Source: Pseudomonas sp. DY-1
Lineage (GTDB): Bacteria; Pseudomonadota; Gammaproteobacteria; Pseudomonadales; Pseudomonadaceae
DNA: 64,000 nt
Direction of reading: 5' to 3'
Assembly: GCF_003626975.1 (NCBI RefSeq)
Contig: NZ_CP032616.1
Location: forward strand, 1,054,001 to 1,118,000
Shown here: piece after piece, positions 1 through 64,000 of the stretch
Position numbering within the stretch: position 1 is the first letter of the stretch
Layout: each line of letters begins with the position of its first letter
The notes under the pieces: model-generated
The model's database searches: none
What the model was told of the DNA's origin: nothing
The model's input: only the letters and a program-made list of their open reading frames with translations
Program-made: the position numbers and the translations under genes

Positions 1-347
1 AAGGGCTGCGCTGGCGGCAGGCTGATGTCGAGGAAGCGCTTAGCGGAAAGGGTCTTTACGTCCTTGCCCTGATCGGCGGCTTTCAGTACCAGGATGATGT
101 CGCGGCCGAACCCGTCCTGCTTGCCGGCGCTCTGCTTGATCGGAGCAGTGCCGCTCTTCACGAATTCGCGGTAGGTGGCGTAGTCGTCGAAGACGAACAG
201 TTCCTTCTCGGTGCGGATCTGGTACCAGTCCTCGTTGTCCAGGGCTACCGGCTTGGCGGGGGCCGGGGCTTGTACGGCGCAGGCGCCAAGGGTGGCGGCC
301 AGCAGCGCCGCAGCCAAGGGCTTGATCAGGTTCTTCTTGTGGTTCAT
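1..347 (-). CDS. Small lipoprotein, 3' end outside window
   Basis: Reading leftward from the ATG at 345-347 gives MNHKKNLIKPLAAALLAATL, then GAC with a lipobox (LGA before Cys at residue 23), so the product should be a lipidated envelope protein. The visible mature part (about 90 residues) contains DNEDWYQIRTEKELFVFDDY and is hydrophilic. An AGGAG-like ribosome site (GGGAGGACCTCCG) precedes the ATG. The frame is open to the window edge, so the C-terminus is missing. I do not recognise the family and assign no function. Confidence 0.75.
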   Translation of the reverse strand, partial: MNHKKNLIKPLAAALLAATLGACAVQAPAPAKPVALDNEDWYQIRTEKELFVFDDYATYREFVKSGTAPIKQSAGKQDGFGRDIILVLKAADQGKDVKTLSAKRFLDISLPPAQP

Positions 348-504
348 CGGAGGTCCTCCCCAGGAAAGTTGAGCAGAGAATCTGCCTGCGCTGGATGACC
401 GGTTGATGACGGCTTTGTGTCGCTGTGATGAAAAGGAGAAGGCTTTGTTTTTCAGCGGGTTGGATCGATTTCTTGAGAGCTGATCTGCGCTCGTAGTGTT
501 GGCA

Positions 505-561
505 AGAAAAAAGGGTGAAGGCCTGCGCCATCACCCTTCAAGGCCCCGCCGTGACGGGGCG
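505..561 (-). terminator. Tandem hairpin terminator after gcvT
   Basis: Read on the minus strand, a GCCCCGTCACGGCGGGGC hairpin lies just beyond the gcvT stop. It is followed by a second hairpin (arms 511-518 and 531-538) that runs into a T tract (plus-strand A run 506-512). The second one is a good intrinsic terminator for the glycine operon. Confidence 0.85.
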
Positions 562-575
562 TTGGGGACTCTGTA

Positions 576-1694
576 TCAGCCGCGGTAGTAACGCTGCGGC
601 ACGAAGGGCGTCTTGGCCACTTTCATCGCCACGCGCTTGCCGCGCACCAGGGCCCAGACCTCGCTGTCCACGGCGGCATGGCTGGTGCTCACGTAGCCCA
701 TGGCGACCGGGGCGCCCAGGCTGGGGCCGAAGCCACCGCTGGAAACGCGGCCGATCACCGTGCCGTCGGCGTCGACGATCTCGGCGCCTTCGCGCACCGG
801 CACACGTTCCTGCGGCAGCAGACCGACGCGCTTGCTCGGCACGCCATCGCGCTGCTGGGCGAAGACCCGACCGGCGCCAGGGAAATTGCCGGCGCGCAGG
901 CCGTCGGCGCGGCGGGCCTTGGAGATGGCCCAGAGCAGGCTGGCTTCCACCGGGGTGGTGGCGGGGCTCATGTCATGGCCGTAGAGGCACAGGCCGGCTT
1001 CCAGGCGCAGCGAGTCGCGCGCGCCAAGGCCGATCGGCTGGACTTCCGGCTGGGCCAGCAGGGTGCGTGCCAGGGCTTCGGCCTGGGCCACGGGCACGGA
1101 AATCTCGTAGCCGTCCTCGCCGGTGTAGCCGGAGCGGCTGACGTAGCACTCGACGCCCTCCAGGCGCACGCTGCCGAACTGCATGAAGGTCATCTTCTGC
1201 ACTTCCGGGGCGAGGCGGCCGAGTACCGCGGCGGCCGCCGGACCTTGCAGGGCGAGCAGGGCGCGGGAGTCGAACAGCGATTCGATTTCGCACTGCTCGG
1301 CGAGGTGTTGCTTGAGGTGCGCCAGGTCCTGTTCCTTGCAGGCGGCGTTGACCACCAGGAACAGGGTGTCGTCCGCCAGGCGGGAGACCATCAGGTCGTC
1401 GAGGACGCCGCCGTTCTCGTCGGTGAACATCGCGTAGCGCTGGGTGCCCACCGGCAGGTCGAGGATGTCCACCGGCACCAGGCTCTCCAGGGCGCGGGCG
1501 GCGTTGTCGCCACGCAGGATGACCTGGCCCATGTGCGAGACGTCGAACAGGCCGGCCTGCTCGCGGGTGTGCAGGTGTTCCTTGAGCACGCCGAGGGGGT
1601 ATTGCACCGGCATGTCGTAGCCGGCGAAGGGCACCATGCGGGCGCCGAGTTCGAGGTGCAGGGCGTGCAGCGGGGTCTTGGCGAGGTCGGTCAT
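576..1694 (-). CDS. gcvT: Glycine cleavage system T protein (aminomethyltransferase)
   Basis: The 372-residue product moves the methylene group of glycine from lipoyl-GcvH to tetrahydrofolate and releases ammonia. The sequence has the family N-terminus ([27 protein letters not shown]), the folate-domain block with LFDVSHMGQ, and the C-terminal [15 protein letters not shown] region; the length is normal. I chose the ATG at 1692-1694 because GGAG lies 6 nt upstream; four extra codons upstream (MEPY) lack a ribosome site. It is the last gene of the gcvH-gcvP-sdaA-gcvT operon, separated from sdaA by 127 bp that carry a perfect hairpin. This corresponds to the second gcv set of Pseudomonas (gcvT2). 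Confidence 0.95.
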
Positions 1695-1778
1695 GTAAGG
1701 CTCCAAAGCAAAAGTCGGTGCGGGTTGGGGCAGCCCTCTCCCCCGGCCCCTCTCCCTGAAGGGCGAGGGGAGACAAGC

Positions 1779-1804
1779 GCCCTCTCCCGCGTGCGGGAGA
1801 GGGC
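1779..1804. repeat. Perfect short hairpin between sdaA and gcvT
   Basis: GCCCTCTCCCGC and its exact complement are separated by only GT, giving a 12-bp stem. A looser pyrimidine-rich copy lies just to its left (1735-1772). This kind of CCCTCTCCC hairpin is a dispersed intergenic repeat in Pseudomonas. Here it sits inside the operon and could stabilise the sdaA message or lower gcvT expression. Confidence 0.7.
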
Positions 1805-1821
1805 TGGGGAGAAGGTGCTCT

Positions 1822-3198
<1,377 letters not shown>

Positions 3199-3308
3199 GT
3201 GGCACTCCTGAGCGATTGCTCGGCTTTTCTTATTAGTCAGCGTAGACAGCCCGGCGGATCGGACCCGAGGGCCCGACCGCCGTGCTCCTTGTCTTGTGTC
3301 CGGTCGCT

Positions 3309-3372
3309 GTAGGAGCGAGCTTGCTCGCGAATGGCTCCGGCAGAGCGCTTCGCCAGCAAGCTGGCTCCTGCA
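3309..3372. repeat. REP hairpin between gcvP and sdaA
   Basis: This is a classic Pseudomonas REP sequence (GTAGGAGCGAGCTTGCTCGC) facing a diverged inverted copy with AGCAAGCTGGCTCCTGC. It occupies the place where glyA2 is found in related operons. Near-identical elements occur at 53835 and 61567. Confidence 0.85.
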
Positions 3373-3383
3373 GAGGAGCGCGG

Positions 3384-6248
3384 TCAGGCGTCCTGGTAGG
3401 CCTCGATGGACGGGCAGGCGCAGACCAGGTTGCGGTCGCCGTAGACGTTGTCCACGCGGCCCACCGGCGGCCAGTACTTGCCGTCCACCAGGCTGGCGCT
3501 GGGGTACACGGCGAGTTCGCGGCTGTAGCGGTGGGTCCACTCGCCGACCAGTTCCTGGGCGGTGTGCGGGGCGTTCTTCAGCGGGTTGTCGTCCTTGTCC
3601 AGTTCGCCGTTCTCCACCGCGCGGATTTCCTCGCGGATGCGGATCATGGCCTCGCAGAAGCGGTCCAGCTCTTCCTTCGACTCGCTTTCGGTGGGCTCGA
3701 TCATCAGGGTGCCCGGCACCGGGAAGGACATGGTCGGGGCGTGGAAGCCGTAGTCGATCAGGCGCTTGGCGACGTCGTCGACGCTGATGCCGCTGGTTTC
3801 CTTGAGCGGACGCAGGTCGAGGATGCACTCGTGGGCCACCAGGCCGTTGCTGCCGGTGTAGAGCACCGGGTAGTGCTCTTCCAGGCGACGGGCGATGTAG
3901 TTGGCGTTGAGGATCGCCATCTGGGTGGCGCGGCGCAGGCCTTCGCCGCCCATCATGCGGATGTACATCCAGGTGATCGGCAGGATGCTGGCGCTGCCGA
4001 ACGGCGCCGCGCTGACCGCGCCTTCCTTGCGGGCCATGTGCGCGTGGCCAGGCAGGAAGGGCGCCAGGTGGGCTTTCACGCCGATCGGGCCGACACCTGG
4101 GCCGCCGCCGCCATGGGGGATGCAGAAGGTCTTGTGCAGGTTCAGGTGCGAGACGTCGCCGCCGAACTGGCCCGGGGCGCAGAGGCCGACCATGGCGTTC
4201 ATGTTGGCGCCGTCGATGTACACCTGGCCGCCGTTGGCGTGGATGATCGCGCAGATTTCGCGGATGCCTTCCTCGAACACGCCGTGGGTGGACGGGTAGG
4301 TGATCATCAGCGCGGCGAGGCGCTCCTGGTGCTCCTCGGCCTTGGCCTTGAGGTCGGCGATATCGACGTTGCCGCGGGCGTCGCAGGCGGTCACCACCAC
4401 GCGCATGCCGACCATGCTGGCGGTGGCCGGGTTGGTGCCGTGGGCCGACTGCGGGATCAGGCAGATGTCGCGCTGGTCGTCGCCACGGCTGAGGTGGTAG
4501 GCGCGGATCGCCAGCAGGCCGGCGTACTCGCCCTGGGAGCCGGCGTTGGGCTGCAGGGACACGGCGTCATAGCCGGTGGCCTGGCAGAGCATGGCTTCCA
4601 GCTCGCGGGTCAGTTCCAGGTAGCCCTGGGACTGTTCGGCCGGGGCGAAGGGGTGCAGGGCGCCGAACTCGGCCCAGGTCACCGGGATCATTTCGCTGGC
4701 GGCGTTCAGCTTCATGGTGCAGGAGCCCAGCGGGATCATGCTGCGGTCCAGCGCCAGGTCCTTGTCGGCGAGCTTGCGCAGGTAGCGCATCAGCTCGGTT
4801 TCCGAGTGGTAGCGGTTGAATACCGGGTGGCTGAGGATCGCGCTCTGGCGCAGCAGGGCGGCCGGCAGGCGGCTGGCGACCGTGGCGGCCAGTTCGGCGA
4901 AGACCGGCAGGGCCTGGCCGTCGGCGAAGAGTGCCCAGAGCTGCTCGACGTCGGCCTGGGTGGTGGTCTCGTCAAGGGACAGGCCGAGGCGCGCGGCATC
5001 CACTTCACGCAGGTTGAGGTGCTGGGCGCGGGCCTGGGCGTGCCGGTCGGCGGTCTTGGCGCCGGTGGCCAGGGTCAGGGTGTCGAAGAAGGCTTCCTGC
5101 TCGACGACAAGCCCCAGCTGGGTCAGGCCGGCGGCGAGGATGGCGGTCAGCTGGTGCACGCGCCGGGCGATGCGGGTCAGGCCCTGCGGACCGTGGTAGA
5201 CGGCGTACATGCTGGCGATGTTGGCCAGCAGCACCTGCGCGGTGCAGATGTTGCTGGTGGCCTTCTCGCGGCGGATGTGTTGCTCGCGGGTCTGCATGGC
5301 CAGGCGCAGGGCCGGCTTGCCGTGGCGGTCGATGGAGACGCCGACCAGGCGGCCCGGCATGTCGCGCTTGAAGTTGTCGCGGGTGGCGAAGTAGGCCGCG
5401 TGCGGGCCGCCGAAGCCCAGCGGCACGCCGAAGCGCTGGGCGCTGCCGAGGGCGACGTCGGCACCGAACTCGCCGGGCGGGGTGAGCAGGGTCAGGGCCA
5501 GCAGGTCGGCGGCGACGGCGACCAGGGCGCCGGCGGCGTGGAAGCGCGCCACCAGCTCGCGGTAGTCGAAGAGGTCGCCGTTGGCGGCGGGGTACTGCAG
5601 CAGGGCGCCGAAGTAGGCGCTGGCGTCGCTGAGCTCACGCTCGTCGCCGATCACCACTTCGATGCCCAGCGGCTCGGCGCGGGTGCGCAGCACGTCGAGG
5701 GTCTGCGGGTGGCAGTGCTGGGAGGCGAAGAAGGCGTTGCTGGCCTTGTTCTTCGCCAGGCGCTTGCAGAAGGTCATGGCTTCGGCGGCGGCGGTGCCTT
5801 CGTCGAGCAAGGAGGCGTTGGCCACCGGCAGGCCGGCGAGGTCGCTGACCAGGGTCTGGAAGTTCAGCAGGGCTTCCAGGCGGCCCTGGGAGATTTCCGG
5901 CTGGTAGGGGGTGTAGGCGGTGTACCAGGCGGGGTTTTCCAGCAGGTTGCGGAGGATCGGGCTGGGGGTGTGGCAAGGGTAGTAGCCCTGGCCGATGTAG
6001 CTCTTGAACAGCTGGTTCTTCGCGGCGATGGCCTTGATCGCGGCGAGCGCTTCGGCCTCGCCCTGGCCGGCCGGCAGGTCGAGCACGCTGGTGCCCTTGA
6101 TGCTGTCGGGGATGACGCTTGCGGTCAGCCCTTCGATGTCTTCATAACCGAGCAGAGCCAGCATGGCCTTGGTATCGGCGTCGCGCGGGCCGATGTGGCG
6201 GGCGATGAATTCGTTGGTGGTGCCGAGGGCAGGGGTTTCGATGGTCAT
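3384..6248 (-). CDS. gcvP: Glycine dehydrogenase (decarboxylating), P protein
   Basis: The 954-residue PLP enzyme decarboxylates glycine and passes the aminomethyl group to lipoyl-GcvH. Both homologous halves are fused in one chain, as usual for proteobacteria. The C-terminal half carries the PLP-lysine signature [16 protein letters not shown], and the N-terminal half the [11 protein letters not shown] and GSQGEYAG regions near the junction. The start has a strong GAGGAG site seven bases upstream and lies 9 bp after gcvH, so the two are translated from one message. Length and motifs are complete. Confidence 0.97.
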
Positions 6249-6257
6249 GGTCGCTCC

Positions 6258-6635
6258 TCAGCCGTTGGCTTTCAGCAGGTTTTCGTAGCCGGCCTGGTCG
6301 AGGAGGCCGTCGAGGATGCTGGCGTCGGCCAGCTGCATGCGGAAGAACCAGCCTTTACCGAGGGGTTCTTCGTTGACCAGTTCCGGGCTGTCGGCCAATT
6401 GCTGGTTCACTTCGATCACTTCACCGTCGAGAGGCATGACGATGTTGCTGGCGGCTTTCACCGATTCCAGTACGGCGACTTCTTCGCCTTGGGTGTAAGC
6501 CTGCAGTTCCGGGAGTTGAACGAAGACCACGTCGCCCAGCGCGTCTTGCGCGTACTCGGTAATGCCGACGGTAACGCTGCCGTCTTCTTCAAGGCGCAGC
6601 CATTCGTGGTCGGCGGTGAAACGCAAATCGCTCAT
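6258..6635 (-). CDS. gcvH: Glycine cleavage system H protein (lipoyl carrier)
   Basis: The 125-residue lipoyl-domain protein shuttles the aminomethyl group between GcvP and GcvT. The lipoylation site is the Lys in VLESVKAASNIVMPLDGEV, and the N-terminal LRFTADHEWLRLEEDGSVTVGITEYAQ block is typical. It is the first gene of the operon, with GAGGA before the ATG. The upstream region holds a sigma-54 promoter (6728-6743) and three GcsR-type sites, so the operon is probably switched on by glycine through GcsR. Confidence 0.96.
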   Translation of the reverse strand: MSDLRFTADHEWLRLEEDGSVTVGITEYAQDALGDVVFVQLPELQAYTQGEEVAVLESVKAASNIVMPLDGEVIEVNQQLADSPELVNEEPLGKGWFFRMQLADASILDGLLDQAGYENLLKANG

Positions 6636-6727
6636 TCTTGGTCCTCAACTCGTATGACGCGCCTGTTTCTGATGCCAGGCGCTTAGCCCCGCACGCGGTC
6701 ATGGCCGCGCGCTGTTGCCCGGCCTTT

Positions 6728-6743
6728 AGCAAGGGCAGTGCCA
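6728..6743 (-). promoter_or_regulatory. Sigma-54 (-24/-12) promoter of gcvH operon
   Basis: On the minus strand this reads TGGCACTGCCCTTGCT. It has the invariant GG and GC with exactly 10 bases between them (GG at 6742-6741, GC at 6730-6729) and closely matches the TGGCAC-N5-TTGCW consensus. Transcription would start near 6717, leaving an untranslated leader of about 80 nt. A sigma-54 activator gene (gcsR) next door supports the call. Confidence 0.85.
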
Positions 6744-6808
6744 GAAGGTGTAAAGCCTTTAAAATCAATGCTTTGAATGGTTTATATGAGGATTTACGCG
6801 AATCTGGC

Positions 6809-6926
6809 TGTAGCGAAATCGCTACGGTGAAGAAAGGGATTTTCATGAGGGCTGAGCCGAAGCCAGAGATGACGGGGGTTGTGATGTCTTGTTGCGGAAT
6901 CGTTACGCTGTAGCGATATCGCTACA
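6809..6926. promoter_or_regulatory. Three GcsR-type operator sites
   Basis: Three 18-bp elements have the form TGTWRCG-N4-CGYTACR. They are TGTAGCGAAATCGCTACG at 6809-6826, TGTTGCGGAATCGTTACG at 6890-6907 and TGTAGCGATATCGCTACA at 6909-6926. The outer two are perfect or near-perfect palindromes exactly 100 bp apart. In P. aeruginosa GcsR is known to bind three sites of similar design (TGTAACG-N4-CGTTCCG) upstream of gcvH2. Here they lie 66-183 bp upstream of the -24 element, a normal enhancer distance. Confidence 0.8.
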
Positions 6927-7018
6927 GGTGTGTTTTGGTGTCTATCTAACAGCTTATAAATCAATAAGATAGGTAGTTTTTATGATGCTTTGGATTAATT
7001 TTTTATTCTCTGTAGCAG

Positions 7019-7099
7019 CGAATTCATTCGCGAATGCCCTTGCAGCGCGCTCTGAGAGTTGCCGGTCAGGCTAATCGGCCTGCGTCGCGAATGAATTCG
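7019..7099. repeat. Inverted repeat downstream of gcsR
   Basis: CGAATTCATTCGCG at 7019-7032 is matched by its exact complement at 7086-7099, with 53 bases between. It lies in the gap between the gcsR stop and the gcvH enhancer sites. It resembles a REP-type pair, and fragments of the same GCGAATGAATTCG sequence recur near 18640 and 45550. Confidence 0.65.
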
Positions 7100-7167
7100 T
7101 CTCTGCATCTTCGCATGAAAAATTTATCTATTAATCAATAAGATAGATTGTCTATCTAGAAAATTGA

Positions 7168-8691
7168 TTAAGATTTTCCGGGAATGCCGTACTTGCGCAG
7201 CCGGTGGGCAATGGCGGTGTGGGAGGTTTGTAGCCGGGCAGCCAGTTGGCGCGTAGAGGGGTAAGTGACGAAGAGCTTTTCCAGCAGCGCCCGTTCGAAG
7301 TTCTCCACGGCTTCTTCCAGGCTGTTCACCTCGCCATCGCTCGCCCGCGCCACGGCGGTGCCGGCAATATCCAGGTCGCCGATTTCCACCAGGCTGCTTT
7401 CGCAGATGGCTGCGGCTCGGAAGATCACGTTCTGCAGCTGGCGCACGTTGCCCGGCCAGCGGTTGCCGAGTAGTGCCTGGAACGTACCCGGTGCCAGGCG
7501 GCAAGCCGGGCGTTGGATCTGGGTGCAGGCCTGCTGCATGAAGAAGCGCGCCAGCAGCAGGATGTCCTGCCCGCGTTCCCGCAGCGGAGGCACTTCCAGG
7601 TTGAGCACATTGAGGCGGTAGAAGAGGTCTTCGCGGAATGTGCCTTCGCTGACCATCTTTTCCAGGTTCCGGTGAGTGGCGCTGAGAATGCGCACGTCCA
7701 CCTTGATCTCGCGATCGCCGCCCACCCGGCGGAAGGTGCCGTCGCTGAGGAAGCGCAGCAGCTTGGCCTGCAGGTAAGGCGACATTTCGCCGATCTCGTC
7801 GAGGAACACCGTGCCCTGGTGGGCCAGCTCCAGCAGACCGGGCTTGCCGCCGCGCTGGGCGCCGGTGAAGGCGCCTGGGGCATAGCCGAACAGCTCGCTT
7901 TCCGCCAGGTTTTCCGGTAGCGCCGCGCAATTCAGTGCCAGGAAGGGTTGGTTTCGACGGGTGCTCGCGGCATGGCAGGCGCGGGCCACCAGTTCCTTGC
8001 CGGTACCGGTTTCACCATGGATCAGCAGCGGCGCGTCGAGCGATGCCACGCGCTGGGCGCGAGTCTTGAGGGTGGCCATGGGTGCCGAGTCGCCCAGCAG
8101 CGCATCGAAGCCTTCCGCGGCATGGTCGTGGTGCAGCGCCGAGAGGCGCTCGCCGATGCGATTGGGCTGGTAGAGCGTCAGTAGGGCGCCAGTCAGGTGG
8201 TCACCCTCGGTAATGGGGACTGCGTCCAGCAGCAGTGCCTGGCCCTTGAGCGTGATTTCCCGCAGGGGGAGCCGGAAGCTGTGCTCCAGCAGTGCACTGT
8301 GCAGGCTGTCGTCACCAAACAGCTGCGCCAGTGGCCGGCCCTCCGGTTCGTCACCATAAAGGGCGATCAGTGCCGGGTTGGCCAGTAGGATGCGGCCCGC
8401 GCCATCCACGGCAAGTACCGGGTCGGTCATCGCCGCCAGCAGTGCATCGAGCTGCAGGCGCCGGCGCTGACCGGGAAGGATGTCCACCACCGTCACTTCC
8501 TGCACACCTTGCACCGCATGCAGGGCCTCGCGCAGCTCGTCGAGCACTTCGGGGCTGAGGGTGGGGGCGTCGATGTAGACGTTGGGCGGAACCATCTCGA
8601 CCGCATCCAGGTTGAGATTACGGCCGCCGAGCAGGGCCAGGACCTCCTGGGTGATGCCGACGCGGTCGATGAAGGTGACGTGAATTCGCAT
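7168..8691 (-). CDS. gcsR: Sigma-54-dependent regulator of glycine catabolism (TyrR/GcsR type)
   Basis: The 507-residue activator has an N-terminal ACT-like domain (residues 1-70, MRIHVTFIDRVGITQEVLAL), a PAS domain (about 78-190), a sigma-54 AAA+ domain and a C-terminal HTH. Visible motifs are Walker A GETGTGKE, the sigma-54 contact loop GAFTGA, Walker B VFLDEIGEM, and an HTH with STRQLAARLQTSHTAIAHRL. In P. aeruginosa GcsR responds to glycine and activates gcvH2-gcvP2-glyA2-sdaA-gcvT2. Here the gene lies upstream of and in line with that operon, and three matching operators lie between them. The ATG at 8689-8691 gives the complete ACT domain. Confidence 0.92.
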   Translation of the reverse strand: MRIHVTFIDRVGITQEVLALLGGRNLNLDAVEMVPPNVYIDAPTLSPEVLDELREALHAVQGVQEVTVVDILPGQRRRLQLDALLAAMTDPVLAVDGAGRILLANPALIALYGDEPEGRPLAQLFGDDSLHSALLEHSFRLPLREITLKGQALLLDAVPITEGDHLTGALLTLYQPNRIGERLSALHHDHAAEGFDALLGDSAPMATLKTRAQRVASLDAPLLIHGETGTGKELVARACHAASTRRNQPFLALNCAALPENLAESELFGYAPGAFTGAQRGGKPGLLELAHQGTVFLDEIGEMSPYLQAKLLRFLSDGTFRRVGGDREIKVDVRILSATHRNLEKMVSEGTFREDLFYRLNVLNLEVPPLRERGQDILLLARFFMQQACTQIQRPACRLAPGTFQALLGNRWPGNVRQLQNVIFRAAAICESSLVEIGDLDIAGTAVARASDGEVNSLEEAVENFERALLEKLFVTYPSTRQLAARLQTSHTAIAHRLRKYGIPGKS

Positions 8692-8839
8692 GGAAACGCT
8701 GGGCTGGCGATTTGAAGGGGCGAATTATGCCCGGTCTGTCGTCCTTAGGTAACAGGCCGTCGTGGTTGTAGTAGTCCGGTATTACCCGTCGCGTAGGTGG
8801 TTCTGGTCGAATGGCGCCTCGCATTCGAGGAGTAGCGCG

Positions 8840-9352
8840 ATGACCTTCAACACCGAAGTCCAGCCCGGCGTTTGCCTGGAGCCGGACACCGTGACCCAGG
8901 ACTACGCCTTCAACCACAGCATGCTCAGGGTGAAGGACCCTCAGCGCTCCCTGGACTTCTACACCCGTGTGCTGGGTATGCGCCTGTTGCGTCGACTGGA
9001 CTTCGAGCAGGGGCGCTTCTCTCTTTATTTTCTGGCCATGACTCGGGGTGACGACGTGCCGGAAGACGTTGCGGATCGCCAGGCCTATGCCTTCAGCCGT
9101 TCAGGGGTTCTGGAGCTGACGCACAACTGGGGCACCGAGAGCGATGACAGCGCGTACCACAACGGCAATAGCGAGCCGCGCGGCTTTGGCCACATCTGCT
9201 TCGCCGTGCCCGACATCAAGGCCGCCTGTGCGCGCTTCGAGGCGCTGGGCGTGAGCTTCGTCAAGCCGCTGGACAGGGGCATGGCAAACATCGCCTTCAT
9301 CGGCGACCCGGATGGTTACTGGATCGAGATCGTCCAGCCTGGGTTGGTCTGA
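8840..9352 (+). CDS. gloA: Lactoylglutathione lyase (glyoxalase I)
   Basis: The 170-residue enzyme isomerises the methylglyoxal-glutathione hemithioacetal to S-lactoylglutathione. It shows the two-module VOC fold: FNHSMLRVKDPQRSLDFYTRVLGM at the start, ELTHNWGTE in the middle, and GFGHICFAVPDI plus GDPDGYWIEIVQP at the end, with metal-ligand His and Glu in the expected places. The NHSMLRVKDP form and the longer inserts fit the zinc-type (GloA3/human-like) class rather than the short nickel type, but this is an inference. GAGGAG precedes the ATG at 8840. A terminator follows. Confidence 0.93.
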   Translation: MTFNTEVQPGVCLEPDTVTQDYAFNHSMLRVKDPQRSLDFYTRVLGMRLLRRLDFEQGRFSLYFLAMTRGDDVPEDVADRQAYAFSRSGVLELTHNWGTESDDSAYHNGNSEPRGFGHICFAVPDIKAACARFEALGVSFVKPLDRGMANIAFIGDPDGYWIEIVQPGLV

Positions 9353-9400
9353 GAGCGGCACAGGGGGCAACTACCCACGAAGAGGGCCCCGTTGCCCATG

Positions 9401-9427
9401 AAAAAGCCCCGCATTTGCGGGGCTTTT
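9401..9427. terminator. Bidirectional terminator between gloA and a minus-strand gene
   Basis: AAAAAGCCCCGCATTTGCGGGGCTTTT forms a 9-bp or longer stem with A/T tracts on both sides, so it can stop transcription of both converging genes. Confidence 0.9.
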
Positions 9428-9444
9428 CATTTTTGGCTGTTTCA

Positions 9445-9669
9445 TCAGCAGGTCAGGGCTCTCTGTGCCCGGTCGATCACGTTCTTCAAGTGATCGGCGT
9501 CGCCATAATGCTCCGGGTACAAACGTTCGCTGTGACGGGCAACACCAAACTCGTTGACGATGGTGAAGCTGAAATTGCCATTGCGAGCGGCAGTGATATG
9601 GCAAGTGAACGGCGCAAATGCGTGGGTCAGGGTGCTGATTGCAGCTTGTGCTTGATGATGGATAGTCAT
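9445..9669 (-). CDS. Small protein, probably DUF3509 family
   Basis: This 74-residue protein begins MTIHHQAQAAISTLTHAF and contains FTIVNEFGVARHSERLYPE and ends HLKNVIDRAQRALTC. The pattern (short N-terminal helix, a beta strand ending in a glycine, a conserved Arg, then a final helix) resembles the DUF3509 proteins common in Pseudomonas; the match is from memory. AAGGAAG lies before the ATG at 9667-9669. Function is unknown. It is monocistronic and ends at a shared terminator. Confidence 0.7.
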   Translation of the reverse strand: MTIHHQAQAAISTLTHAFAPFTCHITAARNGNFSFTIVNEFGVARHSERLYPEHYGDADHLKNVIDRAQRALTC

Positions 9670-10074
9670 CGTGTTGCTTCCTTCGTTTTGCGGCCATGGG
9701 CCGCCAGACAATGGCTCCGAATCCGCCGAGCAACAGACTCTGGTCGGATGATCCTTATCGGAGCAAGGGTGCCGGCATGAAGTTCCCCGATCGGGATCAA
9801 GCTCTGGCAGCTGGTACTTGGGATGCCAGGTGCTGCGCCGGGCAAGGGTCTGGCTCGGCTGGCAGTCCTGGTCAATCTACCGTGCGTTCATGACAGCTTT
9901 GCTGCATCGCTTCAGGGCGGGAGCTGCTGTCTTACAGGCGGCGGGGGTGGCCATGTCCCTTTGGCAAGGCTCGTTCGGAATCGAATGAGCGAGGGATCGG
10001 AGGGCCGGATTGACTTACAACTTGGTACTAACGGCGGCGACCGTAATGGATCTCTTCGCAAAAATCAAGCCATT
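9670..10074. other. Intergenic region, no clear feature
   Basis: About 400 bp between two minus-strand small genes. The open frames here have no ribosome site or recognisable product. The right half should hold the 3' region of the gene ending at 10075. I see no RNA gene or strong hairpin. Confidence 0.5.
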
Positions 10075-10401
10075 TTAGTGGCTCTGCGGCAATTGGCTGA
10101 TGTTGATTTCGGTGACGAGGGACGTCCGTGCCGGTGGCGTGCGGGCGAGCAGGGGGCAGAAACGGTCCAGCGACTGGATCAGGTCCCACTGCAGTTCCAG
10201 GTCATGGCCAAGGCCGGTTACCTGGTCGAGCAGGCCCACGGAGGCTGCTTGCAGGTTGTTGTCGGTGGAGCCGGCCATGCTGGCGGTGACTTTGGCCAGC
10301 AGTGTGGTGATTGCCGTCATGTTACGTGTGGTGAGGGCCAGGATATTGGCCAGCAAGGCAATTTCGCTTTGCGGTATTTGTTGTTCGGGAATCTGGTCCA
10401 T
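10075..10401 (-). CDS. Hypothetical protein, 108 aa
   Basis: The product starts MDQIPEQQIPQSEIALLANI and is mostly helical by composition (repeated Leu, Ala, Thr, Gln; LLDQVTGLGHDLELQWDLIQ), soluble, with no signal peptide, no membrane segment and no known motif. GGAGCATTC lies before the ATG at 10399-10401. It stands alone between the small DUF3509-like gene and divergent pqqF. I do not recognise a family. Confidence 0.5.
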   Translation of the reverse strand: MDQIPEQQIPQSEIALLANILALTTRNMTAITTLLAKVTASMAGSTDNNLQAASVGLLDQVTGLGHDLELQWDLIQSLDRFCPLLARTPPARTSLVTEINISQLPQSH

Positions 10402-10642
10402 GAATGCTCCGCTAGGGCCATCAGTCCATATGGCGATGCGCCATTATCGATCTGAGATAGTTGTCACAACGATGGAGTCACGTTGACAACTGATGCTGGG
10501 AAATCTCTGAACAGCTTGTAGGAGAATGGCTATCTCTCTCGGGGATATGACGCAGACTCATCGGTCTAGTTCCAAAGCAGCATTGCCACGACTTTGGTCG
10601 GGTTCGAATCTAGGATCGTTCCCCTCTGGTATCCGGCCTGTC

Positions 10643-13093
10643 ATGCCCCGTCATATTGAATCCACCGCGCAGCAGCGATCACAGGATGTGCACCTGGCAA
10701 ACGGCCTTCAGGGGCGCCTGGTGTACCGGCCCGGTACAGCAATGTGTGCTGTTCTGGTGGATATAGAGGGCGGTAGCCACGACGAACCGGCCGAGTACCC
10801 CGGACTTGCACACTTTCTCGAACATCTCGTGTTTCTCGGCAGCCGCGATTTTCCGCCGGAGCAGAGCCTGATTCCCTTCGTCCAGCGCCTGGGCGGGCGG
10901 GTCAATGCCAGTACCCAGGCGCGCCAGACACGCTTCTTTTGCGAAGTACCGGCAACGCACCTTGACCAGGCACTGGCGCGGCTGATGGACATGCTCGCGA
11001 ATCCCTTGTTGGCGACGGAGGCCGTATGGCGCGAGCGTGACGTGCTGCAAGCCGAGTACAGCGCCCGTACGCAGGACCGACAGACCCTTTGCGAAGCGGC
11101 ACTGGCATGGGCCCTGGCGCCCGGTCACCCGCTGGCGGACTTCCACGCGGGCCATGCTGCCAGCCTGGACCTGCAATCGCCTGCATTCTTGCCGACGCTC
11201 CGGCGATTCCACCGGGAACACTACCTGCCTGGTCACATGCGCCTGACATTAGTGGCGCCGCAGTCGTTGGAGCAGCAACTCGAGCTCGCTCGGCGCCATG
11301 GTGAATCGCTGCTGGCGGGAAAGCATCTGCCCGTACCGGGCGCGCCATCCCTGCTGCCCTTGCGTGAGAAACGGCTTCGCCTCGGGCTGCCAGGTGGCTC
11401 TGAAAATCTGCTTTTGGCCTTTGCGCTGGAACAGCAGGGGGCCGCTCTGGAAGCCGCCGTTGCCTTTCTCGACAGCCTGATTCAGGACGAGGCGCCTGGT
11501 GGATTGCAGGCAAGGCTCGGCTTTCTCGAACTGAGCGACGGCGTGAAGGTGCGCCTTTCTTACGCCCATCGCGGGCAGGGCCTGTTGCTGATGGACTTCG
11601 ATCGGGTGCCGGGCGCGGATTGTGCTCGACTGGAGTCGGAAGTGCTGGGCTGGCTGGCCTTCCTGCGCGCCGCAGCGCCTTGGCCGGGGGTCTGGGAGGA
11701 GCGGCTGGAGATCCTGCAGCGCAGGATCGATCGCCTGGAGCCGCTGGAAGTCGCGATGGCACCAGGGCTTCCAGAGCAGGCGGATGTGCGTTCGCTGCTG
11801 GACGAGATGCGGGAAGAGCGTCTGATACGCCTTGAAACCAGTACGTCAATCGGTACGCCAAACGTGGAGTCAGCAGGTTTCCCCTTGCACCTGGAGCGTC
11901 TGGACGTCTGCTCTGGAGCGCACTCCATCAATCGATGGCAACTTCCGCCCGCCAATCCCTACCTGAGTCCGACAGCCCCCGCATCAGCGGCGGACCCGCT
12001 GCTGACTTTGCTGCCGGAACTACCGGACGCCCCAGGGCAAGGCGCACTGTTCCTGCACTGGAGCCCCGGTGGAGGAGGATTGCCTCATGGGCTAGCCCAT
12101 GGCTTGCAGCGAGCGCTGCGGCCGCTCCTGAGTGCCGCAGCCCTGGCGGAAGTAGAAGGTGAGCTGCAGGTGGTCCGCGGCGGCTTGACGTTGGCTCTGC
12201 AGGGTGAGGCGCGAGCACTGCGCCAGGTTGCCGGCGACGCGCTGCCCATTTTGCAGGCTCCTCCGCTCTGGGCGCTGGCCCAGGGGCCGCGTTTGCAACT
12301 AAGCGAGCTGCGCCGCCAGGCTGGCGAGCTTCCCATCCGCCAGTTGCTGCAACGGCTGCCGGGCGTGCTCGACGATGCATCGACGGAAGCACCAGGCGTG
12401 CTCGATCCGGAATCACTGGCGCGCTTCTGGTGGCGATCGCGTTGGCAAGGGTTGGGCTTGGGAGATGTGGCCGTGGATGCCGACTTGCCGGGCTTGCCAG
12501 CGTTCCCCAGGAGGGCGGCGGGGGGGGGGAGACGCACCTGGCATCGACTGGATGTGGAAGGTGAAGCGGCGTTGCTGCTGTTCTATCCCCTTGAATCCCT
12601 CAGTGCGGAGTCCGAGGCCGCCGGACGCCTCCTTGCACGTATATTGGAACCCGCTTTTCACCAGCGCCTGCGCGGTGAACTGCAGCTGGGATATGCGCTG
12701 GCCTGTGGCTTCAGGCAGTTCGATGGCTATCGAGGCGTCTTGTTCGCCGTACAGTCGCCATGTGAGACCGTCGCCGGTCTCTACCAGCACATCCAGGAAT
12801 TCCTTCTGCGACAGCACGAACGCCTGTCACGCCTGGATCAGGCGCAGCTGCACGAGCTGGTCCTGGCCCTTGACCAGCAGTTGGACCGACAAGGCGTGCA
12901 CTTCGCTACCCATGCCCACCAGTGCTGGCTCGATTACCGGGCCGGCCTGCCGGCCGACCATTCCCAGCAGGTACGCCGCTCTCTGGCGGGACTGCAAACC
13001 GCGCGCCTGCTGCAACAGCAGGAGCACCTGATTAAAGGCTTGCGCTGCCAGGCCCTGGCCAACTCCGAAGTCCCTGCATCGAGCTGGTACTGA
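10643..13093 (+). CDS. pqqF: PQQ biosynthesis zinc protease PqqF (M16 family)
   Basis: The 816-residue M16 peptidase is thought to cut the PqqA precursor peptide during PQQ synthesis. The inverted zinc motif HFLEH is at residues 57-61 (HFLEHLVFLGSRDFP), with the downstream ERDVLQAEYSAR segment supplying the third ligand. The first half is well conserved and the second half is diverged, as is usual. I chose the ATG at 10643 because it leaves a normal short lead-in; the ATG at 10526 would add 39 residues and its AGGAG is only 1-2 nt away. It is about 27 kb from pqqABCDE. A run of 10 G at 12520-12529 lies in the coding region and could cause frameshifts. Confidence 0.9.
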   Translation: MPRHIESTAQQRSQDVHLANGLQGRLVYRPGTAMCAVLVDIEGGSHDEPAEYPGLAHFLEHLVFLGSRDFPPEQSLIPFVQRLGGRVNASTQARQTRFFCEVPATHLDQALARLMDMLANPLLATEAVWRERDVLQAEYSARTQDRQTLCEAALAWALAPGHPLADFHAGHAASLDLQSPAFLPTLRRFHREHYLPGHMRLTLVAPQSLEQQLELARRHGESLLAGKHLPVPGAPSLLPLREKRLRLGLPGGSENLLLAFALEQQGAALEAAVAFLDSLIQDEAPGGLQARLGFLELSDGVKVRLSYAHRGQGLLLMDFDRVPGADCARLESEVLGWLAFLRAAAPWPGVWEERLEILQRRIDRLEPLEVAMAPGLPEQADVRSLLDEMREERLIRLETSTSIGTPNVESAGFPLHLERLDVCSGAHSINRWQLPPANPYLSPTAPASAADPLLTLLPELPDAPGQGALFLHWSPGGGGLPHGLAHGLQRALRPLLSAAALAEVEGELQVVRGGLTLALQGEARALRQVAGDALPILQAPPLWALAQGPRLQLSELRRQAGELPIRQLLQRLPGVLDDASTEAPGVLDPESLARFWWRSRWQGLGLGDVAVDADLPGLPAFPRRAAGGGRRTWHRLDVEGEAALLLFYPLESLSAESEAAGRLLARILEPAFHQRLRGELQLGYALACGFRQFDGYRGVLFAVQSPCETVAGLYQHIQEFLLRQHERLSRLDQAQLHELVLALDQQLDRQGVHFATHAHQCWLDYRAGLPADHSQQVRRSLAGLQTARLLQQQEHLIKGLRCQALANSEVPASSWY
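12520..12529 (+). other. Ten-G homopolymer inside pqqF
   Basis: Ten consecutive G bases encode part of an AAGGGRR linker between the M16 domains. Conserved sequence continues in the same frame on both sides (upstream RWQGLGLGDV, downstream ALLLFYPLESL). A gain or loss of one G would truncate the last third of PqqF. Confidence 0.85.
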
Positions 13094-13125
13094 CTCTTCT
13101 GATCCACTCCTTTTCCACTCCTGGA

Positions 13126-13154
13126 GGACGAGCCCGAATGGGCCTCGTCCTTTT
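13126..13154 (+). terminator. Intrinsic terminator after pqqF
   Basis: GGACGAG and CTCGTCC arms around CCCGAATGGG (itself partly paired), followed by TTTT, 32 bp after the pqqF stop. Confidence 0.85.
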
Positions 13155-13348
13155 GTGCTGTGCCTCGGTCCGTCGGTGTACGACCTTCGGGGCGCCGGGT
13201 CTTAAGTCTTGCCGGTGCGGCTCGCACTACCCGGCCAAAGCAGCGCAGAACCCGTGCCATTGCAGCGTATGGCAGCCCTGATGGGGTTTCGATAATCGCC
13301 TCCGACACGACTGGCCTGCCCAGTCGTCAATCCACAGCGGAGAGCGTC

Positions 13349-14527
13349 ATGCACAACAAGAAGATCGCCCAAGCCCGTATGTCCCGCCTCGCCCTCGCGG
13401 CAGCGGTAGCCCTGGCCACCCAGCAGGCAGCCGCCGAAATCGTCCTTTATGACCAGGACCAGACCACGTTCTCCACTGACGGCTACGTCAACGCCTTCTA
13501 TGTGAACAGCGATGTGGACCGTGACGGTGAGCAGTTCGACCGTCGCCAGGCGCGGGTCAAGATGGGGTTCCTGCCCAACTGGATCGGTTTCAACATGGGC
13601 AAGCAGGTGGATGACCTCAAGCTCGGCGCCCGTTCATCCTTCTGGGTCACCATCAACGACAGCGAAACCAATGGCACCGCCACTGCCATCGATGTCCGTC
13701 AGTTCTACGGCACCGCAGGTGGTGACTGGGGCGAGGTACTGGTGGGCAAGGACTTCGGCCTGTTCGCGCGTTCCAACATCCTGCTCGACGAACTGCTCGC
13801 CGGTTACGGCCAGGTCAGCGACACCCTGGGCCTGGTGGATGGCGGCGGCGTGTCCTTCGGCAACATCGGCAGCGGATACCCCTATCCGTTCCCGACTTCG
13901 CAGATCACCTATCGCAGCCCGAAAACCGACGGCCTGCGCGCCGCCGTGGGCATCATGGACCCGGTGGACACCAATGACGACAGTCCCACCGGCAAGGCCT
14001 ACCAGGAGAATCCGCGTTTCGAGTCCGAGATCACCTACGAGTTCGACCTGGGTGGCGCGCAGATCTACTCCTGGGTCAACGGCGCCTACCAGACCTCGGA
14101 GAATACCGACCCCAACGTCGATAGCGTCACCTCCAAGGGCCTGGGCTATGGCGTACAGGCCAAGATGGGCGCCTTCACCCTGGTGGGTTCAGGCTTCCAG
14201 GCCAAGGGCATCAATCCATTCTTCACCAACAACGCCGGCGAACCGACCCTGCGCGAAGTGGACAGCGACGGCTACCTGATGCAGGGCTCCTACCGCTTTG
14301 GCAAGAACCGCCTGGCGCTGTCCTACGGTAAGACCAAGGACGATGGTAACGGCGTGGTCAATACCGGCGCCGACTACGAGACCCGTGGCATCGCGCTGTT
14401 CCATGACATCAATGACAACCTCAAGCTGGTGGCCGAGTACAACCAGTTCGAAATCGACGGTCATGAAGGTGATGCCCAGAACGAAGACACCGATACCGTC
14501 GCCGTGGGTGCCGTGCTGACCTGGTAA
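13349..14527 (+). CDS. Outer-membrane porin (Gram-negative porin family)
   Basis: The 392-residue product has a signal peptide (MHNKKIAQARMSRLALAAAV, cleavage near AAA-EIVLYDQD). It then shows repeating amphipathic beta strands with DGYVNAFYV, RRQARVKMGF, LGARSSFWVTI and TRGIALFHDINDNLKLVAEY, ending in an aromatic residue (AVGAVLTW), the usual signal for beta-barrel insertion. Residues such as PTSQITYRSP fit general trimeric porins. GGAGAG precedes the ATG at 13349; upstream in-frame codons lack support. A terminator follows directly. The substrate is unknown; its place beside the alcohol-oxidation locus suggests, but does not show, uptake of small substrates. Confidence 0.85.
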   Translation: MHNKKIAQARMSRLALAAAVALATQQAAAEIVLYDQDQTTFSTDGYVNAFYVNSDVDRDGEQFDRRQARVKMGFLPNWIGFNMGKQVDDLKLGARSSFWVTINDSETNGTATAIDVRQFYGTAGGDWGEVLVGKDFGLFARSNILLDELLAGYGQVSDTLGLVDGGGVSFGNIGSGYPYPFPTSQITYRSPKTDGLRAAVGIMDPVDTNDDSPTGKAYQENPRFESEITYEFDLGGAQIYSWVNGAYQTSENTDPNVDSVTSKGLGYGVQAKMGAFTLVGSGFQAKGINPFFTNNAGEPTLREVDSDGYLMQGSYRFGKNRLALSYGKTKDDGNGVVNTGADYETRGIALFHDINDNLKLVAEYNQFEIDGHEGDAQNEDTDTVAVGAVLTW

Positions 14528-14553
14528 ACCCTGCTCCAGATTGCTCCGGTTTT

Positions 14554-14587
14554 GGCGGGAGAGGCTGTGGTCCTCCCGCCTTTTTTA
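14554..14587 (+). terminator. Intrinsic terminator after porin gene
   Basis: GGCGGGAG and CTCCCGCC arms with a 10-base loop, followed by TTTTTTATT. Confidence 0.92.
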
Positions 14588-14756
14588 TTGAGAGTGTCGG
14601 GCACTGACTGCTTTCTCTGGGAGAAGGCCCGGTGCGCACAGCTCTGGCCCCCCTACCTTCGAACTAGTCCGCCCGCTACCCAAGAAGGATGGGGCGCTTC
14701 GATATCTGTCCGTAGAATTTTCCTATCCCGAACAAGCCTATTGAGTGAGACCGAGG

Positions 14757-15923
14757 ATGCTCGAAGTACCGGCAGAGGGCGTCGTCACCGCCATGTCGCT
14801 GGCCAGCGAGGCGGAGGCTGTGGCGCAAGACCTGGCACGCCAGCTCATCCACCCGCACCTGGGGGTCGTGCTGTTCTTCTGTTCGGCCGAGTACGACCTG
14901 GAAGCCCTGGGCCACGCACTGGAGCAGTATTTCGGCGGCGTACGCCTGGTGGGATGCACCAGCGCGGGGGAAATCACGCCGCAGGGATATGGCCGCAACT
15001 GCGTCAGCGCGGTCGGGTTTGATCATCGTACCTTCTCGATCGCCAGCGCTCTGGTGGACGAGATGGATCGATTCGGGCTGATCGACGCCCAGCAACTGGT
15101 CGAGCGACTGGTGCAGGACTGCCGGGCTAATTCCCTGGCACCGATCAAGGGCCACAGCTTCGCCCTGACCCTGCTGGACGGCCTGTCCAGCCGCGAAGAG
15201 GTGGTGCTGGCGGCGCTCGGTGCCGCGTTCGGCAGCATCCCGCACTTCGGCGGTTCGGCCGCCGATGATCATCACCTCAAGCACACCCACGTCTATTACG
15301 AAGGGCGCTTCCATGCGGGCGCAGCGGTGGTGGTGCTAGTCAATACCGCGCTGGATTTCGAGGTGTTCAGCACTCATCACATCCTGCCGGGCACCGAGAA
15401 ACTCGTGGTCACTCGCGCCGACAACGCCAGCCGCAGGGTTTTCGAGCTCAACGCCGAACCTGCGGCGGAAGTCTATGCGCGGATGACCGGTGTGCCGCTC
15501 GAGGCCCTGGACCTGAGAGTGTTTGCTGCGCATCCCCTGGCGGTACGCCTGGGGGATTCGTACTACGTCCGTTCCATACAGCGGGTCAATGCGGATCTCA
15601 GTCTGACCTTCTACTGCGCGGTGGAGAACGGCATCGTCCTGACCGCCATGCGCAGGGGGCCAATGCTGCCCAATCTGGAGGCGCTGTTCGAGCGTCTTGG
15701 CGAGCGGCTTGGCCCGCCCTTGCTGACCATCGGCTGCGACTGCTTCCTGCGTCGACTGGAAATCGAGAACGACGCAGATGCCGTGGCTCGCACCTCAGAA
15801 ATCCTGCGTCGGCAGCGGGTCATCGGCTTCAACTCCTATGGAGAGCAGTTCAATGGCATGCACATCAACCAGACCTTCACCGGAGTCGCCATCGGCCGCC
15901 GGGGTGGCAATGGATGCCGCTGA
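14757..15923 (+). CDS. nosP: FIST-domain sensor, NosP-like
   Basis: The 388-residue cytoplasmic protein has FIST_N (VVLFFCSAEYDLEALGHAL, GCTSAGEITPQGYG, FGGSAADDHHL) and FIST_C (EVYARMTGVPLEAL, RRQRVIGFNSYGEQFNGMHI). In P. aeruginosa PA1975 (NosP) is a heme-containing nitric-oxide sensor that controls the neighbouring kinase NahK. The same gene pair and order are present here, and the stop overlaps the nahK start by 14 nt. The start is uncertain: the ATG at 14757 has a GTGAGA element upstream; a GTG at 14745 is possible. Confidence 0.85.
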   Translation: MLEVPAEGVVTAMSLASEAEAVAQDLARQLIHPHLGVVLFFCSAEYDLEALGHALEQYFGGVRLVGCTSAGEITPQGYGRNCVSAVGFDHRTFSIASALVDEMDRFGLIDAQQLVERLVQDCRANSLAPIKGHSFALTLLDGLSSREEVVLAALGAAFGSIPHFGGSAADDHHLKHTHVYYEGRFHAGAAVVVLVNTALDFEVFSTHHILPGTEKLVVTRADNASRRVFELNAEPAAEVYARMTGVPLEALDLRVFAAHPLAVRLGDSYYVRSIQRVNADLSLTFYCAVENGIVLTAMRRGPMLPNLEALFERLGERLGPPLLTIGCDCFLRRLEIENDADAVARTSEILRRQRVIGFNSYGEQFNGMHINQTFTGVAIGRRGGNGCR

Positions 15924-18480
15924 GCAGCAGGCGCGCCTGTCTGAGCTCGAGGATGAGAACCGCAAGTTGCGGTGCATCAATGCCGCGTTGATCGAACGGG
16001 TGGAGTCCAGCGCTTCGCGCCACGACGACAGCTATGCCGCTTTCCAGCATTCGGTGGTACTGGCCGAGCAGGTGCGCGAGCGAACCGATGCGCTCAATCA
16101 GGCCATGGCTGAACTCAAGGCCAGCAACCGGCTGCTGAGCGACGCCCGGTTGCGCGCGGAAACCGCCCACCAGCACCTGATCGACGCCATAGAGAGCATT
16201 TCCGACGCCTTCGTGCTATTCGACCGCGATCAGCGCATCGTCCTCTTCAACAGCCGCTTCAAATCCTTCTGGGCCAAGACGCGCGCGCGGATCAGCGCCG
16301 GCACCCGGCTTTCGGAAATCCGTCGCCTGGCCGAAAGCACCGGACTCATAGTCGAAGAGCATCGCGGCAGCGATGACAACATCCTCTATCGCTTGCATAA
16401 CGGCCGCTGGGTGCAGGTCAGCGAACGGCCCACCCGTGAAGGTGGGCTGGTAATCCTCTACACCGATATCACCGAGGTGAAGCAGAGCGAGACCGATCGC
16501 CGCGAGCAGGCCCTGGCACAGAAGTCGCGACTGTTGCAGCGCGCCGTGGACAACCTGTCCCAGGGCGTGGCCATGGTCAGCTCCGAGGGCATCCTGGAGC
16601 TCTGGAATCATCGCTTCCTCGAACTCTGCGGCCTGGCGCCGGTAGAAGCGCATCGCGCCTTCGCAGGGGTCATGGCCGACAGTGAGCTGCCGTTACTCAC
16701 ACCCGATACCCGCGACGCGAGCGGCCGCCCCGTCCGCGAGATGGAACAACGCTTGTATAACGGCCGGGTGCTGGAGGTCCGCACCCATCCGCTACCCACA
16801 GGCGGCTTCGTCAATACCTTCACCGACATCACCGAGCGTTATCGCCATGCTGAGACGCTTGCCGAGAGCGAACGCTGGATTCGCCTGATCACCGACCATG
16901 TCCCGGCACTGATCGCCTACCTCAGCGCCGACCTGGTGTACGAGTTCACCAACAAGGTCTACGAGGAGTGGTACCGCTGGCCGCGCGGCGGGATGCTCGG
17001 CCAGACATTGCGCGATGTGCACAGCGATGAGCACTGGCGACGCCTGGAGCCTTATGTGGAGAGGGCGCTGAGTGGCGAAAGCCTGTCCTTCGAGGTCACC
17101 GAGACCAACCACAACGGCCAGGAACGTTGCATGCTGCGGTCCTACGTGCCCAATCGATTGGCCAATGGCGAAGTGGTCGGCATCTTTGTGCTGATCCGTG
17201 ACATCACCGAGCGTCGCCGTACCGCCGAGGCCCTGCACCAGGCCTACCAGAACCTGGAACAGCGGGTCCGCGAGCGCACCACCGAGCTGACCGCGCTGAA
17301 TAGCCAACTGCGCCGCGAGATCGACGAGCGCACACAGGTCGAGTTGCGCCTGCGGGAGGCGAAGTTCGAAGCCGAAAGGGCCAACCTGTCCAAGACCAAG
17401 TTCCTCGCAGCGGTCAGCCACGACCTGCTGCAGCCCCTGAACGCCGCACGGCTGTTCACCAGCGCACTGCTGGAACAGCGCAGCCAGACCTGCAATCTCG
17501 CTTTGGTACGCAACGTCAGCAACTCACTGGAGGATGTGGAGAACCTGCTGGGTACCCTGGTGGACATTTCCAAGCTGGATGCCGGGGTGATCAAGCCGGA
17601 TATCGCGCCGTTCGCGGTGAGCGAGCTGCTCGACAACCTGGCCGTGGAGTATCGCCAGATCGCCGCCAGTGAAGGTTTGCGACTGGACTTCGTGGGCAGC
17701 TCAGCCCTGGTGCGAAGCGACCTGCAGCTGCTGGCGCGGATTCTGCGCAACCTGCTCAGCAACGCCATCCGCTACACCCCCTCGGGGCGCATCCTGCTGG
17801 GGTGTCGCCGCCGTCGGCAAAGCCTGTGGATCGAGGTGCGTGACACCGGGATCGGCATCGCCCAGGACAAGCTTGGCGAGATCTTCCAGGAGTTCAAGCG
17901 TGGTGAAGTGGTGCGCGAGAAGCAGGACCGCGGGCTCGGCCTGGGCCTGGCCATCGTCGAGAAGATCGCCCGCATGCTCGGCCACCGCATTCACGTGTCT
18001 TCGGAGCTGGGCAAGGGCTCGTTGTTCGCCGTGGAGGTGCCGCTGGCGCGTCGCGTGCCGCGTCAGAAGCTGCAGCACGACGAACCCCAGGCGGTGCTGG
18101 AGCGGCTGCAAGGGGCACGGGTCTGGGTGCTGGATAACGACGCAGCCATCTGCGCCGGCATGCGCACACTCCTGGAAGGCTGGGGCTGCCAGGTGACTAC
18201 CGCGCTGTCAGAGGAAGACCTGGCACGCCAGGTGGAAAACTTCCACGCCGAAGCCGATCTGCTGATCGCCGACTACCACCTGGACAACGACTGCAACGGA
18301 GTGGACGCCGTGGCCACCATCAACGCCCGCCGCAGCACGCCGCTTCCGGCCCTGATGATCACCGCCAACTACAGCAACGAACTCAAGCAGCAGATGCGCG
18401 AACTCGGCCACACCCTGATGCACAAGCCGGTGCGGCCCATGAAACTGAAGACAGCCATGAGTCATTTGCTGGAGCGTTGA
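15910..18480 (+). CDS. nahK: Hybrid sensor histidine kinase NahK/ErcS' type
   Basis: The 856-residue soluble kinase has an N-terminal coiled coil (EQQARLSELEDENRKLRCIN), three PAS-like domains (about residues 95-210, 215-315, 320-440), another coiled coil, HisKA with the phosphorylated His504 (FLAAVSHDLLQPLNAAR), an ATPase domain (NAIRYTP, DTGIGIAQDKL, GLGLGLAIVEKIA) and a C-terminal receiver with Asp788 (LLIADYHLDND). No membrane segment is visible. In P. aeruginosa the orthologue (PA1976) is regulated by NosP and feeds the HptB branch; it was also named ErcS' in ethanol-oxidation work. Start at 15910, overlapping nosP, which argues for co-translation. Confidence 0.9.
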   Translation: MDAAEQQARLSELEDENRKLRCINAALIERVESSASRHDDSYAAFQHSVVLAEQVRERTDALNQAMAELKASNRLLSDARLRAETAHQHLIDAIESISDAFVLFDRDQRIVLFNSRFKSFWAKTRARISAGTRLSEIRRLAESTGLIVEEHRGSDDNILYRLHNGRWVQVSERPTREGGLVILYTDITEVKQSETDRREQALAQKSRLLQRAVDNLSQGVAMVSSEGILELWNHRFLELCGLAPVEAHRAFAGVMADSELPLLTPDTRDASGRPVREMEQRLYNGRVLEVRTHPLPTGGFVNTFTDITERYRHAETLAESERWIRLITDHVPALIAYLSADLVYEFTNKVYEEWYRWPRGGMLGQTLRDVHSDEHWRRLEPYVERALSGESLSFEVTETNHNGQERCMLRSYVPNRLANGEVVGIFVLIRDITERRRTAEALHQAYQNLEQRVRERTTELTALNSQLRREIDERTQVELRLREAKFEAERANLSKTKFLAAVSHDLLQPLNAARLFTSALLEQRSQTCNLALVRNVSNSLEDVENLLGTLVDISKLDAGVIKPDIAPFAVSELLDNLAVEYRQIAASEGLRLDFVGSSALVRSDLQLLARILRNLLSNAIRYTPSGRILLGCRRRRQSLWIEVRDTGIGIAQDKLGEIFQEFKRGEVVREKQDRGLGLGLAIVEKIARMLGHRIHVSSELGKGSLFAVEVPLARRVPRQKLQHDEPQAVLERLQGARVWVLDNDAAICAGMRTLLEGWGCQVTTALSEEDLARQVENFHAEADLLIADYHLDNDCNGVDAVATINARRSTPLPALMITANYSNELKQQMRELGHTLMHKPVRPMKLKTAMSHLLER

Positions 18481-18549
18481 AGGGATGCGTGTCTATACAA
18501 ATGCCTTGTATTGACGCGGTTTTGGGTTGTCGCGGGCGGAGTTCCGCTT

Positions 18550-18606
18550 GAGCGAAGCGAAACTCAAAGCCACCGGTCAGGTTCGCTGTTGGGCTTCGCT
18601 TCGCTC
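18550..18606. repeat. Inverted repeat between nahK and EamA gene
   Basis: GAGCGAAGCGAA at 18550-18561 faces its exact complement at 18595-18606. Further REP-like fragments (GCGAATGAATTCGCC) lie at 18640-18655. This sits between converging genes and may act as a terminator or message-end stabiliser. Confidence 0.65.
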
Positions 18607-18674
18607 AGCGCCAACCTACGGCAGGTCTGCGACCTGCTCAGCGAATGAATTCGCCCCCACAGGAACGGTGCACC

Positions 18675-19532
18675 TCAAGCTCGCTGTGGAACTGGCTGGA
18701 ATTTCGCCCGCAGCACCAGGGCGATGCCGCCAAGCACGGCGACTGAAACCAGCGCCAAACGCAGGCTGATGTGTTCGCCAAGCAGCACTGCGCCGCCCAG
18801 GGCGGCGAGGACGGGAACGCTGAGTTGCACGCTGGCGGCCTGAAGGGCGCCCAGGCCCGGGAGGGCGCTGTACCAGATGGCGTAGCCGATGCCGGACGTC
18901 AGCGCGCCGGAAAGCAGGGCGTAGCTGAAACCTGGCAGGTCCAGTTTCAGTTGGTCGATGAAGGGCAGCAGGAGTAATCCGGCAAAGGGCAGGGCGCGAA
19001 TGAAATTGCCGGCCGTAGCGGCCAGGGGCAGGCCAGCCTGGCGGCCGAGCAGCGTGTAGGCGCCCCAGGCAAAGCCGGCGAGCAGCATCAGCAGGCCGCC
19101 CAAAAGCGGGGGCGCGCTGGCGCCGGGCAGCAGCAGGACCACCAACCCTCCCGTGGCCAGGGTGAAGCCCAGGGCCTGTTGCGGGTTCAGCCGCTCACCG
19201 CGCAGGAGGCCAAAGACCACCATGCACAGTTGCACGGCGCCGAACAACAACAGCGCGCCGGCACCGGCGTCCAGTTGCAAGTAGGCGTAAGAGAAGGCAG
19301 CGGCATAGACGAACAACGCCGCCGCTGCGCGCCAATTGCCGGTCGCCGCCAGGGGCTGGCGGCGCAGGCGCAGCAACAGCCAGAGCATCAGGGCACCAGC
19401 GGCGATACGGATGGCGGTGAAACTCACCGCATCGATGGCAGTGTGCTTGAGGGCGAGGCGGCAAAGCAGGGAATTGCCGGCAAAGGCCAGCATGGCCAGT
19501 GCCGTGAGCAAAAGCGTGCGGGGAGCGGGCAT
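18675..19532 (-). CDS. EamA/DMT-family transporter
   Basis: The 285-residue inner-membrane protein has ten predicted hydrophobic helices in two repeats, starting MPAPRTLLLTALAMLAFAGN, with the EamA-type SFTAIRIAAGALMLWLLL stretch and a second copy around FIRALPFAGLLLLPF. Substrate is unknown (metabolite export is typical). The gene holds the position of PA1977 between nahK and erdR. It starts 27 bp after the erdR stop, so it is likely the last gene of the rhodanese-erdR transcript. Confidence 0.85.
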   Translation of the reverse strand: MPAPRTLLLTALAMLAFAGNSLLCRLALKHTAIDAVSFTAIRIAAGALMLWLLLRLRRQPLAATGNWRAAAALFVYAAAFSYAYLQLDAGAGALLLFGAVQLCMVVFGLLRGERLNPQQALGFTLATGGLVVLLLPGASAPPLLGGLLMLLAGFAWGAYTLLGRQAGLPLAATAGNFIRALPFAGLLLLPFIDQLKLDLPGFSYALLSGALTSGIGYAIWYSALPGLGALQAASVQLSVPVLAALGGAVLLGEHISLRLALVSVAVLGGIALVLRAKFQPVPQRA

Positions 19533-19559
19533 GGCTGTCCTTAGGGAAGTACCCGGTGT

Positions 19560-20222
19560 TCAACGGCGCAGATAGGCAGTGAAATCGATATCGCTGGCCG
19601 AGAGAATGGCCTGTACCCGGTTGTGCACGTTGAGCTTGCGCAGGATCGCCGAAACGTGGGCTTTCACGGTGGTCTCGGCGATGTCCAGGTTGTAGGCGAT
19701 CTGCTTGTTCGACTCGCCCTTGGTCATCCGCTCCAGCACCAGCAATTGCTTGCGAGTCAGGGCTTGCAGCAGTTCGGGCGGGATACTGGCTTCATCGTGG
19801 TGGCGGCGGGGAGACGTCTTCTGCGTGCGGATGATGTCCGAAGGCAGGTAGACGTTACCGTTGAGGATCTGCTCGATGGCGTCGGTCATCTGTGTGCGGG
19901 GCGAAGACTTTGTGATGAAACCCACCGCGCCATAGGTGATGGCCTGCAGCACCACCTGCTTGTCCTGCTCGGCGGAGACGATCACCACCGGCACGGTCGG
20001 TGCCTCGTTACGCAGGTTGATCAGCCCGTTCAGGCCGTGCATGCCCGGCATGTTCAGGTCGAGGAGAATCAGGTCCAGGTCGTCGTGCTCCTGGGTCAGC
20101 GCCAGCGCGCTGTCCAGGTCGGCGGTCTCCATCACTTCGCTTTCCGGAAAGCCGTCGCTGATGACGTTATGGATGGCTTCGCGGAAGAGCGGGTGGTCAT
20201 CGGCAATCAGAATTTTGTACAC
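19560..20222 (-). CDS. erdR: LuxR-type response regulator ErdR (ErbR/AgmR/PedR1)
   Basis: The 220-residue regulator has a receiver domain with acidic pocket Asp8-Asp9, phosphoacceptor Asp55 ([10 protein letters not shown]) and Lys near FITKSSP, and a LuxR HTH ([20 protein letters not shown]). In Pseudomonas this protein controls PQQ-dependent ethanol oxidation genes. Translation begins at a GTG (20220-20222), preceded by GAAAGG. It follows the CXXCW rhodanese gene by 53 bp. Candidate targets are the TACCAAggTAGTA motifs across this locus; which regulator binds them is not shown by sequence. Confidence 0.9.
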
Positions 20223-20275
20223 GGCCTTTCACCTCATTTTTCTCATTATGGTGCGGCATGCCCAACCCTGCCGGG

Positions 20276-20821
20276 TCAGGGAAATGGAACGGGACGGGCG
20301 GGCTGCAGGGGGAGCCCGGCCTGTTCCCAGGCATCGATGCCATCACGGTACCAGTAGAGGTTGGTGTAGCCCAGCGCGGCAGCGCGTTTCACGGCGTTCC
20401 AGCTCAGCCAGCAGTCGGAACGGCAGTAGAAAACCAGAGGGTGGTTGCTGCGGCCATGGCTGGCCTGTCGCAGATGGCGGCTGAAATAGCCCAGCCATTC
20501 GGCACTGAGTTCGCCATCACCAGTGTTGGCCAGCCAGAGGCTGCCAGGCAGGTTGGCATGGGGTTCGTCTTCGATGAAGCGCCCTTGCAGCCACTGGCGG
20601 CGGTAAACGTCCACCAGCAGGGTATCGGGCTGTGCCTTCAACTGAGCCTCAAGCTGGGCGGTATCCAGGGTACGGGCGGATTCAACGTTGGCTGGTGTCG
20701 GGCTGCGGTAGCGGGTCAGGCGGTAACCGTCCGCGGAGAACAGCGGAGTGTCGGCGGCTTCACTGGCAAGCGCGGGTAGCGCAAGGGCAACGCAGGCAAG
20801 GCAGGTGAGTAGGCGCTTCAT
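20276..20821 (-). CDS. PQQ-dependent catabolism-associated CXXCW (rhodanese-like) protein
   Basis: The 181-residue protein has a signal peptide (MKRLLTCLACVALALPALAS) and a rhodanese-like domain ending in the family signature CRSDCWLSWNAVKRA, followed by LGYTNLYWYRDGIDAWEQAGLP. It is the periplasmic partner found with PQQ-dependent alcohol dehydrogenase clusters (TIGR03865 type). The biochemical role is not known; a redox or sulfur-transfer role is plausible from the Cys pair. A -10-like TGTAAT on the minus strand (20851-20856) would start a transcript about 23 nt before the ATG, with the TACCAAAGTAGTA motif farther upstream. Confidence 0.88.
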   Translation of the reverse strand: MKRLLTCLACVALALPALASEAADTPLFSADGYRLTRYRSPTPANVESARTLDTAQLEAQLKAQPDTLLVDVYRRQWLQGRFIEDEPHANLPGSLWLANTGDGELSAEWLGYFSRHLRQASHGRSNHPLVFYCRSDCWLSWNAVKRAAALGYTNLYWYRDGIDAWEQAGLPLQPARPVPFP

Positions 20822-20904
20822 GGCGGACGCTCTGTTCTTTTTGTGTAGCCATTACAGGCCAGTGCTGCTGCTTTGGGAATTCGACGTTGAGAGGGGACAA
20901 CCGG

Positions 20905-20917
20905 TACCAAAGTAGTA
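20905..20917. promoter_or_regulatory. Candidate operator, TACCAAAGTAGTA
   Basis: One mismatch from the two identical copies at 25034 and 30040. It lies in the 305-bp gap between the ABC permease stop and the rhodanese-erdR promoter, about 85 bp upstream of the rhodanese gene start. The rest of the gap holds no credible gene. Confidence 0.6.
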
Positions 20918-21126
20918 GATCGCCCCGGCCGGCGCCCAATCCGGCAGTGGCAGCCTGCTCACTGGAAGGTCGGTGTGGAAAGGTTGGCCTTCGTCGACAG
21001 CAGCGCTACCGGCGCATCTTGCGCTTTCTCAGTTTCTTTATGACTAAGTGCGTGCATTTCAATCCGCCGGGACACAGCGAAAACTCCAGTGTTTCCCGAG
21101 CGTTACAGTGCTCCCTGGCAGCGCAG

Positions 21127-21921
21127 CTAGCCGGCCTTGCGCAGGGCTGCATGCTGGGGGTTGAAGCTCAGCAGCGCGGCCACGGCGAAGACCAGCGTCA
21201 GGGTCAGGCAGATGGCGACCGCCAATGTGTTGAAGCGCTCGTAGAGGGCGAAACGCACCATCTCGACGGCGTGGCTGAAGGGGTTGAGTGCGCAGAGCCA
21301 GTACAGCCATTCGCTGGCCTCGCGCATCTTCCAAAGCGGATAGAGCGCCGAAGACAGGAAGAACAGCGGGAAGATCACGAAGTTCATCACGCCGGCGAAG
21401 TTTTCCAGCTGGCGAATGCCGTTGGAGAGCAGCAGCCCCAGCGCGCTGAGCAGCAACGCCGCCAGCAGCAGCGCCGGCAGCGCCGCGAGCAGACCGAAGG
21501 CCGGCGGTTGTACACCGTAGAGCCAGGCGATGGCGAGGAACGCGTAGACCTGCAGCAGCGAGACCAGCGAAGTGGCCAGCAAGCGTGACGCCAGGAGGAA
21601 GGGACGGGGCAGGGGGCTGGTGAGCAGCAGACGCATGCTGCCCATCTCGCGGTCGTAGACCATCGACAGCGAGCCCTGCATGCCGTTGAACAGCAGGATC
21701 ATGCAGGCCAGCCCCGGAACTATGTAGGTTTCATAGGTGATGTAGGTGTCGTAGGGCTCGATGATGGCGATGCCCAGGGCGGCGCGAAAACCGGCAGCGA
21801 AGACCAGGAGCCACAGCAGTGGGCGCACCAGGGCGCTAAGAAAACGGGTGCGCTGCAGCACGAAGCGCAGCCACTCGCGCAGCAGGATTCCGCGCAGGCA
21901 ATTCCAGTAGGCGGTCAGCAT
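21127..21921 (-). CDS. pedC: PQQ/alcohol-associated ABC-2 permease (PedC type)
   Basis: The 264-residue inner-membrane permease has six hydrophobic helices (e.g. FLSALVRPLLWLLVFAAGF, GLACMILLFNGMQGSLSMVY, ALPALLLAALLLSALGLLLS) and the ABC-2 hallmark DREMGSMRLLLTSPLPR. It belongs to the permease type associated with PQQ alcohol oxidation clusters. I chose the ATG at 21919-21921 (MLTAYWNCLRG) with GGAG upstream, not the longer frame. It is the last gene of the binding-protein, YVTN, ATPase, permease operon. The transported substrate is unknown. Confidence 0.88.
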   Translation of the reverse strand: MLTAYWNCLRGILLREWLRFVLQRTRFLSALVRPLLWLLVFAAGFRAALGIAIIEPYDTYITYETYIVPGLACMILLFNGMQGSLSMVYDREMGSMRLLLTSPLPRPFLLASRLLATSLVSLLQVYAFLAIAWLYGVQPPAFGLLAALPALLLAALLLSALGLLLSNGIRQLENFAGVMNFVIFPLFFLSSALYPLWKMREASEWLYWLCALNPFSHAVEMVRFALYERFNTLAVAICLTLTLVFAVAALLSFNPQHAALRKAG

Positions 21922-21953
21922 GGGAAGGGCTCCGTAATGGTGGCGGGCTTCTG

Positions 21954-22038
21954 GCGTAGGGTGCGCTGCGCGCACCGAGGTTTCCGCGCGGGTTCTACGG
22001 CCAAGTGCTTCGCGTAGGGTACGCCGTGCGCACCGAGC
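21954..22038. repeat. Direct pair of GCGTAGGGTGCGC repeats inside ABC operon
   Basis: GCGTAGGGTGCGCTGCGCGC at 21954 and GCGTAGGGTACGCCGTGCGC at 22012 are copies of one element; both end CACCGAG. Each can form a small GC-rich hairpin. They separate the ATPase and permease genes by 133 bp. The same family appears at 27171, 33563, 36708 and 41428. Confidence 0.75.
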
Positions 22039-22054
22039 AGGTCCGACAGGGGCC

Positions 22055-22771
22055 TCATGCCGTCAACCGCTCGTACGTCGCGGCCAGGCCGCCTTCGTGT
22101 CCGGCGCTCAGGCTGGCCGCGTTGTCATTGGCTACGATCCGCCCTTGATTGAGCAGGAGCAGACGATCATCGGGCTGGATTTCGTCCAGCAGATGGGTGG
22201 TCCAGAGCACGGCGACGCCTTGTTCCCGACAAAGCTGGCGAACATGCTTGTTGAGCCCGTCGCGGCTGGCCGGGTCGAGGCCGGCGCTGGCTTCGTCGAG
22301 AAGCAACAGGCGAGGCTCGTGGAGCAGCGCACGGGCGATCTCCACTCGCCGCCGGTGACCTCCATTGAGCAGGCGCACACTGTCGTGCCGACGCGGTCCC
22401 AACTGCTGGCGTTCCAGCTCCCGCTCGATACGCTCCGTGGCCAGCTTGCCGGGCAAGCCGTGCAGGGCGGCGTGGTAACGCAGGTTTTGTTCAACGCTGA
22501 GGTCCAAGTCCAGCGTGCTCTGCTGGAACACCACCCCGAGTCGTGCAAGGGCTTTGCGCGGCTCCTGCCGCAGCGAGTGGCCGCAGACGCGAATCTCACC
22601 CTGGCGCAGGTCGTAGAGTCGAGTGAGCAGTGCGATCAGGGTGGATTTGCCCGCGCCATTGGGACCGAGCAGGGCGGTGAAGCTGCCCGATTCCAGATGG
22701 AACCCGACACTGTCCAGGGCTCGGCGCGGGCCGTAGGCAAAGGACACGTCGACCAGATCAAGCGCGTTCAC
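22055..22771 (-). CDS. PQQ-associated ABC transporter ATP-binding protein
   Basis: The 238-residue ATPase has Walker A GPNGAGKST, a Q-loop region (GVVFQQSTLDLDL), Walker B LLLLDEASAGLD and the switch His (LWTTHLLDEI). The signature reads LLNGGHRRRVEIARALL, where the usual LSGGQ is LNGGH. It begins at a GTG whose last bases overlap the stop of the YVTN gene (GTGA), so translation is coupled. It pairs with the ABC-2 permease at 21127. Homologues accompany PQQ alcohol dehydrogenase clusters. Confidence 0.9.
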   Translation of the reverse strand: MNALDLVDVSFAYGPRRALDSVGFHLESGSFTALLGPNGAGKSTLIALLTRLYDLRQGEIRVCGHSLRQEPRKALARLGVVFQQSTLDLDLSVEQNLRYHAALHGLPGKLATERIERELERQQLGPRRHDSVRLLNGGHRRRVEIARALLHEPRLLLLDEASAGLDPASRDGLNKHVRQLCREQGVAVLWTTHLLDEIQPDDRLLLLNQGRIVANDNAASLSAGHEGGLAATYERLTA

Positions 22772-23736
22772 GGTGTCACCACCACGCCCCAGGGGTAACG
22801 GCCGACCTTGATCGACCTGGTCACCTTGAGGCTGTCGACATCGATCACCGAGACGTCGCCGCTGATGCCATTGGTGGCCAGCAGGCGCTTCTCGTCCGGA
22901 GTGAACGCCAGGTGCCAGACACGGCGCCCCACCAGCAGGTAGTCGAGGATTTCATAGGTGCTGGTATCGACCACTGCGATGTGGTTGGCCGGCCCCAGCG
23001 CAACGAAGGCGTACTTGCCGTCGCGGGTCAGCTTCACCCCTACCGGCTGCACCTTGTCCGGATGCACGCCCTTGATCTGGAACTTGAGCACCTTCTGCAC
23101 CTTGCGGCTGGCGACGTCCACCACCGTGACCGTGCCGCCGATCTCGGCCGAGGCCCAGAGTTGCTTGCCGTCATGGCTGAATTCCACATGGCGCGGACGC
23201 TGGTCCACCAGGGTGTTGTCGATCAGCTTCTGGGTGGATGTGTCGATCCAGTGCAGCATATTGGTGGTTTCGCTGGTGTTGATCGCCCATTTGCCATCCG
23301 GGCTTACCGCCATGCCTTCGGGCTCTACGCCCACGTCGATCTGCGCCAGTACCTGGTCGCTCTGGGTGTCGACCACGGTGACCAGGGCGTCGTCTTCGTT
23401 GGAGATGTACAGCCAGCGGTCATTGGGGTGCAGGGCGAACTGCTCAGGGTCGGCACCGGAGGGAAGCTCCTTGATGATCTGGCGGGTGGCCAGGTCCATC
23501 ACCTGCACCGTGTCGGAATCGCTGGCGCAGATGTACAGCAGCTTGTTGTCGCCGGACAGCAGCAGCCCTCGGGGACGCTTGCCGACCGCCAGGCTCCCGG
23601 TGACCTCGAGGCTGTCCAGGTCGATCACGCTGATGTTGTTGTCCTTTTCGTTGGAAACGTAGGCGGTGGCGGCCAGGGCCTGGCCGGCGAGCAGCAGTAG
23701 TGCTGAGCCTATGGCAGCGGCAAGGGGAGCGGGCAT
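22768..23736 (-). CDS. PQQ-associated YVTN beta-propeller protein
   Basis: The 322-residue periplasmic protein has a signal peptide (MPAPLAAAIGSALLLLAGQALA) and about seven 40-residue propeller repeats with the YVTN-like core (YVSNEKDNNISVIDLDSLEV, YISNEDDALVTVVDTQSDQV, FVALGPANHIAVVDTSTYEI). It matches the propeller type encoded with PQQ-linked ABC systems (TIGR03866 type). Function is unproven; binding of PQQ or of an enzyme partner is a guess from context. AAGGAA precedes the ATG. Confidence 0.88.
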   Translation of the reverse strand: MPAPLAAAIGSALLLLAGQALAATAYVSNEKDNNISVIDLDSLEVTGSLAVGKRPRGLLLSGDNKLLYICASDSDTVQVMDLATRQIIKELPSGADPEQFALHPNDRWLYISNEDDALVTVVDTQSDQVLAQIDVGVEPEGMAVSPDGKWAINTSETTNMLHWIDTSTQKLIDNTLVDQRPRHVEFSHDGKQLWASAEIGGTVTVVDVASRKVQKVLKFQIKGVHPDKVQPVGVKLTRDGKYAFVALGPANHIAVVDTSTYEILDYLLVGRRVWHLAFTPDEKRLLATNGISGDVSVIDVDSLKVTRSIKVGRYPWGVVVTP

Positions 23737-23759
23737 GGCGAGTTTCCTTCTTGTTGTGG

Positions 23760-24953
23760 TCAGTGCGCTGCGGCGAACTGGCGGCAGGTGCTTTCGGGAC
23801 GGTCGAAGCCGAGGCTGTCCAGCTCGCTTACCGGGTGCAGGAAACCCTCCTGGGGCGAGGTGCTGACCAGGGAGCGGGGATGCACCAGGGGAATGGGCTG
23901 GCGCAACTGGCCGTCCCAGTCGCGGTAGCTCAGCTTGCGGCCCTTGAAGCCGTCCAGCGGCAGGTCGGCGGACAGTGCCAGGGTGCGGATGCCTTGAGCG
24001 TCGGCGCTCTTCAGGCGGGTCACGGCGCTGGCGATGCTTCGCACGGCGATCCAGGCAGCGAAATCGCGGTCGTTCATCCAGCGCCCGGCCAGCGCTTCAA
24101 AACGCTTCTGCAACTGTGCGGCGCCGTAGGTTTCCACTGTCTTGTGCCAACCGGTGGGCGTCAGCCCCTGAGTGCCGGCCACCGGGCGCGGATACCAGGT
24201 GTTGTAGGGCAGGTACTCGCCGAAATCGCCGCGCTCGTCTGCCACCAGTACCACGTCGTATTCGCTGGTCTGGGTGAAAAGCGGCATCTCCGCCTGGGCG
24301 CTGCGGCGCTGGTCGTTATCGAAGGTCCAGGGTTTCTCTTCGACTATTTTCGCGCCGAAACGCCCAGCGGCGCGGCGGATGGCGGCGGCGTAGGCGAGGT
24401 CGTCCGGTGCCTGGCCGGTCACCAGCAGCCAGCGCTGCCAGCGGCGGCTGGCGAGGAACTGGGCCAGGGCGTCGGCCAGCATCGCGCGGTTGGGCAGGCT
24501 GTGCAGCAGATTGGCGCGACACTGTTCGTCCCGCAGTTCGTCACTGGCGCTACCTGCGTTGAACAGCAGGCTATCGGGGAAGGCGTCAGCCAGTTGCAGC
24601 AGCTGCTCCGCCGGGGCGTTGACCACGAACAGCCGCAGACCCTGCTCGTGCAGTTCGTGAGCCTTGGCCAACAACTCATTGGGGGTAGCCGTGCGCACAG
24701 TGCTCAGTGAGTAGCGCTGTTCGAGGAAGCGACCGGTGCTGTTGCTGTCGGTTATCGCCAGTTCGGCTCCGCGCAGCCCGGTGTCTTCCGGTTCGGGTAT
24801 CACGTTGGACAGCAAGGGGCCGCGATCCGGTGTCCAGGCCAGGTAGCCGATGCGAACCTCCAGACCTTCGTCGGCGCGGACTTCGGTGGCGAGAAGGGCG
24901 GCGCTGGACAGTGCCAGCAAGTAGGTCAGGCCGTGGAGCAGGTACTGACGCAT
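23760..24953 (-). CDS. PQQ-associated ABC periplasmic binding protein
   Basis: The 397-residue protein has a signal peptide (MRQYLLHGLTYLLALSSAAL) and a Leu/Ile/Val-binding-type fold, with GLRGAELAITDSNSTGRFL near the N-terminus and a second lobe containing LLVTGQAPDDLAYAAAI. It matches the binding-protein type found with PQQ alcohol oxidation clusters (TIGR03863 type). It is the first gene of the four-gene operon, with a strong AAAGGAG site. The gene is divergent from the small peptide-pedS2-pedR2 unit and shares a 152-bp intergenic region with the operator at 25034. Confidence 0.88.
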   Translation of the reverse strand: MRQYLLHGLTYLLALSSAALLATEVRADEGLEVRIGYLAWTPDRGPLLSNVIPEPEDTGLRGAELAITDSNSTGRFLEQRYSLSTVRTATPNELLAKAHELHEQGLRLFVVNAPAEQLLQLADAFPDSLLFNAGSASDELRDEQCRANLLHSLPNRAMLADALAQFLASRRWQRWLLVTGQAPDDLAYAAAIRRAAGRFGAKIVEEKPWTFDNDQRRSAQAEMPLFTQTSEYDVVLVADERGDFGEYLPYNTWYPRPVAGTQGLTPTGWHKTVETYGAAQLQKRFEALAGRWMNDRDFAAWIAVRSIASAVTRLKSADAQGIRTLALSADLPLDGFKGRKLSYRDWDGQLRQPIPLVHPRSLVSTSPQEGFLHPVSELDSLGFDRPESTCRQFAAAH

Positions 24954-25033
24954 TTCATGGCTCCTTTGAACGTGGAGCCAGCATAGGAACGAGACGGAGC
25001 CTGGGAAATATGAAGAAAGTACCGGTCGTGCGG

Positions 25034-25075
25034 TACCAAGGTAGTAGAAATCGGCCGGCGATTAGGCCCTAGGAT
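25034..25075 (+). promoter_or_regulatory. Candidate operator and -10 for peptide-pedS2-pedR2 unit
   Basis: TACCAAGGTAGTA (25034-25046) is followed, 24 bp after its last base, by a -10-like TAGGAT (25070-25075). No good -35 is present, which fits an activator-dependent promoter. The start would be near 25082, 24 nt before the small ATG at 25106. The copy at 30040 is identical and has the same 24-bp spacing. Confidence 0.7.
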
Positions 25076-25105
25076 GGCCACACAAAAACCTGAAGGAAGC
25101 CGTCC

Positions 25106-25240
25106 ATGCGCATCCTCAAGCACCTGCTGTTGCCGTTGCTACTGATCCTCAGCCTGCTCGGTTTCGACCGCGAAGGGTCCTCCGATTTCCATTACCAGGG
25201 CGGCGCACCGGTGTTGCCGGTCATCTGGTTGGATGAGTGA
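25106..25240 (+). CDS. Small hydrophobic peptide, 44 aa, ahead of pedS2
   Basis: The product is MRILKHLLLPLLLILSLLGF followed by DREGSSDFHYQGGAPVLPVI and WLDE. One hydrophobic helix (residues 4-20) could be a signal or a membrane anchor, leaving an acidic, Pro-rich 24-residue tail outside. AAGGAA precedes the ATG. The stop is 6 bp before the sensor kinase start, so the two are co-transcribed. Its KHLLLPLL core is shared with the 51-residue peptide at 30115. I know of no described function. It could be a co-sensor, a leader peptide or a periplasmic ligand. Confidence 0.72.
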   Translation: MRILKHLLLPLLLILSLLGFDREGSSDFHYQGGAPVLPVIWLDE

Positions 25241-25246
25241 GCCGCG

Positions 25247-26509
25247 ATGTCCGCGCTCTGGCGCATCAACCTGCTGGTCACTCTGTTCTTCGTGCTGGTG
25301 GGGGGGGCCTGCCTGGCGCTGTTGCTGCGCCAGGCCGGGCAGGACGTACGCCGTGAACTGATGGCGGCCGAGGCCGTGGTGGAATACCTGCGTGACTCCG
25401 CCCGGCGCGATCCCGCTGCGCTCCAGCCGCACCTCACCGGCAATCTGCGCCACGTGCGCGTGCATCGCCTTGACCAGCCGTCCGCCGAACCCGCGCCCGG
25501 GCCACTGCAGCGCTGGCTGGCCCATTGGCTGTATCCGGCGGCTGAAGCCAGCGGCGATGTCCTGAGCCTGGTGGATGGCAGCCGCGTGCGGATCAGTGTC
25601 GACCCGCGTGACGAAGTGGACGAGATTCGCGACTCCCTGCAGCAACTGCTGGTGCTGTTCGCCATCGCGCTTTGCTTGAGCCTGTGGGCCATCCGCTGGG
25701 CGGTGCGACGTGGCCTGCGGGTGCTGGATGAGCTGCTTGGTGCACTGCAGCAAGTATCCCGTGGGGACCTGCAAGCACGCCTTCCCGCGCATTCTTCAGC
25801 CGAATCCCAGCGGTTGGCCGGCCACTTCAACCAGATGGCAGCCTGCCTGGAACGGGTCAAGGTGGAGAACGCTGAACTCACCCAGGCGCTGCTGGCACTG
25901 CAGGAGCGCGAACGCCGCCAGCTCGCCCAGGCATTGCACGACGACCTCGGTCAGTACCTCGCGGGTATCCGTGCGCAGCTCTTCCTGCTGCGTAGCGTCA
26001 CGGGGCAGTTGCCGGTGGTTAATCGCACCGCGCAGGCCCTGGAGAACAACTGCCAGCATCTGCAGGATGGCTTCCGCGCCCTGGTGCGCGATCTTTATCC
26101 CGTGGTGCTGGAGCGCCTGGAACTGGCCGAGGCGATTCGATTGCTTGGCCAGCAATGGCAAGAGGCCCACGGCATTTCCTGCCGCATGCAGCTGGCCGAC
26201 GACCTGCCGGCACTCTCGGGTGAAGCCAAGGCCCATCTCTATCGCCTGTTGCAGGAGGCCCTGACCAACGTCGTGCGACATGCCGGTGCCAGCGAAGTGC
26301 GAATCCGCCTGCGTACCGGACAGCGGCGCCTGCGTCTGGTCGTGCGGGATGACGGTCGTGGTGCCGAGAGCCTCGGCGGCGGCGGTATCGGCTTGCGCTC
26401 GATGCGCGAGCGGGCTCGTTGCCTGGGCGGTGAACTCAGGCTATTGACGCGCCCCGGCGCCGGCCTGGTGCTGTGCCTCAACATTCCTCTGGAGGAGCCA
26501 GGACCATGA
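25247..26509 (+). CDS. Membrane sensor histidine kinase, PedS2/EraS type
   Basis: The 420-residue NarX-class kinase has TM1 (about 8-28), a periplasmic loop (29-130), TM2 (131-150), a HAMP region, HisKA_3 with His231 (ERRQLAQALHDDLGQ), and an ATPase domain (LLQEALTNVVRHAGA, DDGRGAESLGGGGIGLRSM). In P. putida the kinase in this position (PedS2) mediates the calcium/lanthanide switch between PedE and PedH. The loop ends with an acidic cluster (Asp119, Asp122, Glu123, Asp125, Glu126, Asp129), a possible metal site. An 8-G run at 25300-25307 lies in TM1. The stop overlaps the regulator start (ATGA). Confidence 0.87.
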   Translation: MSALWRINLLVTLFFVLVGGACLALLLRQAGQDVRRELMAAEAVVEYLRDSARRDPAALQPHLTGNLRHVRVHRLDQPSAEPAPGPLQRWLAHWLYPAAEASGDVLSLVDGSRVRISVDPRDEVDEIRDSLQQLLVLFAIALCLSLWAIRWAVRRGLRVLDELLGALQQVSRGDLQARLPAHSSAESQRLAGHFNQMAACLERVKVENAELTQALLALQERERRQLAQALHDDLGQYLAGIRAQLFLLRSVTGQLPVVNRTAQALENNCQHLQDGFRALVRDLYPVVLERLELAEAIRLLGQQWQEAHGISCRMQLADDLPALSGEAKAHLYRLLQEALTNVVRHAGASEVRIRLRTGQRRLRLVVRDDGRGAESLGGGGIGLRSMRERARCLGGELRLLTRPGAGLVLCLNIPLEEPGP

Positions 26510-27138
26510 AAATTCTGCTGGTGGACGACCACGCGGTGGTGCGCCAGGGCTATGCGGCGTTGCTCTGCGCGTTATTGCCGGAAGTGAGCGTCAGCGAAGC
26601 GGGCAGTGGTGAAGACGCGTTGCAGAAAGTGCAGGAGGAAATTCCCAACCTGGTCATCATCGATGTCGGCCTGCCTGGTATCAGCGGCCTGGAGACCACC
26701 CGCCGCCTGCGTCAGCGCCTGCCGCAGTTGCGCGTGCTGTTCTTCAGCATGCATGACGAGCTGCCCCTGGTGCGTCAGGCGCTGGACACTGGCGCGGCGG
26801 GTTACATCACCAAGAGCTCGCCGCCGGAAGTGTTGCTGGAAGCCGTGCGCCGCATCGTCGCGGGGTATCCCTACATCGAGCAACCGCTGGCGACTCAACT
26901 GGCCTGCCAGCAAACCGACGACCCACGCCTGCGTGGCATCACCCAACGCGAATTCGAGATTTTCGTCATGCTCGCCCGTGGCGTCCCGGCCCGCGAGATC
27001 GCCGAGCGCCTGTGCATCAGTGGCAAGACTGTTTCCAACTACCTGACCCTGTTGAAGAGCAAGTTGCAGGTGGAGTCCCAGGCAGAGCTGGTGCACCTGG
27101 CGATCGACACCGGGGTGTTGCGGGTGGCGACGGTTTAG
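26506..27138 (+). CDS. LuxR-type response regulator, PedR2/EraR type
   Basis: The 210-residue protein has a receiver domain (Asp8-Asp9 pocket, phosphoacceptor Asp53 in LVIIDVGLPG, Lys in YITKSSP) and a C-terminal LuxR HTH (VPAREIAERLCISGKTVSNY). I chose the ATG at 26506, which overlaps the kinase stop. It is the cognate partner of the kinase by position. In P. putida PedR2 activates pedE and represses pedH when lanthanides are absent; the same role here is inferred from the matching gene order. Confidence 0.88.
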   Translation: MKILLVDDHAVVRQGYAALLCALLPEVSVSEAGSGEDALQKVQEEIPNLVIIDVGLPGISGLETTRRLRQRLPQLRVLFFSMHDELPLVRQALDTGAAGYITKSSPPEVLLEAVRRIVAGYPYIEQPLATQLACQQTDDPRLRGITQREFEIFVMLARGVPAREIAERLCISGKTVSNYLTLLKSKLQVESQAELVHLAIDTGVLRVATV

Positions 27139-27170
27139 CGCAACAGCGCGTCCCATTCGGTATGTCGGAG

Positions 27171-27225
27171 TAGGGTGCGCATGGCGCACCCGCGGCTCAA
27201 CGCCGCCCTAGTAGGGTGGGCCATG
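27171..27225. repeat. TAGGGTGCGC-type repeat between convergent genes
   Basis: GGGTGCGC (27173-27180) and GCGCACCC (27184-27191) form a tight hairpin. A partial second copy (GTAGGGTGGGCC) follows. It belongs to the same dispersed family as 21954 and 41428 and may serve as a shared transcript end for pedR2 and the pentapeptide gene. Confidence 0.65.
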
Positions 27226-27236
27226 CACACCGATGC

Positions 27237-27884
27237 TCAGTCCCAGCCGCTCGGGCAACCCTTGCAGCCTTCCATGTTGGTGGCCTGGAACGTCGCGTAG
27301 TGCCTGCGTGCACCGGTGAGATCTGCATTTTCCAGGTTGGCTTCGCCTATCTTGGCTTCCTGCAGGTTGGCGTCGCGCAGGTCGGCGCCCTTGAGATCGG
27401 CCTTGCTCAGCCAGGCCATTTCCAGGTCGGCGGCCTGGAGTCTCACCTGATGCATCTTCGCTCCGGAGAAACGGGCGAATTCCAGATAGGCGGCGGAAAG
27501 GTCGGCACCCCTGAATTCGGCGGCCTGGGCGAACATGCCCCAGCCCTGGACGGCCACCATGCGACTGCCCGAAAGGTCGGCCAGGCGCAGGTTGGTCTGT
27601 TGCAGGCTGGCGCGGGTCAGATTGGCGCCAGCCAGGTGGGCTTTTTCCAGGTTGGCCAGGTCCAGCCGGACGTGGCGCAGGTCGGCGCCCTCAAGGTTGG
27701 CACCTGACAGGTCCATCTTGCTCATGTCCTGGTTGGACAGGTTGGCGCCGCGCAGGTCGGCCCCCGGGCAGCGGCTTTCCGGGACGATGCGGCAGCCGTT
27801 GATGACCAGGTCGCCGTCGTCGGCCAACGCGACGCTGCCGGTGACCAGCAGGGCAAGAGGGAGGAACAGGTGCAGGTTGTTCAT
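27237..27884 (-). CDS. Secreted pentapeptide-repeat protein
   Basis: The 215-residue protein has a signal peptide (MNNLHLFLPLALLVTGSVALA) and then two blocks of A(D/N)LXX pentapeptide repeats (ADLRGANLSNQDMSKMDLSG, ADLKGADLRDANLQEAKIGE). It starts with a Cys-bearing segment (NGCRIVPESRCPGADL) and ends CKGCPSGWD. The repeats should fold as a right-handed beta helix. The gene follows pedE by 58 bp and is probably co-transcribed; the same pair occurs in the P. putida ped cluster. Function unknown. Confidence 0.88.
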   Translation of the reverse strand: MNNLHLFLPLALLVTGSVALADDGDLVINGCRIVPESRCPGADLRGANLSNQDMSKMDLSGANLEGADLRHVRLDLANLEKAHLAGANLTRASLQQTNLRLADLSGSRMVAVQGWGMFAQAAEFRGADLSAAYLEFARFSGAKMHQVRLQAADLEMAWLSKADLKGADLRDANLQEAKIGEANLENADLTGARRHYATFQATNMEGCKGCPSGWD

Positions 27885-27942
27885 GGCAGTTTTCCGTTCA
27901 GGTCGGGAAAGGAAACCGGGGCCCATGGCCCCGGTCCGTCAC

Positions 27943-29811
27943 TCAGCGTTGTGCGGTCTTGTCCCAGCTCGGCAGCTTGAACACCCAGAAGGAGCCGCCC
28001 TGGGCCACGGGCTTGGTCAGGTCGGCCATGTCGCCACCCCAAAGCGGAACCGCACCGCCGTAGCCCACGGTCACACCGATGTACTGCACGCCGTCCTGTT
28101 CCCAGGTGATGGGCGGGGAGACGATGCCGCTGCCGGTCTGGAACTTCCACAGCTCATTGCCGTTCTTGGCGTCGAAGGCCTTGAGGAAACCGTCGCCAGT
28201 GCCGGTGAACACCAGGCCACCCTTGGTGGCCAGCACGCCGGCCCAGAGCGGCAAGCGCTCCTTGTGCTCCCACACGATCTTGCCGGTGGAGGGGTTCATC
28301 GCACGCAGGATGCCGACATGGTCGTCATACATGCGCTTGATGCGGAAACCCTGGCCGAGATACGCCGAGCCTTTCTTGTAGGCGACCTCTTCGGTCCAGT
28401 AGTCCTCCTTCCAGTGGTTGGCCGGTACGTAGAACAGGCCGGTGTCCTGGCTGTAGGCCATGGGGTTCCAGTTCTTGCCACCCAGGAAAGGGGGCGAGAC
28501 TTCCACCGCCTTGCCGTGCTTCTGGCCGGGCTCCGGCAATGGCGGGCGCTGGCCGGGGTTCTCCACCGGACGGCCGGTTTTCAGGTCGATGTGGCTGGCC
28601 CAGGTGATGTTGTCGACGAAGGGGAAGGCGTTCTGCAGCTTGCCGTTGCTGCGGTCGACCACATAGAAGAAGCCATTGCGGTCGGCGTGGGCGGTGGCCT
28701 TGACGGTTTTTCCGTCCTTGCCCTTGTAGTCGAACAGCACCAGTTCGTTGTTGCCGGAGAAGTCCCAGGCATCGTTGGGCGTGTGCTGGTAGAACCATTT
28801 CACTTCGCCGGTGCTCGGGTCCACGCCGACCTGGCCGGAGGTGTAGAGGCTGTCGAAGTCCTTCGGGGCGCCGCCGTCGGCGGTGCGTGCCCAGCCGTTC
28901 CAGGGCGCCGGGTTGCCGGCACCAACGATGATGGTGTTGGTCTGCGGATCGAAGCTCGCGCTCTGCCAGGGAGCGCCGCCGCCATGGCTCCAGGCTTCCT
29001 TCTTGCCGGAGGGATGATTCTTGTCGTCCGGCCAGGACGGTGCCTTGATGTCGCCGGTGGGGGTGCTGTCCTTGCCGTTCAAGCGCCCCATGTGGCCTTC
29101 GACGAAAGGACGCATCCACACCTCTTCGCCGCTGTCCGGGTCGCGTGCGTAGAGTTGACCGACCACGCCGAACTCGTCGCCTGAGCTGCCGTGGATCAGC
29201 AGCACGCGTCCGCTCTTCTGGTCTTTCACGATCGTCGGCGCACCGGTCATGGTATAGCCGGCCCCGTGCTCGCCGAACTTCTTGTTCCAGACCACCTTGC
29301 CGGTCTTCTTGTCGAGTGCGACCACGCGGGCATCCAGGGTGCCGAAGAAGATCTTGTCGCTGTAGATGGCGGCGCCACGGTTGACCACGTCGCAGCAGGG
29401 ACGAATGTCGTCGGGCAGGCGGTGGTTGTAGGTCCACAGGCGGTGGCCGGTCTTGGCGTCGAGGGCGAAGACGCGGGAATAGGAGGCCGTGACGTAGATC
29501 ACCCCGTCACTGACGATCGCCTGGGATTCCTGGCCGCGTTGCTTCTCGTCGCCGAAGGAGAAGGACCAGGCGGGCGCCAGCTTGAACACGTTGTCTGCGT
29601 TCACCTGGGCCAGAGGGCTCCAGCGTTGGGCGTTGGTGCCCAGGCCGTACTGCAGCACGTCGCTGGTGGTCTGATGGTCGTTGGCGATGTCGTCCCAGGT
29701 GACGGCCTTGGCGAGGGCGCCGCCGGCAGCGGCCAGGCCTCCCACCAGCAAGAGGCAGCGGATGGCGGTCGAAAGCCGGCTGGCAGGTAAGGGTAGCGAT
29801 CTTGTTGTCAT
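27943..29811 (-). CDS. pedE: Quinoprotein alcohol dehydrogenase, calcium type (PedE/ExaA)
   Basis: The 622-residue periplasmic PQQ enzyme oxidises primary alcohols to aldehydes and passes electrons to cytochrome c550. A signal peptide ends at residue 34 ([12 protein letters not shown]). It shows PQQ-propeller tryptophan-docking repeats, the adjacent Cys pair ([10 protein letters not shown]) and the catalytic Asp350 (316 in mature numbering, as in ExaA) in WDFSGNNE. The residue two after the Asp is Ser, which marks the calcium form. The ATG at 29809-29811 is followed directly by the signal peptide; the longer upstream frame is not coding. It is divergent from the small peptide and cytochrome genes. 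Confidence 0.95.
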
Positions 29812-29916
29812 GGTTGCGATTCCCATAGTCGATGGATACGGGGCCATCTGCTGGCCCGGCGTCTCGAATGGTGGGATTCGCGTCGTCACCTTGATACGGA
29901 AAAGCTCCCGCGCTTG

Positions 29917-29933
29917 CCGGGAAAACTTCCCGC
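29917..29933. promoter_or_regulatory. Near-palindrome upstream of pedE shared with pedH
   Basis: CCGGGAAAACTTCCCGC matches 14 of 17 positions of the palindrome CCGGGAAATTTTCCCGG at 34820, which lies in front of pedH. It is 106 bp upstream of the pedE ATG. It could be an operator common to the two dehydrogenase genes. Confidence 0.5.
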
Positions 29934-30017
29934 TGCGGCCATGATTTGGCACTGCTGCCAAAGCCGCTGCCGATACCTGCCAAGGCATTGCGACAAAGGG
30001 GCAGGGCGCCTGCGACC

Positions 30018-30081
30018 ACACAAGGTAGTGGTCCGGCGCTACCAAGGTAGTAAGGCCGCGTGGGGCTCATGGCCCTAGTCT
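30018..30081 (+). promoter_or_regulatory. Candidate tandem operator and -10 in the pedE / small-peptide divergent region
   Basis: TACCAAGGTAGTA at 30040-30052 is identical to the copy at 25034. A weaker copy, ACACAAGGTAGTG (30018-30030), lies 22 bp upstream. A -10-like TAGTCT starts 24 bp after the main copy (30076-30081), the same spacing as at 25070, and puts the transcript start about 27 nt before the ATG at 30115. The 303-bp gap (29812-30114) must also hold the pedE promoter on the other strand, which I could not place. Confidence 0.7.
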
Positions 30082-30114
30082 GACTCGCAGGGGAACCGGC
30101 AAGAGGATTCCGTC

Positions 30115-30270
30115 ATGGCTGCTATCAAACATCTTCTTTTACCGCTCCTGGTCGTCTGCTGCCTGCTCGAATTCGAGCTGGCCAGGGCCGCAAGCGTCCC
30201 CTCCCGGCACACCCCTCATTCGCTGGACCTGACCCCCTCCATCTCGACCTCTTGCTCCCGGGCCAACTGA
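30115..30270 (+). CDS. Small hydrophobic peptide, 51 aa, between pedE and cytochrome gene
   Basis: The product is MAAIKHLLLPLLVVCCLLEF, then ELARAASVPSRHTPHSLDLT and PSISTSCSRAN. It has a hydrophobic signal-like segment with possible cleavage after ARA, leaving about 26 residues rich in Ser, Thr and Pro with one Cys. AGAGGA precedes the ATG. The KHLLLPLL core is identical to that of the 44-residue peptide at 25106, and both genes sit behind the same operator with the same geometry. A strong hairpin (30302) follows, so it may form its own short transcript. Function unknown. Confidence 0.68.
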   Translation: MAAIKHLLLPLLVVCCLLEFELARAASVPSRHTPHSLDLTPSISTSCSRAN

Positions 30271-30301
30271 AAGGCCGACCTGCTTTCCAATCGCATAAGT
30301 A

Positions 30302-30346
30302 CCAGCGAGCTGGCGAATCGCTTTTTGTGGTTCGCCAGCTCGCTGG
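30302..30346. repeat. Perfect 16-bp inverted repeat after the small peptide gene
   Basis: CCAGCGAGCTGGCGAA (30302-30317) and its exact complement (30331-30346) enclose TCGCTTTTTGTGG. The hairpin could end or stabilise the short transcript. It resembles a REP stem but differs from the GTAGGAGCGAGC type. Confidence 0.75.
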
Positions 30347-30403
30347 CGCCTGCGTTATCGACCTTTGCGTGGAAATTTCTTCACCGGCCTCCGCTCGCAC
30401 TAC

Positions 30404-30416
30404 TACCAAGGGAGGA
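30404..30416 (+). promoter_or_regulatory. Candidate operator before cytochrome c gene
   Basis: TACCAAGGGAGGA, preceded by CTAC, resembles the operator family and lies 109 bp upstream of the cytochrome ATG. A CAGGAT at 30434 is a possible -10, but the spacing differs from the 25034 and 30040 copies. Confidence 0.5.
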
Positions 30417-30524
30417 GTGCCAGGCCACCAAAGCAGGATGGGGAGCTTGCAAGGGGCTTCTTACCATTTCCTCACAGCGCTCCCACCGGGGCGCCGCCTT
30501 GCACAGCTAATGAGGATGTACGTG

Positions 30525-30962
30525 ATGAACAAGAACAGCGCACTGCGCGGCCTCGCACTCCTGGCCGGCTTTACCCTCAGCGGAATCGTACTGGCCCATG
30601 GCGACGTGGTGCCCCAGGCAGTCAACACCCAAGGTCTGGAGGAACTGGGCAAGGAATGGCGCGAAGAAAACCCCTATCGCGCGCCTTATGCCAATCACGA
30701 CCTGGCCGTTGAGATCGGTTCCTCTGCCTACAACCAGAACTGCGCCCGCTGCCACGGCCTGGAAGCCAAGTCCGGCGGCATCGCCCCCGACCTGCGCTAC
30801 CTGGAAACCGACGCCAGCGGCGATGAGTGGTTCAAGGAGCGGGTGATCAACGGCGCCGTGCGCGACGGCGCGGTGTACATGCCGAAGATGGCCGACTTCC
30901 TCAGCCAGGAAGCCCTCTGGGCCATCCGCACCTACCTGGAAAGCGTGCACGTGGACGAGTAA
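30525..30962 (+). CDS. pedF: Periplasmic cytochrome c550 (PedF/ExaB)
   Basis: The 145-residue cytochrome accepts electrons from the PQQ alcohol dehydrogenases. A signal peptide (MNKNSALRGLALLAGFTLSG, cleavage near VLA-HGDV) precedes one heme site CARCH and a C-terminal Met ligand in YMPKMADFL. GAGGA lies 9 nt before the ATG at 30525; two in-frame ATGs a little upstream (30510, 30516) are less well placed. It is the first gene of a run with the periplasmic binding, SoxYZ-like and metallohydrolase genes. Confidence 0.92.
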   Translation: MNKNSALRGLALLAGFTLSGIVLAHGDVVPQAVNTQGLEELGKEWREENPYRAPYANHDLAVEIGSSAYNQNCARCHGLEAKSGGIAPDLRYLETDASGDEWFKERVINGAVRDGAVYMPKMADFLSQEALWAIRTYLESVHVDE

Positions 30963-30967
30963 TCGCC

Positions 30968-31846
30968 ATGCGCCTGCTGGTTCTGTTGTGCTGGCTGCTG
31001 TGCTTGCCCCTGGCGCAGGCACAGGTACGCCCCTATGACGACATCGTCGACTCGGGTGTGCTGCGGGTGGCCGTCTACGAGAACTTCGCGCCCTACAGCT
31101 TCAAGGATGGCGACCAGGCGCGCGGGGTTGATATCGACCTTGCCAATGCCCTTGCGGAGGGGCTTGGACTGAAGCTGGAACTGCTCTGGGTCACCCCGGG
31201 AGAAAGGCTCGACGATGACCTGCGCAATTTTGTCTGGAAGGGGCACTACATGCGTCCAGGTGTGCTCGCCGATGTGATGCTGCGAGTGCCCTACGACCGC
31301 GATTACTCGCAAAAGCGCAACGATGTGGGCGAGCTGGCCAACGAGCAGGTAGTAATGTTCGGCCCCTATCAGCGTGAGCGCTGGCAGGTTGCCTATGACA
31401 GTCGTCGACTGCCGGAAGTGCCAACTATCGGCGTGTTCCAGTTCCATCCCATCGGCGTCGAGTTGGAAAGCGTGCCGTCCTTCTATCTCACCTCGGTGTT
31501 CGCCGGGCGTCTGGCGCGCAACACCCATCACTTCCCGGGAACGGCTGCGGCCTTCGAAGGAATGCGCAAGGGCGAGGTGGATGCCGTGATGGCTCTGCGT
31601 GGGGAGCTGGACTGGCTGCAGCACGAGGCCCACGACCCGCAGATCCGCAATGCCGACAACACCTATCCCAACCTCGGCCAACCCGAATGGGACATCGGCA
31701 TGGCGGTGCACGAAAGCAATCGCCAACTGGCCAATGCCCTGGAGGAAACCCTCGATGGCATGGTGCGCGACGGTCGCATGGACAAGCTCTATGCCTCATA
31801 CGGCCTGCATTACGAGCTACCGGGGTTCTATCAGGACGTTCAATAG
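30968..31846 (+). CDS. Quinoprotein dehydrogenase-associated periplasmic binding protein
   Basis: The 292-residue protein has a signal peptide (MRLLVLLCWLLCLPLAQAQ) and an SBP_bac_3-type two-lobed fold (DSGVLRVAVYENFAPYSFKD at the N-terminus, GMAVHESNRQLANALEETLD near the C-terminus). Such MxaJ-like proteins are encoded next to PQQ alcohol dehydrogenases and are thought to help enzyme maturation or cytochrome pairing. It starts 5 bp after the cytochrome stop, so the two are co-transcribed. Confidence 0.9.
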   Translation: MRLLVLLCWLLCLPLAQAQVRPYDDIVDSGVLRVAVYENFAPYSFKDGDQARGVDIDLANALAEGLGLKLELLWVTPGERLDDDLRNFVWKGHYMRPGVLADVMLRVPYDRDYSQKRNDVGELANEQVVMFGPYQRERWQVAYDSRRLPEVPTIGVFQFHPIGVELESVPSFYLTSVFAGRLARNTHHFPGTAAAFEGMRKGEVDAVMALRGELDWLQHEAHDPQIRNADNTYPNLGQPEWDIGMAVHESNRQLANALEETLDGMVRDGRMDKLYASYGLHYELPGFYQDVQ

Positions 31847-31859
31847 CCGGAGGTGCGGG

Positions 31860-32609
31860 ATGCACAGGCGTTCGTTGCTGTTGTTGGGGTTGCTCGGGAC
31901 CAGCGCGCCACTCTGGGGGGCTGGTCAGGATCCGGTGGAGTCGGTCATGTGGGACTACTTCCACCAGCGCCTCCTGGGTGGCCAACCATTCGTTCACGAC
32001 CCGAAGGTGGTGCTTGAAGCGCCACCCTTCGCCGAGGACTCGCGCCAGGTACCGATCCAGGTCGACGCACGTGCCTTTGCCGGACAGGTGGTGAAAATCA
32101 TGGCCTGGGCCGAACTCAATCCGATTCCGCAGATATTCGTATTCCAGCCCGGTGGGCAGGTGGAACCTGCGCTGGCCATTCGCATCCGCGTCCAGCAGGC
32201 CACGCCCATCCGCGCCGCCGTACTCACCCGTGACGGCCTCTGGCACATCGGCTCCACCCATGTCGACGCGGCGGGTGGCGGCTGCACGGCACCCAGCGTA
32301 GTGCGTGCCCAGGCCGGCTGGGAGGATCGGCTCGGCCAGGTCCACGCTGGCCGCTTCCTCCTTGGCGACAGCAGTCGCCTGCGCATGCGCATCGACCACC
32401 CGATGGACAACGGCCTGGTCGGCGGCATCCCCGAGTTCTTCATCAACCAGGTCGAATTGCGTGACGTCAGGGGCAAGGTGCTGGCCAACCTGGAACTGTT
32501 TCCGGCGGTCAGCGAGAACCCGACCATCAGCCTGGAAGTGCAGGAGGATGAGCAAGCACGGCTGTGGCTGCGGGACAACAATGGCAACGAGTTCGAGGCC
32601 AGCTTCTAG
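31860..32609 (+). CDS. Quinoprotein-associated SoxYZ-like carrier protein
   Basis: The 249-residue exported protein (MHRRSLLLLGLLGTSAPLWG) has an N-terminal SoxY-like domain and a C-terminal SoxZ-like domain. A Gly-Gly-Cys segment (VDAAGGGCTAPS) corresponds to the SoxY carrier motif, and SoxZ-like HPMDNGLVGGIPEFFI follows. Fusions of this kind occur beside PQQ dehydrogenases and a zinc metallohydrolase, forming a proposed quinoprotein relay; the carried group is not known. The start is 13 bp after the preceding stop, with GGAGG upstream. Confidence 0.87.
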   Translation: MHRRSLLLLGLLGTSAPLWGAGQDPVESVMWDYFHQRLLGGQPFVHDPKVVLEAPPFAEDSRQVPIQVDARAFAGQVVKIMAWAELNPIPQIFVFQPGGQVEPALAIRIRVQQATPIRAAVLTRDGLWHIGSTHVDAAGGGCTAPSVVRAQAGWEDRLGQVHAGRFLLGDSSRLRMRIDHPMDNGLVGGIPEFFINQVELRDVRGKVLANLELFPAVSENPTISLEVQEDEQARLWLRDNNGNEFEASF

Positions 32610-32618
32610 GGAGAGATC

Positions 32619-33554
32619 ATGCGCTTGATCGTTTTTCTGCTGGCCTGCATCGTCTGCACCGCCCAGGCTGGCCAGGACTATGCCCTCAGTCCCAGGCAGA
32701 TCGCCGAGGACACCTGGCTGCTGGAAGGCAGCACCGGCAACTTCGACAAGGCCAACGGCGGCAACATCGTCAACACCGGCTTCATCGTTACCGATGCGGG
32801 CGTCGTGGTGATCGACACCGGGCCATCGAGGGCCTATGGCGAGGCCATGCGCCGCGTGATCACACAGGTAACGGACCAGCCCGTGGCCCTGGTGCTCCTG
32901 ACCCATCATCACCCGGATCATGTGCTGGGCAACCAGGCATTCACGGATGTCCCCATCGCCGCGCTGGCCGGTGCCCGCAAGCTGCTGGACGAGCAGGGCA
33001 ACGCGATGGCGGAGAACATGTACCGCCTGGTCGGCGACTGGATGCGCGGCACTGAAGTTGTCCTGCCGACTGAAACGCTGGAACCCAGTGTGCGTGAAGT
33101 CGGCGGCCACAGGCTGAGATTGCTGGCCTTGCGTGGTCACACCGGCGCCGACCTCGCCGTGCTGGATGAACGCACCGGCGTGCTGTTCGCCGGCGACCTG
33201 GTGTTCTACCAGCGCGCCCTGACCACACCCAATAGTCCAGGGCTGGATGCCTGGCTTGCGGATATCGCCACACTGCAGTCGCTACCCTGGAAAACCTTGG
33301 TGCCCGGCCACGGGCCCGTCAGCCATGACAAGGCGCCATTCGAACAGATGCGTGACTATCTGGGCTGGCTGGATGGCTTGCTGAAGGAGGCGGCAGGGAA
33401 GGGGGAGGACATGAACGAAGTGATCCGCTCACCGATTCCCCAGCGTTTCGCCTCGGTGAACCTGAGCCGCTACGAGCTGATCCGCACGGTCAGCCATCTG
33501 TACCCGAAGTACGAACTGGCGCGGATGCCGAGGGTGGATAGCGCGACGGAATGA
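32619..33554 (+). CDS. Quinoprotein relay system zinc metallohydrolase
   Basis: The 311-residue metallo-beta-lactamase-fold protein is exported (MRLIVFLLACIVCTAQAG). It has the zinc motif THHHPDHVLG and the later ligands in LRGHTGADLAVLDE, FAGDLVFYQ and VPGHGPVS. It follows the SoxYZ-like gene by 9 bp, the arrangement of SoxH-like hydrolases in PQQ clusters (TIGR04558 type). The substrate is unknown. It is the last gene of the pedF run and converges on the AI-2E-family gene; a GGTGCGCATGGCGCACC hairpin at 33563-33579 lies between them. Confidence 0.88.
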   Translation: MRLIVFLLACIVCTAQAGQDYALSPRQIAEDTWLLEGSTGNFDKANGGNIVNTGFIVTDAGVVVIDTGPSRAYGEAMRRVITQVTDQPVALVLLTHHHPDHVLGNQAFTDVPIAALAGARKLLDEQGNAMAENMYRLVGDWMRGTEVVLPTETLEPSVREVGGHRLRLLALRGHTGADLAVLDERTGVLFAGDLVFYQRALTTPNSPGLDAWLADIATLQSLPWKTLVPGHGPVSHDKAPFEQMRDYLGWLDGLLKEAAGKGEDMNEVIRSPIPQRFASVNLSRYELIRTVSHLYPKYELARMPRVDSATE

Positions 33555-33628
33555 AGGAGGCCGGTGCGCATGGCGCACCAGAGGTCTTGCGCAAGGGGTT
33601 CCGTGCGCGCAGCGCAACTTGCGGAGGG

Positions 33629-34642
33629 TTAAACCAGCTCCGCGTGCTTCAGTTCGCTCTTCAGGTAGGCGTAGTAGATCGGCGCCGCCACCAGTCCCTG
33701 CAAGCCGAAGATCGCCTCGAACGCGAGCATCGCCAGCAGCAGTTCCCAAGCCTTGGCACTGATCTGCCCGCCGACGATGCGGGCGTTGAGGAAGTACTCA
33801 AGCTTGTGGATGGCGATCAGATAACCCAGCGCGCCGACTGCCACCCAGAGCGACACCGAGAACCCGGCGATGAAGATCAAGGTGTTGGACATCAGGTTGC
33901 CGATCACCGGCAGGAGTCCGAGCAGGAAGGTCAGCAGGATCAGGACCTTGGTCAGTGGCATATGGATGTCCATCAGCGGCAGCACCACCGCAAGGAAAAT
34001 GCCAGTGAGGGTGGTGTTGACCAGGGAAATCTTGATCTGCGCGAAGACGATGTTGCGGAAGGCGGTGACCAGGAGGGCCATGCGCTCCAGCAGCACGCGG
34101 CTGAGCGGACGCAAGGTCTCGAAGTTGGGGATGGGCTGCAGCGCAATGATGGCGCCGAGGATCATGCCGATCAGCATGGTCACGAAGGTGTGCGCCGCCC
34201 CCTTGCCCAGCAACTGCAGCTGCCCGACGTGGGCGCGCAGCCAATCCATCAGTTCGCGGCGTAGGTCATCGGCGCTGGCCGGCAGGTAGTTCTCGACGGA
34301 CGCCGGCAGCTGTGCGCGTGCCTGTTCGGTGAGAGTGATGAATTTCTCCAGCAGCTGGCCGGGGTTGTGCACCTCCTGCATCACCACGCCGGCGATCCAC
34401 ACGAAGAACAGCGATAACAGACTCACCACCAGCGTGCCGAGCAATGCCACCGCCAGCCAACGGGCGCGGCGACCGCCGGGAATCACCGGTTGCAGGCGGG
34501 GCGCGAGGCTGATTACCAGTTCATAGACCAGCAGCCCGGACAGGAGGGACGGCAGGAGCCGGAAAGGCAGTACCAGTAGCAGGCCGAGGAGAACGATGGC
34601 CCAGCTGGCCAGGAGCAGTTGACGATCACTGAAGACTTGCAT
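33629..34642 (-). CDS. AI-2E/PerM-family membrane protein
   Basis: The 337-residue inner-membrane protein has about eight hydrophobic helices and the family pattern (LLASWAIVLLGLLLVLPFRL at the start; LILLTFLLGLLPVIGNLMSN and LQGLVAAPIYYAYLKSEL at the end). Start chosen at the ATG 34640-34642 (MQVFSDRQ); the longer frame upstream is not supported. Substrate unknown. It lies between two PQQ-oxidation units and is divergent from pedH, so it may share regulation through the 227-bp intergenic region. Confidence 0.87.
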   Translation of the reverse strand: MQVFSDRQLLLASWAIVLLGLLLVLPFRLLPSLLSGLLVYELVISLAPRLQPVIPGGRRARWLAVALLGTLVVSLLSLFFVWIAGVVMQEVHNPGQLLEKFITLTEQARAQLPASVENYLPASADDLRRELMDWLRAHVGQLQLLGKGAAHTFVTMLIGMILGAIIALQPIPNFETLRPLSRVLLERMALLVTAFRNIVFAQIKISLVNTTLTGIFLAVVLPLMDIHMPLTKVLILLTFLLGLLPVIGNLMSNTLIFIAGFSVSLWVAVGALGYLIAIHKLEYFLNARIVGGQISAKAWELLLAMLAFEAIFGLQGLVAAPIYYAYLKSELKHAELV

Positions 34643-34745
34643 AGGTCCCGGGACGTTGGAGTGCGAAGCAGGGGCGGCAGTCTGCCAGTGGTAGGCGCCG
34701 CAGCACAATCGGCAGCTGAAGTATGCGGGGGATTGGCGGTATTGC

Positions 34746-34758
34746 TACCAACGGAGTA
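34746..34758 (+). promoter_or_regulatory. Candidate operator before pedH
   Basis: TACCAACGGAGTA, preceded by C as in several other copies, lies 111 bp upstream of the pedH ATG. I see no convincing -10 at the expected spacing. Confidence 0.55.
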
Positions 34759-34819
34759 GGAAAATCAGCACTGCGTCCAATTGTTGGTCTGGCGCGGCAA
34801 ACCAAGAATTTGCGGCAGA

Positions 34820-34836
34820 CCGGGAAATTTTCCCGG
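34820..34836. promoter_or_regulatory. 17-bp palindrome in the pedH leader
   Basis: CCGGGAAATTTTCCCGG has perfect 8-bp arms around a single T and ends 33 bp before the pedH ATG. A near copy stands upstream of pedE at 29917. Its place suggests a repressor site or a leader hairpin. Confidence 0.55.
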
Positions 34837-34869
34837 ATCACAACAACAAGCCCGCAGAGGTAGCCGTCA

Positions 34870-36654
34870 ATGAAGCTCGCCACACTCAAACCGCCTTTTG
34901 CCCTGACGCTGCTCGGTGTCGCGCTGGTGCTGTCCAGCAGCCTGGCGTTGGCCGGTGTCACCGACAAGGACATCCTCGATGACGCCAAATCCACCGATCA
35001 GGTGGTGACCAACGGTCTGGGCCTGCAAGGTCAGCGCTACAGCACTCTGGAAGCTCTCAACAGCGAAAACGTGCAGCAACTGCGCCCGGTATGGGCACTG
35101 TCCTTCGGCGGTGAGAAACAGCGTGGCCAACAGGCCCAGCCGCTGGTCAAGGATGGCGTGATGTACGTCACCGGTTCCTACTCGCGGGTCTTCGCCGTCG
35201 ACGCCCGCACCGGCAAGAAACTCTGGCAATACGATGCCCGCCTGCCTGACGGCATCATGCCCTGCTGTGACGTCATCAACCGCGGCGTCGCCCTGTACGA
35301 CGACCTGGTGATCTTCGGCACGCTCGACGCCAAGTTGGTGGCACTGAACAAGGACACTGGCAAGGTGGTCTGGCGCAAGACCGTGGCCGACTACAAGGCC
35401 GGCTACTCCATCTCTGCCGCACCGCTGGTGGTGAAAGGCAAGCTGATCACCGGCGTCGCCGGTGGCGAGTTCGGCGTGGTGGGCAAGATCGAGGCCTACA
35501 ACCCGAAGAACGGTGAGCTGCTCTGGACCCGTCCGACCGTAGAAGGCCACATGGGTTATGTCTACAAGGATGGCAAGCAGGTGGAGAACGGTATCTCCGG
35601 TGGCCAGCCCGGCAAGACCTGGCCCGGCGACCTGTGGAAGACCGGCGGTGCCGCGCCCTGGTTGGGCGGCTACTACGACCCGGACACCGACACCCTGCTG
35701 ATCGGTACCGGCAACCCCTCGCCCTGGAACTCCCACCTGCGTCCGGGGGACAACCTGTATTCCTCCTCGCGCCTCGCCCTGAATCCGGAAGACGGTTCCA
35801 TCAAGTGGCACTTCCAGACCACGCCGCACGACGGCTGGGACTTCGACGGCGTCAACGAACTGGTGTCCTTCGACTACAAGGATGGCGGCACGACCGTGAA
35901 AGCGGCTGCCACCGCCGACCGCAACGGCTTCTTCTACGTCCTGGATCGCACCAACGGCAAGTTCATCCGTGGCTTCCCGTTCGTTGACACCGTCACCTGG
36001 GCCAAGGGCCTGGACAAGGAAGGCCGTCCGATCTACGACGACGCCAAACGCCCCGGCGCGCCGGGCGGTGACGGTAAGCACGGTAGTTCGGTGTTCGTCG
36101 CGCCGTCCTTCCTGGGGGGCAAGAACTGGATGCCCATGGCTTACAGCCAGGACACCGGCCTGTTCTACGTGCCGTCCAACGAGTGGGGCATGGACATGTG
36201 GAACGAGAACATCTCCTACAAGAAGGGCGCGGCCTACCTGGGCGCCGGTTTCACCATCAAGCCGCTGAACGAGGATTACATCGGCGTGCTGCGTGCCATC
36301 GATCCCAAATCCGGCAAGGAAGTCTGGCGCTACAAGAACTATGCGCCGCTCTGGGGCGGTGTGCTGGCGACCAAGGGCAACCTGGTGTTCACCGGCAACC
36401 CCGAGGGCTACCTGATGGCCTTCGACGCCAAGACCGGCAAGAAGCTCTATGAGTTCAACACCGGTTCCGGCGTGATCGGTTCGCCCATCACCTGGGAAAT
36501 GGACGGTGAGCAGTACGTCTCCGTGCTGTCCGGCTGGGGTGGCGCGGTGCCGCTCTGGGGTGGCGAGGTGGCCAAACGCATCAAGGACCTGAACCAGGGC
36601 GGCATGCTCTGGACCTTCAAGCTGCCCAAGGCAGATGTCGTAGCCAAGCGCTGA
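34870..36654 (+). CDS. pedH: Quinoprotein alcohol dehydrogenase, lanthanide type (PedH)
   Basis: The 594-residue exported PQQ enzyme (signal [20 protein letters not shown], cleavage near [10 protein letters not shown]) is a paralogue of pedE. It has the Cys pair ([10 protein letters not shown]) and the catalytic Asp324 in [11 protein letters not shown]. Residue 326 is a second Asp, the extra metal ligand that marks lanthanide-dependent enzymes; the pedE protein has Ser there. AGAGGTAG precedes the ATG. It stands alone between a divergent membrane-protein gene and a strong terminator, so it can be switched independently of pedE. Confidence 0.95.
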
Positions 36655-36664
36655 TGCGCAACAA

Positions 36665-36690
36665 GGCCCGCTCCGGCGGGCCTTTTCTTT
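36665..36690 (+). terminator. Intrinsic terminator after pedH
   Basis: GGCCCGC and GCGGGCC arms around TCCG, followed by TTTTCTTT. Confidence 0.95.
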
Positions 36691-36796
36691 CCGGGACGAC
36701 ATGAACGGTGCGCGCAGCGCACCCACCTGGACCTGGCCGTAGGGGGCACCATGGGCACCGCGATGCGGTGATGGCCGTTGTTCCCCTTGGTACTAC

Positions 36797-36840
36797 GACC
36801 AAGGAACCATGTCGCCAGATAGCAATTCGCCGCTTAATAC
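36797..36840 (+). promoter_or_regulatory. Candidate operator and -10 for the chemoreceptor gene
   Basis: GACCAAGGAACCA (36797-36809, within TACTACGACCAAGG) resembles the operator family. A good -10 (TTAATA or TAATAC, 36834-36840) starts about 25 bp after it, close to the 24-bp spacing of the copies at 25034 and 30040. The transcript would start about 20 nt before the ATG at 36865. Confidence 0.55.
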
Positions 36841-36864
36841 CCGGAAACAACAAAGGGACAAGCG

Positions 36865-38436
36865 ATGCGCAACTGCCTGATCCACAGTTTCCTGATCCTC
36901 TCTATCGCTGGCGTCGTTACCCTGGCTGGCCTGCCGCCCTGGCTGGGCATTCTGGTTCTGGTGCCGCTTCCCTGGCTGTTCCGCCAAAAGCTCCAGGCGC
37001 CGACAAAGGTGGAGGAGGGGGCCGACCTTTCCCGGCTGACCCGCGACCTTTCCCGCAGCACCAGCCACAACGCGCTGTCCGCCGCCGGCGTGGCCTGGTC
37101 GGTGGATCGTCTGGCCGAACGCCTCAAGTCTCAATTGCAGGCTGCCGAACGTATCGTCGGCAGCGCCGAGGTGATGATCTCCACCGAGGCGGCTACGTCC
37201 GAACTCAGCCAGCAGGCGTTCGCTGCTGCCCACGATGTGCGCCAGAGCGGCGATGAGGGGCGCGAAGTGCTGCGGCAGGCGATCGAACTCATGCAGCAAC
37301 TGAGTCTCAGGGCCGGCGCCAGCCGCGAGTTGATTGCCACGCTCAGCCAGCGCAGCGAGGAGATCCAGCAGGTGGCCCAGGTCATCCAGTCCATCGCCAG
37401 CCAGACCAACCTGCTGGCGCTGAACGCTGCCATCGAGGCGGCACGAGCTGGCGAGCATGGTCGTGGCTTCGCCGTGGTGGCAGACGAGGTACGTGGTCTG
37501 GCCGGGCGTACGGCCAGTGCTACCGGTGAAGTGGGGCAGATGGTGGCCGACATCCAGCGGCAGACCTCATTGGTGGTCGAGCAGATCCAGCAACTCTCCA
37601 GCGACCTGGAGGCCGGTGTCGGCCAGGTCGAGCTGACTGGCCGCCAGTTGGAGAAGATCGCCGGTCTGGCCGCAGCGGTGGAAGGGCAGGTGGACCAGAT
37701 CGCCCATGGTGCCCGTACCAACCGTGACCAGCTCGCCGGGCTGTTCGAGGCAGTGGGGCAGATGCGCCGTGACCTCGGTGACAGTGATGAACAGACTCGC
37801 CGCCTGGCCGGGGCGGCCAGCCAGCTGGAGGGACAGGCCGAGACAATCAGTGAGCGACTGGCGGAAGTGGGACTGGATGACTATCACCAGCGCATCTACG
37901 ACCTGGCCCGCGAAGGTGCCAGTGCCATCGCTGCGCGCTTCGAGCGGGACGTGCAGGAAGGGCGCATCAGCCTCGACGATCTCTTCGACCGCCGCTTCCA
38001 GGTGGTGCCCGGAACCTATCCGCAGAAGTACAGCTCGCGTTTCGACCGCTACACCGACCAGGTCCTGCCGGATATCCAGGAATCGCTGCTCACGCAACAT
38101 GAGGGGCTGGTCTTCGCCATCGCCTGCACCCAGGAAGGCTACGTGCCGACCCACAACAAAGCCTTCAGCCAGGCACCTTGCGGCGATCCGGAGCAGGACA
38201 TGGCGTGCAGTCGCAGTAAACGCATGTTCAACGACCGCACCGGCCTGCGCTGTGGGAGCCACCAACAGCCGCTGCTGCTGCAGACCTACACCCGCGATAC
38301 CGGGGAACTGATGCACGATCTCTCGGTGCCGATCATCGTCCGGGAACGGCACTGGGGTGGGTTGCGCCTGGGGTATAGGCCGGAACAGGCGGCCGCAACT
38401 CCGACGGCGATAAGAGAGGCTCTGGCGCGGGCCTGA
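36865..38436 (+). CDS. Methyl-accepting chemotaxis protein with C-terminal sensor region
   Basis: The 523-residue protein has two adjacent N-terminal membrane segments (residues 5-45) with almost no periplasmic loop, then a signalling domain with the conserved hairpin tip ([20 protein letters not shown], then [25 protein letters not shown]). The C-terminal 170 residues (from about 340) form a separate domain with [21 protein letters not shown] and HWGGLRLGY, known in other receptors and likely the sensor, located in the cytoplasm. It lies between pedH and the aldehyde dehydrogenase, so taxis to alcohols, aldehydes or redox state is a reasonable guess. Confidence 0.88.
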
Positions 38437-38451
38437 GCGCCCGCAATCTAC

Positions 38452-38516
38452 TACCAAATGAGGAGGGTCTCTGTCCCATGTGCGCATACCGGGGGGTGGT
38501 GTCGGCTGACTAAGAT
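38452..38516 (+). promoter_or_regulatory. Candidate operator and promoter of the aldehyde dehydrogenase gene
   Basis: CTACTACCAAATGAGGAG carries a TACCAA-type operator (38452-38464). A second, weaker TACCGGGGGGTGG lies at 38487, and a -10-like TAAGAT at 38511-38516. The leader would be about 45 nt. Confidence 0.55.
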
Positions 38517-38567
38517 CGGTCCACAACCTGCCCGGCCGGGCGGGTCCCGACCAGAGAGAGCATCGCC

Positions 38568-40088
<1,521 letters not shown>

Positions 40089-40211
40089 GTCTGATGCGCC
40101 CTTGTCGAACCCGTGGCGCGCCGGTTTGGGCGCCACAATCCCCTTAGGCGACGCCGTCCTGTCTGCGGGAAAGAGCGCCCCCACATCCAATGCCCGACAG
40201 GGCTTTGTCGC

Positions 40212-40241
40212 AACGCGGTTTCGGCCGCGTTTTCTTTTTTT
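40212..40241 (+). terminator. Intrinsic terminator after exaC
   Basis: AACGCGG and CCGCGTT arms around TTTCGG, followed by TTCTTTTTTT. The rest of the 310-bp gap to pqqA holds the pqqA promoter region and no gene. Confidence 0.93.
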
Positions 40242-40289
40242 CAAGGCACATTGGTTGGCGTGATCTTTTGTGGATGCCCAACCGGCCCC

Positions 40290-40333
40290 TACCAAATCAC
40301 GAGTAAATCTCCTCCGAAAGTACCATTCGGGCC
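40290..40333 (+). promoter_or_regulatory. Candidate operators before pqqA
   Basis: TACCAAATCACGA (40290-40302, followed by GTAAA) and TACCATTCGGGCC (40321-40333) resemble the operator family and lie 66-109 bp before the pqqA ATG. A TTAACT at 40349 is a possible -10. Confidence 0.5.
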
Positions 40334-40398
40334 CCTCTGGGCCGGTGGTTAACTGGCCTTGCCGGAATCCTCCGGCGGCATAACAAGAGGATTACTCC

Positions 40399-40470
40399 AT
40401 GTGGACTAAACCCGCCTTCACCGATCTGCGCATTGGTTTCGAAGTGACCCTGTACTTCGCCAACCGCTGA
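40399..40470 (+). CDS. pqqA: PQQ precursor peptide PqqA
   Basis: The 23-residue peptide [23 protein letters not shown] is the substrate from which PQQ is made. The Glu15 and Tyr19 that are fused by PqqE are spaced correctly (EVTLY). AAGAGGA precedes the ATG. It is the first gene of pqqABCDE-pqqH. Confidence 0.97.
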
Positions 40471-40516
40471 TCCGCATCGCCCCGGCCCAGCCGGGGCCCC
40501 CGCCAGGGCTAATCCC

Positions 40517-41431
40517 ATGCACATCCAGATTCTCGGCTCGGCCGCCGGTGGCGGTTTCCCCCAGTGGAACTGCAATTGCCGCAACTGCGCCGGCGTACGC
40601 AGCGGCAAGGTCCGGGCGCAGCCGCGCAGCCAGTCCTCCATCGCCCTCAGCGCCAATGGCGTCGACTGGGTGCTGTGCAACGCCTCGCCGGATATCCGCG
40701 CCCAGCTCGACGCCTTCCCACCGCTGCAACCGGCCCGCCGCGTGCGCGACACGGGCATCGCCGCGATCATCCTGATGGACAGCCAGATCGATCACGTCAC
40801 TGGCCTGCTCAGCTTGCGCGAAGGATGTCCGCACCCGGTCTGGTGCACCGACATGGTTCACCAGGACCTGACCAGCGGCTTCCCGCTGTTCAACATGCTC
40901 CAGCACTGGAACGGCGGGCTGGCGTGGCACCCCATCGACCTGGCCAGTCCGGTGTTCGAGATTCCCACCTGCGCCGGCCTGAAGTTCACCGCCATCCCCC
41001 TGCGCAGCAGTGCGCCGCCGTACTCGCCGCATCGCGGCAACCCGCATCCGGGCGACAACATCGGCCTGTTCATCGAGGACCTGGCGAGCGGCGGCAGCCT
41101 GTTCTACGCCCCGGGCCTGGGCCAGGTGGATGAGACACTGCTCGGCTGGATGCGCCGCGCCGACTGCCTGCTGGTCGACGGCACGCTGTGGCGCGATGAC
41201 GAAATGCGCCATTGCGAGGTCGGCGACAAGCTCGGCAGCGAGATGGGCCACCTGCCACAGAGCGGCCCGGGCGGCATGATCGAAGTGCTCGACGGCATTT
41301 CGGGCCCGCGCAAGGTGCTCATTCACATCAACAACACCAACCCGATCCTCGACGTCGATTCCCGCGAGCGCGCTGAACTGGGCCGCCACGGCATCGAAGT
41401 GGCCTGGGACGGCATGGGCATCGAGCTGTAG
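40517..41431 (+). CDS. pqqB: PQQ biosynthesis protein PqqB
   Basis: The 304-residue protein has a metallo-beta-lactamase-like fold and acts late in PQQ synthesis (proposed hydroxylation of the Glu-Tyr derived intermediate). Typical segments are [20 protein letters not shown], the metal-binding [26 protein letters not shown] and [10 protein letters not shown]. It starts 46 bp after pqqA. Its stop lies inside a 21-bp-arm inverted repeat that separates it from pqqC. Confidence 0.96.
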
Positions 41432-41482
41432 GGTGCGCCGTGCGCACCACGAACCAATTACGGTGCGCACGGCGCACCCTAC
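41428..41482. repeat. Perfect 21-bp-arm inverted repeat between pqqB and pqqC
   Basis: The arms are 41428-41448 and 41462-41482, starting GTAGGGTGCGCCGTGCGCAC and separated by 13 bases. The left arm contains the pqqB stop codon, and the right arm ends 13 bp before the pqqC ATG. It is a complete head-to-head pair of the GTAGGGTGCGC repeat family. Confidence 0.9.
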
Positions 41483-41495
41483 GAGGACATCGAGC

Positions 41496-42248
41496 ATGAG
41501 CCAGACCGCCATGACTCCCGCCGAATTCGAGCAGGCCCTGCGCGCCAAGGGTGACTGCTACCACATCCACCACCCGTACCACCGCGCCATGTATGAAGGC
41601 CGTGCGAGCCGCGAGCAGATCCAGGGCTGGGTGGCCAACCGCTTCTACTACCAGGTGTGCATCCCGCTGAAGGACGCCGCCATCCTGGCCAACTGCCCGG
41701 ACCGCGATACCCGCCGCGAATGGATCCAGCGCATCCAGGACCACGATGGCGCGCCCGGCGAGGAAGGTGGCATCGAGGCCTGGCTGCGCCTGGCCGAGGC
41801 GGTGGGCCTCGACCGCGAGCAGGTGCTGTCCCAGGAGCTGGTGTTGCCGGGGGTGCGTTTCGCGGTGGACGCCTATGTGAATTTCGCCCGTCGCGCGAGC
41901 TGGCAGGAAGCGGCCAGCAGTTCGCTGACCGAGCTGTTCGCCCCGCAGATCCACCAGTCGCGGCTGGACAGCTGGCCGCAGCACTATCCCTGGATCGATC
42001 CGACTGGCTACGACTACTTCCGCAAGCGCCTGAAGGAGGCGCGCCGCGACGTCGAGCACGGCCTGCGCATCACCCTCGAGCACTACCGCACCTGGGAGGC
42101 TCAGCAACGCATGCTGGAGATCCTGCAATTCAAGCTGGACGTGCTCTGGAGCATGCTCGATGCGATGAGCATGGCCTACGAACTGGACCGTCCGCCTTAC
42201 CACACGGTGACCCGTGAGCGGGTCTGGCATCGGGGGATTGCCCTATGA
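41496..42248 (+). CDS. pqqC: Pyrroloquinoline-quinone synthase PqqC
   Basis: The 250-residue cofactorless oxidase carries out the final ring closure and oxidation to PQQ. Conserved stretches include [60 protein letters not shown] and [17 protein letters not shown]. The ATG at 41496 has GAGGA 8 nt upstream, and the longer frame runs back into the repeat. The stop overlaps the pqqD start (ATGA). Confidence 0.97.
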
Positions 42249-42526
42249 GCGACTTCGACCTGAAGCAGGTGCCCAACCTGCGTCGTGGCTTCCGTCTGCA
42301 ATGGGAGCCGACCCAGGGCTGCCATGTGTTGCTCTATCCCGAAGGGATGGTGCGGCTGAATGAGAGCGCGGGGGAAATCCTGCGCCTGGTGGATGGTCAG
42401 CGATCGGTGGCGCAGATCATCTTTGATCTGCGTCGCCGTTTCCCTGATGTTCCCGGCCTGAACGAAGATATTCTGGCGTTCATCGAGGTGGCTCATGCCC
42501 AGTTCTGGTTGCAACTCGAAGCCTGA
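42245..42526 (+). CDS. pqqD: PqqA-binding chaperone PqqD
   Basis: The 93-residue peptide chaperone presents PqqA to PqqE. It shows the RiPP recognition fold: [40 protein letters not shown] and [11 protein letters not shown]. It overlaps pqqC by 4 nt and pqqE by 32 nt, so the three are translated together. Confidence 0.96.
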
Positions 42527-43646
42527 AACCCAGCCGGGGCCGCCGTTCTGGCTGCTGGCCGAGCTGACCTACCGCTGCCCCTTGCAGTGCCCGTACTGCT
42601 CCAATCCGCTGGACTTCGCCCAGCAGGGCGAAGAGCTGACGACGGCCCAGTGGATCGAGGTGTTCCGCCAGGGCCGTGAGCTGGGCGCGGCGCAACTCGG
42701 CTTCTCCGGCGGCGAGCCGCTGGTGCGCCAGGACCTGGAAGAGTTGATCCACGCCGCGCGGGAGCTGGGCTACTACACCAACCTGATCACCTCCGGCATC
42801 GGCCTCACTGAGGCGCGCATTGCCGCCTTCAAGGACGCCGGGCTGGACCATATCCAGGTCAGCTTCCAGGCCGCCGACGAGGAGGTGAATAACCTGCTGG
42901 CCGGCTCGCGCAAGGCCTTTACGCAGAAGCTGGCGATGGCCCGCGCGGTGAAGGCGCAGGGCTACCCGATGGTGCTGAACTTCGTCACCCACCGGCACAA
43001 CATCGACAGCATCGAGCGGATCATCGAACTGTGCCTGGAGCTGGAGGCGGACTTCGTCGAACTCGCCACCTGCCAGTTCTACGGCTGGGCCGAGCTGAAC
43101 CGCGCCGGGTTGCTGCCGACCCGCGCCCAGCTGGAACGGGCCGAGCGCATCACCAATGAGTACCGGGACAAGCTCGCCGCCGAGAAGCACCCGTGCAAGC
43201 TGATCTTCGTCACCCCGGACTACTACGAGGAACGCCCCAAGGCCTGCATGAACGGCTGGGGCAGCCTGTTCCTCGACATCACCCCGGACGGCACCGCGCT
43301 GCCGTGCCACAGCGCCCGCCAGTTGCCGGTGCAGTTCCCCAACGTGAAGGAGCACGATCTCAGGCATATCTGGTACGAGTCCTTCGGTTTCAACCGTTTC
43401 CGTGGCTATGACTGGATGCCCGAGCCGTGCCGCTCCTGCGACGAGAAGGAAAAGGACTTCGGCGGTTGCCGCTGCCAGGCCTTCCTGCTCACCGGCGACG
43501 CCAGCAACGCCGACCCGGTCTGCGCCAAGTCGGCACACCACGGCCAGATACTGGCGGCCCGGGAAGAAGCGGAGCATGCTCCTCGCACCCTGGAGCAACT
43601 GACCTATCGCAATGAGCGCACCTCCAAGATCATCTGCCGCGGCTGA
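42495..43646 (+). CDS. pqqE: Radical SAM PqqA peptide cyclase PqqE
   Basis: The 383-residue enzyme joins Glu and Tyr of PqqA. The SAM cluster Cys28, Cys32 and Cys35 ([11 protein letters not shown]) is present, with [10 protein letters not shown], and the C-terminal SPASM-type cysteines ([30 protein letters not shown]). It begins within the end of pqqD, and its last 35 nt overlap pqqH. Confidence 0.97.
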
Positions 43647-45459
43647 GATTCGCCCCTTTGGTTTTTGGGACAGCGACTGGAGCGCTGAGAACGCGGTAGC
43701 GGCAAGCCGCGATTTCGCCGAACTGCGCTGTGGCGTGGCCGGCCTGTTCTGGAGCCTGTTCGACCCCGCCGATGGCCGCACTACCCTGTGGCGCTGGCAG
43801 GGTGGGACAGCACGTTGCCTGACGCCAGACGGCTTCTCCCTGCGTAGCCGGGTTTATGAGTACGGCGGCGGTGCGTTTTGCCTGTTCGACGAGGGCGTTG
43901 CATTCGTCAACGAATCCGACCAGCAGCTCTATTTCCAGTCATTGTCTGCTCTGCCGCGCGGCTTGACTGTCGATCCCCGGCGCCGCTACGGCGACCTCCA
44001 GCCATCAGGCCATTCAGTGCTGGCGGTGGAGGAAGAGCAGGGGACGCATCGCCTGGTGGAGATCAGCCTGGCAGGCTCGCGTCAGGTATTGGCCGAGGGC
44101 GCTGATTTTTACGCTGCCCCGCGCATCAGCCCGGACGGCCAGTCCCTCGCGTGGATCGAGTGGAGTCGCCCAGCGCAACCCTGGACGGAAACGCGGCTTT
44201 GCCTGCGCCGCCGCCAGGACAATGGTTGGGGCATGGTTGAAACGCTCGCTGGGGGGGAAGGCGGTGAGTCCCTGCAGCAGCCACGCTTCGATGACGAAGG
44301 CCGTCTCTACTGCCTGAGTGACCGTAATGGCTGGTGGCAGCCGTGGCGGCTCGACGCCCACGGCTTCCGGGCAATGCCCGCGGTGTTGGCGGACCATGCG
44401 CCGGCACCATGGCAGCTGGGCGCCTGCAGCTATTTGCCAGATGTTGGGTTGCGGAGCTGGCTGGTCGATGGGCAGGGTTATCTGGCCGCCGGCGATGGCC
44501 TGCCATTGGTGCCCGACTACAGCCGTTTCCGTCAGTTGGCGGCGGATGACAGGCACTACTACTGCATCGCCGCCGGGTCTCAGAGCGCCAGTGCCGTGTT
44601 GGCTATCGACCGCGCAAGTGGTTCGCGGCAGGTCCTGGCTGGCGGAGGTTCGGGATTGCCGGCCGCGGGTATTTCCCGCCCGCAGCCGCTGCGGTTTGCC
44701 GCAGCGGCGGGGGAGTGGGCCCATGCATTCTTCTATCCGCCGTGCAACGAGCACTTCCAACCTCCAGGAAGTCAGCTCCCGCCGTTGCTGGTGTTCTGCC
44801 ACGGCGGGCCCACTTCCGCCTGCCAGCCGGTGCTCGATCCGCGCATCCAGTTCTGGACCCAGCGTGGTTTTGCCGTGGCAGACCTGGATTACCGCGGCAG
44901 CAGCGGCTATGGCCGCGCCTACCGGCAGCGCCTGGCAAATGGCTGGGGCGAGCTGGATGTCGATGACGCGAAGGCGCTGCTGGCCCATCTTTCCAGCCAG
45001 GGGCTGGTGGATCGCGACAGGGCTTTCATTCGGGGCTCCAGCGCTGGTGGCTTTACCACGCTGCTGGCATTGGTCGGGGAAACACCTTTCCGAGGCGGCG
45101 CCAGCTACTACGGTGTGAGCGACCCACTGGTATTGCGCCAGAAGACTCACAAGTTCGAGGCCGATTACCTGGATTGGCTGATCGGCGATCCTGAACAGGA
45201 CGCTGAGCGCTACCGGCAGCGTACGCCGGTGTTACGGGCGGGCGAGATCGGTGCGCCAGTAATCTTCTTCCAGGGCGGACAGGACGCGGTGGTGGTTCCG
45301 GAGCAGACCGCCAGCATGGTCGCGGCGCTGCAAGCGGCCGGACGGCAGGTGGAGTGCCATGTCTATCCCGAAGAGCGTCACGGCTTTCGAAAGGCCGCCA
45401 ACCTGTCCCACGCGCTGGAGGCGGAGCTGGCGTTCTATCTGCGGCTACTGAATGCTTGA
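43612..45459 (+). CDS. pqqH: S9-family prolyl oligopeptidase-like protein PqqH
   Basis: The 615-residue protein has an N-terminal beta-propeller and a C-terminal alpha/beta hydrolase domain with the nucleophile motif GSSAGG ([14 protein letters not shown]), an Asp in GGQDAVV and a His in YPEERHGF. In P. aeruginosa the gene in this place is pqqH. It may cut the cross-linked PqqA or another peptide, perhaps overlapping with PqqF. Its start overlaps the pqqE stop. A 7-G run lies at 44251-44257. Confidence 0.88.
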
Positions 45460-45686
45460 GAGACGGCAACCTTGTGGGCGGGATTTCAATCGCCAAGCAG
45501 ACCGCAGGTCTGCCCAACGAGCCTCCTGGGGGCACTTCATTGCCCTTGGTGAATGAATTCGCCTACACAACGGTAAGATCCCACCTCCGGCAGTATGGGG
45601 AAGCCATCCAAGGTCGGATTGTAATGCGCCGCGATTCCAGTACGCTGAATCCTACTCACCCGATAACTACAAGAAAGAGCCGTTTG

Positions 45687-46850
45687 ATGCGTCACGATAT
45701 CAGCTCGCTTCGCAAGTTCGTTTCTCCCGAGATCATTTTCGGCGCCGGTTGCCGGCACAATGTCGGCAATTACGCCAGTACCTTCGGCGCGCGCAAGGTG
45801 CTGGTGGTGTCCGACCCCGGCGTACAAGCCGCTGGCTGGGTCGCCGATGTGGAGGCCAGCCTCCAGGCGCAGGGCATCGATCATTGCCTCTACACCCAGG
45901 TATCGCCCAACCCCCGCGTGGAGGAGGTGATGGAAGGGGCCGACTACTACCGCACCATGGGTTGCAACGTGATTGTCGCCGTGGGCGGGGGCAGCCCCAT
46001 GGATTGCGCCAAGGGCATTGGCATCGTGGTCGCCCATGGGCGCAGCATCCTCGAGTTCGAAGGGGTGGACACCCTGACCGTGCCCAGTCCCCCGCTTATC
46101 CTGATCCCGACCACCGCCGGCACCTCGGCCGACGTTTCGCAGTTCGTGATCATTTCCAACCAGCAGGAACGGATGAAGTTCTCCATCGTCAGCAAGGCGG
46201 TAGTGCCCGACGTGTCGCTGATCGACCCGGAAACGACCCTGAGCATGGACCCGTTCCTCTCTGCCTGTACCGGCATCGACGCCCTGGTTCATGCCATCGA
46301 GGCCTTCGTTTCCACGGGGCACGGCCCGCTCACCGACCCCCACGCGCTGGAAGCCATGCGCCTGATCAACGGCAACCTGGTGGCGATGATCGCCAATCCC
46401 CAGGACATCGCCCTGCGCGAGAAGATCATGCTCGGTAGCATGCAGGCCGGGCTGGCCTTCTCCAACGCGATCCTCGGCGCCGTGCATGCCATGTCCCACA
46501 GCTTGGGTGGCTTCCTCGACCTGCCACACGGCTTGTGCAACGCGGTGCTGGTCGAGCACGTGGTGGCCTTCAACTACAGTGCTGCGCCGGAACGCTTCAA
46601 GGTGATCGCCGAGACTTTCGGCATCGATTGCCGTGGCCTGACCCACAATCAGGTGCGCCAGCGCCTGGTGGAGCACCTGGTGACCCTGAAGCGCGCGGTG
46701 GGCTTCCATGAGACCCTCGGCCTGCAAGGTGTTGGCACTTCGGACATTCCGTTCCTTTCGCGCCACGCCATGCACGACCCTTGCATCCTCACCAACCCGC
46801 GCGAATCCAGCCAGCGGGATGTCGAGGTGGTGTATGCCGAGGCCCTCTGA
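45687..46850 (+). CDS. ercA: Iron-containing alcohol dehydrogenase ErcA
   Basis: The 387-residue enzyme belongs to the group III iron-dependent family. It has NAD-binding VAVGGGSPMDCAKGIG, metal-binding Asp and His in DALVHAIEAF, MSHSLGGFLDLPHGLCNAVL, and ILGAVHAMSHS. In P. aeruginosa ErcA has a regulatory rather than a catabolic role in ethanol oxidation, acting with ErcS. The ATG at 45687 is chosen since MRHDISSLRKF matches the expected start; the upstream frame runs through the intergenic region. The 227-bp gap before it has a -10-like TAAGAT near 45574. The last bases overlap ercS. Confidence 0.9.
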   Translation: MRHDISSLRKFVSPEIIFGAGCRHNVGNYASTFGARKVLVVSDPGVQAAGWVADVEASLQAQGIDHCLYTQVSPNPRVEEVMEGADYYRTMGCNVIVAVGGGSPMDCAKGIGIVVAHGRSILEFEGVDTLTVPSPPLILIPTTAGTSADVSQFVIISNQQERMKFSIVSKAVVPDVSLIDPETTLSMDPFLSACTGIDALVHAIEAFVSTGHGPLTDPHALEAMRLINGNLVAMIANPQDIALREKIMLGSMQAGLAFSNAILGAVHAMSHSLGGFLDLPHGLCNAVLVEHVVAFNYSAAPERFKVIAETFGIDCRGLTHNQVRQRLVEHLVTLKRAVGFHETLGLQGVGTSDIPFLSRHAMHDPCILTNPRESSQRDVEVVYAEAL

Positions 46851-48171
46851 CGACCCACGCGAGGCGTTGACCGGGCTGCTAGGCCTGGGCAGTCACTCCG
46901 CGCGCAAGAGTCATTACCCAGAACTGCTGGCACGCCTGGAGGAGCTGGAAGCCGAGCGCAACCGCTACCAGACCCTCAATGACGAACTGGAGCAACGCGT
47001 GCTGGACCGCACCCGCGAACTCCAGGCGCTGAACGAGCAGTTGCGCGAGGCACGGGACGCGGCCGAAGCGGCCAACCTGAGCAAGGACAAGTACCTGGCC
47101 GCTGCCAGCCACGATCTGCTGCAACCGCTGAACGCTGCGCGCTTGCTGGTTTCCACCCTGCGCGAGCGCGACCTGCCGGCGTCCGAGCATCAGCTGGTGG
47201 AGCGCACCCACCAGGCGCTGGAAGGGGCTGAGGACCTGCTGACCGACCTGCTGGATATTTCCAAGCTGGACCAGGCCGCGATCAAGCCGGATGTGGATGT
47301 CTATCGACTGGACGAGGTGCTGGGCCCGTTGGCCTCGGAGTTCGAGAGCGTTGCCGAAGCCGCCGGGCTGGGGTTGCGCGTGCGCATTCCGCGCCTGTGC
47401 ATCAGCACGGACTTTCGCCTGCTGACGCGTATCCTGCGCAACTTCCTCAGTAATGCCTGCCGCTACACAGTGCGCGGACGCGTCCTGATGGGCGCCCGTC
47501 GCCGTGGTGACCATTTGCGCCTGGAGGTCTGGGACAGTGGTCGCGGCATTCCGGAGGACAAACTGCAGGCGATCTTCCTGGAGTTCAATCAGCTGGACGT
47601 CGGTCGTGCAGCGGAACGCAAGGGCGTGGGCCTGGGCCTGGCGATAGTCGATCGGATTGCCAGCATGTTGGCGTATCGGGTTGAGGTGAAGTCGCACTTG
47701 GGGCGAGGCTCGGTGTTCAGTATTGAAGTGCCACTGGCCAGGTCGCAACCCGAGGCGAGAGCCCTCGGGGAGCCACGTTCCGTAACCGGCGATCCACTGC
47801 CCGGCCAGCGCCTGTTGGTGGTGGATAACGAACCCGACATTCTCGAAAGCATGTCGGCGCTGCTGGGGCAGTGGGGGTGCGAAGTGATGACCGCCACTGA
47901 CCTGGCCACCGCCCAGCAAGTGCTGGAAGATCAGGCGCCGGACCTGATCCTGGTCGACTATCACCTCGACCACGGCATGGTCGGTTGCGATGTGATCCTG
48001 GCCCTTCGCCAGCGTTTCGAGCGGCAGGTCCCGGCGGTGATCATCACCGCTGACCGTAGCGACCAGTGCCGCCGCAAACTGCAGAAGCTCGGTGTGCCGC
48101 TGCTGAACAAACCGGTCAAGCCGGGCAAGCTGAGGGCGGTGATCAGCCAACTGATCGGCAATGCGGGCTGA
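46834..48171 (+). CDS. ercS: Hybrid histidine kinase ErcS type
   Basis: The 445-residue soluble kinase has an N-terminal coiled coil (residues 25-80), HisKA with His93 (YLAAASHDLLQPLNAAR), an ATPase domain (NACRYTV, DSGRGIPEDKL, GVGLGLAIVDRIA) and a receiver with Asp375 (LILVDYHLDHG). It lacks the PAS domains of NahK at 15910 but is otherwise its close paralogue. It overlaps the ercA stop by 17 nt (ATG at 46834, GAGGTGG upstream). The ercA-ercS pair is known from the ethanol-oxidation network. The input signal is unknown; ErcA itself is a candidate partner. Confidence 0.9.
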   Translation: MPRPSDDPREALTGLLGLGSHSARKSHYPELLARLEELEAERNRYQTLNDELEQRVLDRTRELQALNEQLREARDAAEAANLSKDKYLAAASHDLLQPLNAARLLVSTLRERDLPASEHQLVERTHQALEGAEDLLTDLLDISKLDQAAIKPDVDVYRLDEVLGPLASEFESVAEAAGLGLRVRIPRLCISTDFRLLTRILRNFLSNACRYTVRGRVLMGARRRGDHLRLEVWDSGRGIPEDKLQAIFLEFNQLDVGRAAERKGVGLGLAIVDRIASMLAYRVEVKSHLGRGSVFSIEVPLARSQPEARALGEPRSVTGDPLPGQRLLVVDNEPDILESMSALLGQWGCEVMTATDLATAQQVLEDQAPDLILVDYHLDHGMVGCDVILALRQRFERQVPAVIITADRSDQCRRKLQKLGVPLLNKPVKPGKLRAVISQLIGNAG

Positions 48172-48609
48172 CGTGGTGGTGTATCCACCGAGTCCGTTGA
48201 TCCACCTTTTTCGGCCAGAGGTGCTCGACGGTCTGTAAAAAAGCGGTGGATCAGATTCCGTGTGCTTGAATCAACCTTACCGGCGTAGCCACGCAACGAG
48301 TCCGATGAGACGCGATCATGATGATCGATCTTCGTCCGCTCCTGCGTTGAAGCCGCGCCCCGCGACAGCCCCTCGCCGAATGCCAACGATCGGCAGGGCA
48401 GACAACGCGCTCCCCGGAGTTCGCTGAGCAACCTGAGGCTACGGCCTCGAGCAGCAGGGGGTCAGATGATGCTTCTTATGCTGGACTGGGCGGCAACACA
48501 GGCTCGCCCGCGCTGGGGAAACTGCTGCGACGCCTGTGCGCAGCACAAGGTGGGCCCTGACTCTTCCAGGTTTCCCGCTCGTCCTTTCTCTGAATCGAGC
48601 GGCAGCTAG
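48172..48609. other. Intergenic region with long inverted repeat
   Basis: The 438 bp between ercS and the ABC gene hold no credible gene. TGATCCACC (48198-48206) faces its exact complement GGTGGATCA (48245-48253); the stem continues partly through TTTTT and AAAAA, making a 56-bp element. A small GGTGG-CCACC hairpin sits at 48174-48188 just after ercS. Either may end the ercS transcript. Confidence 0.5.
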
Positions 48610-50361
48610 ATGACCCGGCCGGCGGCAAGGTCGCGCTGGCAGTTCCTGAGTCTGGTGATGCCGTACTGGAACTCCAACGGGAAATGGAAGGCGCGCGGCT
48701 ACACCCTGGCGTTGCTTGTGCTCACCCTGGCCCAGGTCGCATTGGTGATCTGCCTGAACTACTGGAACCGGGCGCTGTTCGACGCGCTGGAGGCCAGGTC
48801 GCTGAATCGCCTGATGGTCCAGATCGGTACCTTCGTGGTGATCCTGCTGCTGACCGTGGGCGTCACTGCGCTGCACATGCGGGTCAAGCGCTGGCTTCAG
48901 CTGGACTGGCGCAAATGGCTGACGGCCAGGGTTCTCGACAAGTGGATGGCGCACGGACATCACTACCAACTGCAATTGACCGAAGGGGAGCATGACAATC
49001 CAGACGGTCGCATCGCCGAAGACATTCACGTCTTTACCGAGAGCTCGATTTCCCTGACTCACTCGCTGGTTTACTCGCTGCTGATCTTCGGCAGCTTCGC
49101 CGACATCCTGCTGACGGTCACCGGCAGTGCCAACTTTCCCGGAACCGCGTTGATGGTGCCCGGCTACATGGTGATTCTGGCCGTCGCCTACGCCGGCGCC
49201 GGTACGATCTTCGGCATGCTCCTCGGCCGCCCGCTGATCAGGGCGACCAACAGGTTGCAGTCCGCGGAGGCTGATTTCCGCTTTGGCTTGGCTCACGCCC
49301 GGGAAAGCTCCGAGTCCATCGCGCTGATGCAAGGGGAAGCGGCCGAGCGCCAGCAATCTTCAGTGCATTTCGCCGAACTGGGTCAACGCTGGTATCGCCA
49401 GACCCGCGCCTATCTTGGAATCGTGTCGTTTTCCTCGGGCTACGGCGTGCTCTTGCCGGTATTCCCGATCCTGATCATGGCGCCCCAGTACGTCGCCGGA
49501 AGCATGACGTTGGGGGTGCTGATGCAGGCGGCGCAGGCATTCCAGCAGCTGACTTCGGCGCTGTCCTGGCCAATCGACAATCTTGCGGAACTGGCTCGAT
49601 GCCGGGCATCGGCGGATCGCGTGATGAGCCTCTACAGCGACCTGGTGAGCCTGGAAGAGCAGGGCAACGAAGCGCAGGCGCACCGGATCAATCTGGCGCA
49701 GTCGCCGAAGACGGAAATGGTGCTGCGTGACCTGTGCATTTCCAACCCTGACGGACAGGTGCTGATCGAGGGGCTCAACGTCGTGATCCAGCGGGGAGAA
49801 CGGGTGCTGATATCCGGCGATCCGACGATCACCATCGGCCTGTTCAAGGTCATGGCCGGCTTGTGGCCATGGGGGCATGGCGAGGTCTGGCTGCCGGCGG
49901 GGCCGGCCATGTGCTTCTTGCCGCAGCGCCCCTTCCTGCCCGTTGGAAGTCTGCGTGCGGCGCTCTGCTATCCGCATCCGGCCGAAACCTACGCCGTCAG
50001 CGCAATGCGCGCTGCCCTTGAATGCGCGGGGATCGCCTGGCTGGCAAAGCGCCTCGAAGACGTCGAGAACTGGCAGAGCGTGCTACCACTGCGCGCCCAG
50101 CAGCGATTGGGTATCGCCCGGCTGATCCTGCATCAGCCCGCCTGGGTGTTCATCGAGGAGGCCACCAGTGCCTTCGAGCCCCAGGGCGAGGAATACCTGA
50201 TGGACATGCTGCATCGCGAACTGCCGGATACGACGTTGCTGGCCATCAGCTTCCAGGCCGGCCTGGAGCGCAACTACCAGCGCAAGTTGCTGCTCAATCA
50301 CCTGCCGAACGACGCGGTGGTCGGCTATGGCACACCGCTGCGTGCACTACGAAAAAACTGA
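48610..50361 (+). CDS. SbmA/YddA-type ABC protein with degenerate ATPase domain
   Basis: The 583-residue protein has an SbmA/ABCD-like membrane domain (FDALEARSLNRLMVQIGTFV, RWLQLDWRKWLTARVLDKWM, NPDGRIAEDIHVF) and a C-terminal nucleotide-binding domain. All ATPase motifs are altered: Walker A reads ISGDPTITIGLFKVMAG with no GKS/T, the signature is LPLRAQQRLGIAR, Walker B is WVFIEEATSAF (Asp to Glu), and the switch His is missing (AISFQAG). The fold around them (GLWPWGHGEV, LPQRPFLPVGSLRAAL) remains, so this is not a recent frameshift. Transport may be proton-driven, as in SbmA. The start lacks a clear ribosome site. Confidence 0.82.
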   Translation: MTRPAARSRWQFLSLVMPYWNSNGKWKARGYTLALLVLTLAQVALVICLNYWNRALFDALEARSLNRLMVQIGTFVVILLLTVGVTALHMRVKRWLQLDWRKWLTARVLDKWMAHGHHYQLQLTEGEHDNPDGRIAEDIHVFTESSISLTHSLVYSLLIFGSFADILLTVTGSANFPGTALMVPGYMVILAVAYAGAGTIFGMLLGRPLIRATNRLQSAEADFRFGLAHARESSESIALMQGEAAERQQSSVHFAELGQRWYRQTRAYLGIVSFSSGYGVLLPVFPILIMAPQYVAGSMTLGVLMQAAQAFQQLTSALSWPIDNLAELARCRASADRVMSLYSDLVSLEEQGNEAQAHRINLAQSPKTEMVLRDLCISNPDGQVLIEGLNVVIQRGERVLISGDPTITIGLFKVMAGLWPWGHGEVWLPAGPAMCFLPQRPFLPVGSLRAALCYPHPAETYAVSAMRAALECAGIAWLAKRLEDVENWQSVLPLRAQQRLGIARLILHQPAWVFIEEATSAFEPQGEEYLMDMLHRELPDTTLLAISFQAGLERNYQRKLLLNHLPNDAVVGYGTPLRALRKN

Positions 50362-51474
50362 CGGTAACCAACCGCGCTGGACGCATTCACGGAAGCACCA
50401 GGCCGGTGTGGTTTCCGTCTTGTAGCTCCAGAAGAACCAGCCTAGGTATTTTTCGAAGGTCAGTAGCTGGGCGGCGGCGTAGCCCCGATAGGCTACGTCC
50501 TGCTGGAAGCGGTCCATGTGCTCCAGCGCGTGGTTGAACGGCCCTTCGGCCCAGAGCGAAACCACTTTCAAGTCGAGCCCCAGGCTCCACTCGCCGCAGT
50601 ACGCCGGAATGCCCAGCTGCTGGATGATCGCATCGGCTTCGGATTTCCACTGGCCGCTGGCCTTGTGCACATGGGTGTAGATGTCGCTGTCGATGTCGCC
50701 GCGCTCGAAACACTGGTAGCGGTGGATGTCGAAGACCACGTTGGCGAATTCCGGTGCCTGCATGAATCCCAGGTACTGCTCGAAGGGGCGGAAACCGTCG
50801 TGGAAGACCACGCTGACCTTATCCGCGCTGCAATGCCGGCGAATACGCTGGTACGCGTCGACGTTGTAGCCCTTGAGGTAATCGGTCGGCACATCCCAGC
50901 GCGGTTCGTTGAGGACTTCGATGGCATGCAGGGCCGGATGGTCGTGATAACGCTCGGCCAGGCGCTCCAGCACGCTCAGCGAATGGGCGCGGTACTCGTC
51001 CTGGGTGTGCCATTCGCAGATGTCCTTGATACCGCCATTGTCGAAGCCGTTCTGGCAGCCAGGGGCGGCATGCAGGTCAAGCACGATTCGCAGGCCGAAT
51101 TCATCAGCCCAGGCGAAGGCCCGGTCAAGCACCTCGATGCCGCCTACGACGAAGGGGTGGCGGATTTCACCGTACTTGGAGTGGTAGGGGTAATCGGGCC
51201 CGAATATCCAGTGGCCGAGGGGGATTCGTACAGCATTGATGCCGTGCTCGTGCAGCCAGGCGAAGTCATCGCGGGTAACGAATGTTTCCCAGTGCCGCTT
51301 CAGTCTCTCCGGAGCTCGTGCGCCCATTTCGGCGCACCAGGTCGTTTCGTCGGTAGCCTCCAGCCCTTCGAACAGGCTGGGGGTCATCCATTTCTCCAGA
51401 ACCAGCCAACCGCCCAGATTCACTCCGCGCAGTTTCTGGTGGGGATTGGCCTGAACGGAATTCTGCTGCGCCAT
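50347..51474 (-). CDS. Glycoside hydrolase family 5, exo-beta-1,3-glucanase-like
   Basis: The 375-residue cytoplasmic enzyme has the GH5 TIM-barrel pattern: KLRGVNLGGWLVLEKWMTPS at the start, acid/base Glu in EVLNEPRW, nucleophile Glu in AYCGEWSLG, and FGLRIVLDLHAAPGCQNGFD. The start segment closely resembles fungal exo-1,3-glucanases (GH5_9-like). No signal peptide is seen, which is unusual for an enzyme acting on polymers and suggests an oligosaccharide or glycoside substrate. It converges on the ABC gene, with 15 bp overlapping. Substrate not established. Confidence 0.88.
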   Translation of the reverse strand: MAQQNSVQANPHQKLRGVNLGGWLVLEKWMTPSLFEGLEATDETTWCAEMGARAPERLKRHWETFVTRDDFAWLHEHGINAVRIPLGHWIFGPDYPYHSKYGEIRHPFVVGGIEVLDRAFAWADEFGLRIVLDLHAAPGCQNGFDNGGIKDICEWHTQDEYRAHSLSVLERLAERYHDHPALHAIEVLNEPRWDVPTDYLKGYNVDAYQRIRRHCSADKVSVVFHDGFRPFEQYLGFMQAPEFANVVFDIHRYQCFERGDIDSDIYTHVHKASGQWKSEADAIIQQLGIPAYCGEWSLGLDLKVVSLWAEGPFNHALEHMDRFQQDVAYRGYAAAQLLTFEKYLGWFFWSYKTETTPAWCFRECVQRGWLPSVFS

Positions 51475-51609
51475 GACTGCACTCCTTTGAACGGCAGGAA
51501 CCGAGCTTCTGGAATTCTTGCGAATCGCCCTTGCAAGCCTAGGTCATGAGCGGGAGGCCGCCAGGCCCATTGGTGACGACAGCAAGGCGCACCCTGTCGG
51601 GAAGGCGCC

Positions 51610-53826
<2,217 letters not shown>

Positions 53827-53834
53827 AGCTTTTT

Positions 53835-53898
53835 GTAGGAGCGAGCTTGCTCGCGAAAGGCTCTTCTCTGGGCTGTTCGCGAGCAAGCTCGCTCCTAC
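53835..53898. repeat. Perfect REP pair (23-bp arms) after pobR
   Basis: GTAGGAGCGAGCTTGCTCGC begins the left arm (53835-53857), and the right arm (53876-53898) is its exact complement over 23 bp. It lies between convergent pobR and doxX. Confidence 0.93.
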
Positions 53899-53920
53899 GG
53901 ATATGGGGCGCCGGGGCATT

Positions 53921-54433
53921 TCAACCCTGGTACCGCCGCGCTATCAGGTGATCGATGGACAACACCCCCGGCCCCTGGCTGACCAACAACAACAGGCTGG
54001 CGGCCCAGACGCCGTGGGTAGGGTAGGCGTCGGGATAGACGAAGGTCTGGATCACCAGGGTCATGCCCAGCAAGGCCAGGGCGGAAAAGCGCGTGGCCAG
54101 ACCGAGCAAAATCAACAGAGGGAAAAAGTGCTCCGCGAATGCCGCCATGTGGGCAGCCAGTTCAGGTGAGAGAAAGGGCAGGTGGTACTCGTCGGTGAAC
54201 AGTGGCACTGCGGATGCGGAGAGATGCGGGATGCCCAGCTCGAAGGTGCCGTCCACCAGGTCGATAACCAGGCCCTCTATCTTGGTCTGCCCGGATTTCC
54301 AGAAGATCGCGGCAATGGAGAAGCGCGCGACGAAGGCCACAAGGCTGTAGGGAATTCGCTTGCACAGTTCGATGGCCTGGACTACCAGCTTGGCCGGCAG
54401 GTGGCTGTAGTGGATCTGGATGGTGGCGTTCAT
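53921..54433 (-). CDS. DoxX-family membrane protein
   Basis: The 170-residue protein has four hydrophobic helices (FVARFSIAAIFWKSGQTKIE, AEHFFPLLILLGLATRFSAL, LLGMTLVIQTFVYP, GVWAASLLLLVSQGPGVLSI) and matches the DoxX family. The start overlaps the stop of the DUF2063 gene (ATGA). It is the last gene of the HvfABC-type operon, where DoxX proteins are frequent and may help redox reactions at the membrane. Confidence 0.88.
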   Translation of the reverse strand: MNATIQIHYSHLPAKLVVQAIELCKRIPYSLVAFVARFSIAAIFWKSGQTKIEGLVIDLVDGTFELGIPHLSASAVPLFTDEYHLPFLSPELAAHMAAFAEHFFPLLILLGLATRFSALALLGMTLVIQTFVYPDAYPTHGVWAASLLLLVSQGPGVLSIDHLIARRYQG

Positions 54434-55206
54434 GGCATCTGACTCCCGCAGTGGAGGGTGAACCGCGTAATGGCTCCGCCTGCCAGCAGGCAGGCGAGGG
54501 TGGAACCGAGGTCGAAATCGGTGTCGACGGTCAGCGCGGCGCCCACGGCCGAACCGAGTGGGCTGCCCGCGCGCAGGGCCTGGATGAAGACCGTTGCACC
54601 GGAGCTGATACGGCTGACTTCCACCTCCAGGCCATTGCGCAGTACCAGGGCGCATTCGGGCTGAGCGGGATCGACTGCAGTCAGTTCGAGCAAGCCCTGG
54701 TGGGCGGCCCAGAGCGAGGCGATGGCGAAGTCGGAGCCGATTACCGCCACCGACGGGTGCAGCCAGAGTTGCATGCCGGGCAGGAGCTGCGGATCGGCCA
54801 GGACGGCGGCAAGGCCGGCGCTGTCCAGCGGTGGCAGGTCAGCGGCGTGGTAGGCATGCACCTGGGCCAATTCCAGCCGTGCCACGTCAGCGAGGTAAGG
54901 CAGTCCGGCAGCCGGTGGGAAAGTTGCGATGAAGGCGGGAAAATCCTCGCCGTAGTAAGCCAGCAGGGGGGAGCGCGGTGGCGCAGCTTGTACATGCAGG
55001 CGCGCCATCCCGGTAAAGAACTCGTTCCCCACCAGTTGCTTCACCACCGGGAATGTGTCCGCCAGCGCGTTGATCAGCGAGGCCAGAACGTTGTTTCGAT
55101 AAACCGCGAAACGCCGCATCGGATCGGAGCCGTTCCATGTTGCAAGGCCGGGCGGACAGTCTGGATCAGGAGCGAGCAGCGCAGTGGCGAAGGCATCGAC
55201 GTTCAT
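54430..55206 (-). CDS. DUF2063 partner protein (HvfC/BufC type)
   Basis: The 258-residue protein has an N-terminal helical DUF2063 domain ([40 protein letters not shown]) and a C-terminal beta-rich domain with [20 protein letters not shown] features. It is the recognition partner of the DUF692 enzyme in multinuclear-iron RiPP systems. It overlaps both neighbours by 4 nt (DUF692 upstream, DoxX downstream), so it is tightly coupled. Confidence 0.9.
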
Positions 55207-56072
55207 GCCGTCTGCTCCTGTCTCAGCCGCTGCTCGGCACGATCGGCCTCGCGGACCAGAACGTCCAGGGCGGGAATGTCGTTATCCCGCTCGATCAGCG
55301 TCGGCAACGGGCCGAGACGCTCCAGGGTTTCGTCATAGAGGGCCCAGACTGCGTCATCTACCGCCGATCCATGATGGTCGATCAGCAGGCGCGCACCGGC
55401 GGCATCGCAATCCTCGGCGAATCCCGCCAAGTGGATTTCGCCAACCGCATGCAAGGGCAGGGCATTCAGGTAGGTGCGCACATCGCGGTTGTGGTTGATG
55501 CACGACACGTAGGCATTGTTCAGGTCCAGCAGCAGGCCGCAGCCCGTGCGTTTCACGACCTCGCTGATGAACTCGGCTTCTTCCAGACTGGAGTCGCTGA
55601 ACTCCAGGTAGGTAGCCGGGTTCTCCAGCAGCATCGGTCGTTGCAGATGGTCCTGGACCTGGTCGATGTGCGCGCAGACTCTTGCCAGGCTGTCCTGGTC
55701 GTAGGTCAGTGGCAGCAAGTCGTTGAGAAAGTAGTCGCCATGGGTCGACCAGGCGAGGTGCTCGGAGAATGACGCTGGTTCATAGCGCCGGAGCAGCGTG
55801 GCCAGGCGATCGAGATGGGCCGTGTCGAGGGGCTGGCTGGCGCCGATGGACAGGCCGACACCGTGGATGGAGAGGGGGTAATCCTCTCGGATCAACCCCA
55901 GGTAATGGTGGAAAGGGCCGCCTTCCACCATGTAGTTCTCTGCGTGGATTTCAACGAAGCCGAGGGCCGGGCGGGCATCGAGCAAGTCCCGGTGGTGCTG
56001 GGACTTCAGCCCGATTCCGGCCCGCGCCGGCAATCGACCGGCAAGAGCCAGGAGCAGTGAGCACGGAGTCAT
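55203..56072 (-). CDS. DUF692 multinuclear non-heme iron oxidase (HvfB/BufB type)
   Basis: The 289-residue TIM-barrel enzyme belongs to the MbnB/TglH family, which modifies cysteines of precursor peptides. Metal-ligand motifs are visible: [50 protein letters not shown] and [12 protein letters not shown] precedes the ATG at 56072. It follows the DUF2282 precursor gene by 24 bp and is coupled to the DUF2063 gene. By homology it should install a modification on cysteines of the 56097 peptide for copper binding. Confidence 0.92.
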
Positions 56073-56096
56073 GGCGCGAGCTCCTGCCGGTTATGG

Positions 56097-56408
56097 TCAG
56101 CTCTTTTTCTCTTCCTTGAAGGCTTGCAGCTGGCCATGTCCGGTGGGCGAAGTGGGGGACGCGGTCTTCTCGCAGGTGCCTGCCGGGACGTACTTCCAGG
56201 CGTTGCCCTGGTAGTCCATCTTCGCGGTACCTGCGCAGGAAGTGCCGGCGCCGGCAGCGCAGTCGTTCTTGCCTTTCATGGAGACGCCGAAGCACTTCTC
56301 GTTGTCGGCGGCCTGGGCGCTCACAGGCGCCATGGCCAGGCCAAGAGCGGTGCTCAGGGCAAGGGCGAGGCCGGTTGCGGATACGACACTGGCAGTCGGG
56401 GTTTTCAT
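56097..56408 (-). CDS. DUF2282 copper-binding RiPP precursor (HvfA/bufferin type)
   Basis: The 103-residue precursor has a long signal peptide (cleavage near AQA-ADNEKC, residue 33) and a core with four cysteines at 39, 50, 58 and 79 in [23 protein letters not shown] and [10 protein letters not shown], the classic DUF2282 pattern. Related peptides are modified by a DUF692/DUF2063 pair and bind copper in the periplasm. The short tail after Cys79 is Lys/Glu-rich. It is the first gene of the four-gene operon; a copper-responsive promoter would lie in the 56409-56593 gap. Confidence 0.92.
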
Positions 56409-56593
56409 GGTTGTTCTCTCCGTTTCTGATGGGTCGATCGGGGCGTAGTGCCCAAGGGGGGCGGGGCATTCCCGGTTGCCCGGGCGCTGGAAGCTCCGCC
56501 TTCGAAACAGGAGACAGGGAGCGAGAATCGGCGTTACATCCCAGGATAGGTTTTTTCGTCAGTCGTTTCCCAGGCGGCGTAACGCACCCGTCG

Positions 56594-57229
56594 TCAGGCG
56601 GGTGCGGTTGCGCGCTGATAGGCCGTCGCCACCATCGCTGTATCGACATGGTTGATGGTAGCGATGATGCGCTCGGCGTCACATAGGGCCGGTGCCATGG
56701 TCCAGCGGTTGGTGCGGTCGTTGCCGATACGGAGCATGCCGATATGGCTGGTGAGATCGTCGTCCACCTCAGGCACGGGATCGTAAAAACCCAGGCCGTA
56801 GCGTAGGCGACGGATATCCGCTTCCTTGCCGGTGAGGAACAGCCAGCCGGGGCGTGCACCCTGGCGTTCGGCGTAGTCCTTGAGGACCTCGGTGGTGTCC
56901 AGCGCAGGCTGCAGGCTGATGGAGTAGAGGAATACGTCGCGGCCCAGGCGTTCGCCGAGCAGGGACTGGAGCCTGCGCAGGTTGGCGATCATCGCCGGGC
57001 AGCTGCCTTCGCATTGGACGTACATCATGTTGATCGCCACCACTTTGCCGCGCACCAGGTCGCTGTAGAAACGAAACTGGCGGCCGTCATGGGCTTGCAC
57101 GGGAACATCAGGGAAGCGGCTTTCGGCCTGGCGCGTCGTTGATGGTGACTTCGGCGCAAGGCCGTAACCCAGGGTGCCGCCAACGGCGGCCAGACCCAGC
57201 CCGCCGATTACCATGCGTCGAGTGTTCAT
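56594..57229 (-). CDS. SCO1/SenC-family copper chaperone
   Basis: The 211-residue membrane-anchored thioredoxin-fold protein has an N-terminal hydrophobic segment (MVIGGLGLAAVGGTLGYGLA), the copper-binding pair in VQCEGSCPAM and a His in TSHIGML. It begins inside the stop of the multicopper oxidase gene (ATGA), so it is translated with it. It may load copper into that oxidase or serve as a copper-responsive thiol protein. The longer frame upstream lies inside the oxidase gene and is rejected. Confidence 0.9.
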   Translation of the reverse strand: MNTRRMVIGGLGLAAVGGTLGYGLAPKSPSTTRQAESRFPDVPVQAHDGRQFRFYSDLVRGKVVAINMMYVQCEGSCPAMIANLRRLQSLLGERLGRDVFLYSISLQPALDTTEVLKDYAERQGARPGWLFLTGKEADIRRLRYGLGFYDPVPEVDDDLTSHIGMLRIGNDRTNRWTMAPALCDAERIIATINHVDTAMVATAYQRATAPA

Positions 57230-59082
57230 GCGCGGCCTCCCGGAAGCGGCGCTTGATTGCGCGCCATGCCGCTGCCGCTGTTGGGCGACGGCCCGCTGGT
57301 GTCCAGTTCGATATCCCAGCGAGCCATCATGGCGTGGTCTTCGTGGATCAGGTTGTGGCAATGAATGGGGTACTTGCCGAGGAAGTCACGAAAGCGCAGG
57401 AATACCCGTACCGTCATATCCTCACCAATCACGAAGACATCCTTGCGTCCCTGTTCGTGGAGCGGTACCGGCACGGCACGGCCGAGCACCGTCTTGCTGA
57501 TGATGCGACCTTCCTCGAAGTGAATGTGGATGGGGTGGTCCCAACCATCCTCGGGGTTGACCAGCTCCCACACTTCGGCGCTGCCCTGGCGTATACGTGC
57601 GTTGACCTGGTTGGGGTCGAAGAAGCGCTCGTTGATGGACCACAAGCCCTTGTCGCGGTCGAACACCCAGCGTCGAATCGGTGCCGCGGCGATCTCCTCG
57701 GCAGTGAGTGGGCGCAGGTCGCGGAGCCGATCGGGCACCTGGCTGATATCGGCTTCGGGGGGCATGCGGTCGACGATGAGCTTGAGCACCCGCACACCGG
57801 GTTCGCGAACGTCCTTGGGCTGTCGGGTGTCTTCAGGCTTGTGCGTGAGGCGGTTGACCAGGTAGAGCTCGGTTCCCAGCGGGTAGACGGAGAAGTCCAC
57901 CACGATGTCGCCGCGCTCCGCCACACCCAGGCGGACCCGCGTCTGGTTGCGCAGCGGTGCCGGAAGCAGGTTGCCGTCGTTGGCGATGTAGGTGAAGCGC
58001 TGGTCGCGGCCACGGCGATCCACCAGATAGAACTCGTAGAAGCGGCTCGGGCCACTGTTGAGCAGACGCAGGCGGTATTTGCGCGCGGCGACCCGGAGGA
58101 CGGGTTCGATGATGCCGTTGACGGTGATCTTGTCGCCCAGCACGCCTTCCGGGCTGACCTGGTCCCAGAACAGGGTGCCGTTGGGCGCGAAGCGCTTGTC
58201 GCCAAAGTCCAGTGGATAGTCATACGGATGACTGGGAAGGCGCAGCGCCGATGGGTTGGGATCGTGCTCGTCGCCGGAATCGACGTCATCGAACAACAGG
58301 TAGAAACCGAGCAGGCCCTTGTAGACGTTTGGCGCGGTGAAATCCATGGTGTGGTCGTGATAGAAGAGCGTGCCCAGGGCCTCGCGCGGGTCGCCGATAC
58401 CATTCTGGAACTCATCGAAGCCGGCGTAGATGTTGCCGTACAGGTGGTCGAGGAACTCCCCCGGAGCGGACAGCGTCGGACCTGCCTTTGTCGCGCTGTA
58501 GAAGTCACCGGGGAAACCGTCGCTTTCCGATCCGGTGTGGGCGTTGTGCAGGTGGGTGGCAATTTCCGGTGAACCGAATCCCTGGTGGTCGGGCGGCAAG
58601 CCATTGCGGATACGCACGACTATGGGCTCGCCGTAGCGCGCGAAGATCACCGGCCCTGGTGTCATCGGTTCCGCTTCGTTGCCCTGGAAGCCCCATATCG
58701 GCTGACGTGGGTAGGCGTCATTGAACAGCCATTCCGGGTTCTCCCGTGCCGACAGTTCGTAGGTGACCCTGAAGGCCAGTTCGGCCCAGCGCTGATGCGC
58801 CGCCCGGCCGGCCTCTCCGGCTGCGGCGTTGGCCCGCTCGGTGGGTGCGGGAGTCAGGAGCACGGGGGCCAGCGGGGTGATCCGTTCCGCCAGTTCGAGG
58901 GTCCAGGGAATGGTGGGCGGACTGGGCGGGATGACTGGAAGGACCTCTTCCTCTTCGTCGTCCTTGCCGAGGCTTCCCAGCGGGTGCCCGATGAGGGGGG
59001 CGGCCACTGCCGCTGAGGCTAACTTGAGGAAGGTTCTGCGGGAATCGGCGGACGTGAGTTGGATGGGGTAGGGCCTGTTCAT
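57226..59082 (-). CDS. Tat-exported multicopper oxidase
   Basis: The 618-residue enzyme has a Tat signal (SRRTFLKLASAAVAAPLIG) and an acidic DDEEEE segment after it. Copper ligands are complete: HLHNAH, FYHDHTMDF, HPIHIH and the type 1/trinuclear HCHNLIHEDHAMM. It fits the CotA/bilirubin-oxidase-like group rather than CueO (no Met-rich insert is seen). Possible substrates are Cu(I), Mn(II) or phenolics. Translational coupling to the SCO gene and the neighbouring copper peptide operon argue for copper handling. Confidence 0.92.
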   Translation of the reverse strand: MNRPYPIQLTSADSRRTFLKLASAAVAAPLIGHPLGSLGKDDEEEEVLPVIPPSPPTIPWTLELAERITPLAPVLLTPAPTERANAAAGEAGRAAHQRWAELAFRVTYELSARENPEWLFNDAYPRQPIWGFQGNEAEPMTPGPVIFARYGEPIVVRIRNGLPPDHQGFGSPEIATHLHNAHTGSESDGFPGDFYSATKAGPTLSAPGEFLDHLYGNIYAGFDEFQNGIGDPREALGTLFYHDHTMDFTAPNVYKGLLGFYLLFDDVDSGDEHDPNPSALRLPSHPYDYPLDFGDKRFAPNGTLFWDQVSPEGVLGDKITVNGIIEPVLRVAARKYRLRLLNSGPSRFYEFYLVDRRGRDQRFTYIANDGNLLPAPLRNQTRVRLGVAERGDIVVDFSVYPLGTELYLVNRLTHKPEDTRQPKDVREPGVRVLKLIVDRMPPEADISQVPDRLRDLRPLTAEEIAAAPIRRWVFDRDKGLWSINERFFDPNQVNARIRQGSAEVWELVNPEDGWDHPIHIHFEEGRIISKTVLGRAVPVPLHEQGRKDVFVIGEDMTVRVFLRFRDFLGKYPIHCHNLIHEDHAMMARWDIELDTSGPSPNSGSGMARNQAPLPGGRA

Positions 59083-59445
59083 GAGACGCCTCCTCCCCCA
59101 GGGGATTCTTGTTGCTCAGGGGCTGGAAATACCGATGTGCTTCGTGCCGTAAGGGAGTGTTGGGGGTTCCGTCATGCTTCTGGAATTCCAATGACGATAT
59201 CACTATGAAATTGCTGTCAGTCAAAATAATGACAACTGGCTGGGCAGCCTTCGTGAACTGCGTTTCACTGCGCTTCGTCGCGTCTCTGGCCCTCCTGTCA
59301 AAGCCAGTATGGCGGCGTCTTGACTCCTGCCCCCCGGTTACGAAACTCAGGCGGCAGGGGCCGAAAAATATCGATACGCCAACAACCGCCCCTGAACCAG
59401 CAATCCTGGCAACGATGACAATTGCTTCGGCTAGGGGAGGCAGTC
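59083..59445. other. Intergenic region between divergent genes
   Basis: These 363 bp hold the promoters of the multicopper oxidase (leftward) and the small Cys2 protein (rightward). An AT-rich stretch at 59190-59240 (AATGACGATATCACTATGAA) is a possible promoter. I see no gene, clear operator or hairpin here. Confidence 0.45.
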
Positions 59446-59895
59446 ATGTGTCATTCAGTGGAAGTCAGTGGGCTCTTCACCGTCGAAGGATGTCGGCAAC
59501 TCATCAATTACCCGGATGCCGATGCCGCATTGCCCATCCATGACCCACAACGTGGCGTGGTGTGGATTCCGTGGGGGCGTCGAAGCCAGGAATACGGAGA
59601 ACTCCCGGCCACTGGCTGGCTACAGGGGGAGGGCTCGCTGCCGGAAGGCTGGGACCGCTTCAGCCCTGCCACGGTATTGGCGCGGGTGGCGCGCTTCATG
59701 GAGATGACCCACGACGGCGAACCCCGATGGTTCGATGTGGAAGACGGCAAATCGCTGCAGTGCTTGCTGCTGCGCCATGGTCACGAGCAGCGGGTGTACG
59801 TGGTCACCACTCAATCGCCGGATGAACTACACCGCAGTTGGCCGCTGACGCGTGGCTACAGGGGAAAAGCGCGAGTGGCGCTGCAATCGGCGTGA
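59446..59895 (+). CDS. Small protein of unknown function with Cys2
   Basis: The 149-residue soluble protein begins MCHSVEVSGLF and contains VVWIPWGRRSQEYGELPATG, EPRWFDVEDG and RVYVVTTQSPDELHRSWPL. A strong GGGGAGG lies 6 nt before the ATG at 59446. Cys immediately after Met, a Trp-Gly-Arg segment and a TTQSPDEL segment loosely recall SOS-response-associated peptidases (YedK/SRAP), but the central RAE motif and most of that family's length are missing. I therefore leave the function open. It is divergent from the copper oxidase and upstream of an aldehyde dehydrogenase. Confidence 0.72.
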   Translation: MCHSVEVSGLFTVEGCRQLINYPDADAALPIHDPQRGVVWIPWGRRSQEYGELPATGWLQGEGSLPEGWDRFSPATVLARVARFMEMTHDGEPRWFDVEDGKSLQCLLLRHGHEQRVYVVTTQSPDELHRSWPLTRGYRGKARVALQSA

Positions 59896-60096
59896 CACCT
59901 TGGCCTCTGCTTGAGCTATCGCGAATCACCCGATCGTCATTGGCGCGATTTCAATGACGAAGTGGTCCACCACCCATTCTCTTTTTGTGAATACTTTCTT
60001 CTTGATTATTCGTTTTACGTGAATCGGTCGCTGCCTTAACGTCGCCGCATGATTGATCGCGAGCCCTGACCGGCTCTCACGTAGAACGAGGACAAC

Positions 60097-61476
60097 ATGA
60101 CTCAGCCCGTCGCCATCTCCCGCAACCCTGCCACCGGCGAAGAAATTGCCCGTTATCCCTACCAGGATGCCGCCGCCCTGGAAGCCAGCCTGGCGTCTGC
60201 CCAGCGCGGGTTCGAGGTCTGGAGCCAGTCCAGCGTGGCAGAGCGCAGCGCGGCGCTGCTGCGCATGGCCAAGGCGCTGCGTGCCAACGCCGAAACCATG
60301 GCGCGGATGACCACCACTGAAATGGGCATGCCGATCAGCCAGTCCCGTGGCGAGATCGAGAAGTGCGCCAAGCTTTGCGAGTGGTACGCCGAGCATGGTC
60401 CCGCAATGGTGGCCGACGAGCCGACCCTGGTGGAGGACGACAAGGCTGTGGTCGCTTATCTGCCGTTGGGGCCGGTGCTGGCCGTGATGCCCTGGAACTT
60501 CCCCGTGTGGCAAGTGATGCGCGGCGCAGTGCCGATCATTTTCGGCGGCAACACGTATGTGCTCAAGCACGCACCCAACGTAATGGGCTGCGCTCGCCTG
60601 CTGGGCAACGCCTGGGCCGAGGCTGGCCTGCCGGAAGGTGTGTTCGAGGTGATCAATGTCGAGCCGCCGCTGGTCTCCGTGGCCATCGCCGACCCGCGCA
60701 TTGCCATGGTGGCGGTGACAGGTAGCGTGGGCGCCGGTGCCGCCATCGCCTCCCAGGCCGGTGCGGCGCTGAAGAAGTGCGTGCTGGAGTTGGGCGGTTC
60801 CGATCCCTTCATCGTCCTGGCCGACGCCGACCTGGACCAGGCCGTGAAAGCCGCGGTCTCCAGCCGTTTCAACAATGCCGGGCAGGTGTGCATCGCGGCC
60901 AAGCGCATCATCCTCGAAGCGCCTATCGCCGAAGCCTTCACCGAGCGTTTCGTGGCGGCGGTCAAGGCGCTGCAGATCGGTGATCCGCAAGCCGATTCCA
61001 CCTTCGTCGGCCCCATGGCCCGCTTCGACCTACGCGATGAACTCGATGGCCAGGTGCAGGCGACCCTGGCCGAGGGCGCGACCCTGCTGCTCGGTGGCCA
61101 CAAGTTGGAAGGCGAAGGCAACTTCTACGCACCGACCATCCTGGCTGACGTGACCCCGGACATGACTGCATTCCGCAAGGAAATCTTCGGCCCTGTGGCG
61201 TCCCTGATCGTCGCCCGCGATGCCGAGCATGCGGTCGAGCTGGCCAACGACAGCGAGTTCGGCCTGGGTGGTGCGCTCTGGACTACCGATGCCGCAAAGG
61301 CGCAGAAGCTGGCCCGTCGTATCGTCAGCGGCGCCGTATTCATCAACGGCTTCACCGCCTCCGACCCGCGCGTGCCGATCGGTGGCGTGAAGAAAAGCGG
61401 TTACGGTCGCGAACTGTCCCACTTCGGCCTGCGCGAGTTCCTCAATGTGCAGACCATCTGGCGCGATCGTCGCTGA
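60097..61476 (+). CDS. NAD(P)-dependent semialdehyde dehydrogenase (Sad/GabD-like)
   Basis: The 459-residue aldehyde dehydrogenase has MPWNFPVWQVMRGAVPIIFG, TGSVGAGAAIASQAG, catalytic Glu in LELGGSDPFIVL and catalytic Cys in FNNAGQVCIAAKR. The short N-terminus and GFTASDPRVPIGGVKKSGYG fit the Sad/succinate-semialdehyde group rather than the longer GabD. A MocR-type regulator lies convergent downstream, in keeping with GabR-like control. Two GTGAAT-bearing repeats lie 32 bp apart upstream (59987 and 60019). Substrate is inferred only. Confidence 0.88.
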   Translation: MTQPVAISRNPATGEEIARYPYQDAAALEASLASAQRGFEVWSQSSVAERSAALLRMAKALRANAETMARMTTTEMGMPISQSRGEIEKCAKLCEWYAEHGPAMVADEPTLVEDDKAVVAYLPLGPVLAVMPWNFPVWQVMRGAVPIIFGGNTYVLKHAPNVMGCARLLGNAWAEAGLPEGVFEVINVEPPLVSVAIADPRIAMVAVTGSVGAGAAIASQAGAALKKCVLELGGSDPFIVLADADLDQAVKAAVSSRFNNAGQVCIAAKRIILEAPIAEAFTERFVAAVKALQIGDPQADSTFVGPMARFDLRDELDGQVQATLAEGATLLLGGHKLEGEGNFYAPTILADVTPDMTAFRKEIFGPVASLIVARDAEHAVELANDSEFGLGGALWTTDAAKAQKLARRIVSGAVFINGFTASDPRVPIGGVKKSGYGRELSHFGLREFLNVQTIWRDRR

Positions 61477-61490
61477 CAGTTGGCGTTCAA

Positions 61491-61525
61491 TGAGAAAGGG
61501 GCTGCCAAGTGCAGCCCCTTTCTCA
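61491..61525. terminator. Strong terminator after the semialdehyde dehydrogenase gene
   Basis: TGAGAAAGGGGCTGC and its exact complement (15-bp arms) around CAAGT, followed by ATTTG. The flanks are A-rich and T-rich, so it works best rightward. Confidence 0.88.
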
Positions 61526-61566
61526 ATTTGTACGTGGGAAACTACATCCTTGGGTCGTGGTTTTCT

Positions 61567-61630
61567 GTAGGAGCGAGCTTGCTCGCGAAGGATCGTGCTC
61601 AAGCTGTTCGCAAGCAAGCTCGCTCCTGCC
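61567..61630. repeat. REP pair between the dehydrogenase and MocR genes
   Basis: GTAGGAGCGAGCTTGCTCGC at 61567 faces a nearly exact inverted copy (TTCGCAAGCAAGCTCGCTCC) at 61607-61630. Same family as 3309 and 53835. Confidence 0.88.
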
Positions 61631-61647
61631 AGTCCTTAGTCCACAAA

Positions 61648-61665
61648 GGAGGTTATCCAACCTCC
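61648..61665 (-). terminator. Short hairpin right after the MocR stop
   Basis: GGAGG and CCTCC arms around TTATCCAA start at the base after the stop codon of the MocR gene; on the minus strand the hairpin runs into TTTG. It is weak as an intrinsic terminator, but the position fits. Confidence 0.45.
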
Positions 61666-63099
61666 CTATGCAATCTGCTCCAGGATGTCCCGCACCCGAT
61701 CCAGTGCCGGGTCGATGTCCAGGGTCTCGATGCCTCCGTAGCCGAGCATCAGGCCACTGCGCGGCGGCAGTTGGTAGGAGAAGGCGGCCAGTTGATAGAG
61801 GCCGACGTCCACCTTGCGGGCCAGTTCCACCAGCAGCGGCATGTCCACCGGCACCTTCGCCAGCACTGCGAGGTGGAACCCTGCCACCGAAGGCACCAGC
61901 TCGAACCAGCGCGCCAGGTCGCCCTTGAAACGCTCGTGGATGCGCTCGCGCCGGCTGGTGTAGAGGATGTGGCTGCGGCGGATATGCTTGAGCAGGCAGC
62001 CTTCATCGATGAACTTGGCCAGGGTCCACTGGGTCAAGGTGGAGCAGTGGCAGTCAGCGAGCTGCTTGGCGGCGGTAACGGCAGCGATCAGTGCCGGCGG
62101 CAGGATGCAGTAGCCCAGGCGAAGCTCGGGCTGCAAGGATTTGGAGAAGGTGCCGACGTAGGCCACCACGCCTTGGCTGTCCAGGCTCTGCAGGGTTTCT
62201 GTGGGGCGGCCTTCGTAGCGGAACTCGCAGTCGTAGTCATCCTCGATGATCACCGCGCCGATACGCAGGGCTTTCTCCAGCAGCGCTTCGCGCCGGGCCT
62301 GGCTCATGGGCATGCCGAGGGGGAACTGGTGCGACGGGGTCACGTAGATCAACCGCACATGCTCGGGGATGGCGTCGACGCAGATGCCTTCCGCATCCAC
62401 CGGAATGCCAATTACCTCGGCGCCCTGGGCAGCGAACAACTGGCGTGCCGGCGGGTAGCCGGGGTCCTCCACGGCCACGCTGCACCCCGGCTCGATCAGC
62501 ACACGGGCGAGCAGGTCCAACGCTTGCTGCGCGCCATTGCACACCACGACATCTTCGGCGTTGCAGCGCACGCCGCGGGAAAAGGCCACATGGCGCGCAA
62601 TGGCATCGCGCAGGGCGGGCAAGCCGGCTGTTTCGCTGTAGAGGCCCCGAGATTTCGCCGTCTGGCGCAGGGCATGCTGGGTGCAGCGGCGCCAATCGTC
62701 CTGGGGGAACTGGTTGCGGGTGGTCGCGCCACCGATGAAGTCGTAGCGCAACATCGCGTCGGGGGATGGATGGCGCAGGCTGGTAGAGATATTGCGCCAC
62801 CGGGAAATGATCGCCGCGCTGGCCAGCGATTCGTGCCCCTGCTTGCGTCCCTGTCCGGCGGACTGGGCATTGACGAAGGTGCCCGAGCCAACCTTGCCGG
62901 TGAGCAGGTTGTCGTAGGTAAGCAGGGCATAAGTATCGGACACCGTCTTGCGCGAGATGCCGAGCTGCTCGGCCAGCAAGCGGCTGGGTGGCAGCCGGGT
63001 TCCCGCCTTCAGGCGGCCGGACTCGATGGCTTCGCGTAACTGGCGATACAGCTGACCGGACAGGTCCTTGCTGCCCTGGATGACGATGTGGAGTTCCAT
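61666..63099 (-). CDS. MocR/GabR-type transcriptional regulator
   Basis: The 477-residue protein fuses a GntR-type winged HTH (residues 15-75, QLYRQLREAIESGRLKAGTR, then LLAEQLGISRKTVSDTYALL) to a fold-type I aminotransferase domain with the PLP lysine in VGTFSKSLQPELRLGY, DDYDCEFRY and NGAQQALDLLA. Such regulators sense PLP with an amine or amino acid. Its location next to a semialdehyde dehydrogenase suggests GABA or polyamine control, but no aminotransferase gene is nearby. The ATG at 63097-63099 has GGAG upstream; the longer frame is rejected. Confidence 0.9.
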   Translation of the reverse strand: MELHIVIQGSKDLSGQLYRQLREAIESGRLKAGTRLPPSRLLAEQLGISRKTVSDTYALLTYDNLLTGKVGSGTFVNAQSAGQGRKQGHESLASAAIISRWRNISTSLRHPSPDAMLRYDFIGGATTRNQFPQDDWRRCTQHALRQTAKSRGLYSETAGLPALRDAIARHVAFSRGVRCNAEDVVVCNGAQQALDLLARVLIEPGCSVAVEDPGYPPARQLFAAQGAEVIGIPVDAEGICVDAIPEHVRLIYVTPSHQFPLGMPMSQARREALLEKALRIGAVIIEDDYDCEFRYEGRPTETLQSLDSQGVVAYVGTFSKSLQPELRLGYCILPPALIAAVTAAKQLADCHCSTLTQWTLAKFIDEGCLLKHIRRSHILYTSRRERIHERFKGDLARWFELVPSVAGFHLAVLAKVPVDMPLLVELARKVDVGLYQLAAFSYQLPPRSGLMLGYGGIETLDIDPALDRVRDILEQIA

Positions 63100-63214
63100 A
63101 CATGGCTCCGGCGAGGGACTGTCAGAAAAAATACCGCATTGCCGGTCGTTGTGGATGGCTCGGAAATGCAATGGGCCGCACGCGGCGGCCCATTGGTAAG
63201 GTGCGGATATTGCC

Positions 63215-63643
63215 TCAGGGGACCAGCTCGAAGCCCACGCCGAAGCGGTTCCAGGCGTTGATGGTGGCGATGGCCAGCGTCAGGTTGACGATCTCGACTT
63301 CGCTGAAGTGTTCGCGCAGGGCATCGAACTGATGTTGCGGCGCGTGGCGTTCGGGCAGCAATGTCAGACTCTCGACCCAGTCCAGGGCAGCACGCTCTCT
63401 CTCGCTGAAAAAGCGGGTTTCCTTCCAGACGCTCAGGGTCTGCAGGCGAGCTTCGGTTTCACCCGCCTTGCGTGCGTCATTGGCATGCTGGTTGACGCAG
63501 TAGGCGCAACCGTTGATCTGCGACGCGCGCAGGCGGATCAGCTCAAGCAGGGAATTCTCCAGGCCGGATTTGGCGAGGGCCTGCTCCAGGCCCAGCATGG
63601 CCTTGAAGACTTCGGGCGCTTGCTGCTTCCACTCGATTCGCAT
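63215..63643 (-). CDS. AhpD-like carboxymuconolactone decarboxylase family protein
   Basis: The 142-residue all-helical protein has the redox motif CAYCVNQH (residues 46-53) with the upstream Glu, as in alkylhydroperoxidase AhpD-type proteins, and FFSERERAALDWVESLT. It probably acts in peroxide or thiol redox defence, but the substrate is unknown. GAGAGAG-like sequence precedes the ATG. It is monocistronic and divergent from the gene at 63904. Confidence 0.88.
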   Translation of the reverse strand: MRIEWKQQAPEVFKAMLGLEQALAKSGLENSLLELIRLRASQINGCAYCVNQHANDARKAGETEARLQTLSVWKETRFFSERERAALDWVESLTLLPERHAPQHQFDALREHFSEVEIVNLTLAIATINAWNRFGVGFELVP

Positions 63644-63903
63644 CTTGCTCTCTCCAGTCGGGACCCGCAGGTTGCGGGGATGGACGTAAGTTATCGTGCG
63701 GTCCGGTGCCGTCGAATAGCCAATTTGCGGGAAACCCGGCAGGCCAATGGGATGACCCCCGGTCAGGTGAAACGTCCCGGATTGCTCCCTGTGCTATATC
63801 CGGAAGTGAGCAAGGCATGCGCCGACCTTCAGTTGAACTTCATTCACGCCCGCCGGGCTGGCCGACTCCATGGCTCCGGGCATTCAACAAAGAGGTAGAC
63901 CCC

Positions 63904-64000
63904 ATGAGCACCCTGCAATGCGTTCACCGCAACCACACCGTAGTCGCTGACGTCTTCGAGCATCCGGGCATTCCGACGCCCTGGGCAGCCGGCTGCCACA
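63904..64000 (+). CDS. Unidentified gene, 3' end outside window
   Basis: An ATG preceded by AAAGAGGTAG opens a frame to the window edge, giving MSTLQCVHRNHTVVADVFEH and PGIPTPWAAGCH. Only 32 residues are visible; I do not recognise the family. Confidence 0.55.
   Translation, partial: MSTLQCVHRNHTVVADVFEHPGIPTPWAAGCH

Follow-up and report, generated by a model that had tools for sequence, protein, structure and literature searches.

Minigenes of the Pseudomonas ped cluster that look like signal-peptide-only remnants of an exported protein and would encode a selected membrane anchor

Two minigenes with identical operators in the ped cluster

We analyzed a stretch of 64,000 nucleotides from Pseudomonas sp. 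DY-1 (NZ_CP032616.1, positions 1,054,001 to 1,118,000), referred to as the window and numbered from its first letter. A sequence-only reading had pointed to two tiny related genes, S and E, and both frames are present. The features of the locus are as follows, with the name pedA1 assigned by synteny with the gene table in PMC12997753.

20905-20917, no strand assigned: third exact match to the operator, TACCAAAGTAGTA, ahead of a rhodanese gene (20276-20821, minus strand)
23760-24953, minus strand: pedA1, which encodes the substrate-binding protein of the transporter PedA1A2BC and is divergent from S
25034-25046, plus strand: operator TACCAAGGTAGTA of S, exact sequence match
25070-25075, plus strand: TAGGAT, the -10-like hexamer of S, spaced 23 nt from the operator upstream of it
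25093-25099, plus strand: Shine-Dalgarno-like AAGGAAG of S
25106-25240, plus strand: minigene S, 44 aa, with signal-anchor codons 1-22 (25106-25171) and a near-neutral tail
25247-26509, plus strand: pedS2-like histidine kinase (HAMP, HisKA_3, HATPase)
26506-27138, plus strand: pedR2-like response regulator, in ATGA overlap with pedS2
27943-29811, minus strand: pedE, encoding a PQQ alcohol dehydrogenase and divergent from E
30040-30052, plus strand: operator TACCAAGGTAGTA of E, exact sequence match
30076-30081, plus strand: TAGTCT, the -10-like hexamer of E, spaced 23 nt from the operator upstream of it
30101-30107, plus strand: Shine-Dalgarno-like AAGAGGA of E
30115-30270, plus strand: minigene E, 51 aa, a signal peptide with an ARA|A-type site, followed by a short tail
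30302-30346, no strand assigned: inverted repeat of 16 nt without mismatches, downstream of E and resembling a terminator or a REP element
30525-30962, plus strand: pedF, encoding cytochrome c550; it has a separate, weaker operator-like site at 30403-30416

The stop codon of S lies 6 nt upstream of the PedS2-like kinase gene and E lies between the divergent pedE and pedF, positions that the sequence-only reading had given correctly. S and E have in common the core KHLLLPLL, and since synonymous codons differ at 7 of its 8 positions the likeness is one at the protein level. In the minigene peptides a single strongly hydrophobic segment is predicted at residues ~6-20, following K/R. Neither peptide matched Pfam, NCBIfam or PHROGs at E values up to 1, and searches of open-access literature turned up no report of them. 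An RNA element was rejected, as an Rfam scan of 24900-30600 gave no match at the gathering score and, within the genus if not in every set, synonymous sites vary about as freely in the anchor as in the tail. Precursor peptides of the PqqA type have a conserved E-x-x-x-Y; no such conserved motif occurs in the alignment of S or of E, and this candidate was also set aside.

The identical operators, the common -10 geometry and the ribosome sites, likewise noticed from the letters, all hold: both operators are followed after 23 nt by a TAGNNT hexamer, and a Shine-Dalgarno-like site precedes either gene. Exact TACCAANGTAGTA matches number only three in the 5.9-Mb genome, namely those of S, of E and at 20905 in the same cluster. 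The looser pattern is not enriched, because one mismatch gives 7 genome matches versus 8 for a control pattern. Among 70 S-type promoters, 36 have a hexamer that was found by pattern and 35 of these have the 23-nt spacing; the open reading frames of this set were chosen by the operator, which makes operator counts in it circular. An operator-type site also stands upstream of all 39 minigenes that were found by protein profile. E is predicted to have a promoter of its own. The operator is probably bound by AgmR or PedR2; we looked for an AgmR or PedR2 motif and found none, and an operator for PedR2 alone is unlikely because exact sites persist at loci where pedR2 is missing (e.g. genome G012).

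An exported full-length relative occupies the position of S

We collected relatives of the locus using pedA1 as the anchor. Frame and position are conserved, as the sequence-only reading had required, with the S profile matching in 18/18 genomes of the genus (17 with a minigene and one, G010, with the full-length relative described below) and the E peptide present in 11 of the 18. By these profile matches E is a copy restricted to the genus. Our minigene set comprises 39 of 149 family matches, taken from short or odd frames and not covering all such frames, together with G003:C75; a false match (L283) was dropped, reducing 40 entries to 39, and in L280 and L282 the true start is five codons earlier than first listed. 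The 39 minigenes have 38 distinct tails. Among the tails of S and E type, some resemble translated REP elements or run into the pedF promoter. A search of a plasmid collection for pedS2 gave no match at E 1e-40.

In other pseudomonads the position of S upstream of pedS2 is taken by FL145, an exported protein of 145 aa whose signal peptide contains the KHLLLPLL core and whose gene has the same promoter type. S has three things in common with FL145, namely the signal peptide at its N-terminus, the type of promoter and the place of the gene, and E has the N-terminus and promoter type only; the stretch that the minigenes generally share with FL145 at the N-terminus is 21-25 residues long. Profile alignment with hhalign joined S to FL145 over 28 columns (E 4e-12) and E to FL145 over 41 columns (E 9.5e-10). 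The latter alignment reaches the start of mature FL145, so that of the earlier description, a common core followed by divergence, the core stands and the simple divergence of E does not. The mature domain of ~120 residues is missing from both S and E, and we found no full-length FL145 copy in the genome of the window. On this evidence S and E look like signal-peptide-only remnants descended from FL145, whose mature domain is, as judged across lineages, lost repeatedly. Absent from the sequence-only reading were this probable origin from an exported protein encoded at the same position and the closeness of the stop codon to the start of pedS2 or pedR2, which is described below.

FL145 scores below the cut-offs of cupredoxin profiles (Cupredoxin_1, 15.5 bits versus 27; plastocyanin, 18.7 versus 87.85). 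We obtained an AlphaFold2 model with pLDDT 77.6 and pTM 0.65, and its best Foldseek match has E 1.2e-5; the 50 matches listed all have titles naming cupredoxins, copper oxidases, nitrous oxide reductases or a cytochrome oxidase. The model superimposes on Cupredoxin_1 and plastocyanin chains with TM 0.58-0.70. As modeled, FL145 has the cupredoxin fold, in a comparison of the overall fold. Homologues occur in alphaproteobacterial operons resembling lutAB-EF transporter operons and are named 'hypothetical protein' at the six loci viewed; at four of the six, the homologue directly follows two lutA/lutB-like genes, one for a substrate-binding protein and one for a YVTN propeller.

The anchor is constrained and the tails are mostly near-neutral

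To compare anchor and tail we used pairwise pN/pS values, which ignore kinship. The anchor of S gave 0.14 in 12 sequences of the genus, 0.20 in 15 of the fluorescens group and 0.11 in 9 of the citronellolis group, in keeping with the expectation that synonymous changes dominate in the core. This is contrasted by a tail value of 0.77 in 11 of the 12 genus sequences, and again of 0.77 in 7 of the 15 fluorescens-group sequences. A permutation of codon columns separated anchor from tail at p=0.0008. Compared with six ordinary signal peptides, pooled and with lengths set by eye, the anchor gave 0.12 versus 0.44 in the same 8 genomes (12 of 5000 permutations) and 0.21 versus 0.51 in 14 genomes (5 of 5000). 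By these substitution counts the ~21-residue anchor of S is under strong purifying selection, beyond that on ordinary signal peptides. Over all ten E sequences the anchor gave 0.31, a constraint that does not clearly exceed the one on ordinary signal peptides.

Tails are near-neutral in 6 of 10 sets (0.77-1.14), including four E sequences of 51 aa at 1.14. The other four sets are six 52-aa sequences of citronellolis type (0.36), four minigenes of another context (0.44) and two clades that share a pedS2 deletion (0.48 and 0.24). Since the anchor has been kept by selection though the protein is gone, these data suggest that the retained membrane-targeting front end may have a function itself.

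Spacing of S to the next two-component gene

S and its counterparts stop -4 to +15 nt from the start of the next ped two-component gene in 42/43 cases. All 34 distinct minigenes for which a pedS2 start was found fall in this range, with a median of 2 nt, and 32 FL145 genes have a median of 13 nt (5e-9 in a Mann-Whitney test that ignores kinship); where the next gene is pedR2, an ATGA overlap is found at 6 of 7 loci, the exception being L265 with pedR2 about 140 nt away; and both minigenes before variant kinases (L252, L271) stop close to the start. Because of this spacing S looks like a coupled leader cistron that would encode a membrane peptide. E is not coupled to a following gene.

This raises the alternative that S is a leader cistron and nothing else, in which just translation up to the pedS2 or pedR2 start counts, for coupling or for membrane targeting of the message, and the peptide is functionless. 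Such a leader would accommodate tails that drift, some into REP-like sequence, yet stop next to a two-component gene, as well as a slot that is occupied at 45/45 pedS2-positive loci. It does not accommodate an anchor whose amino acids are more constrained than those of ordinary signal peptides and in which even hydrophobic-conservative changes are rare (0.16 of the synonymous rate in the genus, 0.31-0.39 in the g14 and g9 sets), nor the uncoupled E, nor the retention of S at 17 loci without pedS2. We regard it as somewhat unlikely.

Slot occupancy and the relation to PedS2

We counted occupancy of the slot in 90 stretches, excluding 12 shorter than 18 kb and including three genomes twice. At pedS2-positive loci the slot is filled in 45/45 cases (14 minigene, 31 FL145), versus 21/33 at pedS2-less loci (17 minigene, 4 FL145, 12 neither), a difference with Fisher 8e-6, or 9e-6 without the three genomes counted twice, both uncorrected for kinship. 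Here pedS2-less means that pedS2 is missing from the examined stretch; G003, for instance, has a pedS2 copy on another contig. The slot is therefore dispensable at the 12 loci where it is empty. A reading in which S is independent of PedS2 is weakened by this count and by the comparison of junctions.

The count, and the place of S in the operon of pedS2, would suit a PedS2-specific small membrane modulator like MgrB or SafA, binding the membrane segments of the kinase and tuning lanthanide sensing. We consider this specific role unlikely, as the slot remains filled where pedS2 was not found and minigenes stand beside the two kinases (L252, L271) that match just the C-terminal part of PedS2. 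The anchor also appears still constrained in three clades, each judged to have a pedS2 deletion in common, with synonymous to non-synonymous changes of 24.5:13.5, 6:0 and 2:0 summed over pairs (one clade grouped by eye from a 60-nt junction, the identical row L177 omitted); this constraint after loss rests on few changes because many of the deletions look independent and some recent. The sensor cofactor named by the sequence-only reading is possible given the pedS2-positive loci, but minigenes are also found at 17 of the 33 pedS2-less loci.

Decay, secretion and a dehydrogenase partner

The signal peptide might instead persist in decaying remnants, by recent ancestry or by overlap with promoter or leader only. 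The empty slots and near-neutral tails are in line with decay. So is the constraint on the FL145 signal peptide within groups (0.12 in mendocina, 0.31 in stutzeri), and part of the anchor constraint therefore predates truncation. In the 52-aa citronellolis-type set and two of the shared-deletion clades, synonymous changes are much scarcer in the anchor than in the tail (for instance pS 0.06 versus 0.41), and DNA-level constraint is possible there. Against decay stand five S sets with anchor pN/pS of 0.11-0.23 at pS of 0.22-0.51, and anchor and tail of about equal synonymous divergence in the genus (0.33 versus 0.35) and likewise in the 40-aa members of fluorescens type. That all 39 minigenes are open frames is a weak argument because they were selected as open frames. 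Decay appears quite improbable.

A secreted signal or pheromone from the tail or the cleaved signal peptide is very improbable: the N-terminus is signal-peptide-like, E has its cleavage-like ARA|A and enterococcal pheromones derive from lipoprotein signal peptides, yet A-x-A at residues 19-28 occurs in only 1/12 S of the genus and 1/39 profile-found minigenes, and a signal from the tail was rejected because of the substitution pattern and because tails are unrelated between lineages. The proposal of small partners of the dehydrogenase is disfavored, as E is kept at 6 of 8 genus loci without pedE (a count of the locus only; G003 has pedE elsewhere). We would accordingly rank the roles with a secreted signal as unlikely, a PedS2 partner or a leader as possible, and a dedicated PedE partner as disfavored.

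Discussion

We think it fairly probable that S and E descend from FL145 and are genes reduced to its signal peptide, with the anchor selected as a small membrane protein and S acting as a coupled leader. A more far-reaching version, which we offer tentatively and which may well prove wrong, is that several Pseudomonas lineages, at this one operon position, separately lost the exported FL145 domain and retained the signal sequence, which would now be a free-standing membrane peptide under selection, placed at the head of the lanthanide-sensing two-component system and tuning it. FL145 would be an exported accessory protein of cupredoxin fold in the lanthanide/PQQ-dehydrogenase (ped/lut) system. 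Transcription of S and E would begin at the cluster-specific operator with its probable binder, and the hydrophobic N-terminus of ~21 residues would insert in the inner membrane. S of the window probably stays a single-pass anchor because it has no A-x-A cleavage site, while E appears to retain a site of that type. A ribosome on S would halt within a few nt of pedS2, or of pedR2 in some lineages, linking the peptide to the two-component system. Because its amino-acid sequence is selected more than those of ordinary signal peptides, the likeliest role of the anchor is that of a small membrane protein, and its contact would be PedS2 or a cluster partner that PedS2-less strains also have.

Several known systems resemble parts of this arrangement. 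SafA is a small membrane protein that modulates a histidine kinase, and MgrB is described as another; S is like them in its size of ~45 aa, its predicted single hydrophobic segment, its sensor-kinase operon and its cluster operator. Unlike them, a minigene also occurs where the kinase is missing, and it appears to have arisen by truncation of an exported protein. Coupled leader cistrons similarly stop close to the next start after a spacer that drifts, but the first 21 residues of S are conserved in amino acids and E is uncoupled. Enterococcal sex pheromones come from the signal peptides of lipoproteins, and a function in the signal-peptide segment is what we propose for the minigenes; in contrast, the minigenes have no parent lipoprotein. 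FL145 itself shares slot (with S), promoter type and N-terminus with the minigenes and differs from both in having a mature domain, and from S also in its A-x-A cleavage site. By gene position FL145 homologues resemble LutC/LutD, and the minigenes retain nothing of the domain. LutD of the Methylorubrum extorquens lut cluster is reported to bind lanthanides (PMC7391723).

According to the original study (PMC6115532), lanthanide perception by PedS2 may occur by direct binding or by an uncharacterized indirect interaction. The available portion of a 2026 review of the cluster (PMC12997753) mentions neither FL145 nor a minigene, and genes as small as S and E would be easily missed in annotation. 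The gene before pedS2 would encode in many species an exported cupredoxin-fold protein, with homologues in operons of the lanthanide-transport type, and in others only the selected anchor, which gives two testable players. Repeated truncation to a conserved signal peptide would also be a natural experiment on the functions of such segments and, if the tentative version above is true, a signal peptide can survive the loss of the protein it once served and turn into an independent gene.

Two conserved minigenes with a common promoter layout

The sequence-only reading had proposed two tiny genes, and both open reading frames are present.

25106-25240, minigene S, 44 aa, ahead of pedS2
30115-30270, minigene E, 51 aa, between the divergent pedE and pedF
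20905-20917, operator-like site before the rhodanese gene
30403-30416, operator-like site before pedF
34745-34758, operator-like site before pedH

Both are conserved reading frames in relatives, and both are probably translated. An S profile matches all 18 genomes of the window's genus (a minigene in 17, the longer protein FL145 in G010), E is present in 11/18, and an N-terminal profile matches 149 of 398 family genomes at E 0.1 or better, a few of these matches being weak and at least one false. The promoter geometry ascribed to both genes holds: a TAGNNT hexamer lies 23 nt past the operator, and the start codon a further 30 or 33 nt on. The exact operator form occurs only three times in the whole genome, always inside this cluster, and the further sites ahead of the rhodanese gene, pedF and pedH suggest that a single regulator may act over the cluster. 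Behind E lies a perfect 16-nt inverted repeat; unlike S, E has no two-component neighbor at coupling distance. G003 has two S-like genes (L101, G003:C32; L284, G003:C75): one is in the usual place without pedS2, and the other, 30 aa long and more altered, lies elsewhere, ahead of a pedS2, and has a divergent pedE on its upstream side.

Descent from a longer exported protein

In G010, G020, G024 and G026 the S-type N-terminus is the signal peptide of FL145, a 145-aa protein whose operator is identical or differs slightly. FL145 directly precedes pedS2-pedR2 in the latter three genomes, which is the position of S, with a 215-nt gap to pedS2 in G026. By hhalign, 28 columns of S align with FL145 and 41 columns of E do so, reaching the mature start; S and E share descent with FL145. 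The search of the window's genome turned up no full-length FL145.

We classified 90 stretches (the window, nine further stretches and 80 pedA1-anchored loci, the best 80 of 277 relatives). Of the 78 longer than 18 kb, 35 carry FL145, 31 carry a minigene and 12 have neither. On the pedA1 tree the FL145 label must change five times, with at least three changes forced by well supported branches. Since the same mature domain is not easily regained, these changes point to repeated truncation, though whole-cluster transfer may also account for them. In five Stutzerimonas-type loci (L128, L139, L142, L148, L151) pedA1 and FL145 lie ∼2.5 kb apart, and each end of this interval bears an operator-type site.

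Sequence-profile matches of FL145 to cupredoxins are sub-threshold only. Its predicted structure (pLDDT 77.6, pTM 0.65) matches a cupredoxin-type fold, and the Foldseek matches listed include, by title, copper oxidases, nitrous oxide reductases, Cupredoxin_1 proteins, plastocyanins and similar proteins. Homologues on alphaproteobacterial plasmids number 167 records at <60% identity, and hhalign confirms one of them (E 1.6e-15). In four of the six loci of this kind viewed, the FL145 homologue comes immediately after the genes for a substrate-binding and a YVTN propeller protein within an ABC-transporter gene run; a PQQ-dependent dehydrogenase is visible in three of the six and a PQQ-binding-like propeller protein in a fourth. 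These loci resemble the lutAB-EF layout of the lut cluster, whose LutC and LutD are candidate counterparts of FL145; LutD is reported to bind lanthanides (PMC7391723). In L302, L303, L304 and L305 the homologue is the third gene of the lut-like run, annotated 'hypothetical protein'.

Selection on the anchor

Synonymous and non-synonymous changes, which the sequence-only reading had proposed comparing, are unequal in the anchor, the conserved ∼21-residue hydrophobic N-terminus. For S in the window's genus, pN/pS is 0.14 in the anchor (codons 2-22, 12 sequences) versus 0.77 in the tail that follows (11 sequences), with equal synonymous divergence in both parts; under codon-column shuffling the anchor-tail contrast has p=0.0008. 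The fluorescens group gives 0.20 for the anchor and 0.77 for the tail of seven 40-aa members. The citronellolis group gives 0.11 for the anchor; in its six 52-aa members the tail is at 0.36 and the anchor at 0.26 with very few synonymous changes. The E anchor is at 0.31 (ten sequences), and four 51-aa E genes give 0.16 versus 1.14 for the tail. These ratios show selection on the amino acids of the anchor, which would insert in the membrane.

As a control we used six ordinary signal peptides (pedA1, pedA2, pedF, pedG, soxH, rhodanese) from the same genomes as S. Pooled, they give 0.44 and 0.51 in two genome sets compared with 0.12 and 0.21 for the S anchor (differences equalled or exceeded in 12 and 5 of 5000 permutations), and thus the S anchor does not behave like an ordinary signal peptide. 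Within groups the signal peptide of FL145 is likewise tight (0.12 and 0.31), so part of the constraint may predate truncation.

Relation to the two-component genes

In 34 distinct minigenes with a downstream pedS2 start, the stop codon lies between -4 and +15 nt from that start (median 2), and the corresponding range in 32 FL145 genes is -1 to 44 nt, with one at 215. Where pedS2 is gone and pedR2 is next, an ATGA overlap occurs in 6/7 loci, pedR2 lying ∼140 nt away in the seventh (L265), and two variant kinases start 1 and 3 nt after the minigene. After the minigene in L252 and L271/L291 comes a kinase that matches PedS2 solely in its C-terminal part and seems to lack the sensor region. Minigenes span 30-89 aa, with 38 distinct tails of many lengths among 39. 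By eye, the tails of L254, L267, L268, L275, L277-L279 and L281 resemble translated REP elements; those measured stay open until 2 nt before pedS2. S is positioned for coupling to the two-component genes, and the same spacing reached after separate truncations argues for translational coupling to the following two-component gene.

The slot before pedS2 is filled at all 45 pedS2-positive loci, 14 times by a minigene and 31 times by FL145. Of 33 pedS2-less loci, 21 have it filled (17 minigene, 4 FL145); in the 12 empty slots the pedA1 side runs directly into the pedF promoter. Within the genus pedS2 is absent from 7/18 genomes, all of which retain S or FL145. The junctions differ among most of these and one retains the first pedS2 codons, indicating repeated and in part apparently recent losses; the 17 changes of pedS2 state on the pedA1 tree are an upper figure, as short contigs are included. 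In many stretches (L098, L100-L105, L111, L116, others) pedS2-pedR2-pedD-pedE was not found, S and pedF frequently remaining on either side. Three clades apparently sharing a pedS2 deletion still show proportionately fewer replacement changes in the anchor, though on few changes. In G318, G404 and G294 the stretch shows no pedA1A2BC either, and the minigene lies between the rhodanese gene and pedR2. Taken together, these data make a strict partner of PedS2 or of PedE unlikely, and leave a tie to the two-component operon together with an additional role of some kind.

The regulator that would bind the operator is putative, as is any molecular contact made by the peptide. In the boldest reading, the minigene may be a signal sequence turned into a gene of its own; no gene of this kind appears in the sections consulted of the 2026 ped review (PMC12997753) or in the main-text open-access literature searched.
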